This document shows positions 1 to 39,560 of a stretch of DNA of 39,560 bases, in pieces. This DNA comes from Rhizobium sp. Q54 (GTDB lineage: Bacteria > Pseudomonadota > Alphaproteobacteria > ATCC43930 > CGMCC-115725): NCBI GenBank assembly GCA_945861155.1, contig CAMATN010000035.1:1-39560 (forward strand). The letters run 5' to 3'. Every line of letters begins with the position of its first letter. The stretch's first letter is position 1. The notes under the pieces were generated by a model. It had not been told where the DNA came from, ran no database searches, and saw nothing but the letters and a program-made list of their open reading frames with translations. A program made the position numbers and the translations under genes.

Positions 1-2
1 AG

Positions 3-53
3 ATCCTGCCCAGCGTCATGCTCGACGTCGCGATGAAGCCGCCCCCGATCTAG
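3..53 (+). CDS. 3' end of an unidentified gene (partial)
   Basis: An open frame enters from the left edge and ends at a TAG at 51-53. The last 16 residues read ILPSVMLDVAMKPPPI. This is too little to identify a family. It is called only because the frame is open to the window edge and the next feature downstream is an intergenic palindrome, as expected after a gene end. It could equally be chance. Confidence 0.35.
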   Translation: MLPSVMLDVAMKPPPI

Positions 54-137
54 CGACCTTTGGGGGCCGGCGCAGTGCGTCGTCGTGCCGCTGAGCGGAA
101 GCCCTCTGCGTTCCCGAGCAAATTTCCTCAACGGAAT

Positions 138-219
138 TGTCATCCCGGCGAAGGCCGGGACCCATTTTTCAACCATTCGGGAGGCGGATCGATGGGTCCC
201 GGCCTTCGCCGGGATGACA
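138..219. repeat. Long intergenic palindrome, family A
   Basis: A perfect 28-bp inverted repeat has arms at 138-165 and 192-219 around a 26-bp spacer. The arms begin TGTCATCCCGGCGAAGGCC. A closely related copy lies at 13954-14035 between ffh and rpsP. Such elements are common between genes in alphaproteobacteria and fold into long hairpins when transcribed. Here it sits downstream of livK on the minus strand and after the partial gene on the plus strand, so it may also end or stabilise transcripts. Confidence 0.85.
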
Positions 220-241
220 ATTTAGGGATTGGACTTGAGTA

Positions 242-1354
242 TTACATCTCGGCGTATTTACCGGCCTTCCAGATGTAGAAGACGTAGTTCGGGTCGGTGA
301 TGTCGCCCTTTTTGTCCCAGCTCAGCGGTCCAATGACGGTCGGGATGGTCATCGCGTGCAGCGCCGTCGACAGATCGTCCAGCTTTAACGATTTGTTCTT
401 TTCGGCCGCGGCGGCGAAGGCCTGGATCGCGGCATAGGTATAGAGCGTGTACCCTTCCGGGTTGTAGCCCTGGGCCGTGAACTTGTCGACGACCGCCTTG
501 GCGGCCGGGACCTTGCGCGGATCGGGGGCGAAGGTCATCAGGGTCCCCTCTCCGGCGGGACCGGTAATCTTCCAGAACTCCTCGGTGACCAGCGCGTCGC
601 CGCCGATCAGCGTCGCCTTCAGCCCCTGGTCGCGCGACTGACGCACGATCAGCCCGGCTTCGGTCTGGTAGCCTCCGAAATAGATCACGTCGATATTGGC
701 CTGCTTCATCTTGCTGACCAGGGCGGAGAAATCCTTGTCTCCCTGGTTGATCGCCTCGTACATCGCTTCGGTCGCGCCGAGCTTGTTGGCGGCCTTCTTG
801 GTCTCGTCGGCAAGGCCTTTGCCGTAGGCCGTCTTGTCGTGGATGATCGCGATCTTCTTGCCCTTGTAGTGGTCGGCGAGGTGTTTGCCGGCGACCGCGC
901 CTTGCGCGTCGTCGCGACCGCATACCCGGAACACGTTGTTCCAGCCCTTCTTGGCGGCGTCATCGGTCAGCGCCGGGTTGGTCGAGGCCGGGGTCATCTG
1001 CAGGATACCCGCCTCGTTGTAGACCGCCGACGCCGGGATCGACGATGACGAGCAATAATGGCCCGCGACGAAGACGACCTTCTTGCGGACGACGTCGTTG
1101 GCCGCCGCGACCGCCTGCTTCGGATCGCAAGCGTCGTCCGCGATTTCGAGCGCGAGCTTCTTGCCCAGGACGCCGCCCTTGGCATTGATGTCCTCAACGG
1201 CCATCACCGCACCGCGCTTCATCTGCTCGCCGATCGCCGCGTTCGAGCCGGTGATCGGACCGACGATTGCGATCCTTGTGTCCTGCGCCTGCGCAGCGCC
1301 GCCGGCGAGTGCGAGCGCCGCCACCATTGCAAATGGTCGAAGCCAGCGTGCCAT
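242..1354 (-). CDS. livK: Branched-chain amino acid ABC transporter, periplasmic binding protein
   Basis: This 370-residue periplasmic protein captures the substrate (leucine/isoleucine/valine-type amino acids, or another small ligand of this family) for the LivHMGF importer encoded just upstream. The N-terminus is a clear signal peptide: basic MARWLR, a hydrophobic core, and a likely cut after GGAAQA near residue 23. The mature part begins IAIVGPITGSNAAIGEQMKRG and continues with DINAKGGVLGKKL, the usual start of type I periplasmic binding proteins of the Leu/Ile/Val group. The ATG is preceded by GGGAGG at good spacing, which fixes the start. It is last in the liv cluster, 113 bp after livF. 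The true ligand cannot be read from sequence because this family also binds amides, urea and aromatic acids. Confidence 0.93.
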   Translation of the reverse strand: MARWLRPFAMVAALALAGGAAQAQDTRIAIVGPITGSNAAIGEQMKRGAVMAVEDINAKGGVLGKKLALEIADDACDPKQAVAAANDVVRKKVVFVAGHYCSSSSIPASAVYNEAGILQMTPASTNPALTDDAAKKGWNNVFRVCGRDDAQGAVAGKHLADHYKGKKIAIIHDKTAYGKGLADETKKAANKLGATEAMYEAINQGDKDFSALVSKMKQANIDVIYFGGYQTEAGLIVRQSRDQGLKATLIGGDALVTEEFWKITGPAGEGTLMTFAPDPRKVPAAKAVVDKFTAQGYNPEGYTLYTYAAIQAFAAAAEKNKSLKLDDLSTALHAMTIPTVIGPLSWDKKGDITDPNYVFYIWKAGKYAEM

Positions 1355-1467
1355 TCGATCCTCCCGTGTCGGCCGGATTTGGCCGGATATCGATCGGAAA
1401 ATTCTAACACGCTCCGCCGTTCGGCGAGAATGCGGCTCGTTTCACTTGGCTCCGCCGAGAATGTCGC

Positions 1468-2174
<707 letters not shown>

Positions 2175-2181
<7 letters not shown>

Positions 2182-3041
2182 GTGTTGCCCGTGCGAGAGA
2201 AGCCGATATGCGCTTCTGTCTCGGCCGGCAGCGGCGCCTCTTCCTCTTCGCCGAGATAGGCCTTGATGACTTTTGGATCGGCGCGGATTTCGGCGGCCGT
2301 GCCGTCGGCGATCTTGCGGCCGTGATCGAGCACGACGATTTGGTCGGAAATGCCCATCACGACGCTCATATCGTGCTCGATCAACAGGATGCCGATCCCC
2401 TCGTCGTCGCGGATCCCGAGCAGCAATGTGTTGAGTTCGGCCGATTCGCGCGGGTTGAGCCCGGCGGCCGGCTCGTCGAGACAGAGGAGACGCGGCCCGG
2501 TGCACAAAGCGCGCGCGATTTCGAGCCGGCGCTGGTCGCCATAGGGCAGGGCGCCGGCGACCCAATCGGCCCGCGCAATCAGCCCAAGCCGGTCGAGCCA
2601 ATGGCGGGCGCGCTCAATCGCGGCGCGCTCGGCGGCGCGGTAGCGCGGCAGCCCGAGCAATCCGGCGATCGAAAACAGGCTCGCCGCCATCAACGCGTTA
2701 TGCTGGGCGACGATCAGGTTTTCGAGCACGGTCATCCCGGCGAACAGGCGGACATTCTGAAAGGTGCGCGCCATCCCGGCATCGCTGGCGATGCGGAACC
2801 CTTCCATCCGTTCGAGCAGCAAGGTCTCGTCGCCGGCAAGCATCGCGAGCCGCCCGGCGCTCGGCTTGTAAAACCCGGTCAGGCAGTTGAACACCGTCGT
2901 CTTGCCGGCGCCGTTGGGGCCGATGATCGCGGTGATCTCGCGCCGATAGGCCGTGAACGACAGATCGTCGACCGCAACGAGGCCGTCGAAGCGCATCGTC
3001 AGATGCTCGATTTTTAGGAGCGGAACGCGCTCCCCGCTCAC
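2175..3041 (-). CDS. livG: Branched-chain amino acid ABC transporter, ATPase LivG
   Basis: This second ATPase subunit of the Liv importer has 288 residues. It carries Walker A GPNGAGKTT, the LivG-typical MARTFQNVRLFAGMTVLEN, a degenerate signature LPYGDQRRLEIARAL, Walker B LLCLDEPAAGLNP and the switch histidine in LLIEHDM. The GTG at 3041 overlaps the livM stop as GTGA, giving a family-standard N-terminus (LLKIEHLTMRFDG). The acidic tail after KAYLGEEEE is slightly longer than usual. It belongs with LivF and the permeases LivH and LivM. Confidence 0.93.
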
Positions 3042-4336
3042 CGGGATTGGGCGGCTGTCGGCCGCGGTTCGAGATGCAGCGACGGTTCCCGCCGCGCCAG
3101 GAGGCCGCCCGGTCGCCACACCATGATCGCGACCATCGCGGCGCCGAACACCAGCATACGGAACTCGGCGAAGGCGCGCCCGAACTCCGGCGCCGTCACC
3201 AGCAGGATCGCCGCCAGCACGACCCCCATCTGGCTGCCCATCCCGCCGAGCACGACGATCGCCAGGATCGTCGCCGATTCCATGAAGGTAAAGCTCTCGG
3301 GGCTGATGAACCCTTGCCTTGTCGCGAAGAAAGCGCCGGCGAAGCCGCCGAACATCGCGCCGATCGCAAAGGCGGAGAGCTTGACGTTGGTCGGGTTGAT
3401 GCCGAGCGCGCGGCAGGCGATCTCGTCTTCGCGCAACGCTTCCCACGCCCGCCCGACCGGCAGCCGGCGAATCCGCAAGGTGAACCAGTTGGTGACCAGC
3501 GCCAGCGCCAGGATCACGTAATAGAGAAAAATGACCCGGTGGTCGGGCGAGAAGTCGAGGCCGAAAAACTGCGCGAAACTCGTCGTGCCCTCCGGTGCGT
3601 TGCGCGCGAACGGCAGGCTGAAAAAGGTCGGCCGCGGGATCTCCGAGATGCCGTTCGGGCCGCCGGTCATCGCCGACCAGTTCAACAGCACGATCCGGAT
3701 GATCTCGCCAAAGCCCAGCGTGACGATCGCCAGATAGTCGCCGCGCAGCCGCAATACCGGAAAGCCAAGGATGATACCGAAACTGGCCGCGACCAGTCCG
3801 GTAAGGGGCAAAGCCTCCCAGAACGTGAAACCGAGATTATGCGCCAGCAATGCGAAGGTGTAGGCGCCGACCGCATAGAACGCGACATAGCCGAGGTCGA
3901 GGAGGCCGGCGAGACCGACCACGATGTTGAGCCCCCAGCCGAGCATTACATAGATCAGCACCGTCGTGCCGAGATCGATCAGATAGCGCGAGGACATCGG
4001 CAGAAACGGCAACGCGAGCGCGAAACCGAGCCCGACCAGCGTGATCGCCGCGGCGCGGCGGTTGCCCCAGGCGGCTATCCGCGCCAATGGCGGCGCGGCG
4101 CTCGGTGGCCGTTCCCGATAAAGCTGCCGCAGCAGGCGATACAGGAAGCGGCCGGCGAAGACCGCGGCGATGGCGATGGCGACGCGGTCGAAATGGGTGC
4201 GGATGCCGAGCGCCCCGCCGCCGATGTCGTAAGTCTCCAGCCCGACAAACGGCAGCGCGAGCAACCCCGCGACCAGCGCGGCGACGAGCGCGTCCCGGAC
4301 GAGGCCGGACCACGGGCCGGCGGGCGGAACGGCCAT
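3038..4336 (-). CDS. livM: Branched-chain amino acid ABC transporter, permease LivM
   Basis: This inner-membrane permease of 432 residues forms the channel with LivH. There are about 10 hydrophobic segments. The family core is GWGLNIVVGLAGLLDLGYVAFYAVGAYT, abbreviated here, followed by LRLRGDYLAIVTLGFGEI and TGGPNGI. The coupling-helix region is GRAWEALREDEIACRALGIN, followed by KLSAFAIGAMFGGFAGAFF. The protein is longer than many LivM proteins because of an N-terminal extra hydrophobic domain (residues 1-110), as in the E. coli LivM type. The ATG at 4336 shares one base with the livH TGA. An in-frame GTG directly before it is possible. Confidence 0.93.
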   Translation of the reverse strand: MAVPPAGPWSGLVRDALVAALVAGLLALPFVGLETYDIGGGALGIRTHFDRVAIAIAAVFAGRFLYRLLRQLYRERPPSAAPPLARIAAWGNRRAAAITLVGLGFALALPFLPMSSRYLIDLGTTVLIYVMLGWGLNIVVGLAGLLDLGYVAFYAVGAYTFALLAHNLGFTFWEALPLTGLVAASFGIILGFPVLRLRGDYLAIVTLGFGEIIRIVLLNWSAMTGGPNGISEIPRPTFFSLPFARNAPEGTTSFAQFFGLDFSPDHRVIFLYYVILALALVTNWFTLRIRRLPVGRAWEALREDEIACRALGINPTNVKLSAFAIGAMFGGFAGAFFATRQGFISPESFTFMESATILAIVVLGGMGSQMGVVLAAILLVTAPEFGRAFAEFRMLVFGAAMVAIMVWRPGGLLARREPSLHLEPRPTAAQSR

Positions 4337-5250
4337 CACACCTTTTCCACCTCGGGCCGACCGAGCAGGCCGCTCGGCCGGAACACCAGCACCAGGATCA
4401 GGATCGCGAAGACCGATAAATCCTTGTATTCGACCGAGAAATACCCCGACCAGAACGCCTCGATCAGCCCGATCAGGAGGCCCCCGAGCATGGCGCCCGG
4501 CAACGACCCGATGCCGCCCAACACGGCCGCGGTGAAGGCCTTGACCCCGGCGAGAAAGCCGATGAAGAAATCGACGACGCCGTAATAGAGGGTCACCATC
4601 ACGCCGGCGACCGCGGCCAACGCCGCACCCATCACGAAGGTCGCCGAGATAACCCGGTCGACGTCGATCCCGAGCAGCGACGCCATCACGATATCCTGTT
4701 CGCACGCGCGCTGCGCGCGGCCCAGCCGCGACCTCGCGATCACGGTCGTAAAGCCCGCCATCAGCACCAGGGTCAATACCATGATCAACAGCTGCAGCAC
4801 GCTCAGCCGGACCGCGAACCCGCCGCTCTCAAAGACCGTGAACCCGCCCTCGACGAGGGGCGGCATCGGCTTCAGCCGCGCGCCCTGGGTGATTTGCGCG
4901 TAATTCTGCAGGAAGATCGACATGCCGATCGCCGAGATCAGCGGCGCCAGCCGGGACGACCCGCGCAACGGCCGATAGGCGATGCGCTCGACCGCCCAGC
5001 CGTAGAGCGCGGTGAACAGCATCGCCGTCAGCAGCACGATCGCGAGCGCCAGCGGCACCGGGCTGACCCCGATCAGCCCAAGCAGCACAAACGCGGTGAC
5101 CGACACAAAGGCGCCGATCATGTAGATTTCGCCATGCGCGAAATTGATCATGCCGATGATGCCGTACACCATCGTGTAGCCGATCGCGATCAGCCCATAG
5201 ATCGACCCCAACGTCAGGCCGTTGATCAGCTGCTGAAGGAAATAGGCCAT
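4336..5250 (-). CDS. livH: Branched-chain amino acid ABC transporter, permease LivH
   Basis: This inner-membrane permease of 304 residues is the first gene of the liv cluster. It begins MAYFLQQLINGLTLGSIYGL, then YGIIGMINFAHGEIYMIGAF, both diagnostic of LivH. Later come the cytoplasmic loop GRAQRACEQDIVMASLLGIDVD and the terminal FRPSGLLGRPEVEKV. Eight or more membrane segments are visible. The 64-bp gap before it contains a G/C-rich hairpin (5271-5307), so the cluster could be read from the dienelactone hydrolase promoter or from its own. Confidence 0.94.
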   Translation of the reverse strand: MAYFLQQLINGLTLGSIYGLIAIGYTMVYGIIGMINFAHGEIYMIGAFVSVTAFVLLGLIGVSPVPLALAIVLLTAMLFTALYGWAVERIAYRPLRGSSRLAPLISAIGMSIFLQNYAQITQGARLKPMPPLVEGGFTVFESGGFAVRLSVLQLLIMVLTLVLMAGFTTVIARSRLGRAQRACEQDIVMASLLGIDVDRVISATFVMGAALAAVAGVMVTLYYGVVDFFIGFLAGVKAFTAAVLGGIGSLPGAMLGGLLIGLIEAFWSGYFSVEYKDLSVFAILILVLVFRPSGLLGRPEVEKV

Positions 5251-5270
5251 TCGCCCGCCCCGCCGCCGCC

Positions 5271-5307
5271 GCCCCTCCCCCCTTCCTCAAATCGGGGAGG
5301 GAGGGGT
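5271..5307. repeat. G/C-rich hairpin between livH and the hydrolase gene
   Basis: CCCCTCC-rich and GGAGGGAGGGG arms flank a short A/T-containing loop. It resembles, but is shorter than, the element at 9941-9987 and 15051-15097. It has no T-tract on the minus strand, so it is not a convincing terminator. Confidence 0.55.
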
Positions 5308-5314
5308 CGTCCGG

Positions 5315-6100
5315 TCAGGCCTTCAGGTGTTTGCCGAAAAACACCTGGATATCGCCCCACAGCTGGAAGGCGGGAGCTTCGCGATAGCTCGGCCGGTAGT
5401 CGGCGAGGAAGGCGTGACCGGCGTCTTGAAAGATTTTGGTGGTCACGTCCTTGCCGGCTGCCTGGGCGCGTTTCTTCAGCTCGGCCTCCATCTCCACGGG
5501 CGGGTTCTGGTCTTCGACGCCGAACACGCCGAGTAGCGGGCAATTGAGCTGAGCGACCATGTCGAGCGGCGCCTTCGGCCGGGCCGCGTTGGTCTCGGCG
5601 TCGGGGTTGGCGCGATGGATGAAACCGCCCCAGCAATCGATCGCGGCGTCGACCTTGCTGCTGCTGCACGCGAATAAGAGCGTGTGGCGGCCGCCCGAGC
5701 AGAAACCGATCACGCCGACCTTCCCGGTCGCGCCGGGCATCGCGCGCAAATAATCCGCCGCGGCGTTCAGGTCCTGCACCGCCTCGCTGTCGGGTAGACC
5801 GAACATCACCGGACGCACGTCGTCCATGTTGTAGGGGTCCTTCGGAGCGCCGCGGCGCCAGTAGAGCGCCGGCGCGACCGCGTTGTAGCCGATATTGGCG
5901 AACCGCCGGGCGAGGTCGCAGATGTGATCGTCGAGGCCGAATGCCTCCTGGATCACGACGATGCCGGGATAGCTGCCGGGCTCGTTGGGATGCGCGAGAT
6001 AGGCCGCGATCTTGTCGCCGCCGCTTTGCAGCGAGATCACTCCGCCCTTGATGCGGCTGGGGTCGTGGACGACACCGGGTACGTTCGCCATGGAACTCAT
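5315..6100 (-). CDS. Dienelactone hydrolase family protein
   Basis: This cytoplasmic alpha/beta hydrolase of 261 residues belongs to the carboxymethylenebutenolidase (DLH) family, which opens lactone rings or cleaves esters. The catalytic set is visible: Cys134 in GFCSGG, Asp197 in GVEDQNP and His229 in DAGHAF. A glutamate, E52 in QEAFGL, sits at the position that activates the cysteine in the known enzyme. The start at MSSMAN is chosen because AGAGGTAAGG lies just upstream. Longer in-frame extensions have no ribosome site. It lies 64 bp upstream of livH on the same strand. No chlorocatechol genes are adjacent, so the substrate is unknown. Confidence 0.88.
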   Translation of the reverse strand: MSSMANVPGVVHDPSRIKGGVISLQSGGDKIAAYLAHPNEPGSYPGIVVIQEAFGLDDHICDLARRFANIGYNAVAPALYWRRGAPKDPYNMDDVRPVMFGLPDSEAVQDLNAAADYLRAMPGATGKVGVIGFCSGGRHTLLFACSSSKVDAAIDCWGGFIHRANPDAETNAARPKAPLDMVAQLNCPLLGVFGVEDQNPPVEMEAELKKRAQAAGKDVTTKIFQDAGHAFLADYRPSYREAPAFQLWGDIQVFFGKHLKA

Positions 6101-6215
6101 CCTTACCTCTAATGGGACCGCGATAATAGCGAGCGCCGCCGATTGGGCCAGAGCCCCGTGGGCAAAGCAGGGCGATGGGGCGCCACACAGTGCCCCCGTC
6201 ATCCATCGCTTGCGG

Positions 6216-6836
6216 TCAGGGCGCCGGGGGCGCTTTGAGCTTGATCCCGAGCAGCGGCACGACGGCCTCCGCCGGCAGTTTGGAAAACCCCTGCGGCGCC
6301 TCGAACAGCGCCGCCGGCTGCGGCCCTATTCTGACCTGGCTCAACTCCCAGCCGATCGTCGAGACCTTGCCCTTGGTCCCGGTAAACGTACCGGCGAGCT
6401 TCATCGGAATGCCGTCGCGGCTGAGCCACAACGTGCCCTTCGCATGGCCGTCCTGCACGATCTGGTCGATCGCGTATTTGGTCGTGGCGATGCCGTTGAT
6501 CTTGTCCTGACCGACCGGGCGCCGCTTGAGGTCGGGGCTGGCGAGGAGGCGCAGTTCCGGCGGCATCGCGAACTGCACGATGGTCTTGATCTGCGGCAAC
6601 ACCACTTCGGCGACCGGGCTGTCGGAGCGCAACAGGAACACCGGGCGGAACCCCTGGATCGCCTGCTCGTGACGCTCCTTGCCCGGCATGGTCCAGATCT
6701 TGCCTTTATAGATGCGCCCGTCGATGACGAGGGTGCGCTCGGCGCTGAAGCCGATGCGGGCATCGCCCAGGGTCGCGGCGCCCGCCGCTCCCGCGAGGAG
6801 CATCATGCAGAAAAAGAGGGACCACAGCTTGCCCAT
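6216..6836 (-). CDS. Exported protein of unknown function (LolA/DUF4412-like)
   Basis: This 206-residue protein has a signal peptide (MGKLWSLFFCMMLLAGAAGAA, shown in part, cut near residue 20). The mature part has alternating beta-rich segments (ADRTLVIDG-like, then KIWTMPGKERHE, TKYAIDQIVQDGHAKGTLWLS and IPMKLAGTF). That layout resembles LolA-fold or DUF4412 periplasmic proteins, which form an open beta-barrel. The resemblance is by pattern only. It is divergent from the RidA gene, with 105 bp between the starts. Much longer in-frame readings upstream run antisense through the RidA gene and were rejected. Confidence 0.72.
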   Translation of the reverse strand: MGKLWSLFFCMMLLAGAAGAATLGDARIGFSAERTLVIDGRIYKGKIWTMPGKERHEQAIQGFRPVFLLRSDSPVAEVVLPQIKTIVQFAMPPELRLLASPDLKRRPVGQDKINGIATTKYAIDQIVQDGHAKGTLWLSRDGIPMKLAGTFTGTKGKVSTIGWELSQVRIGPQPAALFEAPQGFSKLPAEAVVPLLGIKLKAPPAP

Positions 6837-6941
6837 CGCCGCGGTGCTACGCAGCGATTGCGGCGGTTTCGCGGCACGCTGGACAGCGCCGGCAGACAGC
6901 CTATCCTTCCAGGCGAGCAGGTTTATCGGGAGCAGCGGGCG

Positions 6942-7409
6942 ATGAGCGGACGGATCGAGGCGCGCCTCCAGGAGCTGGGCATCGCATTGCCCGAGCCGAC
7001 CGCGCCGATGGCGAACTACGTGCCGTTTACGGTCTCCGGCAATTTCGTCTTCATCGCCGGCCAGATCTGCCAGTGGAACGGCGAGCGCCGCCATGTCGGC
7101 AAGCTCGGCGCCGGGATCAGCCTCCCCGATGGGCGCGACACGGCGCGCCTGTGCGCCCTCAACATCCTGACCCATCTGCGCGTCGCCTGCCGCGGCGATC
7201 TCGACCGGGTGCGCCGCTGCCTGCAGCTGCGCGGCTTTGTCAACTGCACGCCGGAATTCACCGACATGCCGCAAATCGTCAACGGCGCCTCCGACCTGAT
7301 GGTCGAGATCTTTGGTGATATCGGCCGCCATGCGCGCGCCGCGGTTGGGACCAATTCCCTGCCGGGCGGCGTCGCGGTCGAGGTCGAAGCCGTCTTCGAG
7401 ATCAGCTGA
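6942..7409 (+). CDS. RidA (YjgF/YER057c/UK114) family protein
   Basis: This 155-residue protein belongs to the RidA superfamily. Founding members hydrolyse reactive enamine/imine intermediates from PLP enzymes. The family pattern is clear: PMANYVPFTVSGNFVFIAGQ at the start, then HVGKLGAG, ALNILTHLR and NCTPEF, with the closing VEVEAVFEIS. The arginine that holds the carboxylate in true RidA (in the C-TV-R-motif region) is not evident, and GTNSLPGGVAVEVEAVF is the variant seen in other subgroups. True RidA activity is therefore uncertain. It is 15 bp upstream of the acyltransferase gene and probably co-transcribed with it. Confidence 0.87.
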   Translation: MSGRIEARLQELGIALPEPTAPMANYVPFTVSGNFVFIAGQICQWNGERRHVGKLGAGISLPDGRDTARLCALNILTHLRVACRGDLDRVRRCLQLRGFVNCTPEFTDMPQIVNGASDLMVEIFGDIGRHARAAVGTNSLPGGVAVEVEAVFEIS

Positions 7410-7424
7410 ACCGGGGCGGCGGCG

Positions 7425-8585
7425 ATGAACGAGGGCGGCGAACCGATCACCCTTCGCATCCACGGCGCGATAAGCGAGATCGCTGCCGATTCCTGGAATG
7501 GCTGCGCCGGGGATGGCAACCCGACGGTGTCGCATGTCTTCCTCAACGCGCTCGAGGAGAGCGGCTCGGCCAATGCGCGCTCCGGCTGGGCGCCGCAACA
7601 TCTCGCCTTCACCGACCCCGCCGGCCGGCTCGTCGGCGCCGTGCCGATGTATCTGAAGAGCCATTCCTACGGCGAATACGTGTTCGATTGGGGCTGGGCC
7701 GACGCCTATGAGCGCTCGGGCGGGCATTATTACCCGAAGCTGTTATGCGCCGTGCCGTTTACCCCGGTTCCGGGGCCCCGGCTGCTGGTCGCGCCCGACG
7801 CGGCCGAGGAAACCAGGAGCCACCTCGTCGCCGGCATGGTTGAGCTGGCGCGGCAGCGCAAGCTATCGTCGCTGCACGTCAATTTTCCGGAAGAACGCGA
7901 CTTCGCGAGTTTTGCCGAGGCCGGCTTCCTGCGGCGGATCGGCCAGCAATTCCACTGGATCAACAACGGCTATCGCGATTTCGACGATTATCTGGCGGCG
8001 CTCAACTCAAGGAAGCGCAAGGCGGTCAAGAAGGAACGGCGCGAGGCGCTGGCCGGCGGCATCGAGATCGACATGCTGACCGGGTCCGACCTGACCGAGC
8101 GGGTGTGGGATGCGTTCTATCGCCTGTATCTCGGGACTACCGACCGCAAATGGGGCTCGTCCTATCTGACCCGACGCTTCTTCTCGATGATCGGCGAGCG
8201 GATGCCGGACCAAATCGTGCTGTTCATGGCGCGGCACGGCACCGACTACATCGCCGGCGCATTCAATATATTGGGCCGCGACACGATCTACGGCCGCAAC
8301 TGGGGCGCCCACCGCGAGTACCGCTTTCTGCATTTCGAGTGCTGCTATTACCAGGCGATCGAGTTCGCGATTAATCGGGGCCTGAAGCGGGTCGAGGCCG
8401 GCGCGCAGGGGCCGCACAAATTGCAGCGCGGCTATCTGCCGGTGCCGACCTACAGCGCTCATTGGATCCCGGACCCCGGCTTCCGCCGCGCCGTCGCCGC
8501 CTTCCTCGCGCGCGAACGCGAGATGGTCGAACAGAAGATCGAGCAGCTCGCCGAGTATTCGCCGTTCCGCCACGAGGATGAATAG
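7425..8585 (+). CDS. Predicted N-acyltransferase (DUF482 / COG3146)
   Basis: This 386-residue cytoplasmic protein belongs to the DUF482 family, which has a GNAT/FemX-like acyltransferase fold and no assigned substrate. Recognisable blocks are SHVFLNALEESGSA, GWAPQHLAF, VPMYLKSHSYGEYVFDWGWA, HYYPKLLCAVPFTPVPGPR, HVNFPEE, QFHWINNGY and FDDYLAALNSRKRKAVKKER. Near the end comes VEAGAQGPHKLQRGYLP. The length matches the family. It follows the RidA gene closely, a pair seen in many alphaproteobacteria by recollection. It ends with TAG just before a large palindromic repeat. Confidence 0.88.
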   Translation: MNEGGEPITLRIHGAISEIAADSWNGCAGDGNPTVSHVFLNALEESGSANARSGWAPQHLAFTDPAGRLVGAVPMYLKSHSYGEYVFDWGWADAYERSGGHYYPKLLCAVPFTPVPGPRLLVAPDAAEETRSHLVAGMVELARQRKLSSLHVNFPEERDFASFAEAGFLRRIGQQFHWINNGYRDFDDYLAALNSRKRKAVKKERREALAGGIEIDMLTGSDLTERVWDAFYRLYLGTTDRKWGSSYLTRRFFSMIGERMPDQIVLFMARHGTDYIAGAFNILGRDTIYGRNWGAHREYRFLHFECCYYQAIEFAINRGLKRVEAGAQGPHKLQRGYLPVPTYSAHWIPDPGFRRAVAAFLAREREMVEQKIEQLAEYSPFRHEDE

Positions 8586-8624
8586 CAGACGCGACGGCGG
8601 TAGCTTTATTGAACTCCGCTCGGT

Positions 8625-8730
8625 CGTCATTCCGGGATGCCGCGAAGCGGCAGGCCCGGAATCCATATTCCAGAGGCCGGTGTTTATGGATTCCGGGCTC
8701 GCGGACTGCGTCCGCGCCCCGGAATGACGA
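8625..8730. repeat. Large compound palindrome, family B
   Basis: The outer arms are CGTCATTCCGGG at the left and CCCGGAATGACG-type sequence at the right. An inner inverted pair is built on GGAATCCAT / ATGGATTCC. Together they can form a cruciform of about 106 bp. Part of the same motif (GTCATTCCGGGACGCG) is seen at 12332-12347 upstream of ffh. It fills most of the gap between the acyltransferase gene and the TVP38 gene. Confidence 0.8.
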
Positions 8731-8836
8731 TGAATTTAGCGCCTATGAGCCGTCTCTGGGATGGCCTTAAAGGGTGTCACGTAGGGCGCACACCTATCGC
8801 TGCAGAGTAACGCCTATCGCTTCCTAGAGTAATGTG

Positions 8837-9565
8837 ATGCCTAGCAGCCCGCGTCCCTTTCCCGCCATCCGCCGCTTCCTCCCGCTGGGCGCTCTGGTCC
8901 TCGCCGGGGTGCTGTTTTTTGCGTTTGGCGGGCATCGTTATGTCAGCGTCGACGCGCTCGCCGACAATCGCCAATGGCTGGTCGGCTTGGTGGCGCGAGC
9001 AGGTCCCGTGGCGCCGCTCGCCTTCATCCTCGCCTATGCCGGGCTGATTGCGGTATCGGTCCCGGCTGGAGCGCTGATGACGCTGACCGGCGGGTTCCTC
9101 TTTGGGCCGTGGTTCGGCACTCTCTACTGCATAACTGGCGCGACGCTCGGGGCGGTGATCGCATTTCTCGCGGCGCGCGCCGGGCTCGCTGGGCTCGCGG
9201 CGCGCGCCGGCGTATGGGCGCGGCGGATCGAGACCGGGTTCCGCGACAACGGCCTCCTCTACCTTTTAGTGCTGCGGCTGATCCCGCTATTCCCGTTCTG
9301 GCTGGTGAATCTGGCGGCCGGAGCGGCCGGGCTGCGCCTGCCGATATTCGTGCTCGGCACCTTTTTCGGGATCATCCCGGTGACCTTGATTCTGGCGAGC
9401 CTCGGCAACGGGTTGGGGATGCTGGTCGAGGAGGGCCGGTCGCCCGATCTGGCGATCCTGTTCCAACCGAGCGTGCTGCTGCCCCTGATCGGGCTGGCCG
9501 TACTGGCGCTGCTGCCGATCGTTTACAAGCGCTGGCGGGCAGCCACCGGCCGGGAGCCGGCGTGA
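8837..9565 (+). CDS. TVP38/TMEM64 (SNARE-associated/VTT domain) membrane protein
   Basis: This inner-membrane protein of 242 residues is in the TVP38/TMEM64 branch of the VTT/DedA superfamily. Relatives are thought to act in membrane lipid handling, but the bacterial role is unsettled. Hydrophobic segments lie near residues 15-32, 55-75, 80-110, 140-175 and 210-230. The family motif region is GGFLFGPWFGTLYCITGATLGA (read in part), followed by FRDNGLLYLLVLRLIPLFPF and NLAAGAAGLRL. A GTG just before the chosen ATG is also in frame. Its TGA overlaps the GTG start of the next gene, so the two are translationally coupled. Confidence 0.88.
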   Translation: MPSSPRPFPAIRRFLPLGALVLAGVLFFAFGGHRYVSVDALADNRQWLVGLVARAGPVAPLAFILAYAGLIAVSVPAGALMTLTGGFLFGPWFGTLYCITGATLGAVIAFLAARAGLAGLAARAGVWARRIETGFRDNGLLYLLVLRLIPLFPFWLVNLAAGAAGLRLPIFVLGTFFGIIPVTLILASLGNGLGMLVEEGRSPDLAILFQPSVLLPLIGLAVLALLPIVYKRWRAATGREPA

Positions 9566-11028
9566 CTGCGCTGACCCCCGATTTGTGCGTGATCGGCGCC
9601 GGTTCGGGCGGGCTCGCGGTCGCGGCCGGCGCGGTGCAGATGGGGGCAAGCGTCGTCCTTGTCGAGCGCGGCCGGATGGGCGGCGATTGCCTCAATTACG
9701 GTTGCGTGCCGTCGAAATCGCTGCTGGCCGCGGCCAAGCTCGCGCATGCCTGGCGCCGCGGCGGCGAATTCGGCCTGGTTTACGCGCCGCCGCAAATCGA
9801 TTTCGCCGCGGTCGGCGACAGCGTCGAGCGGGTCATCGCGCGGCTCGCTCCAACCGACTCGGCGGAGCGCTTCGAGCGGCTCGGCGTGCGGGTCATCGCG
9901 GCCGAGGCGCGCTTTCTTGACCCGCGCACGGTGCGCGCCACCCCCACCCTTCCCTCCCCCGCAAGCGGGGGAGGGTCAGGGAGGGGGGTAAGCACCGGCG
10001 ACATGCTGATCCGGCCGCGCCGCTTTGTGATCGCGTCAGGCTCGGCGCCGTTCACGCCACCGATCCCGGGCGTCGACGGCGTGCCGTTCTTTACCAACGA
10101 GACCGTGTTCGCCAACCGCGTCTTGCCCGAGCATCTGGTGGTGATCGGCGGCGGCCCGATCGGGGTGGAGTTGGCGCAGGCCCATCGCCGGCTCGGCGCC
10201 GCGGTCACGATCATCGATGCCGGGCCGCTTCTGCCGCGCGACGACCCGGAACTGGTCGCGCTGCTCGCGGCGCGGCTGGTAGAGGACGGCATCGTATTGA
10301 AGACCGGCGTAGCGGTTGCCGCCGCCGCGCAAGTCGGGACCGCCATCGCCGTGACCCTCGCCACCGGCGAGCGGGTCGAGGGATCGCATTTGCTGATAGC
10401 CGCCGGACGGCGGCCTGCCCTCGCCGCCCTCGATCTCGCCGCCGCCGGGATCGACGCCAACTCGGCGGGTATCGTCGTCAATTCGCGGCTGCGCACGACC
10501 AACCGTCGCGCCTATGCGATCGGCGACGCGGCCGGCGGCCCGCAATTCACCCATGTCGCGCTCTATCACGCCGGGATCGTGATCCGCAACACGCTGTTCC
10601 GATTGCCGTCGCGGGTCGATTACCGGGCGCTGCCGTGGGTCACCTACACCGATCCCGAGCTTGCCCAGGTCGGGATCAGCGAGGCCGCGGCGCGCGAGAC
10701 AGGGCCGGTTCGCGTGCTGCGCTGGCCTTTCGCCGACAACGACCGCGCCCATACCGAGCGCGACAATTCGGGCGAGGTCAAAATCGTCGTGTCCCGCCGC
10801 GGGCGCATTCTGGGCGTGACGATCCTCGGGGCGGGGGCGGGCGATCTGATCCTGCCCTGGGCGCTGGCGATCTCGCAGCGGCTCAAGATCGGCGCGATGG
10901 CGAATTTGATCATGCCGTACCCAAGCCGGGGCGACGCCGGCAAACGCGCCGCCGCCAGCTTCTACACGCCGACCCTGTTCGGCCCGTGGACCCGCCGCCT
11001 CGTCCGCCTGCTCGCACGCTTCGGCTAG
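9562..11028 (+). CDS. FAD-dependent pyridine nucleotide-disulfide oxidoreductase (mercuric reductase-like)
   Basis: This 488-residue flavoenzyme is of the glutathione reductase/mercuric reductase class. Seen: the FAD-binding GAGSGG (12-17), redox cysteines C43 and C48 in GGDCLNYGCVPSKSLL, VIASGSAPFTPPIPG, the NAD(P)-binding GGGPIGVELA, and AYAIGDAAGG near the flavin. The C-terminal His-Glu pair of classical members is absent (MPYPSRGD instead). There is no HMA domain and no terminal Cys-Cys, so it is not a true MerA. Residues 127-142 (TPTLPSPASGGGSGRG) are encoded by a palindromic repeat element inserted in frame between two core segments. The GTG start overlaps the TVP38 stop as GTGA. The substrate is unknown. 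Confidence 0.9.
   Translation: MTALTPDLCVIGAGSGGLAVAAGAVQMGASVVLVERGRMGGDCLNYGCVPSKSLLAAAKLAHAWRRGGEFGLVYAPPQIDFAAVGDSVERVIARLAPTDSAERFERLGVRVIAAEARFLDPRTVRATPTLPSPASGGGSGRGVSTGDMLIRPRRFVIASGSAPFTPPIPGVDGVPFFTNETVFANRVLPEHLVVIGGGPIGVELAQAHRRLGAAVTIIDAGPLLPRDDPELVALLAARLVEDGIVLKTGVAVAAAAQVGTAIAVTLATGERVEGSHLLIAAGRRPALAALDLAAAGIDANSAGIVVNSRLRTTNRRAYAIGDAAGGPQFTHVALYHAGIVIRNTLFRLPSRVDYRALPWVTYTDPELAQVGISEAAARETGPVRVLRWPFADNDRAHTERDNSGEVKIVVSRRGRILGVTILGAGAGDLILPWALAISQRLKIGAMANLIMPYPSRGDAGKRAAASFYTPTLFGPWTRRLVRLLARFG
9941..9987. repeat. Palindromic element inside the oxidoreductase coding region (copy 1)
   Basis: A 47-bp G/C-rich element has an inner perfect stem CCCTCCCCCGC / GCGGGGGAGGG at 9952-9962 and 9965-9975, and outer imperfect arms. 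It matches 15051-15097 at 44 of 47 bases. It adds about 16 residues to the host protein without shifting frame or adding a stop. Confidence 0.88.
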
Positions 11029-11054
11029 TTTCACTCGACAAGCCGGTGAGGTCC

Positions 11055-12305
11055 CTAATCGAGGGTCAGGGTCAGGGCTTTCAGATAGGCGCTCTCGGGC
11101 AATGACGGGTGCACCGGGTGATCGGGGCTGGCGCCGGTGCTGCGCAGGATGCGGGCGCCGCGTCCGGCATCGGCGAGGCCGTGCCGGACCGCCTCGGTGA
11201 ATTCCGCCGCGCCGACATTGTGCGAGCACGAGGCCATGAACAAAAAGCCGGAAGGCGCGGTCAGCTGGGCCGCGAGCCGGGCAAGCTTGCGGTAGCCGCG
11301 CAACGCCGCCCCGACCTCGCGCTTCGCGCGGGCGAACGGCGGCGGGTCGGCGACCACGATGTCGAAGCGCTCGCCGGCAGCGCCGAGCGCCGCCGCCTCG
11401 CTGAAAACGTCGCCGCGGCGGAATTCGCAGCGTTCGGCGACCCCGTTGCGCCGCGCCGCATTGGCCGCGAGCGCGAGAGCGGGTGCGGAACGGTCGATGC
11501 CGAGCACCGAGCGGGCGCCCTTATGCGCGGCGGCGACGGCAAACCCGCCGCTGTAGCAATAAAGGTCGAGCACCCGCGCGCCGGCCGCGATGCCGGCAAT
11601 AAAAGCGCGGTTGTCGCGCTGGTCGAAGAACCAGCCGGTCTTCTGGCCGGCGAGCACATCGGCCTCGAACATCGTGCCGTTTTCCTCGAGCGTTACCGGT
11701 CCGGCGACGGCGCCGCGCGCGACCCGGGTCTCGATCGGCAAGCCTTCAAGGGTTCGCGCCGCGCTGTCATTGCGCAGCACGATCGCTTGTGGTGACAGCA
11801 GGGCGCGCAGCGCGTCGAGCAGCGCCGGTTCGAGACGATCCATGCCGGCGGTGTTGGCCTCGACCACAATGACCCCGCCGAAGCGGTCGATCGCCAGACC
11901 GGGCAGGCCGTCCGCCTCGGCGTGGACGAGCCGGTAATAGGGTGCATCGTACAGCCGCTCGCGCAGCCGCAACGCCCGCTCGATCCGGCGCGCGAAAAAA
12001 CGCTGGCCGATCGCCCGGCTGACATCGCGATCGAGGAGGCGGGCGGCGATCAAGGTGTGCGGGTTGAACATCGCGACCCCGAACGCGCGTGCGTCGGCGC
12101 GGCGCAAGGTGACGAGCGTTCCGGGCATCAGCGCCTTCGCCGCCGCGTCCATCGCGATTTCGTTCGAATAGATCCACGGGTGGCCGCCCTCGGCGCGGCG
12201 ATGCGCGCCGGGCAGCAGCATGATTTGCGGCCGCGTCGCCGGATCGTCGGCTGGTTCGGTGTTGCCGGGCGCCTCGTCGACGGTCGCGAGTTCCGACACG
12301 GGCAT
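11055..12305 (-). CDS. rlmI: RlmI-type class I SAM-dependent rRNA methyltransferase
   Basis: This 416-residue protein has an N-terminal PUA-like domain (GAHRRAEGGHPWIYSNEI, then VTLRRADARAFGVAMFNPHTLIAARLL) and a C-terminal Rossmann methyltransferase. The SAM loop is VLDLYCYSGGFAVAAA, the acidic ribose ligand is in VLGIDRS, and the catalytic-type motif is VADPPPFARAK. SCSHN follows at the usual place. E. coli RlmI methylates C5 of a 23S rRNA cytosine; the same target is likely but unproven. The start is uncertain: ATG at 12305 has AGGAG very close to it, and an in-frame TTG at 12320 is possible. It is convergent with the oxidoreductase gene, with 26 bp between and no terminator seen. Confidence 0.87.
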   Translation of the reverse strand: MPVSELATVDEAPGNTEPADDPATRPQIMLLPGAHRRAEGGHPWIYSNEIAMDAAAKALMPGTLVTLRRADARAFGVAMFNPHTLIAARLLDRDVSRAIGQRFFARRIERALRLRERLYDAPYYRLVHAEADGLPGLAIDRFGGVIVVEANTAGMDRLEPALLDALRALLSPQAIVLRNDSAARTLEGLPIETRVARGAVAGPVTLEENGTMFEADVLAGQKTGWFFDQRDNRAFIAGIAAGARVLDLYCYSGGFAVAAAHKGARSVLGIDRSAPALALAANAARRNGVAERCEFRRGDVFSEAAALGAAGERFDIVVADPPPFARAKREVGAALRGYRKLARLAAQLTAPSGFLFMASCSHNVGAAEFTEAVRHGLADAGRGARILRSTGASPDHPVHPSLPESAYLKALTLTLD

Positions 12306-12422
12306 TCTCCTGCTGGACAAAAAAAGCGGTGGTCATTCCGGGACGCGACGCTGCGGGCTGTCCCCGTGATGACAGTTAGCGTGATGACAGGCTTAGATTG
12401 GGATTGCCGGCGCGACGCGCAA

Positions 12423-12451
12423 TTGACACCCCGCGGGTGCGTCTGTAGCGT
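12423..12451 (+). promoter_or_regulatory. Probable sigma-70-type promoter of the ffh operon
   Basis: TTGACA at 12423-12428, a 17-bp spacer, and TAGCGT at 12446-12451. Transcription from it would give a leader of about 90 bases before the ffh ATG. Spacing is ideal; the -10 element is weak. The call is by eye. Confidence 0.5.
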
Positions 12452-12549
12452 CGGCGCGTAATTCCTCCCGATCTCGGGGAGTCGGCTGGCCCGCGAGTGT
12501 CGCGCGCCGGCCCTCACGTCATTGCGGGTGACCGGAATGTCCGCCAGCC

Positions 12550-13935
12550 ATGTTTGACACCCTCAGCGACCGCCTCAACGACGTGTTCGACCGCCTGCGC
12601 CGGCGGGGCGCGCTCGGCGAGGACGATGTCACCGCCGCTTTGCGCGAGATCCGCGTGGCGCTGCTCGAAGCCGATGTCGCGCTGCCGGTGGTGCGCGATT
12701 TCGTCGCCGCGGTGCGCGAGAAAGCGCTCGGCCAGGAGGTGCTGCGTTCGGTCACGCCGGGCCAGATGGTCGTCAAGATCGTGCACGACCACCTCGTCGA
12801 GGTGCTCGGCGGGGCCGCGCCCTCCGGCCGTGCTGTGGACGGCATCGGTGGCCTCGACCTCAACGCGGCGGCGCCGGTCGCGGTCATGCTGGTCGGGTTG
12901 CAGGGTTCGGGCAAGACGACGACCGCCGCCAAGATCGCCCTGCGCCTGAAGAATCGCGAGCGCAAGAAAGTGCTGATGGCGTCCCTCGACGTGCAGCGCC
13001 CGGCCGCGCAGGAGCAGCTCGCCCAGCTCGGCCGCCAGATCGGCGTCGCGACCTTGCCGGTCGTTGCCGGCGAGCGCCCGGTCGCGATCACCCTGCGCGC
13101 CCTGCAAACGGGGCGCAGCGAAGGCTACGACGTGGTGCTGCTCGACACCGCCGGCCGGCTGCACGTCAACGAGGAGCTGATGCTCGAAGTCGCCGCGGTG
13201 CGCGAGGCGGCCAACCCGCACCAGACCTTGTTGGTCGTCGACGCGATGACCGGCCAGGACGCGGTCAATGTCGCCAAGGCGTTCGGCGAGCGCGCTGGCG
13301 TCACCGGGATCGTCTTGACCCGGGTCGACGGCGACGCGCGCGGCGGCGCCGCGCTGTCGATGCGCGCGGTCACTGGGAAACCGATCGTGCTGATCGGGAC
13401 CGGCGAGAAGGTCGACGCGCTCGAAGCCTTTCACCCCGAGCGCGTCGCCGGGCGCATTCTCGGCATGGGCGACGTTGTCAGCCTGGTCGAGAAGGCGGCC
13501 GAAACCTCCGACCAGGAGGAGGCCGAAAAACTCGCCGCCAAGATGCAGAAAGGCGAATTCGACCTCGACGATCTGGCCGGGCAGCTGCGCCAGATCCGCC
13601 GGATGGGCGGCATGACCGGCATGCTCGGCATGCTGCCCGGGGTCGGCAAGATCAAGAAGCAGCTCGCCGGCGCCAATATCGACGAGACCATCATCAAGCG
13701 TCAGGAGGCGATCATCGCCTCGATGACCAAATCCGAGCGGCGCAACCCGAAGCTGCTGAACGGCTCGCGCCGGCGCCGCATCGCTACCGGGTCGGGCACC
13801 ACGGTCCCCGAAATCAACCGGCTCTTGAAGCAGTATCAGGACATGGCCGGGATGATGAAGAAGATGAAAAAGCTCGGCCAGAAGGGGCTGATGCGGCACG
13901 GTCTGTCGGCGCTGATGCCGAGCGGGTTTCGGTAG
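12550..13935 (+). CDS. ffh: Signal recognition particle protein Ffh
   Basis: This 461-residue SRP54 GTPase binds 4.5S RNA and nascent membrane-protein signal sequences and delivers ribosomes to FtsY. The N domain includes the helix ending ALLEADVALPVVRDF. In the G domain, the P-loop is GLQGSGKTTTAAKIAL, G3 is LLDTAGR and G4 is TRVDGDARGG, where most species have TKLDGDARGG. The Met-rich M domain includes RRMGGMTGMLGMLPG, the RNA-binding ERRNPKLLNGSRRRRIATGSG and QDMAGMMKKMKKLG. Length is normal. It heads the conserved ffh-rpsP-rimM-trmD-rplS cluster. Confidence 0.97.
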   Translation: MFDTLSDRLNDVFDRLRRRGALGEDDVTAALREIRVALLEADVALPVVRDFVAAVREKALGQEVLRSVTPGQMVVKIVHDHLVEVLGGAAPSGRAVDGIGGLDLNAAAPVAVMLVGLQGSGKTTTAAKIALRLKNRERKKVLMASLDVQRPAAQEQLAQLGRQIGVATLPVVAGERPVAITLRALQTGRSEGYDVVLLDTAGRLHVNEELMLEVAAVREAANPHQTLLVVDAMTGQDAVNVAKAFGERAGVTGIVLTRVDGDARGGAALSMRAVTGKPIVLIGTGEKVDALEAFHPERVAGRILGMGDVVSLVEKAAETSDQEEAEKLAAKMQKGEFDLDDLAGQLRQIRRMGGMTGMLGMLPGVGKIKKQLAGANIDETIIKRQEAIIASMTKSERRNPKLLNGSRRRRIATGSGTTVPEINRLLKQYQDMAGMMKKMKKLGQKGLMRHGLSALMPSGFR

Positions 13936-13953
13936 GATCTGGTGTTTTTCCAC

Positions 13954-14035
13954 TGTCATCCCGGCGAACGCCGGGATCCATCCGTCCACACCTCGATCGG
14001 TGGAGAAATGGGTCCCGGCTTTCGCCGGGACGACA
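13954..14035. repeat. Intergenic palindrome, family A (second copy)
   Basis: Arms at 13954-13981 and 14008-14035 are imperfect complements with the same 26-bp spacing as the copy at 138-219 and nearly the same arm sequence. The spacers differ. It fills most of the 123-bp gap between ffh and rpsP, so it would be transcribed as a stable hairpin within the operon. Confidence 0.85.
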
Positions 14036-14058
14036 AAGTTGTTGTTGAGAGGTAACCG

Positions 14059-14412
14059 ATGTCGTTGAAGATCCGGCTCGCCCGCGGCGGCGCCAAGAAA
14101 CGGCCGTTCTATTCGATCGTCGTCGCCGATGCGCGCAGCCCGCGCGACGGGCGGTTCATCGAGAAGCTCGGCACCTACAACCCGATGCTGGAGCGCGACC
14201 ATGCCGACCGGGTGACGTTGAAGGAAGAACGCATCAGGCATTGGCTCGGGGTCGGCGCGCAACCGACCGATCGGGTCGCCAAGTTCCTTGGCAATGCCGG
14301 TCTTGTCGAGAAGCGCGTATTCCGCGAAACGCCGTTCAAATCGACCCCGAAAGCGAAGGCTCAGGAACGCGCCAAAGCGGCCGAGGACGCCGCCGCGGCG
14401 GCTCGCGGCTAG
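14059..14412 (+). CDS. rpsP: 30S ribosomal protein S16
   Basis: This 117-residue small-subunit protein acts early in assembly around 16S rRNA helices at the base of the body. The N-terminal [20 protein letters not shown], then [17 protein letters not shown] and [21 protein letters not shown] are hallmark S16 segments. After about residue 90 there is an Ala/Lys-rich tail, usual in alphaproteobacteria. AGAGGTAACCG precedes the ATG. It lies between ffh and rimM in the conserved order. Confidence 0.97.
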
Positions 14413-14469
14413 GTCGGGGCGCAGCGCGATCGGGCCGGCGTAATCGGGCCGGCGAAATTGGGACGGGCG

Positions 14470-15180
14470 ATGAGCGCGTTGGACAAGCGGGTCTGCGTTG
14501 GCGTTGTGACCGGCGCGCAGGGCGTGCGCGGCGCGGTGCGGGTCAAGAGCTTCACCGCCGAGCCCGCCGACGTTGCGCGCTATGGTCCGCTCGAAGACGA
14601 GAGCGGCGAGCGGCAGTTTGCGTTGCGGCTCGTCGGCAGCGCGAAGGGCGTCGTGATCGCGCAGCTGTCGGGGATCGACGATCGCGACCGCGCCGAGGCG
14701 CTGCGCGGGCTGCGCCTCTATCTGCCGCGAGCGGCGCTGCCGCCCGCCGCCGAGGATGAATATTACCACGCCGATTTGATCGGCCTCGCCGCGACGCTGG
14801 CCGATGGTACGCCGCTCGGGCAGGTGTGCGCGGTCTATGATTTCGGCGCCGGCGACACGCTTGAGATCGAGCGGCCGCAGGGCCCGTCGGTCATCGTGCC
14901 GTTTACCCGCGCTGTCGTGCCGGTCGTCGATCTCGCGGCCGGCCGGCTGGTGGTCGATCCTCCGCCCGGCCTCGTCGACCCGCCGCCGCAGGCCCCACCG
15001 CGCCGCCGGCGCCCCCTCCCCAACCCCCCGTCTGACCCTCCCCCGCTCAGCCCCCACCCTTCCCTCCCCCGCAGCCGGGGGAGGGTTAGGGAGGGGGCGG
15101 GGGAGGGAGAAGTGGGTGCCGAGGGGGGGAGCGTTAGGGCGGGCGCCGCCGCTGAGGATGCAGCGGAGCCTTCGTCATGA
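14470..15180 (+). CDS. rimM: Ribosome maturation factor RimM with repeat-derived C-terminal tail
   Basis: RimM binds S19 and helps mature the 30S head. The core is present: [20 protein letters not shown] at the start, then the junction [12 protein letters not shown] (98-106), with the PRC-type domain [21 protein letters not shown] and [20 protein letters not shown] ending near 168. About 68 further residues follow, rich in Pro, Arg and Gly. Part of this tail (about 194-209) is encoded by the palindromic element at 15051-15097. Usual family length is about 170-180, so the tail is extra. The ATG at 14470 fits the family start. The stop overlaps trmD as ATGA. Confidence 0.93.
15051..15097. repeat. 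Palindromic element inside rimM (copy 2)
   Basis: This 47-bp element matches 9941-9987 at 44 positions. Here it is read in a different frame (codon position 3 at its first base, against position 2 in the oxidoreductase) and encodes part of the RimM tail. A related C-rich stretch directly upstream (15011-15050) looks like a degraded half copy. Confidence 0.87.
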
Positions 15181-15896
15181 GCTGGCGCGCGACGGTGCTG
15201 ACGATCTTTCCGGAAATGCTGCCCGGGCCGCTGGCCTATTCGCTGGCGGGCAAGGCATTGCAAGCCGGGATCTGGCGGCTCGAAACGGTGGACATCCGCG
15301 GCTTCGCGCGCGATAAACATCGTTCGGTGGACGATGCGCCGTTTGGCGGCGGGCCGGGGATGGTGATGCGGCCCGACGTGCTCGATGCGGCGATTGCCGG
15401 CGCCGGCGGGACCGGACCGTTGCTGCTGCTGTCGCCGCGCGGGCGGCCGCTCGATCAGGGACGCGTGCAGGCACTCGCCGCCGGGTCGGGCGCGACGTTG
15501 GTCTGCGGGCGCTTCGAAGGCGTCGACGAGCGGTTGATCGAGGCGCGGTCGATCGAGGAGGTCAGCCTCGGCGATTTCGTTCTGTCCGGCGGCGAGCCGG
15601 CGGCGATCGCGCTGATCGACGCCTGCGTTCGGCTGTTGCCCGGCGTCGTCGGTTGCACGGACACACTGGCGGAGGAAAGTTTCGCCGAGGGGCTGCTCGA
15701 ATACCCGCACTACACCAGGCCGCAGATGTGGCAGGAGCGGGCGGTTCCCGATGTGCTGGTATCGGGCGATCACCAGCGAATCCGCAAGTGGCGTCGGGCG
15801 GAAGCGGAGCGTTTGACCCGGGAGCGCCGTCCCGATTTGTGGCGCCGCCGCGAGGCCGGTCAGGCCGAGGCGGCGAGGCAAGAGGTAGAGAGATGA
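15177..15896 (+). CDS. trmD: tRNA (guanine-N1)-methyltransferase TrmD
   Basis: This 239-residue SPOUT-class enzyme makes m1G37 in tRNAs and prevents +1 frameshifting. Key segments: [22 protein letters not shown] at the start (quoted in part), [57 protein letters not shown] (the knot that binds SAM, read in part) and [13 protein letters not shown]. The ATG overlaps the rimM stop and the TGA overlaps the rplS start, so all three genes are translationally coupled. Confidence 0.97.
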
Positions 15897-16300
15897 ATCT
15901 AGTTCAGCAGATCGAAGCCGAGCAGGTCACCAAGCTAACCGCCGTTCGCGGGGTGCCGCCGTTTCAGCCCGGCGACACAGTGAAGGTCAGCCTGCGCGTC
16001 GTCGAGGGCGAGCGCGAGCGAATTCAGGCGTTCGAGGGTGTCTGCATCGCCCGCCGCAATGCCGGGATCAACTCGAACTTCACGCTGCGCAAGATTTCCT
16101 ATGGCGAGGGGGTGGAACGCGTCTTTCCGCTTCATTCGCCGCGCATTACCGCGATCGAGGTCGTCCGCCGCGGCGCGGTGCGCCGGGCAAAGCTCTATTA
16201 TCTGCGCGGCCTGCGCGGCAAGAAGGCCCGGATCGCCGAGCGCGGCCGCGAAGACACTCGTCGCGAGCGGGCCATCGCTGCGGCGCCGGCCGAAGCATAG
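15893..16300 (+). CDS. rplS: 50S ribosomal protein L19
   Basis: This 135-residue large-subunit protein lies near the 30S-50S interface. It begins [15 protein letters not shown] and continues [31 protein letters not shown] (shortened), [21 protein letters not shown] and [18 protein letters not shown], all diagnostic. The C-terminal 15 or so residues are an added Arg/Ala tail. AGAGGTAGAGAG precedes the ATG, which overlaps the trmD stop. Longer in-frame upstream readings lie inside trmD and are not real. Confidence 0.97.
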
Positions 16301-16302
16301 GC

Positions 16303-16320
16303 TGGGCCCCAACAAGGGCC
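16303..16320 (+). other. Small hairpin between rplS and leuC
   Basis: GGGCCC arms surround a six-base CAACAA loop just after the rplS stop, followed by GATGAGTTTT. It may weaken read-through from the ribosomal operon into leuC, but the T-run is short and displaced, so it is not a clear terminator. Confidence 0.35.
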
Positions 16321-16346
16321 CGATGAGTTTTGATTGGAGCACACGC

Positions 16347-17753
16347 ATGGCGCAACCGCGTACCTTGTTCGATAAGATTTGGGATAGTCATGTGATCGCC
16401 TCGCAAGGCGAGGGCACCTACCTGATCTATATCGATCTGCACCTGATCCACGAGGTCACGACGCCGCAAGCCTTCGAGGGCTTGAAGCTCGCCGGCCGCA
16501 AGGTGCGCCGGCCCGACGCCACGATGGCGGTCGCCGACCACAACATCCCGACAACCAATCGCGGCGCCGGTATCGACGAGCCGGAATCGAAGCTGCAGGT
16601 CGACACGCTCGAACGCAACGTGCGCGAGTTCGGCGTGCCGTATTTCCCGATCGACAGCATCGACCAGGGCATCGTCCACATCATCGGCCCCGAGCAGGGG
16701 CTGAGCCAGCCCGGCATGACGATCGTCTGCGGCGACAGCCACACCGCGACGCACGGCGCGATGGGCGCGCTCGCCTTCGGCATCGGCACCTCGGAAGTAG
16801 AGCATGTGCTGGCGACCCAGACGCTGAGCCAGGCGCACGCGAAAAACATGCTGGTCGAGGTCAATGGCGGGCTCGGCGCCGGGGTCAGCCCGAAGGACGT
16901 GATCCTCGCGATCATCGGCCAGATCGGCACCGCCGGCGGCACCGGCCACATCATCGAATTCGCCGGCAGCACGTTCCGCGCGATGTCGATGGAAGGCCGC
17001 ATGACGGTGTGCAACATGACGGTAGAGGCCGGCGCCCGCGCCGGTCTGATCGCGCCGGACGAGACCACCTTTGCCTATGTCAAGGGCCGGCCCTACGCGC
17101 CGAAGGGCGCGGCCTGGGAGCAGGCGCTCGCCTATTGGCGCACTCTGCCGTCGGATTCCGGCGCGAATTACGACAAGAAGGCCGCGCTCGACGCCTCGAC
17201 GATCGCCCCGCACGTCACCTGGGGCACCAATCCGGAACAGACCCTGCCGATCACCGGCCGGGTGCCCGACCCCGCGAATGTCGAGGACCCGATGAAACGG
17301 GCGGCGATGGAGCGGGCGCTGCAATACATGCAGCTGATTCCGAACACGCCGCTGGTCGAGATCCCGGTGCAGCGCGTCTTTATCGGCTCCTGCACCAACA
17401 GCCGCATCGAGGATTTGCGCGCCGCCGCGGCGATCGCCCGGGGCCGCCATGTCGCGGCCGGGGTGCAGGCGCTGGTCGTGCCGGGCTCGGGCCTGGTCAA
17501 GCATCAGGCCGAGCAGGAAGGGCTCGACCGCATCTTCCTCGAAGCCGGCTTCGAATGGCGCGAGCCCGGCTGCTCGAACTGCATGTCGATGAACAACGAC
17601 CGGGCCGAGAACGAAGAGCGCATCGCCTCGACCTCGAACCGCAATTTCGAGGGCCGCCAGGGCAAAAACGCCAAGACTCATCTGGTCGGCCCGGCCATGG
17701 CCGCCGCCGCCGCAATCACCGGCCACCTTACGGACGTGCGCGATTTGGGGTGA
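16347..17753 (+). CDS. leuC: 3-isopropylmalate dehydratase large subunit
   Basis: With LeuD this enzyme isomerises 2-isopropylmalate to 3-isopropylmalate in leucine synthesis. The 468 residues include [32 protein letters not shown] (in part), the Fe-S ligand cysteine in FIGSCTNSR and the Cys pair in GCSNCMSMN, which together bind the [4Fe-4S] cluster. The start at [13 protein letters not shown] is chosen because GGAG lies 7 bases upstream; an in-frame ATG at 16323 would add 8 residues. leuD is separated from it by two unrelated small genes. Confidence 0.97.
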
Positions 17754-17788
17754 CCGGTCGCCGTAGGTGAGTTTCCTGCCGGTGTAAG

Positions 17789-17998
17789 ATGGCATCAAAT
17801 ATAGAGACAATATTGATCACGCAGGCGGTTCTCGCGCTCTCCAAATCGGTGAGGGAGACACAACAAGCACTCCTTTTGCTGACGCCACCGGAAAGCGATG
17901 AATTCGAAAAGCATTTAGATGTCTCTATCGCGGCGATGGCCCTTTGTTTTGAGCATCTCCAGAATCTCGTAGATCTCATCGACAAGGGCCATGGCTGA
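17789..17998 (+). CDS. Small hypothetical protein between leuC and leuD
   Basis: A 69-residue, predicted mainly helical, soluble protein (MASNIETILITQAVLALSKS; then ETQQALLLLTPPESDEFEKH; ending HLQNLVDLIDKGHG). No family is recognised. The heptad-like Leu/Ile pattern suggests helix packing. It overlaps the next gene by 8 bases and lies 35 bp after leuC, with no strong ribosome site. Base composition looks less G/C-rich than its neighbours. It may work with the membrane protein that follows. Confidence 0.6.
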   Translation: MASNIETILITQAVLALSKSVRETQQALLLLTPPESDEFEKHLDVSIAAMALCFEHLQNLVDLIDKGHG

Positions 17999-18458
17999 TA
18001 TCGACATCGATATGCTTCGTCGGCAGCTTGATCGGATCGCCGCGGCCAGCGGATCGGCGGAGACAGCAAGTACCAGCAACGGAAATGGTTCGCCTCCTCC
18101 GTCCGGAACATGGATTGGTTGGCGGGCATCGGTCGATGCGCGGCTTGAAGGACTGAAGAGTTCCATCGACAGTACGCGCTGGGTTGTCGGCATCGTCGCC
18201 GTGGTGATGATCGGCGGATTTGGTTTTCTCGGCTTTCAGCTAAGTCGGCTGGAAGCGCGAATAGATCGTATCGAAACCGCGGTGGCCGCAATCCCGGCTC
18301 GTCTGTCGGAAGAGTTCCGCGCAATGCGTGCCGAGATGGCGGCACAGACCAGCGCGATAGCGAACTCGATCACTGCCGTACGGCAAGCCCAGCCGCCGCC
18401 TCCGCAGATTATCGTAATCCCTGCGCCGCAACCGGGTGAAAAACCGGTTCGGCCATAG
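17991..18458 (+). CDS. Single-pass membrane protein with coiled coil, unknown function
   Basis: A 155-residue protein starts inside the previous gene. A charged helix (1-20) is followed by a Ser/Gly/Pro-rich linker (20-40), a juxtamembrane helix, one membrane segment near 64-82 (WVVGIVAVVMIGGFGFLGF), and a likely coiled coil at 85-128 (LEARIDRIETAVAAIPARLS). A Pro-rich tail PQIIVIPAPQPGEKPVRP ends the protein. No family is recognised; similar architectures are found in small plasmid or phage-borne membrane proteins. It ends 21 bp before leuD. Confidence 0.68.
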   Translation: MADIDIDMLRRQLDRIAAASGSAETASTSNGNGSPPPSGTWIGWRASVDARLEGLKSSIDSTRWVVGIVAVVMIGGFGFLGFQLSRLEARIDRIETAVAAIPARLSEEFRAMRAEMAAQTSAIANSITAVRQAQPPPPQIIVIPAPQPGEKPVRP

Positions 18459-18479
18459 CGTCACCGAAGGGACCACAGA

Positions 18480-19109
18480 ATGGAAAAATTCACGCAATTG
18501 ACCGGGGTCGCGGCGCCGATGCCGATGATCAATATCGACACCGACAAAATCTTCCCGGCGATCTACCTGAAGACGATCAAGCGCACCGGGCTCGCGAAAT
18601 GGCTTTTCCAGGAGATCCGCTTTCGGCCCGACGGGTCGGAGAACCCCGATTTCGTGCTGAACCAGGGCTCGTATCGCCAAGCCAAGATCATCGTCGCCGG
18701 CGACAATTTCGGCTGCGGTTCGAGCCGCGAGCACGCGCCCTGGGCACTGACCGATTTCGGCATCAGCTGCGTCATCGCGCCGAGCTTTGCCGACATCTTC
18801 TACAACAACTGCTTCAAGAACGGTCTGTTGCCGATCGCGCTGCCGCAGGATGTCGTCGACCAGTTGATGGAAGATGCCAAGAAGGGCGCCAACGCGGTGC
18901 TGACGATCGACCTCGAAAGCCAAACGATCTCGCGCCCTGACGGTGAAAAGGTGCATTTCGAGATCGACCCGTTCCGCAAGCATTGCCTGCTGAACGGCCT
19001 CGACGATATCGGCCTGACCGAGCAGAAGACCGACGCCATCGACACCTACGAGCAGCAGGCGCGCCTGTCGCGACCCTGGCTGTTCGGCATGGCCCAGACC
19101 GGGACGTAA
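18480..19109 (+). CDS. leuD: 3-isopropylmalate dehydratase small subunit
   Basis: This 209-residue partner of LeuC carries the swivelling substrate-recognition domain. Signatures: [24 protein letters not shown] (in part), [34 protein letters not shown] and [32 protein letters not shown] precedes the ATG. Length is normal. It is followed by a 157-bp gap with a palindrome and then leuB. Confidence 0.97.
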
Positions 19110-19124
19110 CCCCACCCATATATA

Positions 19125-19217
19125 CCCCTTGGCCGGGCTTGACCCGGCCACCCACGTCGTCGTTTTCCGCGGCGCCGCCTGAAGACGTGGATGGCCGGGA
19201 CAAGCCCGGCCAAGGGG
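19125..19217. repeat. Intergenic palindrome, family D
   Basis: Seventeen-base arms at 19125-19141 (CCCCTTGGCCGGGCTTG) and 19201-19217 are exact complements. Nested inner complementary blocks (GGCCACCCACGTC / GACGTGGATGGCC) make a long imperfect hairpin of about 93 bp. It fills the leuD-leuB gap. Confidence 0.85.
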
Positions 19218-19266
19218 GCCGTTTGGAGGCGGGTAGCCGTAGTGTTTCCCTGAAGGCGAACCGGAA

Positions 19267-20382
19267 ATGCCTGAAACCCGCTCCAACCGCAAAGTCCTCG
19301 TGCTGCCGGGCGACGGCATCGGCCCGGAGATCATGCGCGAGGTCCTGCGCGTCATCGAGTTTTTCGATCGGCGCCATATCGCCAGCTTCGAGGTCACGCA
19401 AGGGCTGGTCGGCGGCGCCGCCTACGACGCGTCTGGCGTGCCATTGACCGACGAAACCATGGCCCAGGCGATGGCCAGCGACGCGGTTCTGTTCGGCTCG
19501 GTCGGCGGGCCGAAATGGGAGATTCTGCCGTTTGAGCTGCGCCCCGAGCGCGGCCTCCTGCGGCTGCGCAAGGATATGGATCTGTTCGCTAATCTGCGCC
19601 CGGCGGTGGTCTTCGACGCGCTGGCCGACGCGTCGGCGTTGAAACGCGATCTTGTCGCCGGGCTCGATCTGATGATCGTGCGCGAACTGACCGGCGGCAT
19701 TTATTTCGGCGAGCCGCGGGGGGTCGAGACGCTGCCTGACGGCAGCCGCCGCGGCATCAATACGGAGGTCTATACCGAGGCCGAGATCGAGCGCGTCGTG
19801 CGTGCCGGCTTCGACCTGGCGCGCAAGCGCCAACGCCGCCTGTGCGAGGTCGACAAGGCGAACGTCATGGAATCAGGTGGGCTGTGGCGCGAAATCGCCG
19901 AGGAGGTGCACGCCGACTACCCCGATGTCGAGCTCTCCTTCATGTACGCCGACAATTGCGCGATGCAGCTCGTGCGCAACCCCAAGCAGTTCGACGTGAT
20001 CGTGACCAGCAATTTGTTCGGCGACATCCTGTCGGATTGCGCGGCGATGCTGACGGGCTCTCTCGGCATGCTGCCGTCCGCCTCGCTCGGCGCCGCCGAT
20101 TCGAGTGGGCGGCGCAAGGCGCTCTATGAACCGGTGCATGGCAGCGCCCCCGATATCGCCGGGAAGGGCGTCGCCAACCCGCTCGCCTCTATCCTCTCCT
20201 TCGCGATGATGCTGCGCTATTCGTTCGACATGGCCGCGGAGGCTGATCTCGTCGAGGACGCGGTGCGCCGCGCGCTCGCGGCCGGCGCCCGTACCGCGGA
20301 CATCCGGCAACAGGGCGCCGCGCCGGTCTCGACCCGGGTCATGGGCGACACGATCCTCGCCGAACTCGCAGCGGCAGCGTAA
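19267..20382 (+). CDS. leuB: 3-isopropylmalate dehydrogenase
   Basis: This 371-residue NAD-dependent enzyme oxidises and decarboxylates 3-isopropylmalate, the third leucine-specific step. Seen: [20 protein letters not shown], the substrate loop [21 protein letters not shown] (in part), [15 protein letters not shown], the catalytic region [32 protein letters not shown] and [18 protein letters not shown]. Length is normal. In many alphaproteobacteria asd follows directly; here about 4.7 kb of other genes intervene. Confidence 0.97.
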
Positions 20383-20432
20383 CGGTCCGCGACCCTGTGA
20401 AGTCGAAAGCCTGGCTCGGACGCTGGGGCGGC

Positions 20433-20867
20433 CTAACCCTCGTGGAGCGAGCGCCGGCTGGGCGTGATCAATGTCAAGGCGCGGCGCCGATGCGTGCGAT
20501 AGATTCCGAAATCGCTATCGAGAGTGCAAACCGGCAGGCCGGTTATCTCCGCTAACCGCACAAGGCAGGCATCCGCGAGCGATATCGGAACGTTCGCGTA
20601 GCGTTCCATTAGCGCACCGATTTCGGCTGTTTCCTTGTCTAGTCGAAGGCCGATTTGGACTCCACCGCGCGCGACGTATTCGAGCACCCGCGCTGCCGGG
20701 AGCTTCGTTCGCGCAACCAAGAAGCAGGCCTCCGTCAGCACTGGCTCACACGTGATTACAGGCGGCGCAAAACCGTCAAAGGTTTCGACTGCCCAATCGT
20801 GATAGGCATCGCGCGGGTGCAGATAGGCAACAAGTGGGCCAGTATCCAATAGGACACCCGACCTCAT
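20433..20867 (-). CDS. PIN-domain toxin (VapC-like ribonuclease)
   Basis: This 144-residue PIN-domain protein is probably a VapC-type RNase. All acidic metal-binding positions are present: Asp8 (VLLDTGPLVAYL), Glu46 (LTEACFL), Asp99 (SLADACLV) and Asp117 with Asp119 (TLDSDF). The ATG overlaps the stop of the antitoxin gene as ATGA, the usual toxin-antitoxin coupling. The RNA target is unknown. It is the last gene of the minus-strand block, convergent with leuB. Confidence 0.85.
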   Translation of the reverse strand: MRSGVLLDTGPLVAYLHPRDAYHDWAVETFDGFAPPVITCEPVLTEACFLVARTKLPAARVLEYVARGGVQIGLRLDKETAEIGALMERYANVPISLADACLVRLAEITGLPVCTLDSDFGIYRTHRRRALTLITPSRRSLHEG

Positions 20868-21142
20868 CGGCCGAAATCGTCAAAATATTTCGGATTGGTC
20901 GCTAGGTCGGATGGCCCATCTTCGATGATCCCGCACAGATCCTGCATCAAATCGTGCAGCGACCCCTTGCGGGGCTGCGGCGATTTCTCGGCGGTCTGGG
21001 CCGGAGCCTGCTCCTTTTCCAGGACAAGGCGCAGCCCTTCTTCGACGAGGTCCTTAAGCCGGCGACCGCGCAAGGCGGCCTCTGACTTGGCGCGGCGGAG
21101 CAACTCGTCGGGAATGTCGATTGTGGTTCTCATGCCGCGCAT
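20864..21142 (-). CDS. Ribbon-helix-helix antitoxin (VapB-like)
   Basis: A 92-residue protein has an N-terminal ribbon-helix-helix DNA-binding domain (MRTTIDIPDELLRRAKSEA, then RLKDLVEEGLRLVL). The flexible, charged C-terminal region should wrap the PIN toxin (SLHDLMQDLCGIIEDGPSD, ending YFDDFGR). Two ATG starts are possible, at 21142 and 21133; the second begins exactly at the domain. RHH antitoxins normally repress their own operon, and a direct repeat lies just upstream (21154-21168). Confidence 0.83.
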   Translation of the reverse strand: MRGMRTTIDIPDELLRRAKSEAALRGRRLKDLVEEGLRLVLEKEQAPAQTAEKSPQPRKGSLHDLMQDLCGIIEDGPSDLATNPKYFDDFGR

Positions 21143-21153
21143 CTAAGCACAAT

Positions 21154-21168
21154 GATGCAAAGATGCAA
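21154..21168 (-). promoter_or_regulatory. Direct repeat upstream of the antitoxin, possible operator
   Basis: On the minus strand TTGCATC occurs twice, one base apart, 12-26 bases before the antitoxin ATG. Position and repeat form suit an RHH-protein operator, which usually binds tandem short sites. No clear -35/-10 pair was found, so this is only a candidate. Confidence 0.4.
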
Positions 21169-21175
21169 GCGTGGC

Positions 21176-22345
21176 TTACCACGCCGCGTCGAGCAGCTCG
21201 CGGACCACCGGCGGGCCGTCGATCTTGCGCGGGTTGGTGTGGATCCAGCGGTCGTGCATCGATAATTCGGCGATGCGGTCGAGCTGCTCGGGCTTGACCC
21301 CGACATCGCGCAGCCGGGCGGGCAACCCGAGCCCGGCGATCAGGCCGGCGACAACATCCGATGCGGGCGCGCCAGGCCGGCCCAGCGCGTCGCTGACCAG
21401 CGCCTGGCGATCGGCGTTGACGGGCTCGTTGAAGCGCAGCACATGCGGCAGCATCACGCACGAGGTATAGCCGTGCGGCACGTGCGCGGTGCCGCCCAGC
21501 ACATGGCCGATGCCGTGGCTCGCGCCTTTCGGCACGCCGGTCTGCGAGCCGACCATCGACATCCAGGCGCCGAGTTGCGCGTCGAGCCGCGCGTCGAGAT
21601 CGAGCGGGTCGGCCTTGACCCCGGAGAGACCGCGGCCGAGCAGCTTGAGCGCGTGGTATGATGCGCCTTCGGAAATCGGCTGGCATTGCGGCGAGCAGAT
21701 GTCCTCGACCGCATGGTCGACGGCGCGGATGCCGGTCGACAGGAACAGCCATTCCGGCGTGTGCAGCGTGGCGCGCGGGTCGAGCAGCACGTTCTTCGGC
21801 ATCATCAGCGGATGACCATAGCTTTCCTTGACGTTGCGCGCGGTGTCGGTGCAGCCCGCCGATGCCGTATATTCGCCGGCCGACAAGGTCGTCGGGATCG
21901 CGATCGTGCGGATCGTCGGCGGCTTCACCGGCGGCCGCACGATCTTGCCATCGGCGCTGATTTGGGCGCGGTAATCGTCGAGTCGCGCCGGATCGGTCAC
22001 GTCGTTGCCGAGGCAGAACGCGACCATCTTCGCCGCGTCGGTCACCGAGCCCCCGCCCAGCGTCACGAGCAAATCGGCTCCAGCGGCGCGCGCCGCGTTC
22101 GCCGCCGCGACGACATCGACGCGCGGCGTGTGCGCGCCGATCTTCGCGTAAACGCCGGCGAGCCGGTTGCCGAGCGCGTTGCGGACCTGCTCGACCATGT
22201 CGGTCTCGCGGTTGAGCGTGCCGCTCGCCAGCAGAAACACCGAGTTCGCACCGCTCTCCTCGACCTGCTCCTTCAGCGCCTCGGCGAACGGCCGGCCGTA
22301 GATGACGCTTTCCATCGGTGGAAAACGATAGACTCCGGTGAGCAT
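21176..22345 (-). CDS. Iron-containing alcohol dehydrogenase family (maleylacetate reductase-like)
   Basis: This 389-residue NAD(P)-dependent enzyme is of the group III (iron-type) alcohol dehydrogenase superfamily. The nucleotide-binding GGGSVTDAAK is at 97-106 and PTTLSAGEYTASAG at 151-164. The metal-ligand region includes His211 (AVDHAVED), His277 and His281 (GASHGIGHVLGG) and His291 (VPHGYTS). GLP and HDRW near the end are typical. The balance of motifs resembles maleylacetate reductases and related members. GGGGGAG precedes the ATG. It lies 29 bp after the SDR gene, probably in one operon with SDR, VOC and CMD-like genes. The substrate is not readable. Confidence 0.88.
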   Translation of the reverse strand: MLTGVYRFPPMESVIYGRPFAEALKEQVEESGANSVFLLASGTLNRETDMVEQVRNALGNRLAGVYAKIGAHTPRVDVVAAANAARAAGADLLVTLGGGSVTDAAKMVAFCLGNDVTDPARLDDYRAQISADGKIVRPPVKPPTIRTIAIPTTLSAGEYTASAGCTDTARNVKESYGHPLMMPKNVLLDPRATLHTPEWLFLSTGIRAVDHAVEDICSPQCQPISEGASYHALKLLGRGLSGVKADPLDLDARLDAQLGAWMSMVGSQTGVPKGASHGIGHVLGGTAHVPHGYTSCVMLPHVLRFNEPVNADRQALVSDALGRPGAPASDVVAGLIAGLGLPARLRDVGVKPEQLDRIAELSMHDRWIHTNPRKIDGPPVVRELLDAAW

Positions 22346-22374
22346 GGCTCCCCCTTTTCCTGGCGATGAAGCTG

Positions 22375-23121
22375 CTAGCGGGCCAGATAGCCGCCGTCGA
22401 CCGGTAACGTCACGCCAGTGATGTACCGCGCCATGTCCGAGGCGAGAAACACCGCCGGCAGCGCGATGTCCTCGGGCGTCCCGATCCGCCCAAGCGCGAT
22501 GCGGCCGGTGAAATTGGCCATGTATTCGGCGTTCTGCCGCGCATCAGCGTTGAGTGGCGTCGCGGTAAAGCCGGGGCCGATCGCGTTGACGCGGATCCCC
22601 ATCGGCGACAATTCGATCGCCAGCGCCTGGGTCAGCGCGCGCACGCCGCCTTTGGAGGTCGTATAGGCGGCCGAGTTCGGCAACGCGACAAAGGACTGGA
22701 TCGAGCCGATATTGATGACCGCGCCCTGGGTCTCGCGCAACTGATCGAGAAACGCGGTCACCATGTTGTAGGGGCCGTCGAGATTGACCGCCAAGGTGTC
22801 GTCCCAGTCGCGGCGCGTATTGGCGTCGCCGACCTTGCCGCGCCGAATGATGCCGGCATTGTTGACCAGCACCGAGACCGGACCGATCTCCGCGCGCACC
22901 TTCGATGCCAGAGCGTCGCACGCGGCGCGGTCGGTGACGTCGCAGACCAAGCCGTTGGCATTGTCGCCGACGGCCTTTGCGACGCGCACCGCGGCGCCGA
23001 CATTGAGGTCGACCGAAACGATCCTCGCCCCCGCCTGGGCCATCGCGACCGCAATTGCTTCGCCGATGCCCGATCCGGCACCGGTCACCAGCGCAATACG
23101 GCCATCGAGTAAGCCTGGCAT
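22375..23121 (-). CDS. Short-chain dehydrogenase/reductase
   Basis: A classical SDR of 248 residues. The cofactor motif TGAGSGIG is at 13-20; Asp38 after the second strand (VSVDLN) favours NAD over NADP. NNAG is at 87-90, with catalytic Ser140 (INIGSIQS) and Tyr153-x3-Lys157 (YTTSK). It ends GVTLPVDGGYLAR, the usual closing. The start at MPGLLDGRIALVTG is preceded by GGAAG. It belongs to the minus-strand catabolic-looking block. Its substrate, probably a sugar acid or hydroxy compound, is a guess from the family only. Confidence 0.9.
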   Translation of the reverse strand: MPGLLDGRIALVTGAGSGIGEAIAVAMAQAGARIVSVDLNVGAAVRVAKAVGDNANGLVCDVTDRAACDALASKVRAEIGPVSVLVNNAGIIRRGKVGDANTRRDWDDTLAVNLDGPYNMVTAFLDQLRETQGAVINIGSIQSFVALPNSAAYTTSKGGVRALTQALAIELSPMGIRVNAIGPGFTATPLNADARQNAEYMANFTGRIALGRIGTPEDIALPAVFLASDMARYITGVTLPVDGGYLAR

Positions 23122-23140
23122 GTGCTTCCGCTCCGCTTGA

Positions 23141-23169
23141 AACCCTCTCCCGCAGTGCGGGAGAGGGTT
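23141..23169. repeat. Perfect hairpin between SDR and VOC genes
   Basis: Thirteen-base arms (AACCCTCTCCCGC and its complement) surround an AGT loop. On the plus strand it is followed by TTT. On the minus strand, in the direction of the genes here, it ends GGGTTTC, a short T-run. It may partly terminate after the VOC gene or simply stabilise mRNA ends. Confidence 0.65.
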
Positions 23170-23185
23170 TTTGCGGTGCTGCCGT

Positions 23186-24160
23186 CTACATCGCCTGGGC
23201 TTGGGCGCGCAGGGCGCGCTTCTTGGCGATCGTCGGGGCTTTCGCGGCTGTGAGCGGATCACCCCGGGGGCCAGCCGGCCCGACCGTGTCGGTGAGCGTC
23301 GGGACCCAGCCATCGCCGCCCATGATGTAGTTGCGGTTGGTCTGGGCCGGGTTGCGGTTGACGAGCGGCCGCGCATAGAGCGGATGCGTCATGCTGCGGA
23401 TCTCGTGCTCGATCGTGAACAGCACCTTGCCGGTGTCGAGGTCGACGATGTCCTCGAAACGGTACTGGCAGCGATCGCTCTCCTCGGTGATCAGGTCGAG
23501 CTTCCTCAGCTTTTCGTGCGGTCTGCCGAAATCCTCGACATAGACCTGCAGGTGATGGCCGTCGAACTCGACCAGCTCCTTGTCGGTTTCGCGGAAGATC
23601 AGTTCCTGGTTGGGGCCGACCTTGATGTGGGCGGCCTTGCCCTCGCCGTTCTTCTCGATGCAGGTGATCGCGCCGAGCACTTTCCTATAGAAGCGGGCGA
23701 TGCCCTTGGCGGTCCCTTCCGGCACGGCGAACTCGACATAGGGAATGCCGAGATTGATCTTGCCGAAGCGCTCTTCGTCGGGGCTGTAGACGTGGAACTT
23801 GTTGCCCCACGGGCAGGTCGCCGAGACGTACGCGTTGTGCTCCTTGAACTTGAACTTGGTGTCGGCAAGCTGCTTCTTGACGCCGTTCAGGCGTTCGAGC
23901 AGCGCCTCGCGGTCCGGCGAGACGATGCCGACATGGCCGCGGAACACCAGCGGCGGTCCGGCCGGCATGTGGATCTGGTTCTTGCCGATGTTGACCCACA
24001 TGTTGTTGGTGCCGGGGAACAGATACGGGTCGCGGGTGAACCCCATCCCCAGCAGGTAGAAATCGCTGGCCAGCCCCTGGTCGGGGATCTCGACATTGAG
24101 GTGCTCGAGCCCGGTGATGTTGCCGAGGTTTTCGGCCTCGCGGTTGAACGGATTTTCCAT
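23186..24160 (-). CDS. VOC (glyoxalase/extradiol dioxygenase) superfamily protein
   Basis: A 324-residue protein with two vicinal-oxygen-chelate modules. The first begins NITGLEHLNVEIPDQGLASDFY and includes NNMWVNIGKNQIHMP and FRGHVGIVSPD. The second includes GIPYVEFAVPEGTAKGIARFY, NQELIFRET and DGHHLQVYVEDF. His19 (LEHLNV), histidines in the middle modules and glutamates at strand ends could form a metal site, as in extradiol dioxygenases or glyoxalases. The last 60 residues (after IEHEIRS) form a tail with YARPLVNRNPAQTNRNY and are outside the VOC fold. GGAGGACTAA precedes the ATG. The substrate is unknown. Confidence 0.83.
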   Translation of the reverse strand: MENPFNREAENLGNITGLEHLNVEIPDQGLASDFYLLGMGFTRDPYLFPGTNNMWVNIGKNQIHMPAGPPLVFRGHVGIVSPDREALLERLNGVKKQLADTKFKFKEHNAYVSATCPWGNKFHVYSPDEERFGKINLGIPYVEFAVPEGTAKGIARFYRKVLGAITCIEKNGEGKAAHIKVGPNQELIFRETDKELVEFDGHHLQVYVEDFGRPHEKLRKLDLITEESDRCQYRFEDIVDLDTGKVLFTIEHEIRSMTHPLYARPLVNRNPAQTNRNYIMGGDGWVPTLTDTVGPAGPRGDPLTAAKAPTIAKKRALRAQAQAM

Positions 24161-24236
24161 TTAGTCCTCCGATATTTTCCAACAGCCTGTCGCCGTGGTC
24201 GGGACGCGACGGGAGCGCCGGCTGCATGCGCGTCCA

Positions 24237-24638
24237 TCAAAACAGGTTTTCGAACCTCTCGTCCACCGGAACCCGATAGCCGTCGGCGAGGCGGTTGGTC
24301 TCGTTCGCCATGCCGACGACGGCGATCAATTCGCCGAGCATCTGCGGGCTCATGCCGAGCCGCTTGGCCGCCGCGCCGTGCGAGGCGGTGCAATACTGGC
24401 AGCCGTTGCTGACGCTGACCGCGAGATAGATCAATTCCTTGGTCAGCGGATCGAGGGCGCCCGGCGCCATGACCTCCTTGATGCTGTCCCAGGTGCGCCG
24501 CAAAGTCGGCGGGTGGTGCGCCAGCGCCTTCCAGAAATTGTTGATCCAGTCGGTGTCGCGGGTCGCTCGGATGTCGTCGAACACGGCGCGAACTTCCGCG
24601 CTCGCCGCGTTCTGGTCGATCAGCGGAACGGTGGGCAT
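24237..24638 (-). CDS. Carboxymuconolactone decarboxylase/AhpD-like protein
   Basis: A 133-residue all-helical protein of the CMD/AhpD family. The redox motif C80-x2-C83 in NGCQYCTASH, with His87 and Glu68 (KELIYLAVS), gives the AhpD-type proton relay. It is therefore probably a peroxidase- or disulfide-active member, not a true decarboxylase, which lacks the cysteines. MPTVPLIDQN is taken as the start because GAGAGGTAGGC precedes it. It begins 2 bp after the DUF962 gene and is 76 bp before the VOC gene. Confidence 0.87.
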   Translation of the reverse strand: MPTVPLIDQNAASAEVRAVFDDIRATRDTDWINNFWKALAHHPPTLRRTWDSIKEVMAPGALDPLTKELIYLAVSVSNGCQYCTASHGAAAKRLGMSPQMLGELIAVVGMANETNRLADGYRVPVDERFENLF

Positions 24639-24640
24639 GC

Positions 24641-24973
24641 CTACCTCTCGATTAACCGGCTCTCGATCTGCCGGCGCCGAAGTTCGCCCCCGAGCCGGCC
24701 GGTCAGGAACAGCCCGAGCATCCGAATATCGCTCAGCAGCGACCACAGCGGATGTGCAAAGGTCGCGGGGCGGTTGCGCTCGACGACGACATGGCCGAAC
24801 CATGCCGGGCCGTATCCGACGACAAGCGCGGCAACCAGCCACCGCCAATCGCCGAGGGAAGCGGCAACCACGAGCAGCGCCATCGCCGCGAGCGTCCCGA
24901 CGTAATGCAGGGCGCGGCTGCGCGGATCGGCGTGTGCCGCGAGGTAGTGCGGCCAGAATTCGCGGTAAGTCAT
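24641..24973 (-). CDS. DUF962 (Mpo1-like) membrane protein
   Basis: This 110-residue inner-membrane protein of the DUF962 family starts [20 protein letters not shown], typical of the short bacterial form. It has two or three hydrophobic segments: [20 protein letters not shown], then [21 protein letters not shown], then [18 protein letters not shown]. The yeast member Mpo1 is an iron-dependent 2-hydroxy fatty acid dioxygenase using His residues. H12, H16, H27, H65 and H78 here (approximate) could serve. Activity of the bacterial form is not established. An in-frame ATG at 25039 would add 22 residues without family support. It heads the minus-strand block, divergent from asd. Confidence 0.83.
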
Positions 24974-25087
24974 CGCGAGCAGGCCGTCGGCGCCGCCAAC
25001 CCCGGCTTGTGATGCGCCTTGTAATGCCGGGGCCGGCATCGTAAGTCAGCAGCCAGCTTCATTACCAATCCGCCTCGGAGTTCGCAA

Positions 25088-26158
<1,071 letters not shown>

Positions 26159-26189
26159 GCCCCAAGGTCGCACTCGGACCGCGCTTCGG

Positions 26190-26306
26190 TGCGTCCTTCG
26201 AGACGGCCGCTTCGCGGCCTCTTCAGGATAAGGTAAGCTATGATGCCATACCCAAATCTTCCTCATCCTGAGGAGCACTCCGCAGGGGTGCGTCTCGAAG
26301 GACGCA
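26190..26306. repeat. Intergenic palindrome, family C
   Basis: Outer arms at 26190-26205 (TGCGTCCTTCGAGACG) and 26291-26306 are exact complements. Inside are GGCCGC/GCGGCC and an interrupted pairing of CTTCAGGATAAGG with CCTCATCCTGAGG. The 117-bp unit matches a repeat type widely seen between genes in Bradyrhizobium and relatives, by recollection. It fills the asd-yejE gap. Confidence 0.82.
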
Positions 26307-26375
26307 AAGAGCCCGTGCAGCGATCATAAACCACCGTGCGGTGCCGGAGGGGAAAAGGCGCCTCTTCCATCAGCC

Positions 26376-27464
26376 ATGAATGATGTCCCTCAGCCCGAGA
26401 AGACACCCGCCATCGTAGCGGCGGGCGATGTGTTCCTGGGCCGGCGGATCACGCCGATAACCCGGCGCCGCCTCGACAATTTCCGCGCCAACCGCCGCGG
26501 CTTCTGGTCGCTGTGGATCTTTCTCGTGCTGTTCGTCCTGAGCCTCTTCGCCGAGTTCATCGCCAACGACCGGCCGCTCTTGGTGCAATATGACGGCGCT
26601 TTCTACATCCCGGTCTTGCGGGATTATCCCGAAACCGCATTCGGCGGCGACTTCCCGAGCGAAGCCGATTATCGCGACCCGGCCGTCATCAAGCTGATCA
26701 CCGACAAGGGCTGGATGGTGTGGCCGCTGATCCCGTTCAGCTATCGCACGATCACCGATGCGCCCGGCCCGTTCCCGGCGCGGCCGTCGGCCACCGACTG
26801 GCTGGGCACCGACGACCAGGGCCGCGACGTCCTGGCGCGGCTGATCTACGGGTTTCGCATCTCGGTGCTGTTCGGCCTCGCGCTGACCCTGTTTTCGTCG
26901 ATCCTTGGGATCGCCGCCGGAGCGGTGCAAGGCTATTTCGGCGGGATCGCCGATCTCGGCTTCCAGCGCTTTATCGAAATCTGGGAAGGGCTTCCCGCGC
27001 TCTATATGCTGATTATCCTGGCCGCCATCGTCGAGCCGAATTTCTGGTGGCTGCTCGGGCTGATGCTGCTGTTTTCGTGGACCAACCTGGTCGGCGTGGT
27101 GCGCGCCGAATTCCTGCGCGCGCGCAATTTCGACTATGTCCGGGCGGCGCGCGCGCTCGGCGTTTCCGACCCGGTCATCATCTGGCGGCATGTCCTGCCG
27201 AACGCGACGGTCGCGACCTTGACCTTTCTGCCGTTCATCCTGAACGGCTCGATCACGACCCTGACCTCGCTCGATTTCCTCGGCTTCGGTCTGCCGCCGG
27301 GCTCGGCCTCGCTCGGCGAATTGCTGGCGCAGGGCAAGGCCAACCTTCAGGCGCCGTGGCTCGGCATTACCGCCTTCGCGGTGCTGGCGGTGATGCTGAG
27401 CCTGTTGATATTCATCGGCGAGGCGGTGCGCGACGCCTTCGACGCGCGCAAGGTCGCGCGATGA
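26376..27464 (+). CDS. yejE: Peptide-type ABC transporter permease (YejE-like)
   Basis: An inner-membrane permease of 362 residues in the oligopeptide/dipeptide importer family. The N-terminal part has RRRLDNFRANRRGFWSLWIF and a long periplasmic loop with the YejE-typical YDGAFYIPVLRDYPETAFGGDF (in part) and NDRPLLVQYDG. Then comes LGTDDQGRDVLARLIYGFRIS, several membrane helices, and the EAA-loop region DYVRAARALGVSDPVIIWRHVLPN that contacts the ATPase. In E. coli Yej imports peptides such as microcin C. yejA and yejB, which normally precede yejE, are missing here. Its stop overlaps the yejF start. Confidence 0.92.
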   Translation: MNDVPQPEKTPAIVAAGDVFLGRRITPITRRRLDNFRANRRGFWSLWIFLVLFVLSLFAEFIANDRPLLVQYDGAFYIPVLRDYPETAFGGDFPSEADYRDPAVIKLITDKGWMVWPLIPFSYRTITDAPGPFPARPSATDWLGTDDQGRDVLARLIYGFRISVLFGLALTLFSSILGIAAGAVQGYFGGIADLGFQRFIEIWEGLPALYMLIILAAIVEPNFWWLLGLMLLFSWTNLVGVVRAEFLRARNFDYVRAARALGVSDPVIIWRHVLPNATVATLTFLPFILNGSITTLTSLDFLGFGLPPGSASLGELLAQGKANLQAPWLGITAFAVLAVMLSLLIFIGEAVRDAFDARKVAR

Positions 27465-29077
27465 GCCTACTCGAAGTCCGCGACCTGAGCGTGACCTTTG
27501 GCGGGTGGCGCGGCGCGCCTCCGGTCCATGCCGTGAAGCGCGTGTCGTTCAGCCTCGATCGCGGCGAGACCCTGGCGCTGGTCGGCGAGAGCGGCTCGGG
27601 GAAATCGGTGACGGCCCTGTCGATCCTGCAATTGCTGCCCTATCCGGCCGCGTCGCACACGCCCGAAAGCAGCATTCGTTTCGCCGGCGAGGAGATGGTC
27701 GGCGCCGCCCCGGCGCGGCTGCGGCAGATGCGCGGCAACCGCGTCGCGATGGTCTTCCAGGAGCCGATGACGTCGCTCAACCCGCTGCACACGCTGGAAA
27801 AACAGATCGCCGAGACATTGCTGATCCACAAGCACATGGCGGCATCGGCGGCACGCGCGCGCACCCTCGAATTGTTGCACCTGGTCGGCCTGCACGACGC
27901 CGAGAGCCGGCTCGGCGCCTACCCGCACCAGCTGTCGGGCGGCCAGCGCCAGCGCGTCATGATCGCGATGGCGATCGCCAACGAGCCCGACATGCTGATC
28001 GCCGACGAGCCGACGACCGCGCTCGACGTGACGATCCAGGCGCAGATTTTAGATCTGATGCGCGACCTGCGCGACCGCCTCGGCATGGCGCTGTTGCTGA
28101 TCACCCACGACCTCGCGATCGTGCGCCACATGGCCGAGCGCGTCTGCGTGATGACCCAGGGCGAGATCGTCGACAGCGGGCCGACCGCCGATATCTTCGC
28201 CCGGCCCTCGCACCCCTACACGCGCCGGCTGTTGGCCGCCGAGCCCAGGGGTGTCGTGGCGCCACCCGATCCCGCCGCCCCGATCGTCGTCGAGGGCGAA
28301 GAGATCAAGGTGTGGTTCCCGATCCGGCGCGGGCTGCTGCGCCGCATCTCGGGCTACGTCAAGGCGGTCGACGGCGTGTCGCTGCGGGTACGGGCCGGCT
28401 CGACCCTGGGGGTGGTCGGCGAAAGCGGCTCGGGCAAGACGACGCTCGGTCTGGCGCTGTTGCGCCTGCTCGACGCCGAAGGTGGCATCCGCTTCGCCGG
28501 AGAGGACATCTCGCATCGACGGCAGGGCCGGCTGCGGCCGTTGCGGCGCGAGATGCAGGTCGTGTTTCAGGATCCCTATTCGAGCCTGTCGCCGCGCCTG
28601 TCGATCGCGCAGATCGTCGGCGAGGGGCTCAAGGTCCATCGGCTCGGCGCGAGCGAGGCCGAGCGCCGTGACCTGATCGAGACGACGCTGAAGGAGGTCG
28701 GGCTCGACCCCGCAGCGGCCGACCGCTACCCGCACGAATTCTCGGGCGGCCAGCGCCAGCGGGTCGCGATCGCCCGCGCGCTCGTCTTGAAGCCGCGCTT
28801 TATCGTGCTCGACGAGCCGACATCCGCGCTCGACATGTCGGTGCAGGCGCAGATCGTCGAGCTCCTGCGCGAATTGCAGGCGCGCTACGGCCTGGCCTAT
28901 TTGTTCATCAGCCACGATTTGAAGGTCGTGCGGGCGATGGCCCACGAGATTCTCGTCATGAAGGACGGCAAGATCGTCGAAAGCGGCGCCACCGGACGGG
29001 TCATGGATGCGCCCGACCACCCCTACACCCGCGCGCTGATGGCCGCCGCCTTCGACCTCGCCGCGGCGCCGGCTTAG
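27461..29077 (+). CDS. yejF: Double ABC ATPase of a peptide importer (YejF-like)
   Basis: A 538-residue protein with two complete ABC domains fused. Domain 1: Walker A GESGSGKS near 43, signature [15 protein letters not shown], Walker [14 protein letters not shown]. Domain 2: Walker A GESGSGKT near 322, signature [15 protein letters not shown], Walker [14 protein letters not shown]. Each ends with [12 protein letters not shown]- or [11 protein letters not shown]-type tails of oligopeptide importers. ATG overlaps the yejE stop as ATGA. It should drive import with YejE plus a YejB and a YejA encoded elsewhere. Confidence 0.94.
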
Positions 29078-29201
29078 ACGATCCCGCAACACTGCCGAGG
29101 TCATCCAATGGGTGGCGCCTGCGCAAATGGATGCCGCTCACCGCACCGCGGCCAACCCCTAAGTGCGATGTTTTGCAAACCGCAATTTTATTGACCCGTC
29201 C

Positions 29202-29231
29202 TTGACACACACCTGTGCGGCTGCGCACATT
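29202..29231 (+). promoter_or_regulatory. Possible promoter with internal inverted repeat before the secreted-protein gene
   Basis: TTGACA at 29202-29207 is followed after about 18 bases by CACATT (29226-29231), a poor -10. TGTGCG-GCTG-CGCACA (29214-29229) forms a short inverted repeat inside the spacer, which could be an operator. The leader to the ATG would be about 35 bases and contains GGGAGGGG as ribosome site. Confidence 0.4.
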
Positions 29232-29269
29232 CGGATTAGTAAATTAATAACCGAAAATGGGAGGGGCTA

Positions 29270-30370
29270 ATGAAGCGTGTTCTTGCCGCATGTCTCGCGC
29301 TGTCTTCAGTCGCATTTTCCGGTAACGCGCTGGCCCAGTGCGAAAGCGCCGATCCAACCGGGGTGCTGGCGTCGCTTGGCGGGGATTTCGAACTCGTCGT
29401 CGATCCGCAAGACGCCGAAGCAAACCTGATCATCGTGGGCAATCGCGCGACCGGAGCCTCTCAGATCGCGGCAGCGAGGGTCAACGGCGTTACGGGCCAG
29501 GTCGCACCGCAAACCCTGACCATCATCGCCGAAAATTTCCTCGGTGCCGGGAGGGTCAACGGCCCGGAATTCCTGCAGAAGCCCAGCGGCGAGCTCGGGG
29601 TGCTCTTCGCAGGGCCGGGAGGAGTTCACGCTGTCTTCCGGAACATGATTCCGAATTCCTGGAACGAGCTGATTTACGATGTGTACGGCGCTCTGAGCAC
29701 AAGCAGCCCGCCCCCGCTGTCCTCGACAACGGGTCCGGGCGCCTATCCGTCCTTTTAGCTGCTCGGACAGCATACCTATGGGGAACGTCTCGGAGCGTGC
29801 GAGGGCCTCTGCTACGGCACTCTCGGCTCAAACGTTACGACGGACCTTGTCGCCGTGCTGACGCCGCTAGGCATTACCGGGTCGGCTGCGGTCCAGTCTC
29901 CGCGCGATGGATATATCTTTTTCAGCGCCTGCGAGGCTAGCGGCGGCTGCGGCCTGTACGAACTATTGATCGACGGCAACGGCGGTGTGGCGGCGAACAG
30001 CTTAAAGAAGCTCGCCAATGCAACCGTGGCGCCGACGCACATCGTGGCCGATCGGCACCCGGTGACGGGCACGACGGTCCTCTTCTCCGGCGACGAAACG
30101 AAGAACATCAGCGTCTGGGAGCAGCCGGCCGCTGGCGGCGTGTTGAAATTGGTCGCCAAGGTCTCGGCGACCAAGAACGAGCACTATAGGGTGTTGAACG
30201 ACAACAACAGGCTCGTGCTCAACTATCTTGGCGCCACCTTCCTGACCGAGGGCTCGTACACGATCGCGGTCTCGGCGAGCGGCGCCAAGCTCATCGCCGG
30301 AGCGAGCAAGAAGCTTAGCAGTCGCGGCCACGGCGCGGAAATCGTCTGGCTGCCGGCGGTGAACAAATAG
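29270..30370 (+). pseudogene. Secreted protein gene interrupted by one in-frame amber codon
   Basis: A signal peptide (MKRVLAACLALSSVAFSGNA, cut near AQ/CES) starts a reading frame that meets TAG at 29756-29758 after 162 residues. The same frame then stays open for 203 more codons to 30370 (LLGQHTYGERLGACEGLCYG; ending HGAEIVWLPAVNK). Content on both sides looks like one protein, a Gly/Val/Asn-rich beta-strand type. Cys residues and a FFSACEASGGCGLYELLIDG stretch come after the stop. A single CAG-to-TAG change (PSF-Q-LLGQ) would explain it. The downstream part has no ribosome site of its own near its first GTG at 29855. No family is recognised. Nonsense mutation or sequence error is the simplest reading. 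Confidence 0.72.
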
Positions 30371-30413
30371 GCGCATTATTCCCGCGCCTCGGGCGTATTC
30401 ACCCGCTGCTGGG

Positions 30414-31544
30414 TCACTCCGTAGGCGCGAGCAGTTCGGCGATCTTGTCGGTCGCCTTGAGGCCGTGGCCGGTCAGCACGACGACAGTGGCGGCGTCGGC
30501 CCGGATTGTCCCGTCATTTATGAGCCTCGAGCACGCCGCGGCGCCCGTCGCAGCGGTCGGCTCGACGAAGAGGCCGAGGCGGCCGAGCGCAATCAGCGCC
30601 GGGGCAATCTCGGCTTCCGGCACGGCGACGACGCCGCCGCGCGAGCGGCGCAGCGCCATCATCACCTCGCGCATGCGTACCGGCTTCAGGGTCGCGATGC
30701 CGTCTGCGACGGTCGGCTCGGGCGTGAACGGCACGCGATGGTTGACGCCGGCCGCCCACGCCGCGGCAAGGGCGGCGCAATTGGCCGCCTGTACCGCGAA
30801 CAGCCGCGGCCGGCGGTTGATCTCGCCGCGGAGCTGAAGCTCTTCGAAACCGCGCTCCAGTCCCAGAATGTTGCTGCCGTAGCCGGTCGGGACCAGGATG
30901 TTGTCGGGCACGGCGAAGCCGAGCTGCTCCCACAATTCATAGGCCAGCGTCTTTGTCCCCTCGATAAAATACGGCTGCCAGTTGTGGCTGGCGTAAAAGC
31001 TCTCGCCGCTCGCCGCGAGCGCTGCATCGGCGACCGCCTGCCGCGTGCCCGCGATGGCGTGCACTTCGGCCCCCGACGCGGCAATCTGCACGATTTTGCC
31101 GCGAGGCGCGTCCGTCGGGACATAGATCCGGCAGGGGAGGCCCGCCGCCGCCGCATAGGTCGCGATCGACGATCCGGCATTGCCCGAAGAATCCTCGTGG
31201 ATCGCCCCGACCCCGAATTCGAGCAGATGGTTCAGCATCACCGCCGTGCCGCGGTCCTTGAAGGAGCCGGTCGGCATCTGCGATTCGAGTTTGAAATGCA
31301 CCGCCACCCCGGCCCACTGGCGGCGCACCAGCGGGGTCCAGCCCTCGCCGAGCGAGATGCGCGGCGGCCCTGACAGCGCGAGCGCGGCGCGGTAACGCCA
31401 TAAATTGGCCTCGCCGGAGTCGATCTCGTCACGGCTGAGCCCGCGCCCTGGCTCGAGGTTTAGGTGGCCGCCGCAGCGGCAACGCCAAATCGGCCGATCG
31501 GCCGGCGTGCTTGCGCCGCAGATAGGACACTGGTACGTCGCCAC
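30414..31544 (-). CDS. Threonine synthase-like PLP enzyme with N-terminal zinc ribbon
   Basis: A 376-residue fold-type II PLP enzyme. The PLP lysine is K96 in MPTGSFKDRGT; the phosphate-binding and core segments are EDSSGNAGSSIATYAAAAGL (in part) and PTGYGSNILG. An N-terminal zinc ribbon is formed by C6-x2-C9 and C22-x-C24 (YQCPICG; WRCRCGG). This is the layout of archaeal-type threonine synthases and related paralogues; the reaction would be O-phosphohomoserine to threonine, if it is a real ThrC. The GTG start at 31544 is chosen because AAGGAG lies at good spacing. No hom or thrB is adjacent, so another substrate is possible. It is divergent from folD. Confidence 0.88.
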   Translation of the reverse strand: MATYQCPICGASTPADRPIWRCRCGGHLNLEPGRGLSRDEIDSGEANLWRYRAALALSGPPRISLGEGWTPLVRRQWAGVAVHFKLESQMPTGSFKDRGTAVMLNHLLEFGVGAIHEDSSGNAGSSIATYAAAAGLPCRIYVPTDAPRGKIVQIAASGAEVHAIAGTRQAVADAALAASGESFYASHNWQPYFIEGTKTLAYELWEQLGFAVPDNILVPTGYGSNILGLERGFEELQLRGEINRRPRLFAVQAANCAALAAAWAAGVNHRVPFTPEPTVADGIATLKPVRMREVMMALRRSRGGVVAVPEAEIAPALIALGRLGLFVEPTAATGAAACSRLINDGTIRADAATVVVLTGHGLKATDKIAELLAPTE

Positions 31545-31710
31545 ATCTTGCTCCTTCGATAGCCGGAAACCGCCTCTTGGCGACAAGCCCCCATATCGGG
31601 AAGCCCCGTATTGGGCGAAATTCTCGCCTGCGGTATGGGTTATCGCATGATCGGCTCGCTCGTGGCAGCCACGACAACGGCATGCTCCCGATTGCGGCCA
31701 GGGAAACGGA

Positions 31711-32610
31711 ATGGCGCAGGCAAGGCTGATCGACGGCAAGGGGATTGCCGCTTCTCTGCGGCAGCGGATCGGCGCGGCGGCCGCGAGCCTGCGCGAGCGC
31801 GACGGTGTCGTCGCGGGCCTCGCCGCGATCCTGGTCGGCGACGACCCGGCGAGCGATGTCTACGTGCGCGGCAAGGCGCGGGCCTGCGATGCCGTCGGGA
31901 TTGCCTCGTTCGAATACCGCTTGCCGGCGAATGTTGGGATCGCCGCGATCGGCGAGCTGATCGGCAAGCTCAACGCCGACGATCGGGTCGACGGCATCCT
32001 TGTCCAGCTGCCGCTGCCGCGCACCCTCGATCCGCATCTTGTCGTCGCCGCGCTCGACCCGGCGAAGGACGTCGACGGGTTTCACCCCATCAATATCGGG
32101 CGGCTGTGGGGCGGCGGCGAACCCGGCCTCGTGCCATGCACGCCGGACGGCGTCCTGATGTTGCTGCGCAGCGTCTCGCCAGACTTGTCGGGCGCCGACG
32201 CCGTCGTGCTCGGCCGCTCGCAGATCGTCGGCCGGCCGATTGCCGGGCTGCTTCTCGCCGCCGATTGCACGGTGACGATCGTCCATTCCCGCACCCGCGA
32301 CAGCGCCGCGATCTGCCGGCGCGCCGACATCCTGATCGCGGCGATCGGGCGTCCGGCGACGGTCGGCGCGGACTGGATAAAACCGGGGGCGACGGTGATC
32401 GATGTCGGGATCAACCGGCTGGCGGTTCCAGAACGCGGAATGACGCTGGTCGGCGACGTCGATTTCGAGGCGGCGCGCCAGGTTGCCGGAGCGATCACTC
32501 CCGTGCCGGGCGGCGTTGGACCGATGACGATCGCCTGCCTGTTGCGCAACACTTTGCTTGCCGCATGCCGGCGCCGCGGGCTGCCCGACCCCGATTTGCC
32601 GGGAGCCTGA
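31711..32610 (+). CDS. folD: Bifunctional methylenetetrahydrofolate dehydrogenase/cyclohydrolase
   Basis: This 299-residue enzyme interconverts 5,10-methylene-THF and 10-formyl-THF. Tyr51 and catalytic Lys55 are in YVRGKARA, Gln99 in VQLPLP and Asp122 in [12 protein letters not shown]. The NADP-binding part is [17 protein letters not shown], then TVTIVHSRT and VIDVGINR. It ends with [18 protein letters not shown]. Length is near normal. GGGAAACGG before the ATG is a weak ribosome site. A short hairpin follows at 32661. Confidence 0.95.
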
Positions 32611-32660
32611 CGAACTCTGGGCGATGTCTTATGAACTCTTGGCGACCTCTCGCGGGAACC

Positions 32661-32682
32661 GCGTGCATCGCACGCTTGTTCT
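32661..32682 (+). terminator. Weak hairpin terminator candidate after folD
   Basis: GCGTGC-ATC-GCACGC followed by TTGTTCT. The stem is only 6 bp with a 3-base loop, so termination would be partial at best. Confidence 0.4.
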
Positions 32683-32718
32683 ACCGGTGACCATCCCCCG
32701 AGAAGGAGTCCCCCTGAT

Positions 32719-33201
32719 ATGATCACCAAGACAGTGACAAGCCTGGCCTTCGCGGCCGGATGCGTTCTCGCGCTGGGCGCGACGGCGCAGGCGCAACAAA
32801 ACCCGCAATATATAGGGCAGCCGCAGATCAACATGGGGCAGCCGCAGCCAATGGCCCAGCAGCATCATATGGGCCAGCCGCATATGATGGGGCAGCCTTA
32901 TATGGGTGAGCCGCAGCGTCCCATGGCGACGCGGATGGTGAGCAATGCGCCGCAGCCCAGTCGAGGCGATCTCGGCGGCTGGTCAGCGCGGCGCAACAAC
33001 ATCCAAAGCGCGCGCTACGACCAGCTGCTGCAGACCAACATGGGGTTCCGCAGCGCCCGGATGAAGAAGGAATGCGGCCCGATCAACGATCCGCAGCTGA
33101 GGGGCCAGTGCCTGGCGAGCTTCCAGCAGTACGAACCGGTCATGACCGGTTCATCGATCCCGTCGCGCCACTGGCACCATAATCGCAACGCGGGTTATTA
33201 A
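32719..33201 (+). CDS. Exported Met/Gln/Pro/His-rich protein with MGQP repeats
   Basis: A 160-residue periplasmic or surface protein. The signal peptide is at residues 1-25 (GCVLALGATAQAQ at its end). A low-complexity region at 30-70 repeats GQP with Met/His: IGQPQINMGQPQPM, HHMGQPHMMGQPYMGEP. A folded C-terminal part has NNIQSARYDQLLQTNMGF, MKKECGPINDPQLRGQCLASF (in part) with Cys119 and Cys131, probably a disulfide, and ends with HWHH. Met- and His-rich repeats could bind metal such as copper, but this is inference. AGAAGGAG is the ribosome site. A strong terminator follows, so it is probably a single-gene transcript. Confidence 0.82.
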   Translation: MITKTVTSLAFAAGCVLALGATAQAQQNPQYIGQPQINMGQPQPMAQQHHMGQPHMMGQPYMGEPQRPMATRMVSNAPQPSRGDLGGWSARRNNIQSARYDQLLQTNMGFRSARMKKECGPINDPQLRGQCLASFQQYEPVMTGSSIPSRHWHHNRNAGY

Positions 33202-33230
33202 TCGAACCTGCGTTTGCCGGTTTCCGAACA

Positions 33231-33258
33231 GAGGCCGCCCCCGGGCGGCCTCTTCTTT
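33231..33258 (+). terminator. Strong intrinsic terminator
   Basis: A perfect 10-bp stem GAGGCCGCCC / GGGCGGCCTC with a 2-base loop is followed by TTCTTT. It ends transcription from the exported-protein gene. On the opposite strand, after rho, the run is TGTTCGG, so it acts mainly on the plus strand. Confidence 0.85.
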
Positions 33259-33269
33259 GCCGGCAGCGA

Positions 33270-34526
33270 CTAGGTATTCATCGCGTCAAAAAACTCGGAA
33301 TTATTCTTTGATTCCTTGAGCTTGTTGATCAGGAATTCGAGCCCGTCCGAGGTTCCCATCGGCATCAGAACCCGGCGCAATACCCACATCTTCGCCAAGA
33401 CCCCGCGGTCGACCAGCAATTCTTCCTTTCGGGTGCCGGATTTGGTGATATCGAGGGCTGGGAAGGTGCGCTTGTCGGCGACCTTGCGGTCGAGCACGAT
33501 TTCCGAATTCCCGGTGCCCTTGAATTCCTCGAAGATCACCTCGTCCATTCGCGAGCCGGTATCGATCAGCGCGGTGGCGATGATGGTCAGCGAGCCGCCC
33601 TCCTCGATGTTGCGGGCGGCGCCGAAAAACCGCTTCGGCCGCTGCAGCGCATTGGCGTCGACGCCGCCGGTCAGCACCTTGCCCGACGAGGGCACGACGG
33701 TGTTGTAGGCGCGCGCGAGCCGGGTGATCGAATCGAGCAGGATCACCACGTCGCGCTTCTGCTCGACCAGACGCTTGGCCTTTTCGATGACCATCTCGGC
33801 GACCTGCACATGGCGTGTCGCCGGCTCGTCGAAGGTCGAGCTGATTACCTCGCCCCTGACCGAGCGGGCCATATCGGTGACCTCCTCCGGCCGCTCGTCG
33901 ATCAACAGCACGATCAGGTAGGTTTCCGGGTGGTTGGCAGCGAGCGCATGCGCGATGTTTTGCAGCATCACGGTCTTGCCGGTGCGCGGCGGCGACACGA
34001 TCAGCGCGCGCTGGCCCTTGCCCAGCGGGGTGATCAGGTCGAGCACCCGGGTCGTCAGATCCTTCTTGGTCGGATCGTTGAGCTCGAGTTCGATCTTCTC
34101 TTCGGGATAGAGCGGCGTCAGATTATCGAAATTGATCCGGTGCCGCAGCCGGTCGGGCTCCTCGAAATTGATGCGGTTCACCTTGAGCAGCGCGAAATAG
34201 CGCTCGCCGTCGCGCGGCGAGCGGATCTGGCCCTCGACGGTGTCGCCGGTGCGCAGCCCGAAACGCCGCATCTGGCTTGGGCTGACATAGATGTCGTCCG
34301 GCCCAGGCAGGTAATTCGCCTCCGGAGACCGCAGAAATCCGAACCCGTCCGACAGCACCTCGACAACGCCGTCGCCCGAAATCGGCACATCGTTTTCGGC
34401 CAGTTGCTTCAGCACCGCGAACATCATGTCCTGCTTGCGCAACGACGATGCGTTCTCGATCTGCAACTCTTCGGCGAATGCCAGCAGTTCCGCTGGAGTC
34501 TTCCGCTTCAATTCCTGGAGATTCAT
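33270..34526 (-). CDS. rho: Transcription termination factor Rho
   Basis: This 418-residue hexameric RNA helicase ends transcription. The N-terminal helical domain is [20 protein letters not shown]. The cold-shock-like RNA-binding fold follows, with [20 protein letters not shown] and [18 protein letters not shown]. The ATPase core has P-loop [11 protein letters not shown] (GKT at 183-185), [25 protein letters not shown] and the R-loop [21 protein letters not shown]. Length equals that of E. coli Rho. The start is set by family alignment; the 66 residues-worth of in-frame sequence upstream is leader. It lies downstream of hemE-hemH-hemJ with a 200-bp leader holding its own promoter. Confidence 0.97.
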
Positions 34527-34651
34527 GGGTCTTTGTGTGGCGATGAGGGGGCTGGCCCGTCTACGGGAGGCTGCACGCGCAGAGTCCGGCAAATCGGGAG
34601 GTCTTCAAGTGTATGGAGAATGTCGGAGAACCGGCTGGCGGTATGGCGGTT

Positions 34652-34680
34652 CCCTTACCAAACGGAGATATGCACGTCAA
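34652..34680 (-). promoter_or_regulatory. Probable rho promoter
   Basis: On the minus strand TTGACG (34680-34675) and TAAGGG (34657-34652) are 17 bp apart, giving a leader of about 120 bases before the rho ATG. Long rho leaders are known targets of autogenous attenuation in other bacteria; the leader here is C-rich in places, as Rho-binding sites are. Confidence 0.5.
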
Positions 34681-34726
34681 ACACGATTACAAGGGGCTTG
34701 GTTCAGCCAGGGAACCGGCAATTCGC

Positions 34727-35188
34727 TCAAAACGGCCGCACCACGACGAGCACCACGATCCCGATCATGATCACCGTCGGAACCTCGTTGATAAGACGGT
34801 AAAATCTTGAATTATGCGAGATTTTTCCTACGGCGAAATCATGCCGCCAATGCGCCAGCATCAGGTGAAAGACGGTCAGCAGCGCGACAAGCGCGAGCTT
34901 CGCCCAAATCCAGCCCCGATGCCACTCGGCAACCCCGGGAATCGCCACCAGAGCGAGGCCAAACCCATAAGTCATCACCGCCGCCGGCGCCATGATGCCA
35001 CGCAACAGGCGTCGCTCCATGACCTCCAGCATCGTCGCCTGGTCCGACCCGATCGGCGCATCCGCATGGTAGACGTAGAGTCGCGGCAGATAGAGCAGCC
35101 CCGCCATCCACGCGATCACTGCGATGATGTGCAACGATTTGAGCCCCGGATAGAGCCAGGGATAGCTCGCCGCGAGAATCTCCGTCAT
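34727..35188 (-). CDS. hemJ: Protoporphyrinogen IX oxidase HemJ
   Basis: This 153-residue inner-membrane enzyme performs the six-electron oxidation of protoporphyrinogen in bacteria lacking HemG/HemY. Four membrane segments are visible. The family residues are in GLKSLHIIAVIAWMAGLLYLPRLYVYH (in part, conserved His), ERRLLRGIMAPA, WIWAKLALV, the LMLAHW helix end and SRFYRLINEVPTVIMIGIV. ATG overlaps the hemH stop as ATGA, so synthesis is coupled to ferrochelatase, the next pathway step. Confidence 0.94.
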   Translation of the reverse strand: MTEILAASYPWLYPGLKSLHIIAVIAWMAGLLYLPRLYVYHADAPIGSDQATMLEVMERRLLRGIMAPAAVMTYGFGLALVAIPGVAEWHRGWIWAKLALVALLTVFHLMLAHWRHDFAVGKISHNSRFYRLINEVPTVIMIGIVVLVVVRPF

Positions 35189-36183
35189 GCCATGCCCGAC
35201 ACTGCTGCCGGAATTTCCACGGGCAGCCGGTTTTGCTCAGTCTCCCGGACGAGCCCGGCGAGAAATTCGATAAATCGGGGATCGATGCCCAATGTCGGCA
35301 CGCGATGATAGCCCACAACCCCGCTTTCCTCGGCCGCGCGGCGGTAGTCTCGGTCGAGTTCGACAAGCGTTTCCGAATGTTCGGAGACAAACGAGACCGG
35401 CACGACGACAACGGCAACCCTATCGCGACCCGCCCGGTGCAGCTCGTCCTCGACCGACGGTCCCAACCAGGCGAGCGGCCCGACCCGGCTCTGGTAGCAT
35501 ACGCGCCAATCGAGCCCCGGTCTCCCAAGCGCATTCACGACCGCGGTCGCCGTACTCTCGACTTCCTGCGGGTAAGAATCTCCCGCACGGACGATCTTCA
35601 ACGGCAATCCGTGCGCGCTGAACAGCAACCGAACGGACTGCGCCGCGGCGCCCGCAGTATCAAGCGCACCAGCAATCGGCCCAACCAGCGATGCGATGAA
35701 CCCCGGCGCGGCCGGATAAGACCGGATTTCCCGGGTCGCGGTAGCAAGACCCTGACACCTCGCCTCTTCGTGCCACGCTTGCTGCGAGGAGCCGGTGGTG
35801 GTGGTCGAAAATTGCGGATAGAGCGGTAGCAGCACGATGTTGTCCGGTTGCCATGCCTTGACCGCTTTCACCGCCGCCGCCGTCAGCGGATGCCAGTAGC
35901 GCATCGCGATAAAGCAGCGATATTCGGCGCCAAGCGCTTCCTCGAGCGCGCGTGCCTGGGCTTGCGTATTTGGCAGAAGCGGCGACGATCCGCCGAGTTG
36001 AGCGTAGATTGCCCGTGCGGTCCCGGCCCGGCGCGCGGCGATGAGCCAGGCCAGCGGCAGCCGCAACAGTTTGGGCAGATCGATGATCGCCGGGTCGCTG
36101 AACAGATTGTAGAGGAATGGCCGCACCGCATCGGGCGAGTCGGGTCCGCCCAGATTCATTAGCACGACCGCCCGGCGCGCCAT
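35185..36183 (-). CDS. hemH: Ferrochelatase
   Basis: This 332-residue enzyme inserts Fe2+ into protoporphyrin IX. It begins MARRAVVLMNLGGPDSPDAV. The active-site His is in LLFSAHGLP and the acidic partner in SFVSEHSETLVELDRDYR. YPQFSTTTTGS and VCYQSRVGPLAWLGPS are further conserved blocks. The ATG is one base after the hemE stop and the TGA overlaps hemJ. No C-terminal [2Fe-2S] cysteine cluster was seen. Confidence 0.96.
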   Translation of the reverse strand: MARRAVVLMNLGGPDSPDAVRPFLYNLFSDPAIIDLPKLLRLPLAWLIAARRAGTARAIYAQLGGSSPLLPNTQAQARALEEALGAEYRCFIAMRYWHPLTAAAVKAVKAWQPDNIVLLPLYPQFSTTTTGSSQQAWHEEARCQGLATATREIRSYPAAPGFIASLVGPIAGALDTAGAAAQSVRLLFSAHGLPLKIVRAGDSYPQEVESTATAVVNALGRPGLDWRVCYQSRVGPLAWLGPSVEDELHRAGRDRVAVVVVPVSFVSEHSETLVELDRDYRRAAEESGVVGYHRVPTLGIDPRFIEFLAGLVRETEQNRLPVEIPAAVSGMA

Positions 36184-36184
36184 G

Positions 36185-37228
36185 TCAGGTCCGGTCGACC
36201 GGCTGGGCCAACAGTCGCGCCAGCTCGGCGACATGCTCCGGCGGCGTCTGCGGCAGGACCCCGTGGCCGAGGTTGAAGACAAAGCCGCCATCGCCAAGCG
36301 CAGCGCGAATAGACGCGACAGCCCGCTCCAGCGCCGCCCCGCCGGCCAAAAGCGCCACCGGGTCAAGATTGCCCTGCACCGCCGTCAGGCTCTGTAGCCG
36401 CTCGCGCGCGACGCTGAGCGGGACCATTGTATCGAGCCCGATCGCGTCGATCCCGGTTTCAGCCGCATAGCGCTCGTAGAGATGCCCGGCGCCGCGCGGA
36501 AAGCCGATTACCGGCACCGTCGGAAAACGCCGTTTCAATGCGTCCCTGATCCGCCGCGTCGGCTCGATTACCCAGCAATCAAATTCCGCCTCCGGCAGGA
36601 TTCCAGCCCAGCTGTCGAAGAGTTGCACCGCATCGACCCCGGCCTCGATCTGGCCCGACAGATAGGCCGATGTGGCCTCGACGAGCAGCTCTATCAGCGC
36701 GGCAAACCCCGCCGGATCACGATAGGCCCAGATCTTGACTTGGCGGAAATCCCGGCTGGCCCCGCCCTCGACCATATAGGTCGCAACGGTCCACGGCGAC
36801 CCGGCAAACCCGATCAGCGCCGTTTGCGGCGGCAGGGCAGCGCGGCAGAGCCGCACGGTCTCGTAAACCGGGTCGAGCGCGACAATGCCGGCGAGGCTGA
36901 GCCCGGCAATCCCGGCATGTTCGTCCAGCGCGTCGAGCCGCGGTCCGTCGTCGCCAAAGCTCAGCCGTTGCCCGAGGGCCTGCGCCACCAGCAGGATGTC
37001 GGCGAACAGGATCGCGCCGTCCATGCCAAAGCGGCGGATCGGCTGCAATGTCGCCTCGGCCGCCAGCGCCGGGGTTAAGCAAAACTCGACGAAATTTGGC
37101 GACCGAGCCCGCAATGCTCGATATTCCGGCAGGTAACGCCCAGCCTGACGCATCAACCACCATGGCGGTCTGGCAAGGACTTCTCCAGCCAACGCACGGA
37201 GCAGCGGTTTCGCTTTGTCACCCGGCAT
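36185..37228 (-). CDS. hemE: Uroporphyrinogen decarboxylase
   Basis: This 347-residue cytoplasmic enzyme converts uroporphyrinogen III to coproporphyrinogen III. Key parts: ARPPWWLMRQAGRYLPEYRA with two substrate-binding arginines, FADILLVAQALG with the catalytic Asp, GFAGSPWTVATYMVEGG, DSWAG and VQGNLDP. NLGHGVLPQTPPEHV ends the fold. The ATG at 37228 gives the family N-terminus (MPGDKAKPLLRAL); further in-frame codons upstream fall in the probable origin. It is the first gene left of the oriC gap, as in Caulobacter. Confidence 0.96.
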   Translation of the reverse strand: MPGDKAKPLLRALAGEVLARPPWWLMRQAGRYLPEYRALRARSPNFVEFCLTPALAAEATLQPIRRFGMDGAILFADILLVAQALGQRLSFGDDGPRLDALDEHAGIAGLSLAGIVALDPVYETVRLCRAALPPQTALIGFAGSPWTVATYMVEGGASRDFRQVKIWAYRDPAGFAALIELLVEATSAYLSGQIEAGVDAVQLFDSWAGILPEAEFDCWVIEPTRRIRDALKRRFPTVPVIGFPRGAGHLYERYAAETGIDAIGLDTMVPLSVARERLQSLTAVQGNLDPVALLAGGAALERAVASIRAALGDGGFVFNLGHGVLPQTPPEHVAELARLLAQPVDRT

Positions 37229-37650
37229 CAGAGCCGATCCATCTTCTATTATAAGGTTTAACTCTAGTGATGTGGTAGATGTAGATGTGCGGGGGAAAGC
37301 GGGGATAAGCGGATATTCCTGATTGTTCCCCGCCACGGTGACGGCGATGTTTGGTTTGCGACAGCTTGGTGCATAACGCTAGAATCCCGTGCCCACCCCG
37401 TACGGATTGGCATGGCGGCGGTCGCGTATGAAAGCGGGAAAACAGACTTGGCCACATAACCATCCCGATCGGCGGAGACTGAGGATAAGGTGACTGGCCG
37501 GTTGATAACGATCGGATTCGTGATGGCGTATCGGGGACAGCAATCGCGACGCCCGGAAATCCCCGCGGTTCTTCCCGTTATGCGACGGTTGATCCCCAGG
37601 ATGGTCCCCAGGGCGGTTCCCTCGACCCACGGCAACCCCGCGAGAGCCCG
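37229..37650. other. Probable chromosomal replication origin (oriC)
   Basis: A 422-bp gap without a gene lies between divergent hemE and ppsR. In Caulobacter and Rickettsia the mapped or proposed origin lies beside hemE. Near hemE there is an A/T-richer stretch (about 37240-37290) that could unwind. DnaA-box-like sites, compared with TTATCCACA: minus strand 37480-37488 TTATCCTCA (8/9), 37300-37308 TTATCCCCG (7/9), 37500-37508 TTATCAACC (7/9); plus strand 37590-37598 TGATCCCCA (7/9). No full CtrA site (TTAA-N7-TTAA) was found by eye. Flanking genes point away on both sides. Confidence 0.7.
37248..37253 (-). promoter_or_regulatory. Possible hemE -10 element inside the origin gap
   Basis: A perfect TATAAT on the minus strand, about 20 bases before the hemE ATG. 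No good -35 was found at 16-18 bp, and the leader would be very short. In Caulobacter a hemE promoter lies inside oriC, so the position is suggestive. The same bases may belong to the A/T-rich unwinding region. Confidence 0.35.
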
Positions 37651-38475
37651 GTGGCACTGACCCGGTTTCATCTTCACCTCGTCTCCGATTCGACCGGGGA
37701 TACGGTCCACTCCGTCGCGCGTGCCTGCCTCGTGCAGTTTGACGAGGCGCAGGCGATCGAGCATGTCTGGAGCATGGTGCGGACGCGCAGTCAGATTGAT
37801 CGCGTCATCGCCGGGGTCGAGGCCAATCGCGGGCTCGTCCTGTTCACGATGGTCAACGATGCGCTGCGCCAGCTTCTTCAGGAGGAATGCCGCCGGTTGC
37901 AGGTGCCGGCGATTCCCGTCCTTGATCCGGTTATCGGTGCGCTGGCTGCCTATCTCGGGCGCGAGAGCCGGGGGCTTCCCGGGAAGCAGCACCTGCTCGA
38001 CCGCGAGTATTTCGCCCGTATCGACGCGATGACCTTTGCCATCAACCATGATGATGGCCAATCGAGCTGGGGGATCAATGACGCGGATGTGTGCCTCGTC
38101 GGGGTGTCGCGGTCGTCGAAAACCCCGACCTGCCTCTATCTGGCCAATCGCGGGATCAAAGCGGCAAACGTGCCGTTCGTGCCCGGCGTCGCGTTGCCGG
38201 CGGAATTGTTTACCGCCGAGAAGCCGCTGATTGTCGGGCTGACCAATGACCCGGAGAGGCTGATCCATCTGCGCCGCAACCGGCTCAGCATGCTCGATCA
38301 CAACGAGGCGACGGATTACACCGACCTCGAGGCGGTGCGTGCCGAGGTGCGCGAGGCGCGTCGCGTCTTTTCGCAACGGCATTGGCCGGTCATCGATGTA
38401 ACCCGCCGCTCGATCGAGGAGACAGCATCCTCGATCCACAAATTGCTGATGCGGCGGCATGGCAGCGACGCTTGA
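37651..38475 (+). CDS. ppsR: PEP synthase/PPDK regulatory protein (DUF299)
   Basis: This 274-residue bifunctional kinase/Pi-dependent phosphorylase controls pyruvate phosphate dikinase or PEP synthase. It opens FHLHLVSDSTGDTVHSVARA; the P-loop-like nucleotide site is GVSRSSKTPTCLYLA at 151-165. NVPFVPGVALPAELF and GLTNDPERLIHLRRNRL follow, with the end SIEETASSIHKLL. The start is a GTG at 37651. It is the first gene right of the origin gap, as RP001 is in Rickettsia and CC0001 in Caulobacter, by recollection. It overlaps maf by 17 bp. Confidence 0.93.
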   Translation: MALTRFHLHLVSDSTGDTVHSVARACLVQFDEAQAIEHVWSMVRTRSQIDRVIAGVEANRGLVLFTMVNDALRQLLQEECRRLQVPAIPVLDPVIGALAAYLGRESRGLPGKQHLLDREYFARIDAMTFAINHDDGQSSWGINDADVCLVGVSRSSKTPTCLYLANRGIKAANVPFVPGVALPAELFTAEKPLIVGLTNDPERLIHLRRNRLSMLDHNEATDYTDLEAVRAEVREARRVFSQRHWPVIDVTRRSIEETASSIHKLLMRRHGSDA

Positions 38476-39067
38476 GCGGATCGTCCTGGCTTCCGCGAGT
38501 CTGGCCCGAGCGGCAGTGCTTCGAGCGGCCGGGATCGCGTTCTCGGTCGAACCGGCGTCGATCGACGAAGCGCGGATCAAAGAGGATTCGCGCCGCGCCG
38601 GCGCTTCGGCGCTGGAATGCGCGATGGCGCTTGCCGCTGAAAAGGCCTGCGTAATCTCGCGCCGCGACCCCGGGGCGTTGGTGATCGGCGGCGATCAGAT
38701 TCTGGTCATCGGAGCGCAGTGGTTCGATAAGCCGGGCGATCTGGCCGAGGCCCGCGCGCAGCTGCGTCTGCTGCGTGGGCGCACCCACACGCTCGCGACC
38801 GCTCTGTGCGTCGCGCAAGGCGGCGCCCCGCTGTGGCGGGTGACGAGCACGCCGGAACTGACGATGCGCCCGTTCAGCGACGCCTTCCTCGACTCGTATA
38901 TCGCAGAGGAGGGCGAATCGCTGCTCGGGTCGGTCGGCGCCTACCGGCTGGAGGGTCGAGGCGTGCAGCTGTTCTCGCGGATAGCCGGCGATCACTTTGC
39001 CGTGCTCGGCCTGCCGCTGCTAGAACTGCTGGCCTTGTTGCGCGAGCGCGGCGTGGCGTCGACCTGA
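38459..39067 (+). CDS. maf: Maf/YceF-family nucleotide pyrophosphatase
   Basis: A 202-residue Maf-fold protein, expected to hydrolyse (modified) nucleoside triphosphates to monophosphates. The N-terminal motif reads IVLASASLARAAVLRAAGI, where most members have S-x-S-P-R-R. The catalytic-type Asp is in VIGGDQIL; WFDKP, RGRTHTL and GSVGAYRLEGRGVQLFSRI are the other family blocks. The ATG lies inside the end of ppsR. It is followed by aroE in the order conserved beside alphaproteobacterial origins. Confidence 0.9.
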   Translation: MAATLERIVLASASLARAAVLRAAGIAFSVEPASIDEARIKEDSRRAGASALECAMALAAEKACVISRRDPGALVIGGDQILVIGAQWFDKPGDLAEARAQLRLLRGRTHTLATALCVAQGGAPLWRVTSTPELTMRPFSDAFLDSYIAEEGESLLGSVGAYRLEGRGVQLFSRIAGDHFAVLGLPLLELLALLRERGVAST

Positions 39068-39116
39068 CAGCGGTGACGAGAACCAAGCGATGAGGCCGGG
39101 GATGAGGGCCGGGGGG

Positions 39117-39560
39117 ATGAGGATCACGGGCAGGACGCGACTTGCCGGGATCATGGGCTGGCCGGTTGGCCACTCGCGCTCGCCGGCACTGCATAATTTC
39201 TGGCTCGACGAGCACGGTATTGATGGCGCGTATGTGCCGCTGCCGGTGCGGCCCGAGCAGCTCGGCGAGGCGCTGCGCGCGCTGCCGGTGCTCGGGTTTC
39301 GCGGCTGTAACTTGACGATTCCGCACAAGGAGATGGCGCTCGCGATCGTCGATCGGGTGGAGCCGCTCGCCCGCCGCATCGGGGCGGTCAACACGATCAT
39401 CGTCGCGGCGGACGGCGCGCTGGAGGGGCGCAACACCGACGCGTACGGGTTTCGCGAGAATTTGCGCGACGGCGCCCCCGAATGGGACGCTGCGGCAGGT
39501 CCGGCCGTCGTGCTTGGCGCCGGTGGGGCCGCCCGCGCCGTCTCGGCGGCGCTCGTCGAG
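39117..39560 (+). CDS. aroE: Shikimate dehydrogenase, 5' part (runs off the window)
   Basis: The first 148 codons of the NADP-dependent enzyme that reduces 3-dehydroshikimate to shikimate in aromatic amino acid synthesis. Shikimate ligands are seen: Ser20 and Ser22 (VGHSRSPALHN), catalytic Lys71 (TIPHKE), Asn92 (AVNTI) and catalytic Asp108 (NTDAYGF). The NADP loop GAGGAAR is at 134-140. In-frame ATGs at 39090 and 39102 are alternative starts; 39117 matches family alignment best. There is no stop before the window end. Confidence 0.94.
   Translation, partial: MRITGRTRLAGIMGWPVGHSRSPALHNFWLDEHGIDGAYVPLPVRPEQLGEALRALPVLGFRGCNLTIPHKEMALAIVDRVEPLARRIGAVNTIIVAADGALEGRNTDAYGFRENLRDGAPEWDAAAGPAVVLGAGGAARAVSAALVE

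Follow-up and report, generated by a model that had tools for sequence, protein, structure and literature searches.

The replication origin of Caulobacter crescentus (Cori) lies between hemE and CC0001, a COG1806 gene, and contains five CtrA sites and an IHF site (PMC1914354). The hemE/COG1806 position is likely to be the ancestral origin location of the alphaproteobacteria, and the predicted origin of Rickettsia prowazekii, with predicted CtrA and IHF sites in an A/T-rich genome, is bounded by the same pair of genes (PMC1914354). Within the Rhodospirillales, CtrA has been reported to be dispensable and dnaA not to be close to ori (PMC8116508). A different set of origin elements, the DnaA basal unwinding system (BUS), has been described in Bacillus subtilis and other bacteria, where DnaA-box(es) are followed by a spacer and DnaA-trios (PMC6669920, PMC8287927).

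The DNA analysed here (the window, 39,560 nucleotides) is one entire contig (C35) of a 4.88-Mb draft genome in 226 contigs. The genomes closest to it in the collection come from metagenomes and are labelled uncultured 'Alphaproteobacteria bacterium', and the order to which it belongs probably falls within or near the Rhodospirillales. We consider the gap between hemE and ppsR in this window to be, very probably, the chromosomal oriC, the orthologue of the Caulobacter and Rickettsia hemE/COG1806 origin. The gap resembles Cori in its boundary genes, in its similar intergenic region and in having a cluster of DnaA boxes together with an AT-rich block of about 40 bp (Cori as described in PMC1914354), and it shares the hemE-COG1806 pair with R. 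prowazekii. Unlike Cori, it contains neither CtrA nor IHF sites (each at up to one mismatch), and unlike the A/T-rich R. prowazekii, where both kinds of site are predicted, it has a GC content of 58%. The order of its parts, namely box(es), a short spacer, a strand-biased triplet-like tract and AT-rich DNA, is that of the BUS, but the triplets are degenerate, often with G for A in the middle position (TGG for TAG), and the strict rule, which asks for three NAN trios in a row beside the box, does not hold where the window has its AT-rich element. This is a known kind of origin at its expected site, and the trio-like tract and the missing CtrA and IHF sites are the parts worth testing. The assignment gives this uncultured soil lineage, for which draft metagenome genomes are the main source of knowledge, an origin that can anchor skew, gene-dosage and growth-rate (peak-to-trough) estimates.

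Gene order and the hemE-ppsR gap

The first-pass annotation had proposed a probable chromosome replication origin in a 422-bp gap between hemE (minus strand) and ppsR-maf-aroE (plus strand). The gene starts and the Pfam matches agree with this arrangement, the non-coding gap being exactly 37229-37650, and the proposal itself is supported by the gene pair, by the skew and parS/parB in relatives and by conserved boxes. The gap and its boundary genes are as follows.

37229..37650, no strand: proposed oriC, the gap between the divergent hemE and ppsR genes; gene pair and gap are kept in relatives
36185..37228, minus strand: hemE, uroporphyrinogen decarboxylase, boundary gene (URO-D PF01208, E 1.6e-111)
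37651..38475, plus strand: ppsR (COG1806/DUF299), PEP synthase regulatory kinase/pyrophosphorylase, boundary gene (Kinase-PPPase PF03618, E 7.2e-94)

hemE starts with an ATG (37226-37228, minus strand) and ppsR with a GTG at 37651. Pfam matches identify hemE, hemH (35185-36189), hemJ/UPF0093 (34727-35188) and rho (33270-34592) as reading leftward, and ppsR, maf and the start of aroE as reading rightward. The genes on both sides, including rho and three haem genes, do read away from the gap as had been stated, with genes on both strands beyond rho to the left. The likeness drawn earlier to the gene order at the Caulobacter origin and its Rickettsia counterpart also holds, since the boundary pair is the same (PMC1914354). 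The GC content of the gap (58%) compares with about 65% in its surroundings.

ppsR was found to be kept in 49 of the 61 genomes searched. In all fetched loci whose contig spans far enough, hemE is divergent to ppsR across a gap of 372-476 bp, and the divergent pair persists down to 48-51% hemE identity; the window has this divergent hemE/COG1806 (ppsR) intergenic region. The sequence of the gap was observed to vary freely except for box-like words, an AT-rich block and a strand-biased tract.

DnaA boxes

The gap was scanned for the DnaA-box consensus TTATCCACA, with dinucleotide-preserving shuffles (n=200) as the null. Six boxes at up to two mismatches were found against 1.10 expected, a number reached in 0 of the 200 shuffles, and one site at a single mismatch against 0.12 expected (p 0.11). 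Over 31 gaps, the window included, 143 boxes were observed at up to two mismatches compared with 28.6 in shuffles (maximum 42), and 44 compared with 2.2 at one mismatch. The cluster of DnaA boxes beyond chance that characterizes hemE/COG1806 origins is therefore present in the window and over the 31 gaps. The gap contains no perfect TTATCCACA, which counts against the oriC reading. In the whole 4.88 Mb genome, exact TTATCCACA occurs as six scattered copies, none of them at the origin, against 18 copies of the reversed control word, and the exact word was dropped as an origin finder in this genome.

Conservation of the box positions was assessed by aligning 13 near relatives and counting boxes with up to three mismatches at positions within 3 bp. 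The background mean of box recurrence over all positions was 1.5 (3 mismatches, 13 near relatives). The box-like sites of the window are listed below.

37290..37299, minus strand: site where relatives have their trio-proximal DnaA box (TTATCCACA in L041); the window has a degenerate version, about TTTCCCCCG (31 gaps compared by anchoring)
37300..37308, minus strand: predicted DnaA box TTATCCCCG adjoining the trio-like strand; box in 8 of 13 near relatives (up to three mismatches), consensus YNATCCCCG
37368..37376, minus strand: predicted DnaA box TTATGCACC, position conserved in 10 of 13 near relatives
37480..37488, minus strand: predicted DnaA box TTATCCTCA, 8/9 (one mismatch), the best box of the first-pass annotation; position not conserved
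37500..37508, minus strand: weak box-like site TTATCAACC, not conserved (3 of 13 near relatives)
37590..37598, plus strand: predicted DnaA box TGATCCCCA near ppsR, the best conserved position (12 of 13 near relatives; 8 of 13 at up to two mismatches)

Four near-consensus boxes had been described earlier, with that at 37480-37488 as the best. The cluster was correctly recognised, although its size was an undercount (six at up to two mismatches). Site 37480 is the lone site with one mismatch but does not qualify as a key site, as it recurs in only 4 of 13 near relatives at three mismatches and in 1 of 13 at two; site 37448 recurs in 0 of 13. Alignment of the gap with relatives, which had been suggested as a check, gives conserved box positions at 37590(+), 37368(-) and 37300(-), and to judge from this alignment these, and not 37480, are the predicted key sites. 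Among the words found above shuffle expectation in the gaps are TTATCCCC, AATCCCCG, TCCACAGC, TTATACAC and AGGTAGT; these correspond to variants of the DnaA box and to the trio-like tract.

AT-rich element and trio-like strand

An A/T-richer end near hemE had been noted before, and we observed that this end of the gap has 30% GC over 40 bp and contains the 50-bp stretch of lowest stability in the contig. This stretch, starting at 37236, ranks 0 among 39,510 contig windows, with a nearest-neighbour energy of -58.3 compared with a mean of -80.9 (sd 4.8). The raised AT content and the block of low stability seen at hemE/COG1806 origins are thus both found here. The two elements at this end are:

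37236..37285, no strand: proposed DNA unwinding element, with the lowest stability of any 50 bp in the contig by nearest-neighbour energy
37265..37289, plus strand: 25-nt C-free strand TAGTGATGTGGTAGATGTAGATGTG, DnaA-trio-like, the longest C-free run of the window

The C-free strand overlaps the least stable DNA and runs on into it, and this putative trio tract begins 10 nt from the box at 37300-37308. A BUS would have a DnaA box of up to two mismatches within 16 nt of its trio tract. In 28 of the 31 gaps, the midpoint of the longest C-free run fell within the first 30% of the length. The layout in relatives is a box, a second box, a short spacer, TAG/TGG repeats and AT-rich DNA (L041, L028 and G038). 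The element at 37236-37285, the strand at 37265-37289 and the box at 37300-37308 likely form a melting module that the first-pass annotation overlooked, in which the C-free strand is presumably the single strand gripped by DnaA.

No match to the strict trio rule (at least three consecutive trios with A in the middle) was found where the window has its AT-rich element, and the module is therefore termed trio-like and not a proven BUS; the missing match also counts against the oriC reading. The rule does find matches at the AT-rich element in L030 and L031, but rarely at the right place in relatives. A relaxed (T/C) rule matched in many places and was rejected as not diagnostic, and the count of in-phase TRG triplets was significant only in a few relatives.

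The anatomy of the gap, the box enrichment, the conservation and the positions of skew and parS in relatives were computed, whereas firing of the origin in this genome, DnaA binding to the boxes and the melting step are inferred. ATP-DnaA would bind the degenerate boxes across the gap, among which the positions 37590(+), 37368(-) and 37300(-) are conserved. Starting at about 37290-37308, where the box or boxes lie, a DnaA filament could then grow along the C-free, purine-rich trio-like strand (37265-37289). The adjacent AT-rich element at 37236-37285 would melt and helicases would load there, and two forks would depart, one towards hemE-rho and the other towards ppsR-maf-aroE. The C-free tract offers a testable case of DnaA-trio drift in a GC-rich genome.

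GC skew and parS in relatives

Because the genome of the window is a draft of 226 contigs that cannot be ordered, cumulative GC skew, another check that had been suggested, was computed on relatives. In three of four relatives the minimum lies 12-40 kb from the gap and, where the two can be compared, not at dnaA. G037 is a closed chromosome of the same order (5.34 Mb). Sixty 20-kb samples from it placed the skew maximum near 2.4 Mb and the minimum near 5.04-5.10 Mb, roughly antipodal, while in contiguous sequence the curve bottoms out at 5,055.5 kb and stays flat as far as 5,100 kb, a stretch that includes the gap (about 5,094.6-5,095.0 kb). The dnaA gene of this chromosome is at the record start, on the rising slope, 245 kb from the gap and about 280 kb from the skew minimum. 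For the same-family contig of G013 the minimum was found at 196.0 kb, the gap at about 213.6 kb and dnaA at 120.7 kb, and for that of G016 the minimum was at 150.0 kb and the gap at 138.1-138.6 kb. In both of these contigs, 0 of 500 block permutations reached the observed change point. The hemE/COG1806 gap is thus at the skew minimum in G037, G013 and G016 but not in G015, where the skew is weak and reversed, peaking at the gap, and not significant (change-point p 0.44), a result that counts against the oriC reading. G015 (L173-L191, G015:C19) belongs to a genus of smaller genomes and has parS/parB at the usual distance despite its reversed local skew. The window itself has a local skew minimum at about 37.0 kb, which partly reflects gene direction.

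Near-perfect parS sites were found about 8-21 kb from the gap, and parB at distances of up to about 24 kb, on the hemE side in G013, G015, G016 and G037, and the parS sites near the gap are nearly the only ones in these genomes. In the genome of the window parS is on C137 and parB on C39, apart from C35, and this too counts against the oriC reading. The cluster that follows rho in relatives, including the same-genus G003, continues here on C137 and then C39; parS is also near in G002. In the window, folD and other genes come after rho (32560-33270), and the conserved rho-to-parB cluster is broken there. The rest of the cluster (an oxidoreductase gene, a gidA-like gene, parS, then parA-parB) was located at G000:C137 (L192) 1-2575 and G000:C39 (L193) 1-1600. 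The break beyond rho is either a rearrangement in this species that separated parABS from the origin or a misjoined contig, and the gap is unaffected by either.

Alternative explanations

In many bacteria the origin lies beside dnaA, and the gap could instead be no more than an extended region of divergent promoters in which a few DnaA boxes persist. Three box-like sites (up to two mismatches) do lie upstream of dnaA in the genome of the window (L108), and the divergent hemE and ppsR genes need promoters in the gap, where a promoter-like match was found at 37356-37385. We regard this explanation as unlikely, given that two relatives, G037 and G013, carry both loci on a single sequence and have their skew minimum at hemE-ppsR, with dnaA about 280 kb and 75 kb from that minimum, respectively. 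The hemE-ppsR gap also exceeds the dnaA upstream region in the number of boxes and in column conservation. Moreover, parS/parB adjoin hemE-rho in relatives, which speaks against an origin beside dnaA, and the reported distance of dnaA from ori in Rhodospirillales (PMC8116508) points the same way.

It is still less probable that the gap is an ancestral origin, now fossil or secondary, with initiation moved elsewhere after a rearrangement that split off parS/parB. Such a history would account for the break just beyond rho and for the degenerate boxes and the absence of perfect TTATCCACA from the gap, but the boxes are still enriched 5-fold in the window, the AT-rich and C-free module is intact and the local skew changes sign at the gap. 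In addition, parS is still near in the same-genus G002 and G003, and the parS/parB split may be an assembly error. An ncRNA gene or a riboswitch for hemE or ppsR, suggested by a long conserved intergenic region between two genes, is hardly credible as an account of the conserved gap: no Rfam match was found for the gap up to E 1, the gap has no terminator-like site, and conservation is confined to box-like words, AT-rich DNA and strand bias while the other sequence changes freely.

CtrA, IHF and regulation of the proposed origin

With oriC as the preferred reading, its control can be compared with that of Cori. No CtrA site (TTAA-N7-TTAA, up to one mismatch) was found in the gap, which bears out the earlier remark that no complete site was seen, and this absence holds across the family: when the gaps of 30 relatives were scanned at the same threshold, a site turned up in that of the distant L042 alone. 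The IHF site WATCAANNNNTTR (up to one mismatch) is likewise absent from the gap and sporadic in relatives. These sites are missing though ctrA (two copies), gcrA and a CcrM-like gene (CcrM by the RAMA domain only) are encoded in the genome, so that the locus has the Caulobacter location without the Caulobacter gate. The absence of CtrA sites is in itself not unusual for this branch, and that of both kinds of site fits the reported dispensability of CtrA in Rhodospirillales (PMC8116508). A hemE-ppsR origin kept without CtrA sites in this branch also agrees with the reported non-essentiality of CtrA in early-branching Alphaproteobacteria.

It is possible, though rather doubtful, that this family of high-GC soil alphaproteobacteria opens its origin by a deviant DnaA-trio tract, in which TAG is often TGG, without the middle adenine, and the C-free strand is kept, free of direct CtrA/IHF control despite the presence of ctrA, gcrA and the ccrM-like gene. 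If true, the tract would be a natural case of the deviant trios suspected in PMC8287927.

Two genes scored above the CtrA family cut-off, G000:C159:7006-7677 and G000:C67:6966-7637, which points to either a paralogue or contamination (2.3% estimated). The CcrM site GANTC was not enriched over the gaps (67 observed, 56 expected). The window has no TTTAGATTCTAA, a word holding GANTC, in its unwinding element. About half of the relatives do carry this word, or a near variant, in their own unwinding element, for example at gap position 20 in L022, L025 and L027 and at position 24 in L026.
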